Of a stretch of 36,001 bases of DNA, positions 1-36,001 are shown in pieces. The translations under genes and the position numbers were made by a program. The stretch is from Nitrospirota bacterium. Lineage in GTDB: Bacteria; Nitrospirota; Thermodesulfovibrionia; UBA6902; DSMQ01. Numbering within the stretch: the first letter of the stretch is position 1; each line of letters starts with the position of its first letter. Where the stretch lies: the NCBI GenBank assembly GCA_016208965.1, contig JACQXB010000005.1:1-36001 (forward strand). The letters run 5' to 3'. The notes beneath the pieces were generated by a model that was not told where the DNA came from, did no database searches, and saw nothing but the letters and a program-made list of their open reading frames with translations.

Positions 1-152
1 CTTCTTCCTCTCTTTCATCGTTAGCCTCATTTCCGCCTCCTGTTCTTTCTTCTATTAGGAGACTATTTTGCCTTTTTTCGTCGCGATTTCTTATTTGAGG
101 CAACGATTCGGTTTCATCGTGTTTTTTGATGAGGCAATTCGAATTATTGACA
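1..152 (-). mobile_element. End of an insertion sequence with the first codons of its transposase (runs off the left edge)
   Basis: On the minus strand an AGGAGG ribosome binding site precedes an ATG at 30, which opens a frame reading MRLTMKERKK before the window ends. Transposases of an integrase-core (DDE) group often start with a similar MKLTMKERKK-like stretch; this is family recollection, not a search result. Between 40 and 152 the sequence repeats TTGCCTCA twice in the minus direction and ends in TGTCAATAATTCG, as expected for an IS terminus with repeated transposase-binding sites. The exact outer boundary (taken as 152) and the family are uncertain, because only one end is visible. Confidence 0.5.
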
Positions 153-175
153 TGGTTATTTTATAGGTGTAAAAT
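147..175 (+). promoter_or_regulatory. Sigma70-type promoter of the TumE/TumA pair, -35 box inside the IS tip
   Basis: TTGACA at 147-152 and TAAAAT at 170-175 are separated by exactly 17 bases. Transcription would start near 182, two bases before the toxin ATG at 184, so the message would be essentially leaderless. The -35 hexamer is the last six bases of the putative IS end, so the promoter may be a hybrid formed by the insertion. Confidence 0.6.
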
Positions 176-183
176 ACCAATGT

Positions 184-480
184 ATGAAAGCTGAACTGAT
201 TAAGTATGTTAAAGCTATTGATGAGTTAGACAACACCATTGAAATAAGAATATGGCAATTGCCAGAATCTGCAAAAGACAGACCACATGGCTATAAATAC
301 TCATTGGTTTATATTGCAGGCGGTGAGCGGGAAATCGGATATGACAATGCAGAAGGCAAAGGAGACCACAGGCATTATGGAAAGATTGTAAAGCCTTATG
401 AGTTCAAAGGCATAGACAGACTTTTTGAGGATTTTTACAAAGACATAGAAAAATATAAAGGGGGTAAACATGAAAGTTAA
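184..480 (+). CDS. TumE-type (DUF6516) putative toxin
   Basis: This 98-residue soluble protein resembles the DUF6516 family, which databases call TumE-like toxins of toxin-antitoxin systems: short, with a central KYSLVYIAGGERE-like strand region, a GDHRHYG segment and a C-terminal helix rich in Phe, Tyr and Lys. The GDHRH stretch is the most family-like part. The biochemical activity of the family is not something I can state from sequence. It overlaps the following gene by 11 bases, which is typical of co-translated toxin-antitoxin pairs. There is no Shine-Dalgarno motif before the ATG, and the promoter -10 box ends only eight bases upstream, so translation is probably leaderless and weak compared with that of the antitoxin. 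Confidence 0.7.
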   Translation: MKAELIKYVKAIDELDNTIEIRIWQLPESAKDRPHGYKYSLVYIAGGEREIGYDNAEGKGDHRHYGKIVKPYEFKGIDRLFEDFYKDIEKYKGGKHES

Positions 481-841
481 AAAAGTAAAAATCGGGATTA
501 AGAGCGTTAAGGCTGTTTTAGAAGATGCTAAAGAGACCATGAAAAAACTTGAACGAGGGGAAAGACTAAAGCCTGTCAGAGAGCCTGAAATCTACTTCAC
601 TAACTTTGAGGTATTCAGGAAGGCATTGACACCTAAAAGGCTTGAACTATTGCACCTTATTAGGATAAAAAAACCATCCTCAATAAATGAGCTTGCAAGG
701 ATGGCAAAGAGGAATGTTAAGAACATAGCTGATGATGTGAAGTATTTGGAGCAAATAGGGTTGATAGAGAAAAAAGAGACAGACAACAAAACAGCGCCGG
801 TTATAAAGTATGACAAGATGGTGTTAGAGATAGCGGTGTAA
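470..841 (+). CDS. TumA-type antitoxin with winged helix-turn-helix (HVO_A0114-like)
   Basis: This 123-residue protein has a charged N-terminal helix (about residues 1-40) followed by a MarR/ArsR-like winged helix. The core LTPKRLELLHLIRIKKPSSI and the following NELARMAKRNVKNIADDVKYL form the recognition helices, and LIEKKE with the terminal strand forms the wing. This matches the DNA-binding antitoxins paired with TumE-like toxins. It presumably neutralises the upstream protein and represses the promoter at 147-175. Translation is well supported: GGGGG sits a few bases before the ATG at 470, inside the end of the toxin gene. The C-terminus KYDKMVLEIAV looks complete. Confidence 0.72.
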   Translation: MKVKKVKIGIKSVKAVLEDAKETMKKLERGERLKPVREPEIYFTNFEVFRKALTPKRLELLHLIRIKKPSSINELARMAKRNVKNIADDVKYLEQIGLIEKKETDNKTAPVIKYDKMVLEIAV

Positions 842-903
842 AAAAGATAGCTGAAGCACTTGATAGGAAACTGGTTATTAAATTGCAAGAGAAAAGGGCG
901 TAA
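838..903 (+). pseudogene. C-terminal remnant of an XRE/HigA-like antitoxin
   Basis: In a frame different from the preceding antitoxin, 838-903 reads VKKIAEALDRKLVIKLQEKR and then A and a stop. The pattern 'kIAeALgrkLvIkL' is the usual C-terminal end of small XRE-type antitoxins. No N-terminal helix-turn-helix is present upstream in this frame, so it is best read as a relic left by recombination or by the insertion of the TumE/TumA pair. From 904 to 1017 I see no gene. Confidence 0.4.
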
Positions 904-1017
904 GACAGGAGTTATTATCAGGGTGCTTATCACAAAGTGATTACTTCGTAACAAGACAGGATTTTGGGAAGAGATTTTAAGTCTAAAAGGCTGTAACACA
1001 GGCATAAGTGGGGTTAA

Positions 1018-1260
1018 ATGAAGAAGATAATTATTCTAATATTGTATTCATTGTTAATGCTAATAATTGGACTTGCTTCAGGAGAATGTTTCGCCTCGTC
1101 AAATAAGCTAAAAAATTACCTTTCAAACAAAATAAGGTTCCTCCGACTTTTCTTTGTATTTCCCCCCTTTTTCAAAGGGGGGAAATACAAAGGAATGCCC
1201 TTTGCCAAAAGTGAAACACCCACACGATTTCCGGAAGAACCCCAAATTAAAAATACTAAG

Positions 1261-1269
<9 letters not shown>
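1018..1269 (+). CDS. Doubtful small ORF with a signal-peptide-like start
   Basis: The first 27 residues (MKKIIILILYSLLMLIIGLA then SGECFAS) look like a Sec signal peptide, but the rest has no recognisable domain. It runs through the palindromic repeat at 1152-1192 (giving the PPFFKGG peptide typical of that repeat) and its end overlaps the 3' end of the tRNA on the other strand. The likeliest explanations are a chance frame or the N-terminal stub of a secreted protein gene destroyed by repeat insertion. Confidence 0.2.
1152..1192. repeat. Palindromic C-run/G-run element, copy 1
   Basis: Perfect 19-bp inverted repeat (1152-1170 and 1174-1192) with a 3-base loop; the core is CCCCCCTTT-TTC-AAAGGGGGG flanked by GTATTT/AAATAC. 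It belongs to the same architectural family as the elements at 2723, 16252, 16886, 19091 and 19147. It lies downstream of the minus-strand tRNA but is not followed by a T-run, so a terminator role is not supported. Confidence 0.85.
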
Positions 1270-1333
<64 letters not shown>

Positions 1334-1421
1334 GGCAAAACTTGCTGTGCAAGTTTTGAGTGAATAGTTTTTAGTGTTTAGTCAAAGGATAAAAAAGAAT
1401 AACATCTGTGTAAAGACAGTG

Positions 1422-2144
1422 TCAACTTAAGCCATAAATCCTTTTCATTTCGGCAGTGTATTCGCTACCTTTCCCGTAAATATAAAGAGACGTGTCAATC
1501 TTAAGCCATGCCCCGGAGCCTTTTACAGCCTCTATCAAGACCATTTTTGCCTCTTCACCGATTCGAGAATGTACAAACCTTATTCTTTTTGGCTCAAGGC
1601 TCGCATCATGCAGTAATGTAATTAATTCTACAAGTCTGAAAGGATGATAGATTAAATAAAATCTTCCTGTATTTTTAATCAGATAAGATGCTGCCTCTAT
1701 AATGTCAGGAAGGGTTATTTTTATCTCATGTCTTGCAACCGCTCGCTCTTTATCCATACTTAAAAGCCCTGTTTTTGGCTTTCTGAAGGGTGGATTTGAA
1801 AATGCAAAGTCAAATTTATTTGTAGGGAAAACCTTTTTGAGGTTTCTGATGTCTTCATTGATAACTTCTATTCTGTCGCCGAGTTCATTTAGTTCTATAT
1901 TCCCCTTTGCTCGTTCAGCAAGGGATTTCTGGAGCTCAACTGCAACTATCTTCGTATTCTTATTTCTCTTTGCAAGAAGGATTGAAATAATTCCAGAACC
2001 TGCACCAAATTCTATGCCATTGTAAAGCCGTTTTGCAGAGATAAAGTCCTCAAGCAAAAGTGCATCAACACTGAATCGGTAACCTGTTTTTGACTGAAAT
2101 AACCTGATGTCTTTTATACTATCGTATGTCTCGTAATAGCTCAT
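1422..2144 (-). CDS. TrmN6/YfiC-like tRNA (adenine-N6) methyltransferase
   Basis: This 240-residue Rossmann-fold SAM-dependent methyltransferase has motif I EFGAGSG at 45-51, an acidic residue ending strand 2 (VAVELQ, E70) and the catalytic N-P-P-F tetrad at 117-120, characteristic of amino-methylating N6-adenine enzymes. The N-terminal segment with FQSKTGYRFSVDALLL matches the TrmN6 (YfiC) family, which methylates A37 of tRNA1-Val in enterobacteria; closely related paralogues act on other substrates, so the exact target is inferred. The start ATG lies inside the first unit of a heptad tandem array (2138-2214), so the upstream region, including any ribosome binding site, consists of repeats. 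No operon partner is evident. Confidence 0.8.
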   Translation of the reverse strand: MSYYETYDSIKDIRLFQSKTGYRFSVDALLLEDFISAKRLYNGIEFGAGSGIISILLAKRNKNTKIVAVELQKSLAERAKGNIELNELGDRIEVINEDIRNLKKVFPTNKFDFAFSNPPFRKPKTGLLSMDKERAVARHEIKITLPDIIEAASYLIKNTGRFYLIYHPFRLVELITLLHDASLEPKRIRFVHSRIGEEAKMVLIEAVKGSGAWLKIDTSLYIYGKGSEYTAEMKRIYGLS

Positions 2145-2214
2145 GGCTCATGGCTCATAGCTGATAGCTGATAGCTGATAGCTCATAGCTCATAGCTGAT
2201 AGCTGATAGCTCAT
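2138..2214. repeat. Heptanucleotide tandem array (AGCTSAT x 11)
   Basis: Eleven consecutive 7-bp units, AGCTGAT or AGCTCAT with two GGCTCAT variants, run without indels. The ATG of the trmN6-like gene is made from the CAT of the first unit. This is one of about ten arrays in the window that share the 7-bp period but not the sequence. Confidence 0.95.
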
Positions 2215-2226
2215 AGTTTCAGTTCG

Positions 2227-2267
2227 CCCTATTAGAAAGCCCCACCCTCGCGTTCTAACGGGGTTAG
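2227..2267. repeat. Palindromic CCCCGTTAGAA-type element, copy 1
   Basis: Imperfect inverted arms CCCTATTAGAAAG (2227-2239) and TTCTAACGGGG (2253-2263) flank a C/G-rich centre. Similar arms occur at 26527-26569 and 29956-29998. It is followed directly by a short heptad array, AGTTCTA x 2 then AGTTGCG (2266-2286), which forms the end of the phosphatase gene. Confidence 0.65.
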
Positions 2268-2269
2268 TT

Positions 2270-2935
2270 CTAAGTTCTAAGTTGCGGGAGTATATCAAGT
2301 AATTCCTTGAAATTATCAATCATAAAATCAGCATCTTTTAAAACATCTCTACTGCGGTATCCATAAGTGACTGCAATAATTTTTACCCCGGCAGCGTGTG
2401 CTGACCCTATATCATAATTGCTGTCTCCAATCATAACTGCCTCATATTTTGATACACCAAGTCTTTTCAGAACCTCCAGCACAGGCACAGGCGAGGGTTT
2501 TCTTTCAGGCACACTGTCACTTCCTAAGACGAGAGCAAAGAATTCTAAAAGCCCGAGACCCTCAAGAACCTCTTTTGAAAGGCTCTCTCTCTTGTTTGAT
2601 ATTACAGCCTTTTTAAAGTTATATAATTTTGACAGGGTCTCTTTTACCTGAAGATATGGTCTTGTATTATCAAGGAGATGTTTTGAATAGTATTCAAGAA
2701 ATCTTCTGACAGTTTCGTCTCTAAAATCCTCCCGCCCCTCTTTTGCTAAAGGGGACTGAGGGGGAATTAGTCCCTCAATGAGTTTTGTTATACCAGAGCC
2801 TACCATTGACTTAACTGTTTCTACAGAGAGAGGCTCTACCCCAAAAGGCTCTACAGCATAATTTATCGCATTTGTGATGTCCACGCTTGTATCTACAAGC
2901 GTCCCGTCAAGGTCAAAAATCAGGAGTTTAATCAT
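2270..2935 (-). CDS. gph: Phosphoglycolate phosphatase-type HAD hydrolase
   Basis: This 221-residue haloacid dehalogenase-superfamily phosphatase has motif I DLDGTLVDT at 8-16 (nucleophile D8, acid/base D10), motif II in KAVISNKRE, and the motif IV region YEAVMIGDSNYDIGSAHAAG with the metal-binding acidic residues. The helical cap between motifs I and II is the type seen in Gph, which hydrolyses 2-phosphoglycolate; other small phosphosugars are possible substrates. Residues about 57-72 (PPQSPLAKEGREDF) are encoded by an in-frame palindromic repeat element (2723-2768) inserted in the cap, and the last codons coincide with a heptad array. The protein should still fold if the insert is a surface loop. 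Confidence 0.8.
   Translation of the reverse strand: MIKLLIFDLDGTLVDTSVDITNAINYAVEPFGVEPLSVETVKSMVGSGITKLIEGLIPPQSPLAKEGREDFRDETVRRFLEYYSKHLLDNTRPYLQVKETLSKLYNFKKAVISNKRESLSKEVLEGLGLLEFFALVLGSDSVPERKPSPVPVLEVLKRLGVSKYEAVMIGDSNYDIGSAHAAGVKIIAVTYGYRSRDVLKDADFMIDNFKELLDILPQLRT
2723..2768. repeat. Palindromic C-run/G-run element inserted in frame in gph, copy 2
   Basis: On the minus strand AATTCCCCCTCAGTCCCC-TTTAGCAAA-AGAGGGGCGGGAGGATTT has the nested plan shared by the family: an outer AATCCCCC arm, an inner CCCCTTT/AAAGGGG stem and an outer GGGGATTT arm. It adds about 15 codons without a stop or frameshift. Confidence 0.8.
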
Positions 2936-2981
2936 GGCAGATTGAGATTATACTAAAAAGAAACAGATAAAAACCAGATCC

Positions 2982-3353
2982 TTAACCTGTTTTTGCTGCG
3001 AGACGGGCGACCTGAATAACTAAGTTTTTAGAGTTGCTGTTTTTGATTTTTCTAAAATATCTCAGTAACTTAATCTCTGAAATTTCGGTAGGTAAATAAG
3101 ATAGTGGTTTCTCTGCAACCATGGGCATCTTCTCGGTTTCAAAGAAATATGATACAGGTACCGATAAAGCATCTGCAACCTTCTGTATATTCTCTACATT
3201 AAGTTTATTTGTCCCACCCTCATATCTCTGCACTTGCTGATAGGTAACATCAAGTATCTCTGCAAGTTCCTCTTGCGATATTTTAAGTTCTTTACGCCTT
3301 GCTTTTATTTTTTCGCCGATTTCTCTGCTTGTTATTACCTTTTGTTTATACAT
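2982..3353 (-). CDS. XRE-family transcriptional regulator
   Basis: This 123-residue protein has a Cro/CI-type helix-turn-helix at about residues 10-65 (IGEKIKARRKELKISQEELA, then ILDVTYQQVQRYEGGTNKLN) and a C-terminal helical tail that may mediate dimerisation. The SQEEL helix and QVQRYE recognition helix are canonical. It is transcribed away from a 398-bp non-coding stretch (3354-3751) that contains two copies of an 86-bp promoter-like repeat, which are candidate operators for this regulator. Target genes are unknown. Confidence 0.8.
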   Translation of the reverse strand: MYKQKVITSREIGEKIKARRKELKISQEELAEILDVTYQQVQRYEGGTNKLNVENIQKVADALSVPVSYFFETEKMPMVAEKPLSYLPTEISEIKLLRYFRKIKNSNSKNLVIQVARLAAKTG

Positions 3354-3406
3354 GGCATTTCACTATAACAATCCTATTATCTTAATTGCTACAATGCAAA
3401 AACATC

Positions 3407-3492
3407 TATTGACATCACAACCTAAAAAATGTATTTTAACAAATATTCAGCGAACTTAATAATTGGAACTGATTGTTTTTTAAGAAACTAAA
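3407..3492 (+). repeat. 86-bp direct repeat, upstream copy
   Basis: It aligns without gaps to 3600-3685, with roughly a dozen mismatches in 86 positions. It contains TTGACA (3409-3414), 17 bases, then TATTTT (3432-3437), and a conserved tail ending GAACTGATTGTTTT and AAGAAACTAAA. The stretch between the copies (3493-3599) holds a short frame reading VDEKRWIQVEVKILNELDEK, possibly a degraded gene, suggesting that an ancestral promoter-gene unit was duplicated. Confidence 0.85.
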
Positions 3493-3599
3493 GGAAAAAG
3501 GGTGGATGAGAAAAGATGGATTCAGGTTGAGGTTAAAATTTTAAATGAATTAGATGAGAAGGCTCAGTTAATTAGAAGAAAATAGTAGAAGAAAATAGT

Positions 3600-3685
3600 T
3601 ATTGACATTACAACCCAAAAAGTGTATTTTACCGAATATTTAGCGAATTTAACAGGAGGAACTGATTGTTTTCTAAGAAACTAAA
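3600..3685 (+). repeat. 86-bp direct repeat, downstream copy with a promoter-like core
   Basis: Second copy of the repeat at 3407-3492. TTGACA at 3602-3607 and TATTTT at 3625-3630 with a 17-base spacer could drive the diguanylate cyclase gene 120 bp downstream. Both copies keep the hexamers and spacing while other bases drift, which suggests the promoter or an overlapping operator is what has been maintained. Confidence 0.75.
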
Positions 3686-3751
3686 ATACCAAATCCCAAT
3701 ATGCTGACCCATAAAATTTATTTTGGGCAGATGTGATTTTGTGAGGAACGG

Positions 3752-4714
3752 ATGCAAGATAGTGATAAGACTAAAGAACAGCTTTTAAGTGAGATTATAG
3801 AATTACGCCGAAGTGTTGCTGAGTTGGAGAATGCGGAGGCTAAGAGAAAGCAGGCAGAGAAGACTTTACAGGAAAGCGAGGAGAGGTATCGTTCATTAAT
3901 TGAGTCTGCTGAAGATTCCATTTATTTAGTGGATGAGAACTATAGATATGTGTTTATTAATAAAAAGCATTTATCAAGGTTGGGATTGTCAAAAGAGCAG
4001 TTTAAGGGACAGGAATACAGCGAGTTTCATTCACCCGAAGAAACAAAGGAGTTTATTAAAAAGGTTGATAGGGTATTTAAAATAGGCGAGTCCGTTCAGT
4101 ATGAATACAAAAGCCTTAGAGACAATAGATATTTCCTTCAAACATTCAGCCCTGTTAGTGGGCTGGATGGCAGGACAGTGTCTGTGACAATTATTTCAAA
4201 AGAAATTACCGAACGCAAATTGATGGAAGAAAAGTTGCGTGTCACGTCACTTACAGATGAGCTTACCGGTTTTTACAATAGGCGGGGTTTCTTAACAGTG
4301 GTTGAACAGTTTTTAAAGATGCAAAAGAGGCAAAAGAGAGGGGTGTTCCTGCTTTATGCGGACATTGACAATCTAAAAAAGATAAATGACGAGTTTGGGC
4401 ACGAGGAAGGCGACCGTGCATTAATTGCTGCTGCTAATATCCTTAGAGAAAATTATCGGGAATCTGACATTATTGCACGGATTGGTGGAGATGAGTTTGT
4501 GGTTATTCCAGTAGGGTTCACAGGGGACGGAGTTACTGCTCGTTTGCAAAAAGCCGTTGATGCCTATAATTCAAAAACTGACCACGGTTATAAACTTTCA
4601 ATAAGTACAGGCTTGGCTTACTATGATCCAGAGAGACCTTGTTCTATTGATGAACTGCTATCTCAGGCGGACAAAAGGATGTACGAACAGAAAGGTCAAA
4701 AACGGAAAACTTAG
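3752..4714 (+). CDS. PAS-GGDEF diguanylate cyclase
   Basis: This 320-residue cytoplasmic signalling protein synthesises cyclic di-GMP from two GTP. An N-terminal coiled coil (about 5-45) leads into a PAS domain (about 46-155, starting SEERYRSLIESAEDSIYLVD and ending in the typical SKEITERKLMEEKL linker). The GGDEF domain runs to the end. The active-site motif is an intact G-G-D-E-F at 245-249, with R-E-S-D at 236-239 matching the RxxD inhibitory I-site five residues upstream, so product inhibition is expected. It has no transmembrane segment; the PAS domain is presumably the sensor, ligand unknown. It converges on the ATP synthase operon. Cyclic di-GMP commonly controls type IV pili, and pilus genes lie 6.5 kb away, but no direct link is visible. 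Confidence 0.93.
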   Translation: MQDSDKTKEQLLSEIIELRRSVAELENAEAKRKQAEKTLQESEERYRSLIESAEDSIYLVDENYRYVFINKKHLSRLGLSKEQFKGQEYSEFHSPEETKEFIKKVDRVFKIGESVQYEYKSLRDNRYFLQTFSPVSGLDGRTVSVTIISKEITERKLMEEKLRVTSLTDELTGFYNRRGFLTVVEQFLKMQKRQKRGVFLLYADIDNLKKINDEFGHEEGDRALIAAANILRENYRESDIIARIGGDEFVVIPVGFTGDGVTARLQKAVDAYNSKTDHGYKLSISTGLAYYDPERPCSIDELLSQADKRMYEQKGQKRKT

Positions 4715-4737
4715 TCTATTATCAGATTTTTCCCTAA

Positions 4738-5148
4738 TCACTTCACTGACCTTTTCTCTGCAACCTGTGTTCTCATTATTGCCCGATCAAGGGATACACT
4801 GGCACGTGCCCGATCAAATTTTTCAGCTTCTTTAAGCCTTTCTTCGGCTCTTTTCATCGCAGCCTTAGCTCTTTCAATATCTATATCCGAAGACCTCTCT
4901 GCACTATCAGCAAGTATAAGGACTTTTTCCGGACTGACTTCGGCATATCCCCAGTTGACAAAGAAATAGCCTGTCTCACTGCCTCTTTTGTATGTCAGCA
5001 TGCCTATTTTCAGGGTTGTGAGAAAGGGTGCATGCCATGGTAAAACACCAAACTCTCCCTCGCTTCCAGAGGCAACAACCTCATCAACGTCTTCACTGAA
5101 GACAAGCCCGTATGGTGTAACAATCTCCAACCTTAATTTATTTTCCAT
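4738..5148 (-). CDS. atpC: F-type ATP synthase epsilon subunit
   Basis: This 136-residue protein has the N-terminal beta-sandwich of F1 epsilon ([20 protein letters not shown], then [21 protein letters not shown]) and a C-terminal two-helix domain ([20 protein letters not shown]). Epsilon sits in the rotor stalk and can inhibit ATP hydrolysis through the C-terminal helices. It is the last gene of the minus-strand ATP synthase operon, separated from atpD by a short spacer that carries a heptad array. Confidence 0.95.
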
Positions 5149-5169
5149 CTTGACCTCAGAAATATTTTT

Positions 5170-5204
5170 CGTGACCCGTTACGCGTAACGCGTTACGAGT
5201 TACG
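5170..5204. repeat. Heptad array in the atpD-atpC spacer
   Basis: Five 7-bp units, CGTGACC, CGTTACG, CGTAACG, CGTTACG and AGTTACG, occupy most of the 58-bp spacer. The units are partly self-complementary, so the transcript could fold. Confidence 0.85.
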
Positions 5205-5206
5205 GT

Positions 5207-6646
<1,440 letters not shown>

Positions 6647-6649
6647 TTA

Positions 6650-6733
6650 AGTAACGAGTAACGAGAGACGAGTAACAAGTTTTTGGATTTAGCATCATTA
6701 TATTAACTTGTCACTCGTTACTTGTAACTTGTT
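6650..6733. repeat. Two-armed heptad array in the atpG-atpD spacer
   Basis: Arm 1 (6650-6684) is AGTAACG, AGTAACG, AGAGACG, AGTAACA, AGTTTTT. Arm 2 (6706-6733) is ACTTGTC, ACTCGTT, ACTTGTA, ACTTGTT, approximately the reverse complement of arm 1. The two arms could pair into a long imperfect hairpin in the operon transcript. Confidence 0.85.
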
Positions 6734-6734
6734 G

Positions 6735-7601
6735 CTATTTTAAAGCTTCCACGCCTCCCACTATATCCATAAGCTCTTTTGTTATCTGTGCCTGTCTTGC
6801 CTTGTTGTATTGCAGTGTAACCTTTGCTATCAGCTCATCACAGTTTTGGGTTGCATTCTCCATAGCGCTCATCCTCGCAGCCTCTTCAGCAGCATTGGAT
6901 TCAAGGAGAGATCGATAAACCTGTATTTCTATATGTTTTGGTAAGAGCGTGTTAAAAATCTCACCCTGAGAAGGCTCGTATAAAAAATCTACTCCACTTA
7001 GGGCTTCCTCTTTTTCCTCAAGCGAGGCTATTGGAAGAAGCCTTATTACAGAAACCCTCTGGGAAATAATAGATTTAAACTCATTATATGTAAGGATAAC
7101 CTCATCAATTGTTTCATTTATATAATTCTCTATTATGTCTGTGGAGATTTCCTGGGCAGTAGTAAAAAGCAGGGGGCCTGATACCCCTGTCCATGATTTA
7201 CGCAATGTTACGCCTCTTCTTCTGAAGAAATCCCTGCCCTTTTTGCCAACAGTGCTTACACTTACCTCAAAGCCATTTCTTTTAAGGTCATTTATATAAT
7301 TTGCAGCAGCCTTAATGATATTTGTATTAAAAGCACCACAGAGCCCCCTATCTCCGCTCATAACAACAACCTCTACTGTCTTTCTTGGCCTTGCCATAAG
7401 AAGGGGATGCGTCTGTCTTTCAGCGCCACCAGCGAGACTGGTTATAACAGAGTGCATTTGCTCTGCATACGGTCTGAAGTTAAGCATCCTTGTTTGAACC
7501 TTGCGCAGCTTTGCCGCAGCAACCATCTTCATCGCCTTGGTAATCTTCTGCGTATTGTGGATAGCCTTTATTTTTCTTCTAATATCTTTTAACGCCGGCA
7601 T
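6735..7601 (-). CDS. atpG: F-type ATP synthase gamma subunit
   Basis: This 288-residue central-stalk subunit has the diagnostic N-terminal helix (PALKDIRRKIKAIHNTQKIT, then KAMKMVAAAKLRK), the conserved SGDRGLCGAFNTN segment and the C-terminal helix (RMSAMENATQNCDELI, then LQYNKARQAQITKELMDIVGG). The two terminal helices form the coiled coil that rotates in the alpha3beta3 hexamer. It stands in the usual place between atpA and atpD. No insertion or truncation is seen. Confidence 0.98.
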   Translation of the reverse strand: MPALKDIRRKIKAIHNTQKITKAMKMVAAAKLRKVQTRMLNFRPYAEQMHSVITSLAGGAERQTHPLLMARPRKTVEVVVMSGDRGLCGAFNTNIIKAAANYINDLKRNGFEVSVSTVGKKGRDFFRRRGVTLRKSWTGVSGPLLFTTAQEISTDIIENYINETIDEVILTYNEFKSIISQRVSVIRLLPIASLEEKEEALSGVDFLYEPSQGEIFNTLLPKHIEIQVYRSLLESNAAEEAARMSAMENATQNCDELIAKVTLQYNKARQAQITKELMDIVGGVEALK

Positions 7602-7707
7602 ATTTTTAAATTCAAAATTTAAAAATCAAAATGCAAAATTAAGGAATTTTTTAAATAAATTTTTTCTTCCATAATTTTTATTTTTGATATTTTATTTTTG
7701 ACTTTTC

Positions 7708-9344
<1,637 letters not shown>

Positions 9345-9347
9345 GCC

Positions 9348-9884
9348 TTATCTCGTCAGTTCCGCCCTTAAGGACGCAAGCTGTCCCTTAATACTGCTAT
9401 CGTAAATTGTGCTTCCGACTTTTACAACAAATCCTCCAATGAGGGATGGGTCAAGCTCGCTTTCAATTTCAACATCTCTCTGAGTTATTGCCTTCAGAGA
9501 AAGTTTTAGTCTTTCTGTATAGTCACCACCGAGTGTAACAGGCGATATTACCAGTGCCTTTACCTTCTTGAGTTTTTCGTTATACATCTCGGTTGATATT
9601 TTTATAATCTCTTTAATTGCATTCAGGTGTCCCTGTATTACAATAGATGTAAGGAATTTCCTGGTTTCCTGTGATATCTTGAGATGGGGCAGGAATTCTT
9701 TTAATACCTTGTCCTGTTCTTCAGGGGAAAAAAGACGGCTTGCAAATAACAACTTAAGCTTTTTATTTGCCTCAAGAATAGATGCAAACGTCTTAACCTC
9801 TTCTATGCCCTCCGGAATCCGCGAAACATCAACTGTATTAAGCAGTAACCTACCATGCCTTTTAGCAATCTGGTATTTATTCAA
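9348..9884 (-). CDS. atpH: F-type ATP synthase delta subunit
   Basis: This 178-residue peripheral-stalk protein joins F1 to the b/b' dimer. It has an N-terminal helical domain starting NKYQIAKRHGRLLLNTVDVS and the conserved C-terminal signature SELDPSLIGGFVVKVGSTIYDSSIKGQL (split here: SELDPSLIGGFVVKVG at about 142-157, then STIYDSSIKGQLASLR). Length is normal for the OSCP/delta family. It lies 13 bp after atpF, consistent with translational coupling. Confidence 0.96.
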   Translation of the reverse strand: MNKYQIAKRHGRLLLNTVDVSRIPEGIEEVKTFASILEANKKLKLLFASRLFSPEEQDKVLKEFLPHLKISQETRKFLTSIVIQGHLNAIKEIIKISTEMYNEKLKKVKALVISPVTLGGDYTERLKLSLKAITQRDVEIESELDPSLIGGFVVKVGSTIYDSSIKGQLASLRAELTR

Positions 9885-9897
9885 TTCTTACCCCTCT

Positions 9898-10548
9898 TTA
9901 TGAGCCATTGGCAAATTTTTTAATATATTCTTCTATGAGTCTTACCTGTTCTTTTTCATTAAGTTTTTCTTTTATTTGTCTCTCTGCAATTTCAATTGCC
10001 ATAAGGGCTGCCTCTGATTTTATAGCCTTTTTTGCCTTCTGAAGCTCATAATCTATGTTTGCCTTTGTTTGCTCAAGGATTTTATTTTTAAGACTCTTGC
10101 CCTGAGCGATGAGAGCCTCCCTTTCCCTTTCTCCTGCCTTTCTTGCTGACTCAAGGATTTTATTTATCTCTTCATCTACAGCCCTGAGTCGCTCCTGAAC
10201 TTCACCGAGCGCCTTTTTTGCGAGTTCCTTTGCCTCTTCTGCCTCTTTCAGGGATTTCTCAATAAGCTCTGTCCGCTTTCTGAGGAATTCACTTATAGGT
10301 TTGCGGCCGAATTTAACAAGGATGAAAACAAGGATAGCAAAATTTACAACAGGCCAGAGCCAGTCTTTTAATGAGGCACTGTGCCCTGCCTCTTCAGAAG
10401 CAAACGCCAAAGCAACAGTGAACAGTGAAAAGAGCAAAAAGGGAAATATGATACATGATACATGATACACGATACATGATAGATAATTCCTATATCCTGC
10501 ATCTTGCATTTTGCATCTTGAATCTTGCATCTTGAATCTTATTTTCAT
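9898..10548 (-). CDS. atpF: F-type ATP synthase subunit b with a repeat-derived N-terminal extension
   Basis: This 216-residue peripheral-stalk subunit is longer than usual (about 160-190). The functional part begins near residue 33: a hydrophobic leader (PFLLFSLFTVALAFASEEAG), the membrane-anchor region LKDWLWPVVNFAILVFILVK, then a long charged helix that pairs with b'. Residues about 5-31, reading KMQDSRCKMQDAGYRNYLSC and on, are translated from heptad arrays at 10451-10540. The start is supported because its ATG overlaps the atpF' stop as ATGA. An internal start such as the Met-less region after the array would lack a ribosome binding site, so the repeat is probably translated. A cleavable leader before SEEAG is seen in relatives of this b type. 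Confidence 0.92.
   Translation of the reverse strand: MKIRFKMQDSRCKMQDAGYRNYLSCIVYHVSCIIFPFLLFSLFTVALAFASEEAGHSASLKDWLWPVVNFAILVFILVKFGRKPISEFLRKRTELIEKSLKEAEEAKELAKKALGEVQERLRAVDEEINKILESARKAGEREREALIAQGKSLKNKILEQTKANIDYELQKAKKAIKSEAALMAIEIAERQIKEKLNEKEQVRLIEEYIKKFANGS
10451..10540. repeat. Heptad arrays inside the atpF 5' coding region
   Basis: 10451-10485 carries ATACATG, ATACATG, ATACACG, ATACATG, ATAGATA. 10499-10540 carries GCATCTT, GCATTTT, GCATCTT, GAATCTT, GCATCTT, GAATCTT. Both keep a strict 7-bp period. They lie inside the open frame of atpF, just after its start codon. Confidence 0.9.
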
Positions 10549-10964
10549 GCCCCCACCAATTTTTCAACAATCTTATTTGAGAGGTCTTCTACCTCTTTGC
10601 GTAAAGCCTCTTTTGTTTTTCTAACCTCTGCATTGAGCTTTTCCTGAGCCTGCCTGCCTATCCCAGCCGCATCTTTTTGTGCTGCATCTATAAGCTCTTT
10701 TTGCACATTTAAGCCTTCTTTTTTAAGATACTCGGTTGTTGCCCTTGCCCCATTTCTTGCCTCAACAAGTTGGGCATTTATTTTATTTAAGAGGTCTTCT
10801 TTTTCTTTGTCCATAGCCTTCGCACCATCAAGGTCGCCTTTTGTTTTCTCCTGTCTTTCTTTGAAAAGGCGGAGGAGTGGTTTAAAGAGGATATTGTTTA
10901 GAAGTACAATAAGCAGTAAAAAATTAATTAGCTGAACAAAAAACCATTTATTGAATTCTAACAT
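10545..10964 (-). CDS. atpF': F-type ATP synthase subunit b' (second b-type subunit)
   Basis: This 139-residue protein has one N-terminal membrane helix (KWFFVQLINFLLLIVLLNNI) then LFKPLLRLFKERQEKTKGDL and a long charged helix to the end, the usual form of the shorter b' subunit in heterodimeric b/b' stators. It is the first gene of the operon. An AGGAG ribosome binding site precedes the ATG, and a good promoter lies upstream at 11022-11050. The stop overlaps the atpF start by four bases. Confidence 0.9.
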   Translation of the reverse strand: MLEFNKWFFVQLINFLLLIVLLNNILFKPLLRLFKERQEKTKGDLDGAKAMDKEKEDLLNKINAQLVEARNGARATTEYLKKEGLNVQKELIDAAQKDAAGIGRQAQEKLNAEVRKTKEALRKEVEDLSNKIVEKLVGA

Positions 10965-11021
10965 TCTGTCTCCTAAATCTCTTATAGAGATTAAAGATAA
11001 AGACGAGGGAAAAACTTTTAA

Positions 11022-11050
11022 AAGTTAACATAGTATAAGGTCTTTGTCAA
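11022..11050 (-). promoter_or_regulatory. Sigma70-type promoter of the ATP synthase operon
   Basis: On the minus strand TTGACA (11050-11045) is followed by 17 bases and TAACTT (11027-11022), giving a leader of about 50 bases before atpF'. It is divergent from the pil promoter, with about 165 bp between the two -35 boxes. Confidence 0.65.
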
Positions 11051-11214
11051 TAAGTCTATTTTTATAAAAATATTTAGAAAGCTTATAAAATATATTTTGA
11101 AAAGTTAAGATATATATACGACATTAAGGCATGATGGGTCATTTTAAAAAATATCTTTCTTCTCTCTGTCTAACCCGCTCTAACCTTAATTTATCCATAT
11201 AGCATAAAAAAACC

Positions 11215-11243
11215 TTGACAATATCAGGTCTTTTTGATATTAA
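11215..11243 (+). promoter_or_regulatory. Sigma70-type promoter of the pil operon
   Basis: TTGACA at 11215-11220, 17 bases, TATTAA at 11238-11243. The expected transcription start falls at about 11250, which is also the first possible ATG of pilM, so either pilM is leaderless or translation starts at the second ATG (11262). Confidence 0.65.
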
Positions 11244-11249
11244 TAAGGC

Positions 11250-12320
11250 ATGTTTCAAGGCATGTTCCAGCGCCAGCGCAGCAAGGAAATATTTGGTTTA
11301 GATATTGGTTCCGGGTACATCAAGGCACTTCAACTTAAGGAAATTAAAGATGGCCATCAATTAGAACGGTTGAGTATTACTCAACTCCCACCAGAGCTAA
11401 TAGTGGACGGTTCCATAATAGATTCCCTTAGTGTAGTAGAGGCAATAAAAAGCACTGTCTCAGAGATGGGGATAAAGATAAAGGAAGTAGCCATTGCTGT
11501 ATCAGGCCATTCCTCTGTGATTATAAAAAGGATTTCTATACCGATAATGACCGAAGAGGAATTAAGCGAATCAATAAAATTTGAGGCAGAACAGCATATC
11601 CCTTTTGATATTGAGGATGTAAATCTTGATTTTCAGATACTTGGTGCAAAAGAATCTGGAAACCAGATGGATATTCTTATTATTGCGGTTAAGAAGAGCA
11701 AGATAAACGAATATGTATCTGTTGTAGGGGAGGCAGGGCTTACCCCTGTAATTGTTGATGTAGATGCCTTTGCGCTTGGGAACATGTATGAGATAAATTA
11801 TGAAGTTAAGGCAGATGAAAGTATCGCCCTTATTAATGCAGGAGCCAGCACAATTAATATGAACGTTCTTAAAGGGGGGGGCTCTGTTTTTACAAGAGAC
11901 AGTTCTGCAGGTAGTAATCTGCACACAGAAGCGCTTCAGAAAGAGTTTGCTATTTCTTTTGATGATGCAGAGAGATTGAAATACGGCGGGTCTGTTGAGG
12001 GGGTCCCACAAGATGCTGTTGCATCTGTTTTAACTTCTGCCTCTGAAGCTCTCATTGCAGAGATTTCAAGGTCATTTGATTATTTTAAAGGTGCTGTTAA
12101 CAATGCGGATGTTCATGGTATAGTTTTATGCGGCGGCTGTTCCCTGGTAAAAGGTTTTGCTCCGTTGTTGTCTGAAAGTGTTGGGATAAATGTTAAGATT
12201 GTAGAGCCTTTTAAAAACATCAAGATACCGGCCACATTTGATAAAAACTATCTTAAAAATATAGGGCCCATTGCTGCCGTGGCAGTGGGTTTAGCTTTGA
12301 GGAGGATAGGAGATAGATGA
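11250..12320 (+). CDS. pilM: Type IV pilus inner-membrane platform ATPase-fold protein PilM
   Basis: This 356-residue actin/FtsA-fold cytoplasmic protein binds the PilN N-terminus and links the cytoplasmic side to the PilNO alignment complex. The phosphate-1 motif is IFGLDIGSGYIKALQL (about 14-29). SEEELSESIKFEAEQHIPFD-like sequence (about 95-115) and the ALINAGASTINMNVLKGG and VLCGGCSLVKGF segments are family hallmarks. Two start codons are possible, 11250 (MFQGMFQRQRS) and 11262 (MFQRQRS); the second better matches the family's short N-terminus. The stop overlaps pilN by four bases. Confidence 0.96.
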   Translation: MFQGMFQRQRSKEIFGLDIGSGYIKALQLKEIKDGHQLERLSITQLPPELIVDGSIIDSLSVVEAIKSTVSEMGIKIKEVAIAVSGHSSVIIKRISIPIMTEEELSESIKFEAEQHIPFDIEDVNLDFQILGAKESGNQMDILIIAVKKSKINEYVSVVGEAGLTPVIVDVDAFALGNMYEINYEVKADESIALINAGASTINMNVLKGGGSVFTRDSSAGSNLHTEALQKEFAISFDDAERLKYGGSVEGVPQDAVASVLTSASEALIAEISRSFDYFKGAVNNADVHGIVLCGGCSLVKGFAPLLSESVGINVKIVEPFKNIKIPATFDKNYLKNIGPIAAVAVGLALRRIGDR

Positions 12321-12856
12321 TAAGGATTAACCTCCTTGAGGTGGAACGTAAGAAAAAACCACAGCCGTTACCTGAAGTTTTTATCTATGGCATTATAATT
12401 CTTGCTGTAACAATTTTAGTGCTGGGGCTTTTTACACTTCATTTGACCAGTAAAGATTCAGATTTGAAGGCTGAGAAAGCATCTAAGGAAAAGAGGCTTG
12501 GGGAATTAAATGTAATGATAAAAGAGGTTGAAAATTACGAGAGAAATAATAAGGCATTTCAAGAGAAAGCCAATATTATTGAACAATTAAGGAAGAATCA
12601 GGATATCCCTTTAAGGCTTCTTGATGAAGTAAGCGCTATGCTTCCAAAGGGTGTTTGGCTGACTTCCTTAAATGAGGCGGGGGGCAATACCACCATTGAA
12701 GGTTATGCATTTACCAACCCCGACCTTGTTGGCTATATTGATAACCTGAAAAGATCAGAATATCTGGAAGAAGTTACATTAATAGAGTCAAGGGATACAA
12801 CGATTGAGAACGTGTCTCTTTATCAATTCAAATTGACATTTAGAATTAAGGTATAG
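12317..12856 (+). CDS. pilN: Type IV pilus assembly protein PilN
   Basis: This 179-residue bitopic inner-membrane protein has the conserved cytoplasmic N-terminus MIRINLLEVERKKKP, whose INLL motif docks into PilM, then one transmembrane helix (about 24-46, VFIYGIIILAVTILVLGLFT), a periplasmic coiled coil (about 50-100) and a ferredoxin-like C-terminal domain (LLDEVSAMLPKGVWLTSLNE onward). It forms a heterodimer with PilO. It starts inside the end of pilM as ATGA. Confidence 0.95.
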   Translation: MIRINLLEVERKKKPQPLPEVFIYGIIILAVTILVLGLFTLHLTSKDSDLKAEKASKEKRLGELNVMIKEVENYERNNKAFQEKANIIEQLRKNQDIPLRLLDEVSAMLPKGVWLTSLNEAGGNTTIEGYAFTNPDLVGYIDNLKRSEYLEEVTLIESRDTTIENVSLYQFKLTFRIKV

Positions 12857-12865
12857 AAAGGCAAA

Positions 12866-12889
12866 GGTATGTACCATACGGTACATACC
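12866..12889. repeat. Perfect hairpin over the pilO start region
   Basis: GGTATGTACC, loop ATAC, GGTACATACC: a perfect 10-bp stem with a 4-base loop. The ATG at 12869 lies inside the 5' arm. If the stem forms in mRNA, it would hide that ATG and favour the in-frame ATG at 12899. Confidence 0.8.
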
Positions 12890-13501
12890 AAAGGGTTTAT
12901 GGCATTAAACATTGACATGAAAAACATCCCACCGTACTTAAGGATTATCATAACAATTATACCTTCGTTAATACTGGTTATATTATTTGTTGTCTTTATT
13001 TATTCCCCTAAGAGCAGAGAAATCAAGTTGTTAAGTGAGAGCATAGTTAGATTAGGCAATGAGATTACAAGCAGTGAGGTAAAGGCGAGCAGGCTTTCCG
13101 CACTTAAGATAGAGGATACGAGGCTAAAGGCAAGGCTTGTGGAACTGCAGGAACAACTGCCTGAAGAAAAGGAGGTCTCAGGTTTGCTAAAACAGATCTC
13201 GGGACTTGGAATTAAATCAGGGCTTAAAATCCTCCTATGGAGACCTGAGAGTAAGATACCAGACCCATCCGAACTTTATGTAAATATCCCGGTAAAGATA
13301 GAGGTACTAACAGGCTATCATAACCTTGGTACCTTTTTCAGCCATATCAGCAGACTACCGCGAATTGTTAATATCTCAGAAATAAAACTTAGTAATCCCC
13401 AGGTGAAGAAAGGGGTCCAATTGGTAAATGCGAGTTTTACTGCTACTACTTTTTCTGCTGTGGGAACTGCTGAAAGTCATGGAGAGAAGATAAGACCATG
13501 A
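12869..13501 (+). CDS. pilO: Type IV pilus assembly protein PilO
   Basis: This protein, 210 residues from the first ATG, has one transmembrane helix (about 27-50, LRIIITIIPSLILVILFVVF), a periplasmic coiled coil (about 55-100) and a C-terminal ferredoxin-like domain (QISGLGIKSGLKILLWRPES, then LYVNIPVKIEVLTGYHNLGT). It partners PilN. The start is uncertain: GAAAGG precedes the ATG at 12869, but that codon is inside a perfect hairpin, and the ATG at 12899 (MALNIDMKNIPPYL) gives a more typical N-terminus. It overlaps pilP by four bases. Confidence 0.93.
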   Translation: MYHTVHTKGFMALNIDMKNIPPYLRIIITIIPSLILVILFVVFIYSPKSREIKLLSESIVRLGNEITSSEVKASRLSALKIEDTRLKARLVELQEQLPEEKEVSGLLKQISGLGIKSGLKILLWRPESKIPDPSELYVNIPVKIEVLTGYHNLGTFFSHISRLPRIVNISEIKLSNPQVKKGVQLVNASFTATTFSAVGTAESHGEKIRP

Positions 13502-13998
13502 GGCTGTTTATAATCATAATCGCCATGATATTTGCCATAGGTGGATGCAAGGAAGAGTTCCCTGAGGCAAAAGATATAAAAAAACAGAAGGGAGCGGTAA
13601 AAACGCAACCAATTCCTCAGCAGGAACTACCAAAGACTAAGGTGTATGGTTATGTGTATGACCCAGAGGGGAAAAGAGACCCTTTTGCACCTCTTATAGC
13701 TATCACAAAGGAAAAGGCAAAAAAAAGCGAAGTCATAGGGACACTTGAGGGTTATGACATAGGGGATTTTAAATTAATAGCTACTGCTAAGAAGGCAGGT
13801 CAATATTACGGGCTGCTCCTCACACCTGATAGTAAGGCATATACAGTTAGGGAGGGAGCTACTATTGGGCTGCAGAAGGGAACGATAAAAAAAATAACAA
13901 ATAATAGGGTAATAATAATAGAACACTCAAAGGATTATGAAGGAAAACTAAAACAAAGGGAGATAGTTTTGGAACTCCTCAAAGGAGAGGGAGAATGA
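13498..13998 (+). CDS. pilP: Type IV pilus lipoprotein PilP
   Basis: This 166-residue inner-membrane lipoprotein has a lipoprotein signal MRLFIIIIAMIFAIGGC with the lipobox ending at Cys17, then a low-complexity linker containing PIPQQELPKTKVYGYVYDPE, the YDPEGKRDPFAP motif typical of PilP, and a C-terminal HR-type beta domain (FKLIATAKKAGQYYGLLLTP, ITNNRVIIIEHSKDYEGKLK) that contacts PilNO and the secretin PilQ. It overlaps pilO and pilQ by four bases each, so the pil genes should be translationally coupled. Confidence 0.95.
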   Translation: MRLFIIIIAMIFAIGGCKEEFPEAKDIKKQKGAVKTQPIPQQELPKTKVYGYVYDPEGKRDPFAPLIAITKEKAKKSEVIGTLEGYDIGDFKLIATAKKAGQYYGLLLTPDSKAYTVREGATIGLQKGTIKKITNNRVIIIEHSKDYEGKLKQREIVLELLKGEGE

Positions 13999-15761
13999 TG
14001 AAATTAAATTGGAAGCTTTTCTGTATATTAAATGGGGTTGCTTTATTTCTTGTTCTGTGCTGTATGGCATGGCATGTAAGTGCTGAGGTCCCTGAGATTA
14101 CAGGCATAGATGTAAGAGAAGTTAATGGTTCTACCGAGATACAAATAGAGGGTAATTCTCCGCTTAATTATACTATATATAAACCGTCTGACCCTTACAC
14201 GATTGTAGTTGAATTGCATGATGTTAGTGCTGGTAAGTTTAAAGAGAAGCTCATAATTGATAAGGCAGGGGTTATGGAGATAATTCCAACCGAGGTTGAA
14301 GGTGCTGCCAAAACTACAAGACTTGAAATAGTTCTAACTGTACCTGCTGATGTTAAACCCCTCCAGAAAGTCAAGGCTTTAATACTTACATTTTTAAACC
14401 CGGATGCTGCCGTTGCAGAGGCACAGACACCCTCACTCACCCCAACAACTAAAGAGCCGAGGTTATTAGCAAAAACCGGGGCAGAAAAAACTACAGAGAC
14501 ATTAAATGGCACACCCTCAATTAGCGTGAAAGATAAATATGCAGGAGAGAAGATATCACTTGATTTTCAGGATGCTGAGCTTTCTCATATCTTCAGGCTC
14601 CTTGCAGAGGTTAGTGGTTATAATATTGTTGTTAGCCCTGAGGTTAAAGGAAAATTCTCAATGAAGTTGCTGAATGTGCCATGGGAACAGGCGCTTAATA
14701 TAATTCTAAAAAACCATGCATTGTCAAAGACAGTAGATGGCAATATTATTCGTATTGTACCGACCGCTCTCTTAAGCAGAGAGGCAGAAGAGATTTCAAA
14801 GGTAAAAGAGGCAGAGATAAAGGCAGGGGAAATAGAAACGAGAATCTACCCTATTAATTATGCTGATGTTGACAAGGTTAAGGGTGCTATTGAGAGTGCA
14901 AAGGTTCTTACGAGCATAGGGAATGTAAGCGCTGACAAAAGGACAAGCACTGTAATTATAAAGGATGTTAAGGGAACTCACAAAGAATATGAAGATATTA
15001 TTTTATCCCTTGACATCCCAACTCCTCAGGTGAGTATTGAGGCAAAGATTATTGAGGTAACAACGAGCTTCACAAAAGAATTCGGTATTCAGTGGGGTAT
15101 GTCGTGGAAGCCACCTGACGAAAGGATAACAATCGGAGGCCCCAGCACCCCTGGCGGAACAGGGTTCAGTACCGGCAGCCCGCTTATGGTAAACCTCCCT
15201 GCTGCTGTTGGGTCAGGTTCTGGTGGTGCCATTGGGATTGGCTATATAACCGGAACATTTAAACTGGACTTACAACTTTCAGCAATGGAGAGTTCCGGTA
15301 AAGGCAATATAATATCTAACCCTAAGATTACCACTATGGATAATGAGAAGGCAACCATTAAGCAGGGCAAAAAGATTCCTTATCAGACGGTTTCTTCTGA
15401 AGGGACAAAGGTAGAGTTTGTAGATGCCCAACTGGAACTTACTGTTACCCCTCATATAACACCTGATGGGACTATTGTTATGGATGTAGAGGTAAAGAAA
15501 AACGAGGCAGATTTTGCGCAGACCGCTGGAACTGGAGTTCCAACCATTGACACAAAGGAGGCCAAAACACGGGTCTTAATCAAAGACGGTGATACAGTGG
15601 TTATTGGTGGAATATTAAAAACCACCACCTCAAAGAGTACGGCAGGTGTCCCTATTTTATCAAAAATACCTGTTCTTGGATGGCTCTTTAAGAAAGAAAA
15701 AGGTGTAGAAGATACAAGTGAGCTTCTTATATTTATAACACCGAGGGTAGTATTCAAGTAG
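13995..15761 (+). CDS. pilQ: Type IV pilus secretin PilQ
   Basis: This 588-residue outer-membrane pore has an N-terminal signal sequence (about 1-31), a single AMIN domain (about 34-130; many PilQ have two), a linker, the STN/N0 domain (ISLDFQDAELSHIFRLLAEV, about 190-255), a secretin N1-type domain (IETRIYPINYADVDKVKGAI onward) and the C-terminal secretin beta-barrel (VSIEAKIIEVTTSFTKEFGI to the end) with the signature VPILSKIPVLGWLFKKE. It is the last pil gene. The pilus motor (pilB/pilT), PilC and pilin genes are not in the window. The 216 bp after it hold no gene. Confidence 0.96.
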   Translation: MMKLNWKLFCILNGVALFLVLCCMAWHVSAEVPEITGIDVREVNGSTEIQIEGNSPLNYTIYKPSDPYTIVVELHDVSAGKFKEKLIIDKAGVMEIIPTEVEGAAKTTRLEIVLTVPADVKPLQKVKALILTFLNPDAAVAEAQTPSLTPTTKEPRLLAKTGAEKTTETLNGTPSISVKDKYAGEKISLDFQDAELSHIFRLLAEVSGYNIVVSPEVKGKFSMKLLNVPWEQALNIILKNHALSKTVDGNIIRIVPTALLSREAEEISKVKEAEIKAGEIETRIYPINYADVDKVKGAIESAKVLTSIGNVSADKRTSTVIIKDVKGTHKEYEDIILSLDIPTPQVSIEAKIIEVTTSFTKEFGIQWGMSWKPPDERITIGGPSTPGGTGFSTGSPLMVNLPAAVGSGSGGAIGIGYITGTFKLDLQLSAMESSGKGNIISNPKITTMDNEKATIKQGKKIPYQTVSSEGTKVEFVDAQLELTVTPHITPDGTIVMDVEVKKNEADFAQTAGTGVPTIDTKEAKTRVLIKDGDTVVIGGILKTTTSKSTAGVPILSKIPVLGWLFKKEKGVEDTSELLIFITPRVVFK

Positions 15762-15977
15762 ATAGAGGTTTTTAAACTTGAGTATTATAGTGATATACAG
15801 GTTACCTTTTGCTCTCTATATGCCAACTCATAACTTGTTGAAATTAATAGATGCTGAAACAATACTGAAACGACCCGTGAAATAAGTTCAGAGCAAGGTT
15901 CAGCATGACATTTTGTGCTGTAAAAGGGTTTTTTCAGGGATCTCAACTTATAATCTATAGCAATCTATAAGAGTTTA

Positions 15978-17279
15978 ATGCTCAGATATATTACCTCCGG
16001 TGAATCACACGGCAGTGCGCTCACAGCAATTATTGAAGGCATCCCTTCAGGGCTTTCTATTTCCGCAGATAATATAAACAAAGACCTTTTAAGGCGGCAA
16101 AAGGGTTACGGCAGGGGCGGCCGCATGAAGATAGAGTCTGATGCCGCTAAGATACTTTCAGGCGTCAGGCATGGCAAGACTATCGGCTCGCCGATAAGTA
16201 TTTTAATAGAGAATAAGGACTGGCAGAACTGGCAGGATGTTATGAGTGCGGATAACCCCCCTTGCCCCCCCTTAAATAAGGGGGGGATGGGGGGGGTTAT
16301 TGTTACTCGTCCCCGTCCAGGGCATGCTGACCTCGCAGGTGCAATAAAATACAATACCTATGACATAAGAAATATCCTTGAGAGGTCAAGTGCGAGAGAG
16401 ACCGCGGCGAGAGTAGCTATTGGGGCAATAGCTAAAAAATTTCTTTCAGAGTTTGATATTAAGATTGTAAGTTATGTGATGGAGATAGGTAATATTAAAG
16501 TTCCAAGTTCCAAGTTCCAAGTTCCAAGTTCAGAAAATTTTTTTTTAGAGACATTTGAAAGGGCTGAAAAATCTGCTGTAAGATGTCCGGATAAAAATAC
16601 TGAGAAAAAGATGATAAATAAGATTAATAAGGCGATAAAGAAAGGTGACACAGTAGGTGGGATATTTGAGATAGTTGTCCTTGGTGTCCCTGTAGGGCTT
16701 GGAAGTTATAGCCAGTGGGACAGAAGGCTTAATGCAAGACTTGCTTATGCACTTATGGGTATTCAGGCAATAAAAGGGGTGGAAATAGGTTTGGGTTTTG
16801 AGATATCAAGAAGATTTGGTTCTGAGGTGATGGATGAGATTTACTACAGAGCACAGAGCACAGAGCACAGAGCACAGACAACAGAAAATCCCCCCTCACC
16901 CCCCTTTGTCAAAGGGGGGCAGTGGGGGGATTTTAGTAAAGGGGGGCAGTGGGGATTTGGTTTTTGCCGAAAGACAAATAATGCTGGTGGCATTGAAGGT
17001 GGAATAAGCAATGGTATGCCAATAGTATTGAGGGCTGCTATGAAGCCAATACCTACTTTGAAGAGGCCGCTCTCATCCGTTGATATCATTACAAAGAAGA
17101 AATTTAAGGCTGCATACGAGAGGTCTGATGTCTGTGCTGTCCCATCTGCGGCTGTGGTTGGTGAGGCAATGACTGCACTTGTAATTGCTGATACAGTTTT
17201 AGAGAAATTTGGTGGGGACAGCATGAAAGAGGTTAAAAGGAATTATAAAGGGTATCTGGAACAGATTAGAAAATTCTAA
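15978..17279 (+). CDS. aroC: Chorismate synthase carrying three in-frame repeat insertions
   Basis: AroC converts 5-enolpyruvylshikimate-3-phosphate to chorismate and needs reduced FMN. The 433 residues exceed the usual 350-400. Conserved parts are intact: [15 protein letters not shown] at the N-terminus, [64 protein letters not shown] and the C-terminal [13 protein letters not shown]. Three stretches are foreign: about residues 92-107 ([13 protein letters not shown]), 174-187 ([14 protein letters not shown]) and 290-326 ([20 protein letters not shown] onward). They correspond to a palindromic element, a heptad array, and a heptad array plus a palindrome. All preserve frame, so the gene is probably functional. 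It is followed by aroKB, the same pathway. Confidence 0.93.
16252..16299. repeat. Palindromic C-run/G-run element in aroC, copy 3
   Basis: ATAACCCCCCTTG-CCCCCCTTA-AA-TAAGGGGGG-ATGGGGGGGGTTAT: nested palindrome, in frame, encoding about 16 extra residues between the MSAD and [13 protein letters not shown] parts of chorismate synthase. Confidence 0.9.
16498..16532. repeat. Heptad array in aroC (AAGTTCC x 5)
   Basis: Four perfect AAGTTCC units and one AAGTTCA. Because three heptads make 21 bases, the encoded peptide has a 7-residue period ([14 protein letters not shown]). Confidence 0.93.
16848..16882. repeat. Heptad array in aroC (AGAGCAC x 4 plus AGACAAC)
   Basis: Four perfect units and one degenerate unit of 7 bp, in frame. 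It directly abuts the palindromic element at 16886. Confidence 0.93.
16886..16957. repeat. Palindromic C-run/G-run element in aroC with a duplicated right arm, copy 4
   Basis: AAATCCCCCC-TCA-CCCCCCTTT-GTC-AAAGGGGGG-CAG-TGGGGGGATTT (16886-16933), then a second right half, AAAGGGGGG-CAG-TGGGGATTT (16937-16957). The duplication of one half shows that these elements change by slippage or recombination inside the gene while keeping frame. Confidence 0.88.
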
Positions 17280-17303
17280 ATCTTTTTCTTCCTTATATGG
17301 ATG

Positions 17304-17393
17304 CATGATTCATGATTGTCTTTATCTTGCATCCTGTATCTTGGAACGAGGTCGATTCGACCGAGTCGTTTCCGACCTGTATCTTGCATCTTA
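17304..17393. repeat. Heptad array in the aroC-aroKB spacer interrupted by a small hairpin
   Basis: CATGATT twice (17304-17317), TATCTTG, CATCCTG, TATCTTG (17323-17343), then about 36 bases forming a nested hairpin (AACGA-g-GTCGA-t-TCGAC-cgag-TCGTT), after which the array resumes with TATCTTG, CATCTTA (17380-17393). The hairpin looks like an insertion into a pre-existing array. Confidence 0.75.
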
Positions 17394-17403
17394 TTTTTAA
17401 ACT

Positions 17404-18990
17404 ATGAAGATTATTCTAACAGGTTTTATGGGTTCGGGTAAGACCTCTGTTGGCAAAGAGCTTAGCAGAAGACTCAGACACGAGTTTATAGACACGGATA
17501 CCTTGATTGAACAACGGGAAGGCATGCCAATTTCCATGATATTTAAAGAAAAAGGCGAGAACTATTTTAGGGTGGTGGAGCGCGCTGTAGTGGAAGAGAT
17601 TTCACAGATGACTGATGTCGTGATTGCTACAGGCGGCGGCGTTATCAAGAGTAGGGAGAATGTGGAGAACATTAGGAGAAGAGGCATCATCATCTACTTA
17701 AAGACAGAGCCAGAGGTCATTCTAAAAAGGGTTATGACTGAAGAGGGGAAAAGGCCGCTTCTAAATGTAGATGAACCTCTCAGAGAGATTAATAGATTAC
17801 TAAAAGAAAGGGTTCCTCTTTACATGCAGGCGGATATCACAATTGATACGAGTTTTATAGCCCCCGGGGAGACCGCTAATAAGATAATAGAAAGCCTTGC
17901 CCTTGATGCAGAAGGGATAACAGTGGAACTTAAAGAACGTAGCTATAAAATTATTATCGGAAGAAAGCTAATCCAGAAACTCGGTTTGAGACTTAAAGAA
18001 TTTCGTCCCTCCAATGTTGCTATTGTCAGTAATACCACGGTCTTCCCTCTTTATAAGGACGACATCTTAAAATCAATAGGTGAATATGATATAGAGCCTC
18101 GGGTTTTTCTCATACCTGATGGGGAAAAATATAAAGATTTCCTGTGGGCATTTTATTTATACGGGGGGCTTCTTAGGAATAGGTTTGACAGGGATTCCCT
18201 CCTTATTGCCTTTGGGGGAGGGGTTATAGGTGATATAACAGGTTTTGCAGCCTCAACATATATGAGAGGGATAAAGTATATCCAGGTTCCAACAACACTC
18301 CTTGCGCAGGTAGATAGTTCTGTAGGGGGCAAGACAGCCGTTAATCATCCACTTGGAAAAAACATGCTCGGCACATTTTATCAGCCCTCGCTTGTTTTAA
18401 TAGATATTGATGCATTAAAAACACTTCCTAAGAGGGAATTTAACGCGGGTACTGCTGAGATAATAAAATACGGGGTTATTGCGGACAGATGCCTTTTTGA
18501 TTTAATGGAGAAAGAGAAGAGTGATATTATTTCTCTTGGAGATACCCTACTCAGTGTAATTAAACGCTCATGTGGAATAAAGGCAGATGTGGTCTCTAAG
18601 GATGAAAGAGAGGCAGGGCTAAGGGCAATACTTAATTTTGGGCATACAGTGGGCCATGCCCTTGAGACTGTGACAGGATACACGCGATTTCTTCATGGAG
18701 AGGCAATTGCTATAGGCATGTGTACTGTAGCAGAAATTGCGGTAAGGATGGGGATTTTTCCAAAAGAAGAGGCAATGCGGATAAAGAACCTTGTAGAAAT
18801 GTATGGGCTCCCAAATACTGTGCCAAAAGATATTAATATCTCGGAGCTCTTGGATGCAATGGAGATTGACAAAAAGGCTAAGGCAGGGAAACTGAGATTT
18901 ATCCTTCCTGAATCTATCGGGAAAGTGCGAATAGAGGAAAATGTTGATAGAGAAGTGATTAAAGAGGCATTGTTGGAATCTACTGCTTAA
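17404..18990 (+). CDS. aroKB: Shikimate kinase / 3-dehydroquinate synthase fusion
   Basis: This 528-residue bifunctional shikimate-pathway enzyme joins two domains. Residues 1-about 170 are shikimate kinase: P-loop TGFMGSGKTSVG (6-17), the shikimate-binding DTDTLIEQREG, TGGG (in VIATGGGVIKSREN) and the LID region EEGKRPLL. From about 178 to the end is 3-dehydroquinate synthase: DGEKYKDFLWAFYLYGGLLR, AFGGGVIGDITGFAASTYMR, the NAD-binding VPTTLLAQVDSSVGGKTAVN, and zinc ligands in LNFGHTVGHALE and the HGEAIAIGM region. Fusions of these two activities are known in several bacterial groups. It lies after aroC, so three pathway steps are clustered. No clear ribosome binding site precedes the ATG. 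Confidence 0.96.
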   Translation: MKIILTGFMGSGKTSVGKELSRRLRHEFIDTDTLIEQREGMPISMIFKEKGENYFRVVERAVVEEISQMTDVVIATGGGVIKSRENVENIRRRGIIIYLKTEPEVILKRVMTEEGKRPLLNVDEPLREINRLLKERVPLYMQADITIDTSFIAPGETANKIIESLALDAEGITVELKERSYKIIIGRKLIQKLGLRLKEFRPSNVAIVSNTTVFPLYKDDILKSIGEYDIEPRVFLIPDGEKYKDFLWAFYLYGGLLRNRFDRDSLLIAFGGGVIGDITGFAASTYMRGIKYIQVPTTLLAQVDSSVGGKTAVNHPLGKNMLGTFYQPSLVLIDIDALKTLPKREFNAGTAEIIKYGVIADRCLFDLMEKEKSDIISLGDTLLSVIKRSCGIKADVVSKDEREAGLRAILNFGHTVGHALETVTGYTRFLHGEAIAIGMCTVAEIAVRMGIFPKEEAMRIKNLVEMYGLPNTVPKDINISELLDAMEIDKKAKAGKLRFILPESIGKVRIEENVDREVIKEALLESTA

Positions 18991-19090
18991 ATACTATATC
19001 CTGCCTGCTTTTGTAAGTGAACGTTTTAAAATTTAGGTTCTTTCGTAAAGAAGTTGAGAGGGGCTGTGCGACAAAAAAGTTGGTATTTTA

Positions 19091-19185
19091 AAAACCCCTC
19101 TTTGGAAAAGAGGGGCGGGGGGAGATTTTAAGAAACAATACTCCATAAAATCCCCCTTCATCCCCCTTTTCCAAAGGGGGAATAT
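19091..19185. repeat. Inverted pair of palindromic C-run/G-run elements, copies 5 and 6
   Basis: Copy 5 (19091-19129) is AAAACCCCTCTTT-GGA-AAAGAGGGGCGGGGGGAGATTTT. Copy 6 (19147-19185) is AAAATCCCCCTTCATCCCCC-TTTTCCAAA-GGGGG. They are separated by 17 bases and could also pair with each other. The whole stretch 18991-19396 is non-coding, holding only these, the array at 19275 and unassigned sequence. Confidence 0.85.
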
Positions 19186-19274
19186 TGATAGCAATGTGCC
19201 TTTGCCCATAAATTTGTCACACACCCGTTGAGAGAGTGCAGCTTGAAGGATTTTAAAATGCAAAAATTCGTAAA

Positions 19275-19346
19275 ACAGAATATAGAATTCAGGATACAGA
19301 ATTCAGAATAAAAAATGCTGAATCCTGACTACTGAATTCCGAATTC
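19275..19346. repeat. Two-armed heptad array upstream of panC
   Basis: Arm 1 includes AGAATTC, AGGATAC, AGAATTC, AGAATAA (19284-19311). Arm 2 includes CTGAATC, CTGACTA, CTGAATT, CCGAATT (19318-19345), approximately complementary to arm 1. Confidence 0.85.
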
Positions 19347-19396
19347 TTAATAGACTTTCAACTTAAATACGAAAGAGGGAAAATTTATTAGACAAG

Positions 19397-20242
19397 ATGC
19401 AAAGGATTAAAACCATAAAAGACATGCGGGCATTAAGCAGAGGGCTCATGTCTGAGAAAAAAAGCATAGGCTTTGTTCCAACAATGGGTGCGCTTCATGA
19501 GGGGCATCTTTCTCTTGTAAGACGCTCCAAAGAAGAGAATGATATAACAGTAGTAAGTATATTTGTAAACCCAATACAGTTTGGTCTTAAAGAGGATTTT
19601 AATAAATACCCAAGGGACATTGACGGAGACCTTAAAAAACTCTCTTCGCTTAATGTAGATTTTGTCTTTATCCCAGAAATAAGGAAGATGTATCCGGATG
19701 GTTTTTCAATAAATATAAATATTGGAGGCATTGGAGATATTTTTTGCGGCGCGGTAAGACTGGGACATTTTAATGGTGTGGCAACAGTAGTTGCCAAGCT
19801 ATTTAATATTGTTATGCCTCACAGGGTTTATTTTGGTCAGAAGGATTTCCAGCAGACTGTGATTATAAAGAAACTTGTAAGGGAACTAAACTTTGACATA
19901 GATATCATTGTCTGTCCAACCGTAAGAGAAGCTGATGGTCTGGCAATGAGTTCAAGAAACAGTTACTTATCTCCTACAGAGAGAAAATCCGCAAGTATTT
20001 TATACAGGGCATTAAAACATGGAGAAGGACTTATACTTCAAGGAAAGCAGGACGCATCTTATGTCAAGACAGAGATAGAGAAGATACTAAACTCAGAACC
20101 ACTTATATCAATAGAGTATATCGGAATTGTAAAGCCTCAACGTCTTGAAAGTGTTGAAATAATAGACTCTCCAGTAGTTATATGCCTTGCTGTTAGAATC
20201 GGGACAACAAGACTTATTGATAATCTCCCGGTTAGTCCTTAA
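19397..20242 (+). CDS. panC: Pantothenate synthetase
   Basis: This 281-residue cytoplasmic enzyme joins pantoate and beta-alanine with ATP to make pantothenate. It has the HIGH-like ATP motif in VPTMGALHEGHLSLVRRSK (about 27-45), the VSIFVNPIQFG strand, the GAVRLGHFNGVATVVAKLFN segment, YFGQKDFQQT and the KMSKS-like MSSRNSYLSP. Length is typical. It lies alone, downstream of a repeat-filled spacer; panB and panD are not in the window. The ribosome binding site is weak (GAGGG 16 bases upstream). Confidence 0.97.
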   Translation: MQRIKTIKDMRALSRGLMSEKKSIGFVPTMGALHEGHLSLVRRSKEENDITVVSIFVNPIQFGLKEDFNKYPRDIDGDLKKLSSLNVDFVFIPEIRKMYPDGFSININIGGIGDIFCGAVRLGHFNGVATVVAKLFNIVMPHRVYFGQKDFQQTVIIKKLVRELNFDIDIIVCPTVREADGLAMSSRNSYLSPTERKSASILYRALKHGEGLILQGKQDASYVKTEIEKILNSEPLISIEYIGIVKPQRLESVEIIDSPVVICLAVRIGTTRLIDNLPVSP

Positions 20243-20390
20243 GATACGAAATAAGAATATTACTGTCGAGGGTAAACACAGGGATTTACTGCTCCCATTC
20301 TTGGCGTACTTTTTTTTGATATTTAAGACTGTCAAAAAAACCTCCTGAAAAATAAGTTTTAAAGGCCAATGGCATGAGTGCTTCCAAAAT

Positions 20391-20419
20391 TTGACAGAAA
20401 AATGTTGTTATGGTAAATT
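20391..20419 (+). promoter_or_regulatory. Sigma70-type promoter of the PIN-family toxin-antitoxin pair
   Basis: TTGACA at 20391-20396, a 17-base spacer, TAAATT at 20414-20419, about 40 bases before the antitoxin ATG, which has a strong GAGGAGGTGAT ribosome binding site. Confidence 0.6.
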
Positions 20420-20460
20420 TCAAATAGAGTCGGTATCCTACATGAGGAGGTGATAGAAAT

Positions 20461-20700
20461 ATGCCGCAAACAATAAGCGCTATTTTTGAGGACGGCGTCT
20501 TTAAGCCAATAAAAAAAATACGCTTTAAAGATAAACAGCAGGTCCAGATACAGATACTCTCTGATGAGGACTGGCAGAAAAGATTTGACAGGGTGCTTAA
20601 ATCCATTCGCAGCAAGACTGCCAAGTTCTCTCCGGAAGAAGTAGAGGCAGATATAAAAGAAGCGATTAAAGAGGTGCGAAAGAGCAAGCGTGCCTATTGA
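20461..20700 (+). CDS. AF2212/DUF104-type antitoxin
   Basis: This 79-residue protein opens with a short beta hairpin (TISAIFEDGVFKPIKKIRFK, then DKQQVQIQIL) characteristic of AF2212/DUF104-like antitoxins and ends with a charged helical tail (EEVEADIKEAIKEVRKSKRA). It should bind and neutralise the PIN ribonuclease encoded next. The genes overlap by 11 bases. A GAGGAGG ribosome binding site precedes the ATG. Confidence 0.8.
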   Translation: MPQTISAIFEDGVFKPIKKIRFKDKQQVQIQILSDEDWQKRFDRVLKSIRSKTAKFSPEEVEADIKEAIKEVRKSKRAY

Positions 20701-21136
20701 AGCTGTAGTAGATACTAATATCTGGATCTCCGGACTTATTTCAACATCAAAAACCGCTGCAAAAGTAGTTGACGAATGGAGAAGAGGCAAGTTCAAAGTC
20801 GTTATTTCAGAACAGCAGATTGTAGAGATATATAAGGTTCTAACCCGTCCGAAGTTTTCATCAAAATACGGCATAACTGAAAAAGAAGTTAGAGAGTTAG
20901 TCAAAAACATAAAGGATAAGGCAGAACGTGTAACTTTAAAAGGTGATATTGAATTATGCCGTGACCCTGATGACGACATGCTCCTTGAAACCGCAATCTG
21001 TGGAAAAGCAAAATATCTAATAACCGGTGACAGAGACATCATAGATGATAAGCGGATTTTATCATTCTTATCACAACACGACGTATCTGTAATTTCCCTA
21101 TCAAAATTCTTAAACCTCATAAGCTCCTGCAGATAA
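20690..21136 (+). CDS. PIN-domain ribonuclease toxin (VapC-like)
   Basis: This 148-residue PIN-fold RNase starts with GTG. The acidic metal-binding residues are visible: D in AVVDTNIWISGL (about residue 8), E in ISEQQIVEIYKVL, the DPDDDMLLETA cluster and D in ITGDRDI. The overall form is that of the 'putative toxin component, PIN family' group rather than classical VapC. It is co-translated with the upstream antitoxin and presumably cleaves RNA when released. Confidence 0.85.
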   Translation: MPIEAVVDTNIWISGLISTSKTAAKVVDEWRRGKFKVVISEQQIVEIYKVLTRPKFSSKYGITEKEVRELVKNIKDKAERVTLKGDIELCRDPDDDMLLETAICGKAKYLITGDRDIIDDKRILSFLSQHDVSVISLSKFLNLISSCR

Positions 21137-21156
21137 ATCCAACCCTCCTGTTTTTG

Positions 21157-21270
21157 TTAATCCTTTGTAGCTATATTTTTTATCTCCTTCTCCACCGCAT
21201 CAAAGAACTTTTTGTAGAACTCCTCATCCTCAACTGTTCTTTCTTCCGATTGTAGAAATATGGGGGGGTT
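21157..21270 (-). pseudogene. C-terminal fragment of an unrecognised gene
   Basis: On the minus strand a frame reads FLQSEERTVEDEEFYKKFFD, AVEKEIKNIATKD and stops at 21157. Upstream it enters a run of seven C (minus strand) and no start is seen. The composition is that of a helical C-terminal tail, but I do not recognise the family. It lies between the PIN toxin gene and the end of the broken trpS gene. Confidence 0.3.
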
Positions 21271-21408
21271 GTTAATGCTCAGTAATTAGGTGAAATGACT
21301 ATTTATAGCGTTTCTTTAACAAGCAAATGGAAGTTAAACTTTGATTGTACTCTTCTTAATACTCGTCGGGCTATTGGACTAACTCTTTCACGATTTTTAA
21401 TTAATATA

Positions 21409-21526
21409 GAGCCTGTTGCACAAATCAAAAAATGGGTGATAACCATACAGCATATAGATAATGTTTTATAACAAGCCCACTATATTGGGGGCTTAAACTC
21501 TCAAAGAGTATTCGTGCAACAGGCTC
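21409..21526 (+). mobile_element. 118-bp miniature inverted-repeat element, copy 1 (inside trpS)
   Basis: Terminal inverted repeats of about 17 bp, GAGCCTGTTGCAC-A/G-AAT, bound a 118-bp element flanked by TATA (21405-21408 and 21527-21530). It is identical to the copy at 24569-24686 in inverse orientation except for one base. It contains no gene. In the minus direction it supplies the false TrpS C-terminus EPVARILFESLSPQYSGLVI and on to a stop. A transposase with matching ends should exist elsewhere in the genome. Confidence 0.92.
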
Positions 21527-22095
21527 TATACTATGAACTTTTTCTTTTGAGCATGCCGATGAATGATATTTTTCTCTAATTGGTGCAAGAAGGTCTATGA
21601 TATCGTTTGCCAGTTGTTTCTTCAGCTCACCATAAAACTTTTGCTCTCCTCTTTCGTACATTTCCTTATACATGTAGTATATTTCAGAAGGTGAACATAA
21701 TTCTAAAAGATAATATAAATTTTTCATTGTATCAGACATTTCTTGTCCTTTTATTGGCCCGAGGTCTGTTTTGGCCGCCATAACTTTCTTCCTAATTGAT
21801 TTCTCATCCTCAATAACATCTATAGTGTTATTGTCAGATTTCCCCATTTTCCCAGTCCCATCTAAACCCGGAACTCGTATAGCATTCATTGCCCGTACTT
21901 TTGGGAGAGTTAATACCTTGCCGAAATAATTGTTGAATTTCTCTGCAATATCTCTCACGATTTCTAAATGTTGCAACTGGTCTTCACCAACTGGAATAGT
22001 GTCTGCATCCATTATAAGGATATCTGCTGCCATAAGAACGGGATATGAGAGTAGCCCTAATGAAACAGACTCCTGTTTTGAGGCCTTATCTTTAA

Positions 22096-23556
22096 CCTGA
22101 ATCCTGCGTCATTATGTGATATATGATAACACAAAATTCAAGAAATACTATCAAATATGCGGTTTTCTGGTATAATGTTCCTTATTTTATAGTAATCCCG
22201 ATAACCTACCTTTTAGTTAGGTTAATGGAACATATGAAAAGAGGCCCAAAAAGCTTACAAATAGTATTTACAGGGAGCAACTTAACGCACTTTGGTGGTC
22301 TGCATCTTTTACAAAAGTTTTTCCAGAAACTCAATCTTCGCTATTTTTTATCTCACTATATTCGGTTCTCACAAAGGAACAATCGCTACAGTGTTGCAGA
22401 GGAAATATTAGCCCTTCTTTACCCTATAATGCTGGGGCTTGGACGAATAGAAACCTTCCATCTGCTTAAACACAATGGAGTGTTTCAATATCTCACAGGG
22501 CTGCCTGCATATCCTAATCCTACGACATTAAGGCGTTTCTTGTTGAGGATGTCCCCATTAGCACTCAACAAATTAAGAAGGCTTCATGACAAAATACATT
22601 TGACTATGATTCAAAAACCCACATTGCCCATAAGAGTTATCTTTGATCTGGATTCTACAGTTCTTGTCCTTTATGGCAAACAAGAGTTCGCAAAAATAGG
22701 ATACAATCCCAGAAAGAGAGGCAGAGCGTCTTACCATCCTTTGCTCTGCTTTAATGGCATCACAAAAGATTTCTGGCATGGTGAATTAAGACCTGGAGAT
22801 ACTCATACAGCTACAGGGATTTTAGAACTGCTGGAGGCCTCTTTCGCAAAACTTCCTTCATCTGTAAGAGTCGTAATTATAAGGGCAGATAAGGGTTTCT
22901 ACGATCACAAGACCGTAGAATATCTTGAATCCAGAAAGGCTCTTTTTGCAATAGTTGCAAAGGTTACAAAACCTATAAAGGCAAAACTCTCATCCCTCTC
23001 ATACAAGAAATATACATCTGGAATAGAAGTTTCTGAGTTTACATATCAGCCTATGAGATGGGAAAAGGAGTATCGTTTTATAGTCATAAGACGACCTATT
23101 CCAGATGACCCTTCCGAGCAATTAAGCCTTTTCTCTATGGGCAAATACACATATCAAGTGATAGTGACAAATCTCAAACTCAAACCACTGAATATATGGA
23201 AACTCTATAATGGCAGAGCCTCTGTAGAACTTATCATCAAAGAACTGAAAGAGGATTATCCCTTAGCTAAGATTCCTACAAAACATTTTGCAGCAAACGA
23301 AGTATATTTTCATCTTCTTTTATTTGCTTACAATCTCATAAATTGGTTCAAGCGTCTCTGCCTGCCAAAGGAGTTTCAAAACATGACGCTTAAAACATTA
23401 AGAATGCAGTTGCTTTTTGTCCCAGGAGAGTTAGTGAGAACTCATAATAAGCCTGTATTAAAATTTCCATCCAATTTCTGGTACAAAGATAAAATAGAGT
23501 ACACATTAAAACAGATAGAAAAGGTAAAATTATGATATTTTCACGCAGGATTCAGG
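22096..23556 (+). mobile_element. IS1380-family insertion sequence in trpS
   Basis: A 1461-bp element bounded by inverted ends sharing CCTGAATCCTGCGT (22096-22109 and the complement at 23543-23556). Flanks TTTAA (22091-22095) and TTCAA (23557-23561) look like a 5-bp target duplication with one substitution, compatible with the 4-5 bp duplications of IS1380-type elements. The native trpS sequence across the site would be ACT-ACA-TTT-AAA-GAT. The element contains one transposase gene in the opposite orientation to trpS. Confidence 0.88.
22225..23535 (+). CDS. IS1380-family transposase
   Basis: This DDE transposase reads from the in-frame ATG at 22225 (MEHMKRGPKSL); an earlier ATG at 22123 gives a 470-residue version whose first 34 residues (hydrophobic, inside the IS end) are unlikely. 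The first catalytic Asp region is IFDLDSTVLVLYGKQE, followed by the family signature GYNPRKRGRASYHPLLCFNG and ELRPGDTHTA. The second Asp is in IIRADKGFYD, and the catalytic Glu is in YNGRASVELIIKELKEDY. The frame is intact to the right end, so the element may still be active. Confidence 0.92.
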   Translation: MEHMKRGPKSLQIVFTGSNLTHFGGLHLLQKFFQKLNLRYFLSHYIRFSQRNNRYSVAEEILALLYPIMLGLGRIETFHLLKHNGVFQYLTGLPAYPNPTTLRRFLLRMSPLALNKLRRLHDKIHLTMIQKPTLPIRVIFDLDSTVLVLYGKQEFAKIGYNPRKRGRASYHPLLCFNGITKDFWHGELRPGDTHTATGILELLEASFAKLPSSVRVVIIRADKGFYDHKTVEYLESRKALFAIVAKVTKPIKAKLSSLSYKKYTSGIEVSEFTYQPMRWEKEYRFIVIRRPIPDDPSEQLSLFSMGKYTYQVIVTNLKLKPLNIWKLYNGRASVELIIKELKEDYPLAKIPTKHFAANEVYFHLLLFAYNLINWFKRLCLPKEFQNMTLKTLRMQLLFVPGELVRTHNKPVLKFPSNFWYKDKIEYTLKQIEKVKL

Positions 23557-24095
23557 TTCAAATGTAGTACATCTTCGTAATAAGCTTTCAGAGGTTATCA
23601 TACCAAGGAGTGTTGCAAGATATGGTATTGCTGGTATATCGCTTTGCCGATAAATCAAACTTTTTTCTTCATCAATCCCGCAAGCCAAATAAGTACGAAC
23701 TACATCAATCGATTTATCATCAATATCAAAAGGTTCATTTGATGTTGTTAATGCGTGCAAATCAGCAACAAAGAAAAAACACTCATTATTCTTATCTTCC
23801 TGTAATTCTTTAAACTGTTTTATAGCACCTATATAGTTTCCAAGATGTATTTTCCCAGTTGGTCGAATACCCGATAATATTCTTTTTGGTTTTTTAGACA
23901 TTTTTTTTTGTTCTCCTCTATGAACTAATATTTGATATTTTGAATAAGAATTATTTGTAGTGCCACACTGACTGCACGTTACTACTCCATTTTCATCTGC
24001 ATTTTCACCAAATTTAAAACCACACTTGCCACATAGCCAATTAATCATAGAGCGTGAATCATATAATCGCACTGACTTAACTGATCCCATTACAT

Positions 24096-24197
24096 TTATA
24101 CCTCCTTAAAATATATCTTACCCCCTCCCCCGCCTCCGCAACTAACCACGAAGAAAAACAATGTAATTATTGCCAGAAGCCTATTTGCCTTAAGCAT
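24096..24197 (-). CDS. 33-residue lipoprotein with a poly-glycine stretch
   Basis: AAGGAGGGCAT precedes the ATG at 24197. The peptide MLKANRLLAIITLFFFVVSC is a lipoprotein signal with the lipobox VVSC, followed by GGGGGGKIYFKEV and a stop. Its last codons contain the AAGGAGG ribosome binding site of the zinc-ribbon trpS gene, so the two would be coupled. It may be a genuine mini-lipoprotein or the stub of a longer gene truncated by slippage at the G-run that encodes the glycines. Confidence 0.5.
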   Translation of the reverse strand: MLKANRLLAIITLFFFVVSCGGGGGGKIYFKEV

Positions 24198-24459
24198 ATG
24201 CCCTCCTTAAAAACCATAAGTCCATATAACAAAACAGGCGATATACACACCACCTATTTAATCCAAAATCATTTTTCAATGGATTAAGAATTTTGTAAGA
24301 TTGAGTCCCCAAGTTATTTACCACATCTTCTCCCAACAAAAGAAGTAATTCAGCAACCAAATAAAAATATCACATATAAGTTAGATTTGTCAATAAAAGA
24401 TAAGCATATAGGGTTTATTGAATATAGAAAAACCACCTATAATGCACAGAGGAAAATTT

Positions 24460-24881
24460 ATGGATACTATACGGAAAGGACTGGGTAAAAGAATAAGAGC
24501 CTCAAGGAAGTTAAAATCTCTTACGCAAGAGAAATTGGGAGAAAAAGCGGGTTTAAGTTATAAGTTTAGAGCCTGTTGCACGAATACTCTTTGAGAGTTT
24601 AAGACCCCAATATAGTGGGCTTGTTATAAAACATTATCTATATGCTGTATGGTTATCACCCATTTTTTGATTTGTGCAACAGGCTCTTTATTGGCGAAAT
24701 AGAAAGAGGTGAGGTAAATCCAAGTTTAGAGTCTCTGATAAAAATATCAAAACCCCTTGGGGTGAAGGTAGGAGATTTATTCCCACGAGAAGTAGATATA
24801 TTCCCGCAATTTTCCCCTCACGACCTCCAACTCATCAAAAAAGTTCTTCGGCTTTTGAATAGAACCTTTTCAAAGGTGTAA
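24460..24881 (+). pseudogene. XRE-family regulator interrupted by the 118-bp miniature element
   Basis: The first part (24460-24567, ribosome binding site GAGGA) reads MDTIRKGLGKRIRASRKLKS, LTQEKLGEKAGLSYKF. After the element and its TTTA duplication, 24687-24881 continues FIGEIERGEVNPSLESLIKI, SKPLGVKVGDLFPREVDIFP and on to a stop. Joined, this is a standard 7-kDa-plus XRE helix-turn-helix protein (SYKFIGEIERG is the recognition helix end). In the present sequence the insertion adds 122 bases and shifts the frame. An ORF starting within the element at 24642 would express only the C-terminal half. Confidence 0.85.
24569..24686 (-). mobile_element. 118-bp miniature inverted-repeat element, copy 2 (inside an XRE gene)
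   Basis: Same element as 21409-21526, in the opposite orientation, with 117 of 118 bases identical by my reading. It is flanked by TTTA direct repeats (24565-24568 and 24687-24690), which with TATA at copy 1 indicates a 4-bp AT-rich target duplication. Confidence 0.93.
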
Positions 24882-24899
24882 TTTGTCATATAGAAAGAC

Positions 24900-25229
24900 T
24901 TATAAAAACTCCACATGATTTTTCATATCTTTTTGATCTACTATATCCCATAACAATTTTAGATTTCTTATTAAATCCCCAATTGAATATTTCTGCTGGT
25001 GGACGAATACAATCCCTTTATATTCAAACTCCATAGCTAAGGATAAAAAATCATCGTCATGTGTAACAATAACCATGCCTTTTTGTCTTGCGTATTCAAT
25101 TTGTTCTTCATCAGAAAGTCCAAGATTCCCTGCATCCTTTGAGGTAATGACTTTTACCCCGCGCCTTTTAAGCCCTTCGGCTACGGCTATATTCACACTT
25201 TCATTTGTGTAAAAGACAACTTTAGCCAA
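24900..25229 (-). CDS. DUF5615 PIN-like toxin
   Basis: This 109-residue protein has the DUF5615 (Mut7-C/PIN-like) features: VVFYTNESVNIAVAEGLKRR at the start in place of the usual 'DE' nucleophile region, GVKVITSKDAGNLGLSDEEQ, and the VTHDDDFLSLAMEFEYKGIV acidic centre. It is predicted to be a nuclease toxin paired with the DUF433 antitoxin encoded immediately upstream; the genes overlap by 8 bases. The first motif has N-E where D-E or D-N is usual, so activity should not be assumed. Confidence 0.82.
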   Translation of the reverse strand: MAKVVFYTNESVNIAVAEGLKRRGVKVITSKDAGNLGLSDEEQIEYARQKGMVIVTHDDDFLSLAMEFEYKGIVFVHQQKYSIGDLIRNLKLLWDIVDQKDMKNHVEFL

Positions 25230-25539
25230 TGGATTTTTTTAGTTTAGATGGGAATTTATTTGAAAGTCTTCTAATATTTTCTTTCCGCTGCCTGATCTCA
25301 TTATCAATAACAGTCTGGTTTTCATAATAATAAGATAGAGCATCATGTAATGCCTCAAGGGTTAGATGCGGGTGGGCATCTATTATCTGATCCGGCATAA
25401 GACCAAGCCTGTCATACTCTATCGCTATGTCTATGACCCTTAGTCTTGTACCTAAGATTACAGGACTGCCTTTTGATATTTTGGGATTGATAGAAATATA
25501 TGGATGTTTAGATTGTTTTAGTACTGCTGTTTTTAACAT
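25222..25539 (-). CDS. DUF433 antitoxin
   Basis: This 105-residue protein has the DUF433 core: HPYISINPKISKGSPVILGT, RLRVIDIAIEYDRLGLMPDQ, IIDAHPHLTLEALHDALSYY. This helix-turn-helix-like fold is commonly encoded before a DUF5615 toxin. AAGGAGGA precedes the ATG, and a TATAAT lies at 25565-25560 on the minus strand, although its -35 box is unclear. From 25540 to 25700 I see no gene. Confidence 0.85.
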   Translation of the reverse strand: MLKTAVLKQSKHPYISINPKISKGSPVILGTRLRVIDIAIEYDRLGLMPDQIIDAHPHLTLEALHDALSYYYENQTVIDNEIRQRKENIRRLSNKFPSKLKKSIG

Positions 25540-25700
25540 TTGCTATCCTCCTTTTGAAAATTATACCATAGTTAAGAATGAAATTCACAAGGAAGTACTC
25601 ACCACCTGCCTGTTGCCAATACAATATAAACGTTGTATCATTTCACGTGGATGGAATTGCACAGGGGTCAAGGTCAATCGTGCCTACCATTTATGACGTT

Positions 25701-26903
25701 TCATATAATTCTTTTAAACATCTTAATAATCTCATCCACTGCTTTTTCAATTGAAAAGTTTTCTGCCTTAATTCGTGCATTTCTCCCCATTTCCCCTGCA
25801 TTGTTTAGGGTAGTAGATATCCTGTTTGCAAAGGTCTTAGCATCCAGAGGGTCATTTACTATAAATCCCTGAATTCTATCTTCAATCAGTTCGGAAGCCC
25901 CGTTATATGCAGTAGTTACTACAGGAAGCCCTGATGCCATTGCCTCAAGTGTGGCATTACTGAAGGGGTCATAAATTGTTGGCAGAACAAAGATGTCTGC
26001 AATCCCATAAAGTCTCTCAATTTCTTTCTCGCTGCCCCAGAAAGTGACATGCTTATCTGTTCTAAGTTCTTTTGCTTTTTTTAAATAATATGATATGTTA
26101 CCCTTCCCAACAACTATTAGTCTTTTATCTTTCATGTCTAAAAGAGAGGTAGCCCTTAGTAGAGTTATCAAGCCTTTTCTTTTAAAGTCAGACCCCGCAA
26201 ATAAAATTACTCTATCTTCTTTTATACCTAATGAACTCTTAACATTGCGACTCTCTTCTCTACTTACAGGATGGAATCTATTAAGGTCAACTCCATTGTA
26301 AATTACATGTATTTTATCTTCCGGGATATTGTAGTGTTTTATAATATCGTTTTTTACCATTATTGAATTAGCTATTATTATTCTGGAATTTAAAAAACAC
26401 TGTTTTTCAAGATAAAGTAAAGTGAGATGGTGTGGATTAATGAAAAAACTTAAATTTTTGAAAAATGGTTCTATCAGCTTGCGTTTATTAAGCCACTCCC
26501 TGTGGCATCCGTCGCCTGCCCTGTAAACCCCATTAGAAAGTTTTGATAAAGCTTTCTTTCTAACGGAGTAAATATCCTGAAAAGGGATACGTTCGAAACT
26601 TAAGACACAGTCAAAGGATTCTTTTTTTAGTGCATTCCTGCTATTTACAGCAAAAAAAATATTCGAGAGAAAAGAAGGTTTATTCGGCGAATTAATTTTG
26701 TGAATAATAAAGTCATTATTCTGATAGATGTCTCTGCTGAAAACATGTATTTCATAACCTTCAGCCTTAAGCCCTTTAGCAACGAGCCTTAGGTAATTCT
26801 CCGCCCCGCCGTATGGCGTATAATTTTTCCGTATAAGGGCTATTTTGAAGCTCCCCCGCGTAACCTCGGGGGAATCTTCGAAATGTAAGGAATCACTTTT
26901 CAT
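25701..26903 (-). CDS. GT4-family glycosyltransferase (WaaG/RfaG-like)
   Basis: This 400-residue GT-B fold enzyme probably adds a hexose to lipopolysaccharide core or another surface glycan. The catalytic-domain start is FKIALIRKNYTPYGGAENYL, the acceptor-side motif VYRAGDGCHREWL is typical of RfaG relatives, and the nucleotide-sugar site is PTIYDPFSNATLEAMASGLP followed by VVTT, with the E-x7-E arrangement. Residues 1-18 (MKSDSLHFEDSPEVTRGS) precede the normal N-terminus and come partly from a palindromic repeat at 26847-26879. A second repeat (26527-26569) adds ALSKLSNG before VYRAGDG. It is divergent from the nucleotide-sugar genes. Confidence 0.88.
   Translation of the reverse strand: MKSDSLHFEDSPEVTRGSFKIALIRKNYTPYGGAENYLRLVAKGLKAEGYEIHVFSRDIYQNNDFIIHKINSPNKPSFLSNIFFAVNSRNALKKESFDCVLSFERIPFQDIYSVRKKALSKLSNGVYRAGDGCHREWLNKRKLIEPFFKNLSFFINPHHLTLLYLEKQCFLNSRIIIANSIMVKNDIIKHYNIPEDKIHVIYNGVDLNRFHPVSREESRNVKSSLGIKEDRVILFAGSDFKRKGLITLLRATSLLDMKDKRLIVVGKGNISYYLKKAKELRTDKHVTFWGSEKEIERLYGIADIFVLPTIYDPFSNATLEAMASGLPVVTTAYNGASELIEDRIQGFIVNDPLDAKTFANRISTTLNNAGEMGRNARIKAENFSIEKAVDEIIKMFKRII
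26527..26569. repeat. Palindromic CCCCGTTAGAA-type element in the glycosyltransferase gene, copy 2
   Basis: Arms ACCCCATTAGAAAG and CTTTCTAACGGAGT are inverted around TTTTGATAAAGCTTT-like sequence. It is in frame; the expected peptide junction would be close to RKKA-VYRAGDG without it. Confidence 0.65.
26847..26879. repeat. Palindromic element at the 5' end of the glycosyltransferase gene
   Basis: GAAG-CTCCCCCGCG-TAAC-CTCGGGGG-AATCTTC forms a C-run/G-run hairpin. It is translated as part of the N-terminal peptide EDSPEVTRGSF ahead of the normal enzyme start. Confidence 0.7.
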
Positions 26904-27028
26904 TATATTCGCTTGCTAAACGCTCGCTTTGCATTTTCAAAATATGCTCTAATAGTAGTTGTTTTTTACTCATTTTTTGCTGTATTATAACAAACTATCA
27001 GTGATTCTCCTATCATCTATAAATCTTT

Positions 27029-28345
27029 ATGAAAAATAATTTAATTAAAGATTTTTTAAAACACAAAAAATCAATAGCTGTTGTTGGCCTCGGCTATGTA
27101 GGTCTGCCTCTTGCCGTAGAATTAGCCGGGGTTTTCAGCATTATTGGTTTTGACCAAAAAAAACGCCGCATAAAAGAGCTTTCTTCAGGAATAGACAGCA
27201 ACAAGGAAATTTCAAAAGAAAAAATAAAATCCTCAGAAATAGATTTTACGAATGACCCCCATAAGTTAAAACAGGCGGCAATAATAATCATTGCTGTCCC
27301 TACGCCTATAGACAAACACAAAATACCCGACTTGTCTCCGCTTAAATCAGCGTCTGAGATTGCCGGCAAAAATCTTCAGAAAGGGGCTGTTATTGTATAT
27401 GAGTCAACAGTTTATCCGGGGGTAACAGAGGAGGTTTGCGCGCCTATTATTGAGGAATTTTCGGGTATGCGATGCGGTAAAGACTTTAAAATAGGCTATT
27501 CTCCCGAGAGAATCAATCCGGGCGATAAGATTCACACACTGTCAAATATTGTGAAAATTGTCTCAGCACAGGATAAAAAAACCACTGATATATTAGCTCA
27601 GATTTATGGTTCTGTGGTAAAGGCAGGCATACACAAAGCGCCTGATATAAAGACTGCAGAGGCGGCAAAGGTAATAGAAAATATACAGAGGGATTTAAAC
27701 ATTGCACTTGTAAATGAACTTGCTATTATCTTTAACAAAATGGGGCTTGACACTAAGGAGGTTCTTGATGCCGCATCAACAAAGTGGAACTTTCTCCGTT
27801 TTGACCCCGGTCTTGTTGGAGGACACTGCATCGGCGTTGACCCCTATTATTTGACATTCAAGGCACAGGCTATTGGTTATCGTCCGGAGGTTATCTTATC
27901 AGGCAGAAGGATTAATGATAATATGGGCAAATACATTGCAGGCAATACAATAAAACAGTTAATAAGTTCAGGGAAGTCTGTTAAAAAAAGCAAAATCCTT
28001 ATCTTAGGTATCACTTTTAAAGAAAATTTAAACGATGTGAGAAACACAAGAGTCATTGATATTTATAATGAATTGAAAGAATACGGAGTAGATGTTTTTG
28101 TTCATGACTATCATGCTGATAAAGAGGAAGTTTTTAGAGAATACGGTCTTTCCCTCCTTCAAAAACCTGAAAACAAAAAACCTTTTGATGGGGTAATCTT
28201 GGCTGTAAAACACAATGAATATTGCAAATATACCCTTGGATATTTGAGAAAATTATGCAAAGGGAATTCGGTACTGATAGATGTAAAGGCCATGTTTAAA
28301 AGAGAAGATGCATTAAAACAGGGTTTTCATTACTGGAGACTGTAA
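27029..28345 (+). CDS. Nucleotide-sugar 6-dehydrogenase (TviB/WbpO-like)
   Basis: This 438-residue NAD-dependent UDP-sugar dehydrogenase oxidises C6 of a UDP-N-acetylhexosamine or UDP-hexose to the uronic acid for surface polysaccharide. The Rossmann motif is VVGLGYVGLPLA (19-30), followed by IAVPTPIDKHKIPDLSPLKS, the ESTVYPGVTEEV segment, GYSPERINPGD, the catalytic Cys267 in GGHCIGVDPYYLTFKAQ, and the C-terminal ILGITFKENLNDVRNTRV. The GYSPERINPGD and HCIGVDPYYL sequences place it with the VipA/TviB group rather than UDP-glucose dehydrogenase. It is upstream of an epimerase, which probably acts on its product. Confidence 0.92.
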   Translation: MKNNLIKDFLKHKKSIAVVGLGYVGLPLAVELAGVFSIIGFDQKKRRIKELSSGIDSNKEISKEKIKSSEIDFTNDPHKLKQAAIIIIAVPTPIDKHKIPDLSPLKSASEIAGKNLQKGAVIVYESTVYPGVTEEVCAPIIEEFSGMRCGKDFKIGYSPERINPGDKIHTLSNIVKIVSAQDKKTTDILAQIYGSVVKAGIHKAPDIKTAEAAKVIENIQRDLNIALVNELAIIFNKMGLDTKEVLDAASTKWNFLRFDPGLVGGHCIGVDPYYLTFKAQAIGYRPEVILSGRRINDNMGKYIAGNTIKQLISSGKSVKKSKILILGITFKENLNDVRNTRVIDIYNELKEYGVDVFVHDYHADKEEVFREYGLSLLQKPENKKPFDGVILAVKHNEYCKYTLGYLRKLCKGNSVLIDVKAMFKREDALKQGFHYWRL

Positions 28346-28349
28346 GGCA

Positions 28350-28438
28350 AAATAAGAAGTTACTGAAATTAAGAAGATAAGAAGTTGTGAAAATTGAGGT
28401 TCTTAACTTCTCAACTTCTCACCTTCAAAACTTCTTTT
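28350..28438. repeat. Two-armed short-period array between the dehydrogenase and epimerase genes
   Basis: Left arm with TAAGAAGT, TAAGAAGA, TAAGAAGT (about 8-bp period); right arm with AACTTC-containing units (TTAACTTC, TCAACTTC, TCACCTTC, AAAACTTC), complementary to the left. It is the same two-arm plan as the heptad arrays but with a longer period. Confidence 0.75.
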
Positions 28439-28491
28439 AGCTCTCTGGGCGCCTATATAGCTAAAAAAACAATAAAGGAAAAGGACGTGCA

Positions 28492-29469
28492 ATGAACAAT
28501 ATCCTTGTTACAGGCTGTGCAGGATTTATAGGATGGAGGGTATCTCAAATACTTCTCAGTATGAATAAGGGTGTCGTTGGTATTGACAATATAAATAATT
28601 ACTATGACCCTGAGTTTAAGAGATGGAGGTTGAGCACTTTAAAGAACGACACTCGCTTTAGTTTTCATAAGCTTGATATTGGGAATTACAAGAGGTTAAA
28701 AGATATCTTTGTAAGCAACAAAATAGATGCTGTTATTAATCTCGCAGCAAGGGCCGGTGTAAGGGCATCTGTGGAGGACCCATGGGTATATCTTGATACT
28801 AATACAAAAGGCACCTTAAATCTCCTTGAATGCTGCAAGGATTTTAAGGTCAATAAGTTTGTTTTAGCTTCCACATCAAGCATTTATGCATCGGTAAAAA
28901 TGCCGTTTAAAGAAGACGCAAAAACTGATACGCCTCTTGCCCCATACCCTGCGACAAAAAAGGGGGCTGAGGTCTTATGTTATTCCTACCGTTATCTATA
29001 CAATCTTGATATAAGCATAGTGAGATACTTTACTGTATATGGGCCGGCTGGGAGGCCTGATATGAGCATATTTAAGTTCATTAAAAATATATATGCAGGG
29101 AAACCTATACCCGTTTTTGGTGACGGAAATCAAACCAGGGATTTCACATATATAGATGATATTGCCGATGGAACCCTAAGGGCTTTAAAGCCCTTAGGGT
29201 ATGAGATAATAAATCTCGGTAGTGACCATCCTGTAAAACTCAATTATGTAATTAAACTTATTGAAAAGAGCCTCGGTAAAAAGGCAAAGATTAAACACCT
29301 TCCGATGCATCCTGCTGATATTACTGCCACATGGGCATACATAGAAAAAGCAAGGAGACTCCTTGGGTGGCAACCGAAGACTGATATTAAAGAAGGTATA
29401 GAGAAGACGGTAAAATGGTTTTTAGAGAATAAGGAGTTTTTGTCAGACTCGTCTGATTCGCTGGGGTGA
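28492..29469 (+). CDS. UDP-glucuronate 4-epimerase-like short-chain dehydrogenase
   Basis: This 325-residue extended SDR has the NAD-binding GCAGFIG at 8-14, DNINNYYDPEFKRWRL typical of UDP-glucuronate/galacturonate epimerases, NLAARAGVRASVEDPWVYLD, the catalytic Y152-x3-K156 (APYPATKKGAE), and the substrate region YFTVYGPAGRPDMSIFKFIK and FGDGNQTRDFTYIDDIADGT. With the preceding dehydrogenase it would supply an epimerised uronic acid (for example a galacturonate type) for the surface glycan. An AAGGAAAAGG ribosome binding site precedes the ATG. A perfect 28-bp palindrome lies inside the gene (29173-29200). Confidence 0.9.
   Translation: MNNILVTGCAGFIGWRVSQILLSMNKGVVGIDNINNYYDPEFKRWRLSTLKNDTRFSFHKLDIGNYKRLKDIFVSNKIDAVINLAARAGVRASVEDPWVYLDTNTKGTLNLLECCKDFKVNKFVLASTSSIYASVKMPFKEDAKTDTPLAPYPATKKGAEVLCYSYRYLYNLDISIVRYFTVYGPAGRPDMSIFKFIKNIYAGKPIPVFGDGNQTRDFTYIDDIADGTLRALKPLGYEIINLGSDHPVKLNYVIKLIEKSLGKKAKIKHLPMHPADITATWAYIEKARRLLGWQPKTDIKEGIEKTVKWFLENKEFLSDSSDSLG
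29173..29200. repeat. Perfect 28-bp palindrome in the epimerase coding sequence
   Basis: ACCCTAAGGGCTTT followed by its exact reverse complement AAAGCCCTTAGGGT, with no spacer. It encodes LRALKPLGY in frame. The length of a perfect palindrome is far beyond chance for one site, and it resembles the cores of the C-run/G-run elements. Confidence 0.9.
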
Positions 29470-29484
29470 AAAAGACACGACATT

Positions 29485-30102
29485 ATGATTATTTCTGTAA
29501 CAGGGGCACACAGTGACGTAGGCAAGACCACACTCTGTTCAATCCTCCTGAAAGAACTTAAAGGTTTTGGAGCAATCAAGTTTACAAAAACCTCTTTTTA
29601 CACATCAATCATTGATGATGAAAGAATATTAAAGCAGAGAGGTAAGGATACTGCTATTTTATTAGAAGCAGGTGCTCAGAGGGTTATATGGGTAAAGTCT
29701 CCAGAAGATTCTCTGGTGGATGCCCTTCAGATAGCAATAGGTAAACTATCTGACCTTAAGGGCATCATTGTAGAGGGCAACAGCCCTGTGGATTTTTTGA
29801 ATCCTTATTTAGTAATATTTATTATAGATACAAAAGGAGAGATTAAACCATCTGCCATTAAGGTTATTAAGAAGGCAGATGTTATTGTTATAAATTCTAA
29901 GAATAAAAAAGAGGTCGCATTTCCTCAGGTAAACCCCGCTGGAATTATTCTAAAATCTAACCTCGCTGCAAAGCAGCGGGGCATTATTTCTAACGGGGTA
30001 AAAGAAAGTACGGAGGTTTTCCGGATTGATCTTAAAAACAAAGAAGGTGAGATTAATGAGTTCCTCTCATTTGTCAAAAAAAGAATTAACAAAGCTCGTT
30101 AA
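29485..30102 (+). CDS. MobB-like P-loop NTPase
   Basis: This 205-residue protein opens with SVTGAHSDVGKTTLCSILLK (Walker A at 7-16), a sequence of the MobB/dethiobiotin-synthase-like superfamily. GIIVEGNSPVDFLNPYLVIF is a Walker B-like region, and VINSKNK a possible base-specificity NKxD relative. MobB homologues assist molybdopterin guanine dinucleotide formation, so a molybdenum cofactor role is possible but not shown here. The NLAAKQRGIISNGVK stretch is encoded by a palindromic repeat (29956-29998). A small gene with a strong ribosome binding site starts within its last 50 bases. Confidence 0.72.
   Translation: MIISVTGAHSDVGKTTLCSILLKELKGFGAIKFTKTSFYTSIIDDERILKQRGKDTAILLEAGAQRVIWVKSPEDSLVDALQIAIGKLSDLKGIIVEGNSPVDFLNPYLVIFIIDTKGEIKPSAIKVIKKADVIVINSKNKKEVAFPQVNPAGIILKSNLAAKQRGIISNGVKESTEVFRIDLKNKEGEINEFLSFVKKRINKAR
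29956..29998. repeat. Palindromic CCCCGTTAGAA-type element in the MobB-like gene, copy 3
   Basis: TCTAACC...TTTCTAACGGGG arms with an inner perfect hairpin CGCTGC-AAA-GCAGCG (29964-29978). In frame, encoding SNLAAKQRGIISNG. Confidence 0.65.
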
Positions 30103-30244
30103 AGAGAAGGCTAAAGACGGAAAGATCACATGCGCGGCATTAAGAAAGATTACCGAGGAGGCAGGTATTGCTTATAAGCATGCCGGGAAGCTTGCTAACG
30201 AGTTAAAGATAAAAATCAGAAACTGCGACCTCGGTTGCTTTTAA
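30056..30244 (+). CDS. Small helical protein with a C-terminal CxxxC motif, coupled to the MobB-like gene
   Basis: I start this 62-residue protein at the ATG at 30056 (AGAAGGTGA ribosome binding site), not at the upstream in-frame ATG. It reads as a small helix-turn-helix-like unit: SKKELTKLVKEKAKDGKITC, AALRKITEEAGIAYKHAGKL, ANELKIKIRNCDLGCF. The terminal CDLGCF motif could bind a metal. I recall similar small proteins ending in a CQLGCF-like motif but cannot name the family. The 47-base overlap with the NTPase gene suggests they act together. Confidence 0.6.
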   Translation: MSSSHLSKKELTKLVKEKAKDGKITCAALRKITEEAGIAYKHAGKLANELKIKIRNCDLGCF

Positions 30245-30254
30245 GGAGATTGTC

Positions 30255-31082
30255 TTGCACATTGAGCTAAATGTCTGGTTATTTGAATTTGCCCTTACAT
30301 TTTATTTTATATCCGCTATTGCTGGTACTATAGGGCTTTTTAAGGGTACAATCGTCACATCAAGGGCTATTATTATACTTACGGTCATTGGCTTTCTCTT
30401 TCACTCAGCAAACATTGTGGTCAGATATATTAAGGGAGGGCACATCCCTATTACCAATCTCCATGAGGCATCTTCTTTTTTTTCATGGTGCATAGTATTA
30501 TTGTTCTTCTTGTTTGAATATAGATATAAAATAGGTCTCCTGGGGTCTTTTATAATGCCGATTGTTTTTATCCTTATGCTTTCATCTTCAATATTTCCAA
30601 GAGAGATAAGAGAGATAAACCCTATTCTTCAGAGTTACTGGCTCGGAATCCACGCAATCCTTGCTTTTTTGGGCAATGCTTCATTTGCCATGGCATTTGG
30701 CATAGGGATTATGTATCTACTGCAGGAGTGGTATTTAAAGTCAAAACAACTCAAGGGTCTTTTTAAAAGGCTGCCAAATTTAGAAATCCTTGATGAAGTT
30801 AATTATCGTCTTATAACACTCGGGTTTCCACTTCTAACCCTTGCTATAATAACAGGCGTTATCTGGGCAAATACTGTATTTGGCAAATATTGGAGATGGG
30901 AACCGAAAGAGGTATGGTCCCTTATCACATGGCTTATATATGCACTTGTTCTTCATCTTAGGCTTACCATTGGGTGGCGTGGAAGAAAGGCAGCCATACT
31001 CTCAATAGTTGGATTTATTCTGGTCATCTTCACTTTTTTTGGTGTGAGTATTCTCCGTAAGGGATTTCATATATTTGTATGA
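30255..31082 (+). CDS. ccsA: Cytochrome c maturation haem-handling protein CcsA/ResC
   Basis: This 275-residue inner-membrane protein has about eight hydrophobic segments and the tryptophan-rich haem-binding motif GKYWRWEPKEVWSLITW (about 217-233) of the CcsA/CcmC family; conserved His residues in SANIVVRY-region and GIHAILAF and LVLHLRLTIGW are candidate haem ligands. It delivers haem to the outside for attachment to c-type cytochromes with CcsB (not in the window). It starts with TTG at 30255 after a good AAGGAGAT. It overlaps hemA by four bases, a common ccsA-hemA (HemX-like) arrangement linking haem supply and use. Confidence 0.93.
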   Translation: MHIELNVWLFEFALTFYFISAIAGTIGLFKGTIVTSRAIIILTVIGFLFHSANIVVRYIKGGHIPITNLHEASSFFSWCIVLLFFLFEYRYKIGLLGSFIMPIVFILMLSSSIFPREIREINPILQSYWLGIHAILAFLGNASFAMAFGIGIMYLLQEWYLKSKQLKGLFKRLPNLEILDEVNYRLITLGFPLLTLAIITGVIWANTVFGKYWRWEPKEVWSLITWLIYALVLHLRLTIGWRGRKAAILSIVGFILVIFTFFGVSILRKGFHIFV

Positions 31083-32353
31083 ATATATTAGCAGTTGGTC
31101 TTAACCACAAAACAGCAGATATAGGGATAAGGGAAAGAGTAGCCTTTGACGGCTCTAAACTTGATAAGGCTATAAGCCTTCTTAAAGGTATCCCTGAGAT
31201 AAAGGAACATATAGTGCTTTCAACCTGTAACAGGGTGGAGATTTACGCTAATGTGAATAATGGTTCTTCAGGAACAGAGCTGATTAAAAATTTTTTAGTA
31301 AATTTTCATGGTGTGTCTCAGGAGACGCTCAATAATGCCCTTTATATACATTCCGGGGAAAATGCAATAAGGCATATATTCAGAGTTGCAAGCAGTCTGG
31401 ATTCAATGATAGTTGGGGAGCCCCAAATACTGGGGCAGTTGAAAGATGCCTTTGAATTTGCCGTCAAAAGAAAAACCACAGGGGTAATACTCAACAGGTT
31501 GATGAAAAAAGCCATCTCAGTTGCAAAGAGGATTAGGACAGAGACAAAGATTGCTCAGAGTGCAGTAAGTATAAGCTTTGCGGCTGTTGAACTGGCAAAA
31601 AAGATATTTGAAGACCTGTCCAAAGAAACATTTATGCTTATTGGCGCAGGTGAGATGGCTGAACTCGCAGCAAAACACCTGATTCAGAATGGTGTGAAGA
31701 ATGTCATTGTAACAAACAGGACATACGAGAGCGCTGAGAAACTCGCGCGAGAATTTAATGGAAAGGCAATAGAGTTTAATACCTTCCTTCATGAACTTGT
31801 TCATGCGGATATCGTAATTTGCTCAACAGGTGCATCGCACTATATCCTTCTTAAAGAACAGGTTCAGAAAACAATGAAGCATAGGAAAAACAAGCCAATA
31901 TTTATAATTGATATATCCGTTCCTCGTAACATAGACCCTGAGATTAATGATATAGACAATATCTATCTCTATGATATAGATGACCTACAGGAAGTGATTG
32001 GAACAAATATCCAGGAACGTAACAAAGAGGCCCAAAAGGCTGAGAGGATAGTAGATGTGGAGGTGGATGCCTTTTTAAAATGGCAGGAATCTTTATCTGC
32101 TGTGCCAACTGTTGTTGCACTTAGAGAAAAGGCAGAGGCGATAAAGATAGAGGAGCTTGAGAAAGCCTTTAGAAAACTTGGCGTCCTACAAGAGAAAGAA
32201 ATCCATATTATAGAGGCAATGACTAATTCTATTGTGAACAAGTTGCTCCACCCGCCTACAATTACTCTAAAGGAAGGCTCAGAAGATAGAGAGGAATTAA
32301 TAGCAGTGATAAGAAAATTATACGGGCTTAACGGGGACACTGAAAATAAATAG
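31079..32353 (+). CDS. hemA: Glutamyl-tRNA reductase
   Basis: This 424-residue NADPH-dependent enzyme reduces glutamyl-tRNA to glutamate-1-semialdehyde, the first step of C5-pathway tetrapyrrole synthesis. It shows LAVGLNHKTADIGIRERVAF at the N-terminus, the catalytic Cys in VLSTCNRVEIYA (about residue 50), SLDSMIVGEPQILGQLKDAF, the NADPH-binding LIGAGEMAELAAKHL, ISVPRNIDPEI and the C-terminal dimerisation helices with HPPTITLKEGS. It is coupled to ccsA. The rest of the haem genes are not downstream in this window. Confidence 0.97.
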   Translation: MNILAVGLNHKTADIGIRERVAFDGSKLDKAISLLKGIPEIKEHIVLSTCNRVEIYANVNNGSSGTELIKNFLVNFHGVSQETLNNALYIHSGENAIRHIFRVASSLDSMIVGEPQILGQLKDAFEFAVKRKTTGVILNRLMKKAISVAKRIRTETKIAQSAVSISFAAVELAKKIFEDLSKETFMLIGAGEMAELAAKHLIQNGVKNVIVTNRTYESAEKLAREFNGKAIEFNTFLHELVHADIVICSTGASHYILLKEQVQKTMKHRKNKPIFIIDISVPRNIDPEINDIDNIYLYDIDDLQEVIGTNIQERNKEAQKAERIVDVEVDAFLKWQESLSAVPTVVALREKAEAIKIEELEKAFRKLGVLQEKEIHIIEAMTNSIVNKLLHPPTITLKEGSEDREELIAVIRKLYGLNGDTENK

Positions 32354-32427
32354 CGGGTTTATATAATAACATCGCTAACTAATTTTTAACATCGTCTAAA
32401 CTTCTTCCAAAAACTTTAAAAATACAA

Positions 32428-32455
32428 AAATACAGGGACAAGTGTCCCTGTATTT
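32428..32455 (-). terminator. Hairpin terminator, best in the minus direction
   Basis: A 13-bp inverted repeat AAATACAGGGACA / TGTCCCTGTATTT with two central bases. On the minus strand the stem is followed by TTTTTGTATTTTT, so it could end transcripts entering from the cassette array; on the plus strand no T-run follows. It also resembles the IS630-type end at 35864 (AGGGACA-containing), so a relic of such an element is an alternative. Confidence 0.5.
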
Positions 32456-32477
32456 ACCTTGTTTGGTGATGACCCCA

Positions 32478-32612
32478 ATGGTTTGGTGTGGAAAAAGGGG
32501 CGGCTTTAATGCTTTAAGACAAAGGCTCTGGAGAACGCTTGAGCGCAGAGGATTCTCATCAGATGTGATTCATAAGGTAATTAAAACCATAGAAAAAAAT
32601 CTGTGTTGTTAG
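32478..32612 (+). pseudogene. RecX-like C-terminal remnant
   Basis: A 44-residue frame reads MVWCGKRGGFNALRQRLWRT, LERRGFSSDVIHKVIKTIEK, NLCC. The 'RxRLxRxLxRRGFSxdvIxkVi' pattern is that of the helical repeats of RecX, the RecA regulator. The rest of the gene is missing upstream. Its stop codon coincides with the left boundary of the cassette array, so it may mark where foreign DNA joined the chromosome. Confidence 0.45.
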
Positions 32613-32624
32613 AATCAGATATTT

Positions 32625-32858
32625 TCAAGTTGCCTTTTCAAAACGCTCTGCTACCCAGACTTTGATGATGGACTGTCGAGGCACACCTAAACGTTTTGCT
32701 TCTTTATCCAATAAGTGAATCATCCATAAAGGGAAATCCACATTTACCCTTTTCTGTTCCTGCTCAGGTCTTTTAGCTTTTGACATATCGAGGTATTTGG
32801 AGATATCCTCACCTTTATCAAATTTCTTTTCAATTTCTTTAGCTTTAATAGCTTTCAT
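32625..32858 (-). CDS. brnA: BrnA-type CopG-like antitoxin
   Basis: I choose the ATG at 32858 (MKAIKAKEIEKKFDKGEDIS), which has a strong GAGGAGG site, over the longer upstream frame. The product of 77 residues has the N-terminal helix with 'FDxGeDis', then KRVNVDFPLWMIHLLDKEAK, RLGVPRQSIIKVWVAERFEK, a ribbon-helix-helix DNA-binding fold. BrnA binds and neutralises BrnT and represses the operon. The gene overlaps brnT by 14 bases. It is the last gene of the cassette array in the direction of reading. Confidence 0.9.
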   Translation of the reverse strand: MKAIKAKEIEKKFDKGEDISKYLDMSKAKRPEQEQKRVNVDFPLWMIHLLDKEAKRLGVPRQSIIKVWVAERFEKAT

Positions 32859-33108
32859 ATATATCAACCTCCTCTTTTCTCGAGCGACGTACCGAAATAA
32901 TCCTTGTCTTATCACTCCTGTAAGTTATAATCCCTGACCAATGCTTCTCTGAAATCCTTCCTATTACCAAGAGTCTTGGTTCATCACTAGTTTTTAAAGG
33001 AATCTCGATCAAATTAGGGTCGTCCCAAAGTGCCTGTGCTTCGTAGAAGTCAATTCCATGTTTTATCTTATTGCTATCACTTTTCCGGGAGTCGAACTCA
33101 AAATCCAT
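32845..33108 (-). CDS. brnT: BrnT-type ribonuclease toxin
   Basis: This 87-residue RelE-superfamily toxin has the BrnT signature: FEFDSRKSDSNKIKHGIDFY, EAQALWDDPNLIEIPLK, then RLLVIGRISEKHWSGIITYR, SDKTRIISVRRSRKEEVDIY. RIISVRRS with the E-rich end is the usual catalytic C-terminal region. There is no ribosome binding site: the -10 box ends ten bases before the ATG, so the toxin should be read from a leaderless message while brnA has a strong site. It follows an attC-like site (33157-33216). Confidence 0.92.
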   Translation of the reverse strand: MDFEFDSRKSDSNKIKHGIDFYEAQALWDDPNLIEIPLKTSDEPRLLVIGRISEKHWSGIITYRSDKTRIISVRRSRKEEVDIYESY

Positions 33109-33117
33109 GATATAATT

Positions 33118-33145
33118 ATTATACCTTAATTATACCTATTGTCAA
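33118..33145 (-). promoter_or_regulatory. Consensus sigma70 promoter of brnT-brnA
   Basis: On the minus strand TTGACA (33145-33140), 16 bases, TATAAT (33123-33118), both perfect hexamers. GGTATAAT occurs twice, 11 bases apart, overlapping the -10 region, a plausible BrnA operator. The expected start is about 33111, three bases before the ATG. Confidence 0.75.
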
Positions 33146-33156
33146 TTATTTTTATG

Positions 33157-33216
33157 ATTCTAACGATCTAAATCAGCAGTGGCTATTCGCCATCCGCTGG
33201 ATTTTTTTGTTAACCC
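33157..33216 (-). other. attC-like recombination site A (end of the ParE/ParD cassette)
   Basis: On the minus strand: R''-like GGTTAAC, then AATCCAGCGGATGGC and GCCACTGCTGATTT as complementary L''/L' arms around GAATA, then the core-like GTTAGAAT. 60 bp. It shares AATCCAGCGGATG and GCTGATTT with site B. Confidence 0.72.
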
Positions 33217-33220
33217 TTTT

Positions 33221-33502
33221 TTATCTTCTCTTTAAGTAGCTTTTCAAATCACGATAGTAATTTTCATGAGGGCCAATCATAATTAATTCTAATCCATCAT
33301 TAACCATTCTATAAGAAAGTAGATACTGAATAGTTTTGATTTTGAACTTATGAATATATACACCACGCAGGTCTCCTTTCTTTTCTTCTCCAGCAGAAGG
33401 ATTTCCTATTATCCTTTTAATTTCAACATCTAATATTCCTTTTTCTTGCTTTGAAAACTTTTTGATTTTGTTTTCAAAAATTCTTGATTGAAAGATTTTC
33501 AT
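33221..33502 (-). CDS. RelE/ParE-family toxin
   Basis: This 93-residue RelE-fold protein reads IFQSRIFENKIKKFSKQEKG at the N-terminal helices, GDLRGVYIHKFKIKTIQYLL-like strands and the C-terminal GPHENYYRDLKSYLK, typical of ParE/RelE toxins of the YafQ-like side. The catalytic residues of RelE vary, so whether it cleaves mRNA or targets gyrase is unknown. It lies 6 bases after the ParD-like antitoxin, and its stop is next to an attC-like site, as expected for a gene cassette. Confidence 0.85.
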   Translation of the reverse strand: MKIFQSRIFENKIKKFSKQEKGILDVEIKRIIGNPSAGEEKKGDLRGVYIHKFKIKTIQYLLSYRMVNDGLELIMIGPHENYYRDLKSYLKRR

Positions 33503-33508
33503 TTGTTA

Positions 33509-33727
33509 TTATCCAAATTTATATTCCGATTTTTCACCTCGTTCTAATTCTGCGATTCCCACAAGTATTTCTTTGATAAGACTATAGGTTAAATCTGGAT
33601 TTTCTTCAGCGCATTTACCTATTTTTGCCCAATGTTCAATTTGACCAGTTAAGGATCTATGGTCTATACGGCTGAATTTCTTTGCATCGTCAACAAGCTC
33701 TTCAGATATTCTAATTGCTGTTGCCAT
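33509..33727 (-). CDS. ParD-like antitoxin
   Basis: Start chosen at 33727 (MATAIRISEELVDDAKKFSR), preceded by GGAGGTAAATACT; the longer upstream frame has no ribosome binding site. The 72-residue product shows the ParD-like family pattern: RISEELVDDAKKFSRIDHRS, LTGQIEHWAKIGKCAEENPD, with a C-terminal GIAELERGEKSEYKFG that should wrap the toxin. It is the first gene of its cassette and has its own promoter. Confidence 0.87.
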   Translation of the reverse strand: MATAIRISEELVDDAKKFSRIDHRSLTGQIEHWAKIGKCAEENPDLTYSLIKEILVGIAELERGEKSEYKFG

Positions 33728-33764
33728 AGTATTTACCTCCATGTTCTCTATTGTTATTTGTATC

Positions 33765-33793
33765 ATTTTAATGCAATCTATAGCAAAATGCAA
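33765..33793 (-). promoter_or_regulatory. Promoter inside the ParD/ParE-like cassette
   Basis: On the minus strand TTGCAT (33793-33788), 17 bases, TAAAAT (33770-33765), with the start about 30 bases before parD. A promoter inside the cassette lets the pair be expressed regardless of array position. Confidence 0.55.
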
Positions 33794-33816
33794 CTTGCTC
33801 GGGTTTTATAATTTTA

Positions 33817-33875
33817 GGGAAACGTCTTAAATCAGCGGGGCGTATTACGCATCCGCTGGATTGAGTTGTTAGGGG
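33817..33875 (-). other. attC-like recombination site B (end of the membrane-protein cassette)
   Basis: On the minus strand: CCCCTAAC (R''; the TAA is the stop codon of the preceding gene), AACTCAATCCAGCGGATGCG, a short loop, CGCCCCGCTGATTTAAGA, then CGTTTCCC (R'). 59 bp. The CCGCTGATTTAA and TCCAGCGGA arms match the usual L'/L'' style of attC sites. A stop codon lying in R'' is common for cassette genes. Confidence 0.8.
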
Positions 33876-34393
33876 TCTATTAATGAAACATAATCTACCA
33901 TTATTAACAAGGATACAACTAATATAAGACCGGTACCAATCAGGAAACGATTAACAAGTTGTCTACTTTTTTTCCAACCTTCCCAATTCCCTAACACCTT
34001 AAAACCAATCCACGCACCAATAAAGTACCAATTCTCTGTTCTCATCAGAATCGGAAAAGTACACAGTTCAAGTATACCCAGTGCAAAAGCTTGCCAATAA
34101 TCACCACAAAATTTTAATTGACAAAATTTAAATCTATTTTTGTCACATGGAGTATTACTATCTTTACATTGAGTATAATTATTTTCACATGGAGGATAAC
34201 CACGGAAAGTATACCAAAAAGCTTTTAATAATCTATTCGGTGCTTTTATCGGCAGACGATATAAACTGTTCTCTATGCTTTGAAGAATGGAAAGAATAAT
34301 TCTAATTCCTAATGCACAAATTATAGCTACAATAATATATTCTAAATGGGATTCAACTTTCCAAGTTCCGATTAGTGAAATTGATTCATTCAT
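33869..34393 (-). CDS. Cassette-borne Cys-rich membrane protein of unknown function
   Basis: The start is the ATG at 34393 (MNESISLIGTWKVE), with AGGAGGTG upstream; a GTG at 34402 overlaps that site. The product is 174 residues. Predicted membrane segments are about 20-38 (YIIVAIICALGIRIILSIL), 104-118, 121-135 and 152-170. Between the first two is a soluble loop with six cysteines (C-x6-C-x6-C-x7-C-x4-C spacing, in CENNYTQCKDSNTPCDKNRF and on), suggesting disulfides or metal binding. No known family is recognised. Its stop lies within attC-like site B. Single unknown membrane proteins are frequent in integron cassettes. Confidence 0.75.
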   Translation of the reverse strand: MNESISLIGTWKVESHLEYIIVAIICALGIRIILSILQSIENSLYRLPIKAPNRLLKAFWYTFRGYPPCENNYTQCKDSNTPCDKNRFKFCQLKFCGDYWQAFALGILELCTFPILMRTENWYFIGAWIGFKVLGNWEGWKKSRQLVNRFLIGTGLILVVSLLIMVDYVSLIDP

Positions 34394-34409
34394 TTTTATC
34401 ACCTCCTAA

Positions 34410-34540
34410 TGCAGAGTTAAGCCCTAGCCCCGTAGGGGCGTATCGGTCTTGAACTCCTTGTTCTCCCGAAACGGAGCGAAGGGAGGACAAGGAGTTCTCG
34501 GCTTAACTCCGCATTCTCCCTGAGCGAAGCGAAGGGAGAA
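34410..34540. repeat. Structured 131-bp module at the attC crossover, copy 1
   Basis: On the plus strand: outer stem TGCAGAGTTAAGCC / GGCTTAACTCCGCA; a small hairpin CCCC-GTA-GGGG in the left half; a nested stem GAACTCCTTGT / ACAAGGAGTTC enclosing CTCCC...GGGAG with GGAGCGAA in the loop; then a separate hairpin TTCTCCC / GGGAGAA with loop TGAGCGAAGCGAA. No gene fits. If it is removed, flanks TCCTAA and CGTTAAGG join as TCCTAAC, the complement of a proper core site GTTAGGA. It forms most of the 5' leader of the membrane-protein gene. Confidence 0.8.
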
Positions 34541-34606
34541 CGTTAAGGATAACCCGCTGGTATGGAGCGCAGCGGAATACCAGTCGGGTTCATCCTTTTG
34601 TTATAC
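34541..34606 (-). other. attC-like recombination site C (end of the DUF218 cassette), split by the structured module
   Basis: On the minus strand: GTATAAC (R''), AAAGGATGAACCCGACTGG, a loop containing CCGCTGCGCTCC, CCAGCGGGTTATCCTTAAC and G (start of R'). The rest of R', TTAGGA, lies at 34409-34404 beyond the 131-bp module. As present, R' reads GTTCTCC. The complementary arms (GATGAACCCG / CGGGTTATCC) with an unpaired T are classic attC geometry. Confidence 0.85.
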
Positions 34607-34614
34607 GCTGTTAT

Positions 34615-35346
34615 TCATTTTGTATTCCAATGTAGGGAATCCCTGAATATCTCCTTTTCGGAATAATTTAATAACTCTTTCAATTCGCAGCAGGTAATAG
34701 AGTATCCATGTTGTCTATGAAAAGGATTTCTCTCAATCCTTTTTTCTTTTAGCTTACCTTCAGTTCCATAAGGGTATTCAGTAAAGGGATCTATTGCATT
34801 TCTTTTTTCGCCCTTTAGAGCTCCCTCTAAATCTACGGGGAGGTTAAAACCATCAAAAACGAACTTTTCTTCCGGCCATTTAATTGCTCTACGGTGTAAC
34901 TCAAATCTCTCTTTCTTGAAAGCCCAACTAACAACTGTTATTTTATCTGGAAATTTTTTTGTACATTCGTAAAATCTACAGATACTAAAAAGAAGATTTT
35001 CAAATGAATCTCGTGCGAATTCTTCAGTGGTTGCTCTCCCTTTAACTTCAGTTCCATACCAATTATAATGCTCAGCAATAAGCCAATAGCTCTGAGCTTC
35101 AGATCTTGGGCCTGCTTCCAATCGAGTTTGTCCTCCAGAAAAAATCAGCAAAGAATTTGGATCATGATGAGCAAGCACTATACCACGACGGATATGCTCA
35201 GTATAAAATGGGGGTTCGCCTTTTTGAAAAGGCTGGAGAAACCAGTTAGCATCATTCTCAGGCTCTTTAAAATCTTCACCTATATAAATTGCATGAGCGG
35301 CAACAGAGATTAAATTATTGAGTTTTGACCAGTTTGTTTGTTCCAT
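34615..35346 (-). CDS. DUF218/YdcF-like protein, cassette-borne
   Basis: This 243-residue protein has the DUF218 pattern: LISVAAHAIYIG at the start, RRGIVLAHHDPNSLLIFSGG, QTRLEAGPRSEAQSYWLIAE, RATTEEFARDSFENLLFSIC, and ITVVSWAFKKERFELHRRAI with the conserved E..R..H trio. DUF218 proteins (SanA/ElyC/YdcF relatives) bind nucleotides or act in envelope processes, but no signal peptide is present here, so a cytoplasmic version is likely. A GGAGGAG ribosome binding site precedes the ATG. It is followed within 9 bases by attC-like site C and preceded by a structured leader. Confidence 0.72.
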   Translation of the reverse strand: MEQTNWSKLNNLISVAAHAIYIGEDFKEPENDANWFLQPFQKGEPPFYTEHIRRGIVLAHHDPNSLLIFSGGQTRLEAGPRSEAQSYWLIAEHYNWYGTEVKGRATTEEFARDSFENLLFSICRFYECTKKFPDKITVVSWAFKKERFELHRRAIKWPEEKFVFDGFNLPVDLEGALKGEKRNAIDPFTEYPYGTEGKLKEKRIERNPFHRQHGYSITCCELKELLNYSEKEIFRDSLHWNTK

Positions 35347-35387
35347 TTTGCGTACTCCTCCTTACTCCTTAATTTATTGGCGTATAA

Positions 35388-35520
35388 TGCGGCGCTGAGC
35401 GGTCGCCCCGAAGGGGCATCCGTCTCCAGTGCCTGGTTCGCCCCGGAGCGTAGCGGAGGGGTGAATCAGGCATACCGCTCAGCGCCGCATTCCTCCCCGG
35501 AGCGAAGCGGAGGGGAGGAA
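35388..35520. repeat. Structured 133-bp module at the attC crossover, copy 2
   Basis: Same plan as 34410-34540 with different bases: outer stem TGCGGCGCTGAGCGGT / ACCGCTCAGCGCCGCA (perfect 16 bp); small hairpin GCCCC-GAA-GGGGC; nested stem TGCCTGGTTCGCCCC / GGGGTGAATCAGGCA with GGAGCGTAGCGGA in the loop; separate hairpin TTCCTCCCC / GGGGAGGAA with loop GGAGCGAAGCGGA. Removing it joins GTATAA and CGACTG as GTATAAC, the complement of core site GTTATAC. It is GC-richer than the surroundings. Confidence 0.82.
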
Positions 35521-35572
35521 CGACTGAATTCAGCCGCCGCTGTAAGCGGTCGGCTGGAATGAATGGTTAGGC
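35521..35572 (-). other. attC-like recombination site D, split by the structured module
   Basis: On the minus strand: GCCTAAC (R''), CATTCATTCCAGCCGACCGC, loop TTACA, GCGGCGGCTGAATTCAGTC, then G of R'. The remaining TTATAC lies at 35387-35382, beyond the 133-bp module. Arms ATTCCAGCCGACCGC and GCGGCGGCTGAAT pair with one bulged base, as in attC sites. Confidence 0.82.
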
Positions 35573-35615
35573 TTTGTTTGCAAAATGTATATTGTAGGTT
35601 TGACCCCACAATCTT

Positions 35616-35861
35616 CTATTCGCCGCCCTCGTCGCGCCACTTGGCCAGCGTTTGCCGCACCATAGCAACGCTGGGGTGTTCAATCTCCTCGAAAATCTTG
35701 AGCGCGGCTTCACCGTGTGTGATGGCTTTTTTGCGCTCGCCAAGCTCGTACAACGCGACGCTCATATTCCACAAGTCCGTACCTTCGCCACGCAGGTCAC
35801 CAACTGCGCGCCTGATAACCAACGCTTGTTCAAAAAAATCGATGGCCTCACGGGCCTTACC
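35616..35861 (-). pseudogene. C-terminal fragment of a tetratricopeptide-repeat protein
   Basis: An 81-residue frame GKAREAIDFFEQALVIRRAV, GDLRGEGTDLWNMSVALYEL, GERKKAITHGEAALKIFEEI and on shows TPR_12-type helices. It is clearly richer in G+C than the core genes, with codon use unlike theirs. The frame is open at its 5' side, where it is cut by the IS630-type element end at 35862-35864, so the rest of the gene presumably lies beyond the element outside the window. It ends 43 bp before attC-like site D. Confidence 0.75.
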
Positions 35862-35863
35862 TA

Positions 35864-36001
35864 GTGTCCTGTCCCTAACAGATATTTACATTTGAAATTT
35901 TTCTCATAATGTTTTCAACTGAAGCTGTCCAAACGAATACTTTTGGGTTTTGATTATGAGATTCAATATATTGTTTGATAGTCATAATTAGCTCTTTTAC
36001 A
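35864..36001 (-). mobile_element. IS630-family element, transposase C-terminus (runs off the right edge)
   Basis: The last 41 codons (36000-35875) read VKELIMTIKQYIESHNQNPK, VFVWTASVENIMRKISNVNI, C. 'Lx.tIxxYIxxHNxNPKxFxWTaSxxxI' is the characteristic end of IS630 transposases. The element end carries TAGTGTCCTGTCCCTAA as terminal repeat, and TA at 35862-35863 fits the TA target of this family. Only one end is in the window. Confidence 0.82.

Follow-up and report, generated by a model that had tools for sequence, protein, structure and literature searches.

The two noncoding modules of 131 and 133 bp near the end of the analysed window are very probably complete gene-less integron cassettes, each with an attC of its own, that are moved by the integron integrase IntI. 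The window, a stretch of 36,001 nucleotides, is the entire contig C6 of a draft Nitrospirota genome (G000, 1.67 Mb). The first ~60 nt of each module, read on the plus strand of the window, which is the attC bottom strand, constitute a complete attC that was overlooked in the first-pass annotation, and the other ~70 nt consist of the attC arms copied in inverted orientation, together with a hairpin in which the R box recurs. The first-pass annotation had offered two readings. That of a gene-less structured cassette family was right, as the modules have their own attC and copies lie at both attI and attC, whereas a mobile RNA or single-stranded DNA element targeting folded attC is not needed, copies being found at attI as well. 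A mobile element interrupting an attC was rejected in view of the attC inside the module together with the copies at attI.

Organization and structure of the modules

The cassette array occupies the final ~3.4 kb of the window and its genes lie on the minus strand. They include BrnT/BrnA and ParE/ParD-like toxin-antitoxin pairs, a 177-aa ORF and a 243-aa ORF, separated by attC sites at 33162-33212 and 33821-33871 and by the two ordinary sites listed in Table 1. Each module separates an attC from the cassette gene that follows. The same genome has two full integron integrases as well as several fragments. The boundaries and lengths previously given for the modules were exact, and the modules fill the interval between attC crossover points (marked here by a bar); on the plus strand, the first base of each is the one following 'AA' and the last three are 'GAA', after which comes the 'CG' of an attC. 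In cassette orientation (minus strand), module A reads TTCTCCC...TCTGCA, starting at the G|TT of the preceding attC, and module B reads TTCCTCCCC...GCCGCA. Deletion of the modules yields G|TTAGGA and G|TTATAC on the minus strand, as had been claimed. The proposal that the modules interrupt an R' core between G and TT was correct as to the position but not as to the interruption: as a cassette, each module brings an attC of its own, which makes G|TT an ordinary cassette boundary. The reported GCA ends were also seen, and correspond to an AA|T core replacing AA|C; a small number of copies do have AA|C.

Table 1. Positions in the window of the two modules (probable mini-cassettes), their parts and the adjoining attC sites
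Feature	Position	Strand	Basis
Module A, probable gene-less mini-cassette, 131 bp	34410..34540	-	sequence; fold; model match E 6e-30
attC of module A (bottom strand)	34408..34467	+	R' AA|TGC, L' AGAGTTAAGCCC, tip CCCCGTAGGGG, R'' TTGTTCTCCC
Inverted copy of module A attC arms	34481..34515	+	inverted repeats I7 and I11
Module A terminal hairpin, TTCTCCC-GAGCGAAGCG-GGGAGAA, R box repeated	34514..34540	+	sequence, fold
Ordinary attC of neighbouring 243-aa cassette, directly adjoining module A	34539..34606	-	fold, attC score
Module B, probable gene-less mini-cassette, 133 bp	35388..35520	-	sequence; fold; model match
attC of module B (bottom strand)	35386..35444	+	R' AA|TGC, L' GGCGCTGAGCGG, tip CCCCGAAGGGG, R'' TGGTTCGCCCC
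Inverted copy of module B attC arms	35455..35491	+	inverted repeat I5, 18 nt, 100%
Module B terminal hairpin, R box repeated	35490..35520	+	sequence, fold
Ordinary attC adjoining module B	35519..35572	-	fold; attC score >99th percentile of background

The five structural parts described earlier (outer stem, mini-hairpin, nested stem, closing of the outer stem and separate hairpin) were all found, in the stated order, in both modules. The internal attC consists of R', L', a tip hairpin, L'' with two extrahelical bases, and R''. In module A, the two extrahelical bases are on L'' and the site is weakened by two changes in L'. In module B, L'' is CCG[T]CTC[C]AGTGCC, in which the bracketed bases are unpaired, and the isolated fold shows exactly two bulged L'' bases. 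Isolated stretches of module B and of a further copy on contig C21 fold alone into the attC structure. In each module, R'' is GTTCTCC and the tip is a C-GNA-G hairpin. In 46 of the 47 copies scored with the R'' motif, L' and L'' pair over 9-12 bp across differing sequences (GGAGTTAAGCCG, GGCGCTGAGCGG, GGCAGTTGAGCAG, GGGGCTGAGCCA and others), with the unpaired bases remaining on the L'' arm. The inverted copy in module A pairs with 34451-34467 and 34408-34423, and in module B 35474-35491 is perfectly complementary to 35386-35403. Members of the family are 116-138 bp long and contain no genes, the longest stop-free stretch in any copy being 46 aa. Three features count against the cassette reading: the extrahelical T and G/C lie at a distance of 4 nt, as do the first two of VCR, while many attC have 6-8; the core is usually AA|T instead of AA|C; and the most stable fold of a module hides the attC.

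The ordinary attC beside module A folds with two bulged bases (z -5.0), and its attC score exceeds the 99th percentile of background. Its tip (34559-34583) has the same GGAGCGCAGCGGA loop as the module hairpins. The pattern GAGCGNAGCG was counted 22 times in G000, versus two for the reversed control pattern.

The outer arms of the two modules are 94% and 100% complementary, and their DNA folds reach -36.9 and -50.5 kcal/mol (z-scores -5.8 and -7.1); none of 200 shuffles folded as well. In circular form, 69-81% of the bottom strand was paired in the four copies tried. The earlier observation that stems differ while pairing is kept held across 49 distinct copies, in which 96.5% of cells pair and 31 of 45 pairs carry two-sided changes; in shuffle controls these values were 83.1% and 17 pairs. 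The covariation score was 0.334, versus 0.108 in shuffles. Since the alignment had been fitted to the structure, a control in which the partner was slid by 1-3 columns is more telling, and in it pairing fell to 38-50%.

Of 48 copies, 43 have a GNA tip loop, in which any of the four bases can stand at N. Over whole elements, the bottom strand contains 144 occurrences of GC(GNA)GC versus six of GC(TNC)GC, the type favoured by the other strand. GNA triloops are unusually stable in DNA, and their occurrence on the bottom strand therefore points to bottom-strand DNA, the strand used by IntI. In the outer and terminal stems, by contrast, the few mismatches of wobble type point to the would-be transcribed strand (11 vs 1).

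Distribution, insertion sites and mobility

A covariance model (R1) was built from both modules and the C21 copy. It detected a further copy on contig C27 of G000 and copies in relatives. Named genomes were searched by a pattern scan followed by R1 scoring of the matches, which gave at least about 50 copies. Among the matches listed, the record labels of the carriers were Nitrospirae, Thermodesulfovibrionales, Nitrospinae/Nitrospinota, Desulfobacterales, Desulfobacteraceae, Desulfuromonadales and Deltaproteobacteria. A second model (R2), applied to 396 genomes of the window's phylum, detected the family in 35. The search by covariance model proposed in the first-pass annotation thus returned many copies at the G|TT of att sites, with covarying stems. 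Distant-mode searches of plasmids gave no match to module B or to the copy at L102:475, six pattern matches in viral contigs included none at E<=0.01 with the model, and Rfam at permissive E-values gave chance-level matches only.

Some copies depart from the typical form. One genome (G142) has four 143-nt copies with equal scores (C29:35871-36013, C29:37066-37208, C56:17341-17483 and C56:18840-18982), which form a divergent subfamily at the limit of what the model detects. Two similar, internally deleted copies of ~50 nt (G000:C18:1408-1459, locus L002, and G022:C1:70485-70538, locus L065) keep the outer stem ends and the terminal hairpin, without L''/R'', and still adjoin a conserved GACGAGTGCC-type attC in the two genomes.

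A second, longer family (~190 nt) was observed in G000 (C17:91507-91701, C17:94388-94566, C29:19118-19315, C35:22032-22225 and C35:22811-23000), with relatives in G002 (C41), G004 (C18), G053 (C27) and G047 (C2 and C34). It has the same layout as the modules, namely an outer stem, a CCCC-GNA-GGGG tip, a nested stem and a separate GGAGCGAAGCGA hairpin, and matches R1 weakly (E 7e-6). Its members start at AA|CGGG and end at GGGTAT|C, and the G000 copies are directly followed by attC-like hairpins. In L040 and L049 (G053:C27), L041 (G047:C2) and L052 (G047:C34), the terminal-hairpin loop holds an extra stretch of ~100 nt bounded by TGAACGCC/GGCGTTCA or TGAACCCAGCC/GGCTGGGTTCA.

The matches listed for the first family comprised 71 distinct insertions, counted as module plus flank. 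A generic hairpin score for the downstream attC was uninformative, and an attC-shaped score was used instead, with positions after random AAC as background. By this score, the following attC was at or above the 99th percentile of background in 34 insertions and between the 95th and 99th in five more. Nine insertions occupy attI and have an intI frame immediately downstream (L249, L258, L072, L108, L114, L102, L193, L245 and L233), and five have an attI-like flank (CCAGTTATTA or similar) with no intI detected. Sixteen fell outside those classes and two had flanks too short to judge. Five of the 16 look like attC by eye, not by score (L138, L126, L129, L239 and L255), and L092 shares the intI promoter region of L072, again by judgement and not by score; the rest of the 16 have an ambiguous site or one outside integrons. 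AA is preceded by T or C in 68 of the 71 insertions, and the module is followed by C in 57 and by T in 12; the flank T/C-AA|C/T seen in nearly all insertions is in keeping with the core RYYYAA|C. Both module ends lie at att crossover points, with G|TT at the 5' end and A|TT at the 3' end (G|TT in copies starting with AACGC), and copies at attI or attC share one orientation.

Insertions at non-integron AA|Y sites form a minority, and they count against the cassette reading. In the JAUWZV MAG, one copy lies inside a radical-SAM reading frame (L127:2855-2986), and an identical one lies between secE-like and nusG-like frames (L171:4560-4691). Another copy (L109:1839-1966) is located just past the presumed start codon of a GIY-YIG-like gene. 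Removal of the exact predicted segment at L127, or of one three bases different, leaves the radical-SAM frame open across the joint, where profile matches to Elp3/MnmL-like radical-SAM families agree with the restored frame; at L109, module removal would restore ATGAATAAGCAG, as read from the printed flanks. No intact homologue of the L127 gene was found at E<=1e-30 in 118 genomes of the window's phylum, so the empty site at L127 rests on the restored reading frame. The expectation of empty sites was accordingly borne out by reading frames restored at non-integron sites, but not by an empty relative.

Identical copies within one genome were found at attC (L102:475 and L185:13) and attI (L102:6476), at attI (L114) and attC (L182:3284), and at attC (L108:158) and attI (L108:2668). 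About ten copies, some of them identical at attI and attC, occur in the JACQWO MAG (Desulfobacterales, groundwater; loci L102, L114, L142, L182, L185, L188 and L192), which makes it a good place to seek active movement. IntI was present in 22 of 35 carrier genomes versus 77 of 361 other genomes (Fisher p = 7e-7, kinship ignored). Against this, it was not detected in 13 of the 35 carriers, which are drafts and some of which retain intI relics. The attI site is recombined as a double-stranded site, and attI and attC have little in common beyond the IntI core. A parasite of folded attC would therefore fail to explain the copies at attI, whereas IntI would explain them and is the simplest mobiliser. 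Judging from the sequences, excision and integration are presumably carried out by IntI.

Role of the inverted arm and alternative explanations

Most likely, IntI would cut the folded bottom strand at AA|(T/C), as for any cassette. The module would then enter an attI or a different attC, with secondary AA|Y sites used only rarely. Since the cassette body mirrors the attC, the L'/R' arm would have two partners, pairing either with L''/R'' to give a recombination-competent attC or with the distal inverted arm to give a longer hairpin in which the attC is hidden. In our folds this hairpin is by far the more stable of the two, so the attC must form first or transiently, and it might do so while the 5' part of the strand becomes exposed. 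The long hairpin would then damp re-excision and act as a lock. We lean towards this locking role, but put it forward tentatively, as a possibility and not as the expected answer.

A serious possibility, although not one towards which we lean, is that the inverted arm has no function and arose by template switching at the attC hairpin, its identity being kept by quasi-palindrome correction; the module would then be a degenerate but mobile cassette. Arm-to-arm correction would be expected to give an outer stem such as that observed, in which 763 of 775 aligned positions are Watson-Crick with almost no wobble. However, correction should act on the inner arms as well, and in the same elements these are imperfect; this difference slightly favours selection on the outer stem. 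The existence of a second family with the same layout also speaks against a by-product.

It is unlikely that the cassette, its mobility unchanged, is not selfish but retained because its structure regulates the neighbouring cassette as a promoter, terminator or 5' leader. The position of the module directly ahead of the ribosome-binding site of the next gene would suit such a role, as would the 11-to-1 preference of wobble-type mismatches for the would-be transcribed strand, and many Vibrio gene-less cassettes are promoters (PMC11014356). On the other hand, the GNA-type apical loops are on the opposite strand, copies also occur inside or between unrelated genes, and a scan found no promoter-like or terminator-like site within the modules, which is weak evidence because in-silico promoter prediction failed for such cassettes (PMC11014356).

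Movement in trans by a Y1/RAYT transposase, as for REP-like or MITE-like single-stranded DNA hairpin elements, with a chance preference for att sites, is very improbable. The element is indeed a short, structured, ssDNA-like repeat; in a 61-genome set a RAYT gene was found in 9 of 10 carrier genomes, and RAYT genes lie near elements of either family (G004:C23:855-1187, G004:C18:1030-1353 and L188:2522-2887). Yet RAYT genes occur in 43 of the 61 genomes regardless, those near elements are of different kinds, and RAYT would explain neither precise insertion at both attI and attC nor the complete internal attC. A group IIC-attC intron remnant or an IS1111-attC-like element, both known for their association with attC sites, is extremely improbable for 131 bp without an ORF that also inserts at attI and contains an attC: the modules had no Rfam intron match at the gathering score, and no copy contains an ORF, whereas IS1111-attC/IS110 elements have a DEDD transposase gene with a non-coding RNA region.

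Relation to known elements and implications

Gene-less cassettes have been described in vibrios, where several near-identical copies were found, no homologues were found outside vibrios and selfishness was suggested (PMC1382264), and ORF-less cassettes are known from an oral metagenome (PMC6557892). The modules share with these the lack of a gene, an attC of their own, near-identical copies per array and possible selfishness. In contrast, the earlier examples are confined to vibrios or named individually, whereas here one family is found in several deep groups, and the cassette body repeats its own attC in inverted form. As published, attC sites carry their extrahelical bases on the R''-L'' arm, G16 and T20 in VCR (PMC2727003). 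The internal attC resembles VCR and attC-aadA1 in its R'-L'-tip-L''-R'' bottom-strand hairpin, extrahelical bases on R''-L'' and GNA-type tip (PMC2727003), and differs from them in its mostly AA|T core, its GTTCTCC R'' and a distal inverted arm competing for L'. OTH-22-1 is described as a structured DNA motif resembling attC, reported in several phyla and with RYYYAAC at its 5' end; compared by text description only, the modules are like it in being predicted structured DNA, attC-like and present in several phyla (PMC8632094). Like REP elements (RAYT) and MITEs, they are short, gene-less, structured, multi-copy and presumably moved in trans; unlike them, they target IntI crossover points, contain an attC and have a tyrosine recombinase as presumed mobiliser. 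Gene-less cassettes as such are thus already known, while the cross-phylum self-complementary design appears to be undescribed in the open-access literature, although an earlier description may exist.

The family would be a selfish hitch-hiker of the integron. In its fullest form, which we consider possible but rather doubtful, the proposal is that these are minimal selfish integron elements ('integron MITEs') shared across phyla, each made of an attC and its mirror image, whose bottom strand switches between attC and a locked hairpin, with strand exposure timing movement by IntI. Some cases of 'attC interrupted by an insert' may in annotation be adjacent mini-cassettes. The copies would also provide about 50 naturally occurring, covarying variants of a folded attC, mostly combining an AA|T core with a competing hairpin, which could be used to test how folding competition sets cassette mobility. 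If the cassette reading is right, IntI sustains elements that consist only of a recombination site and a fold, and such elements span several deep-branching groups, at attI, at attC and occasionally in genes.
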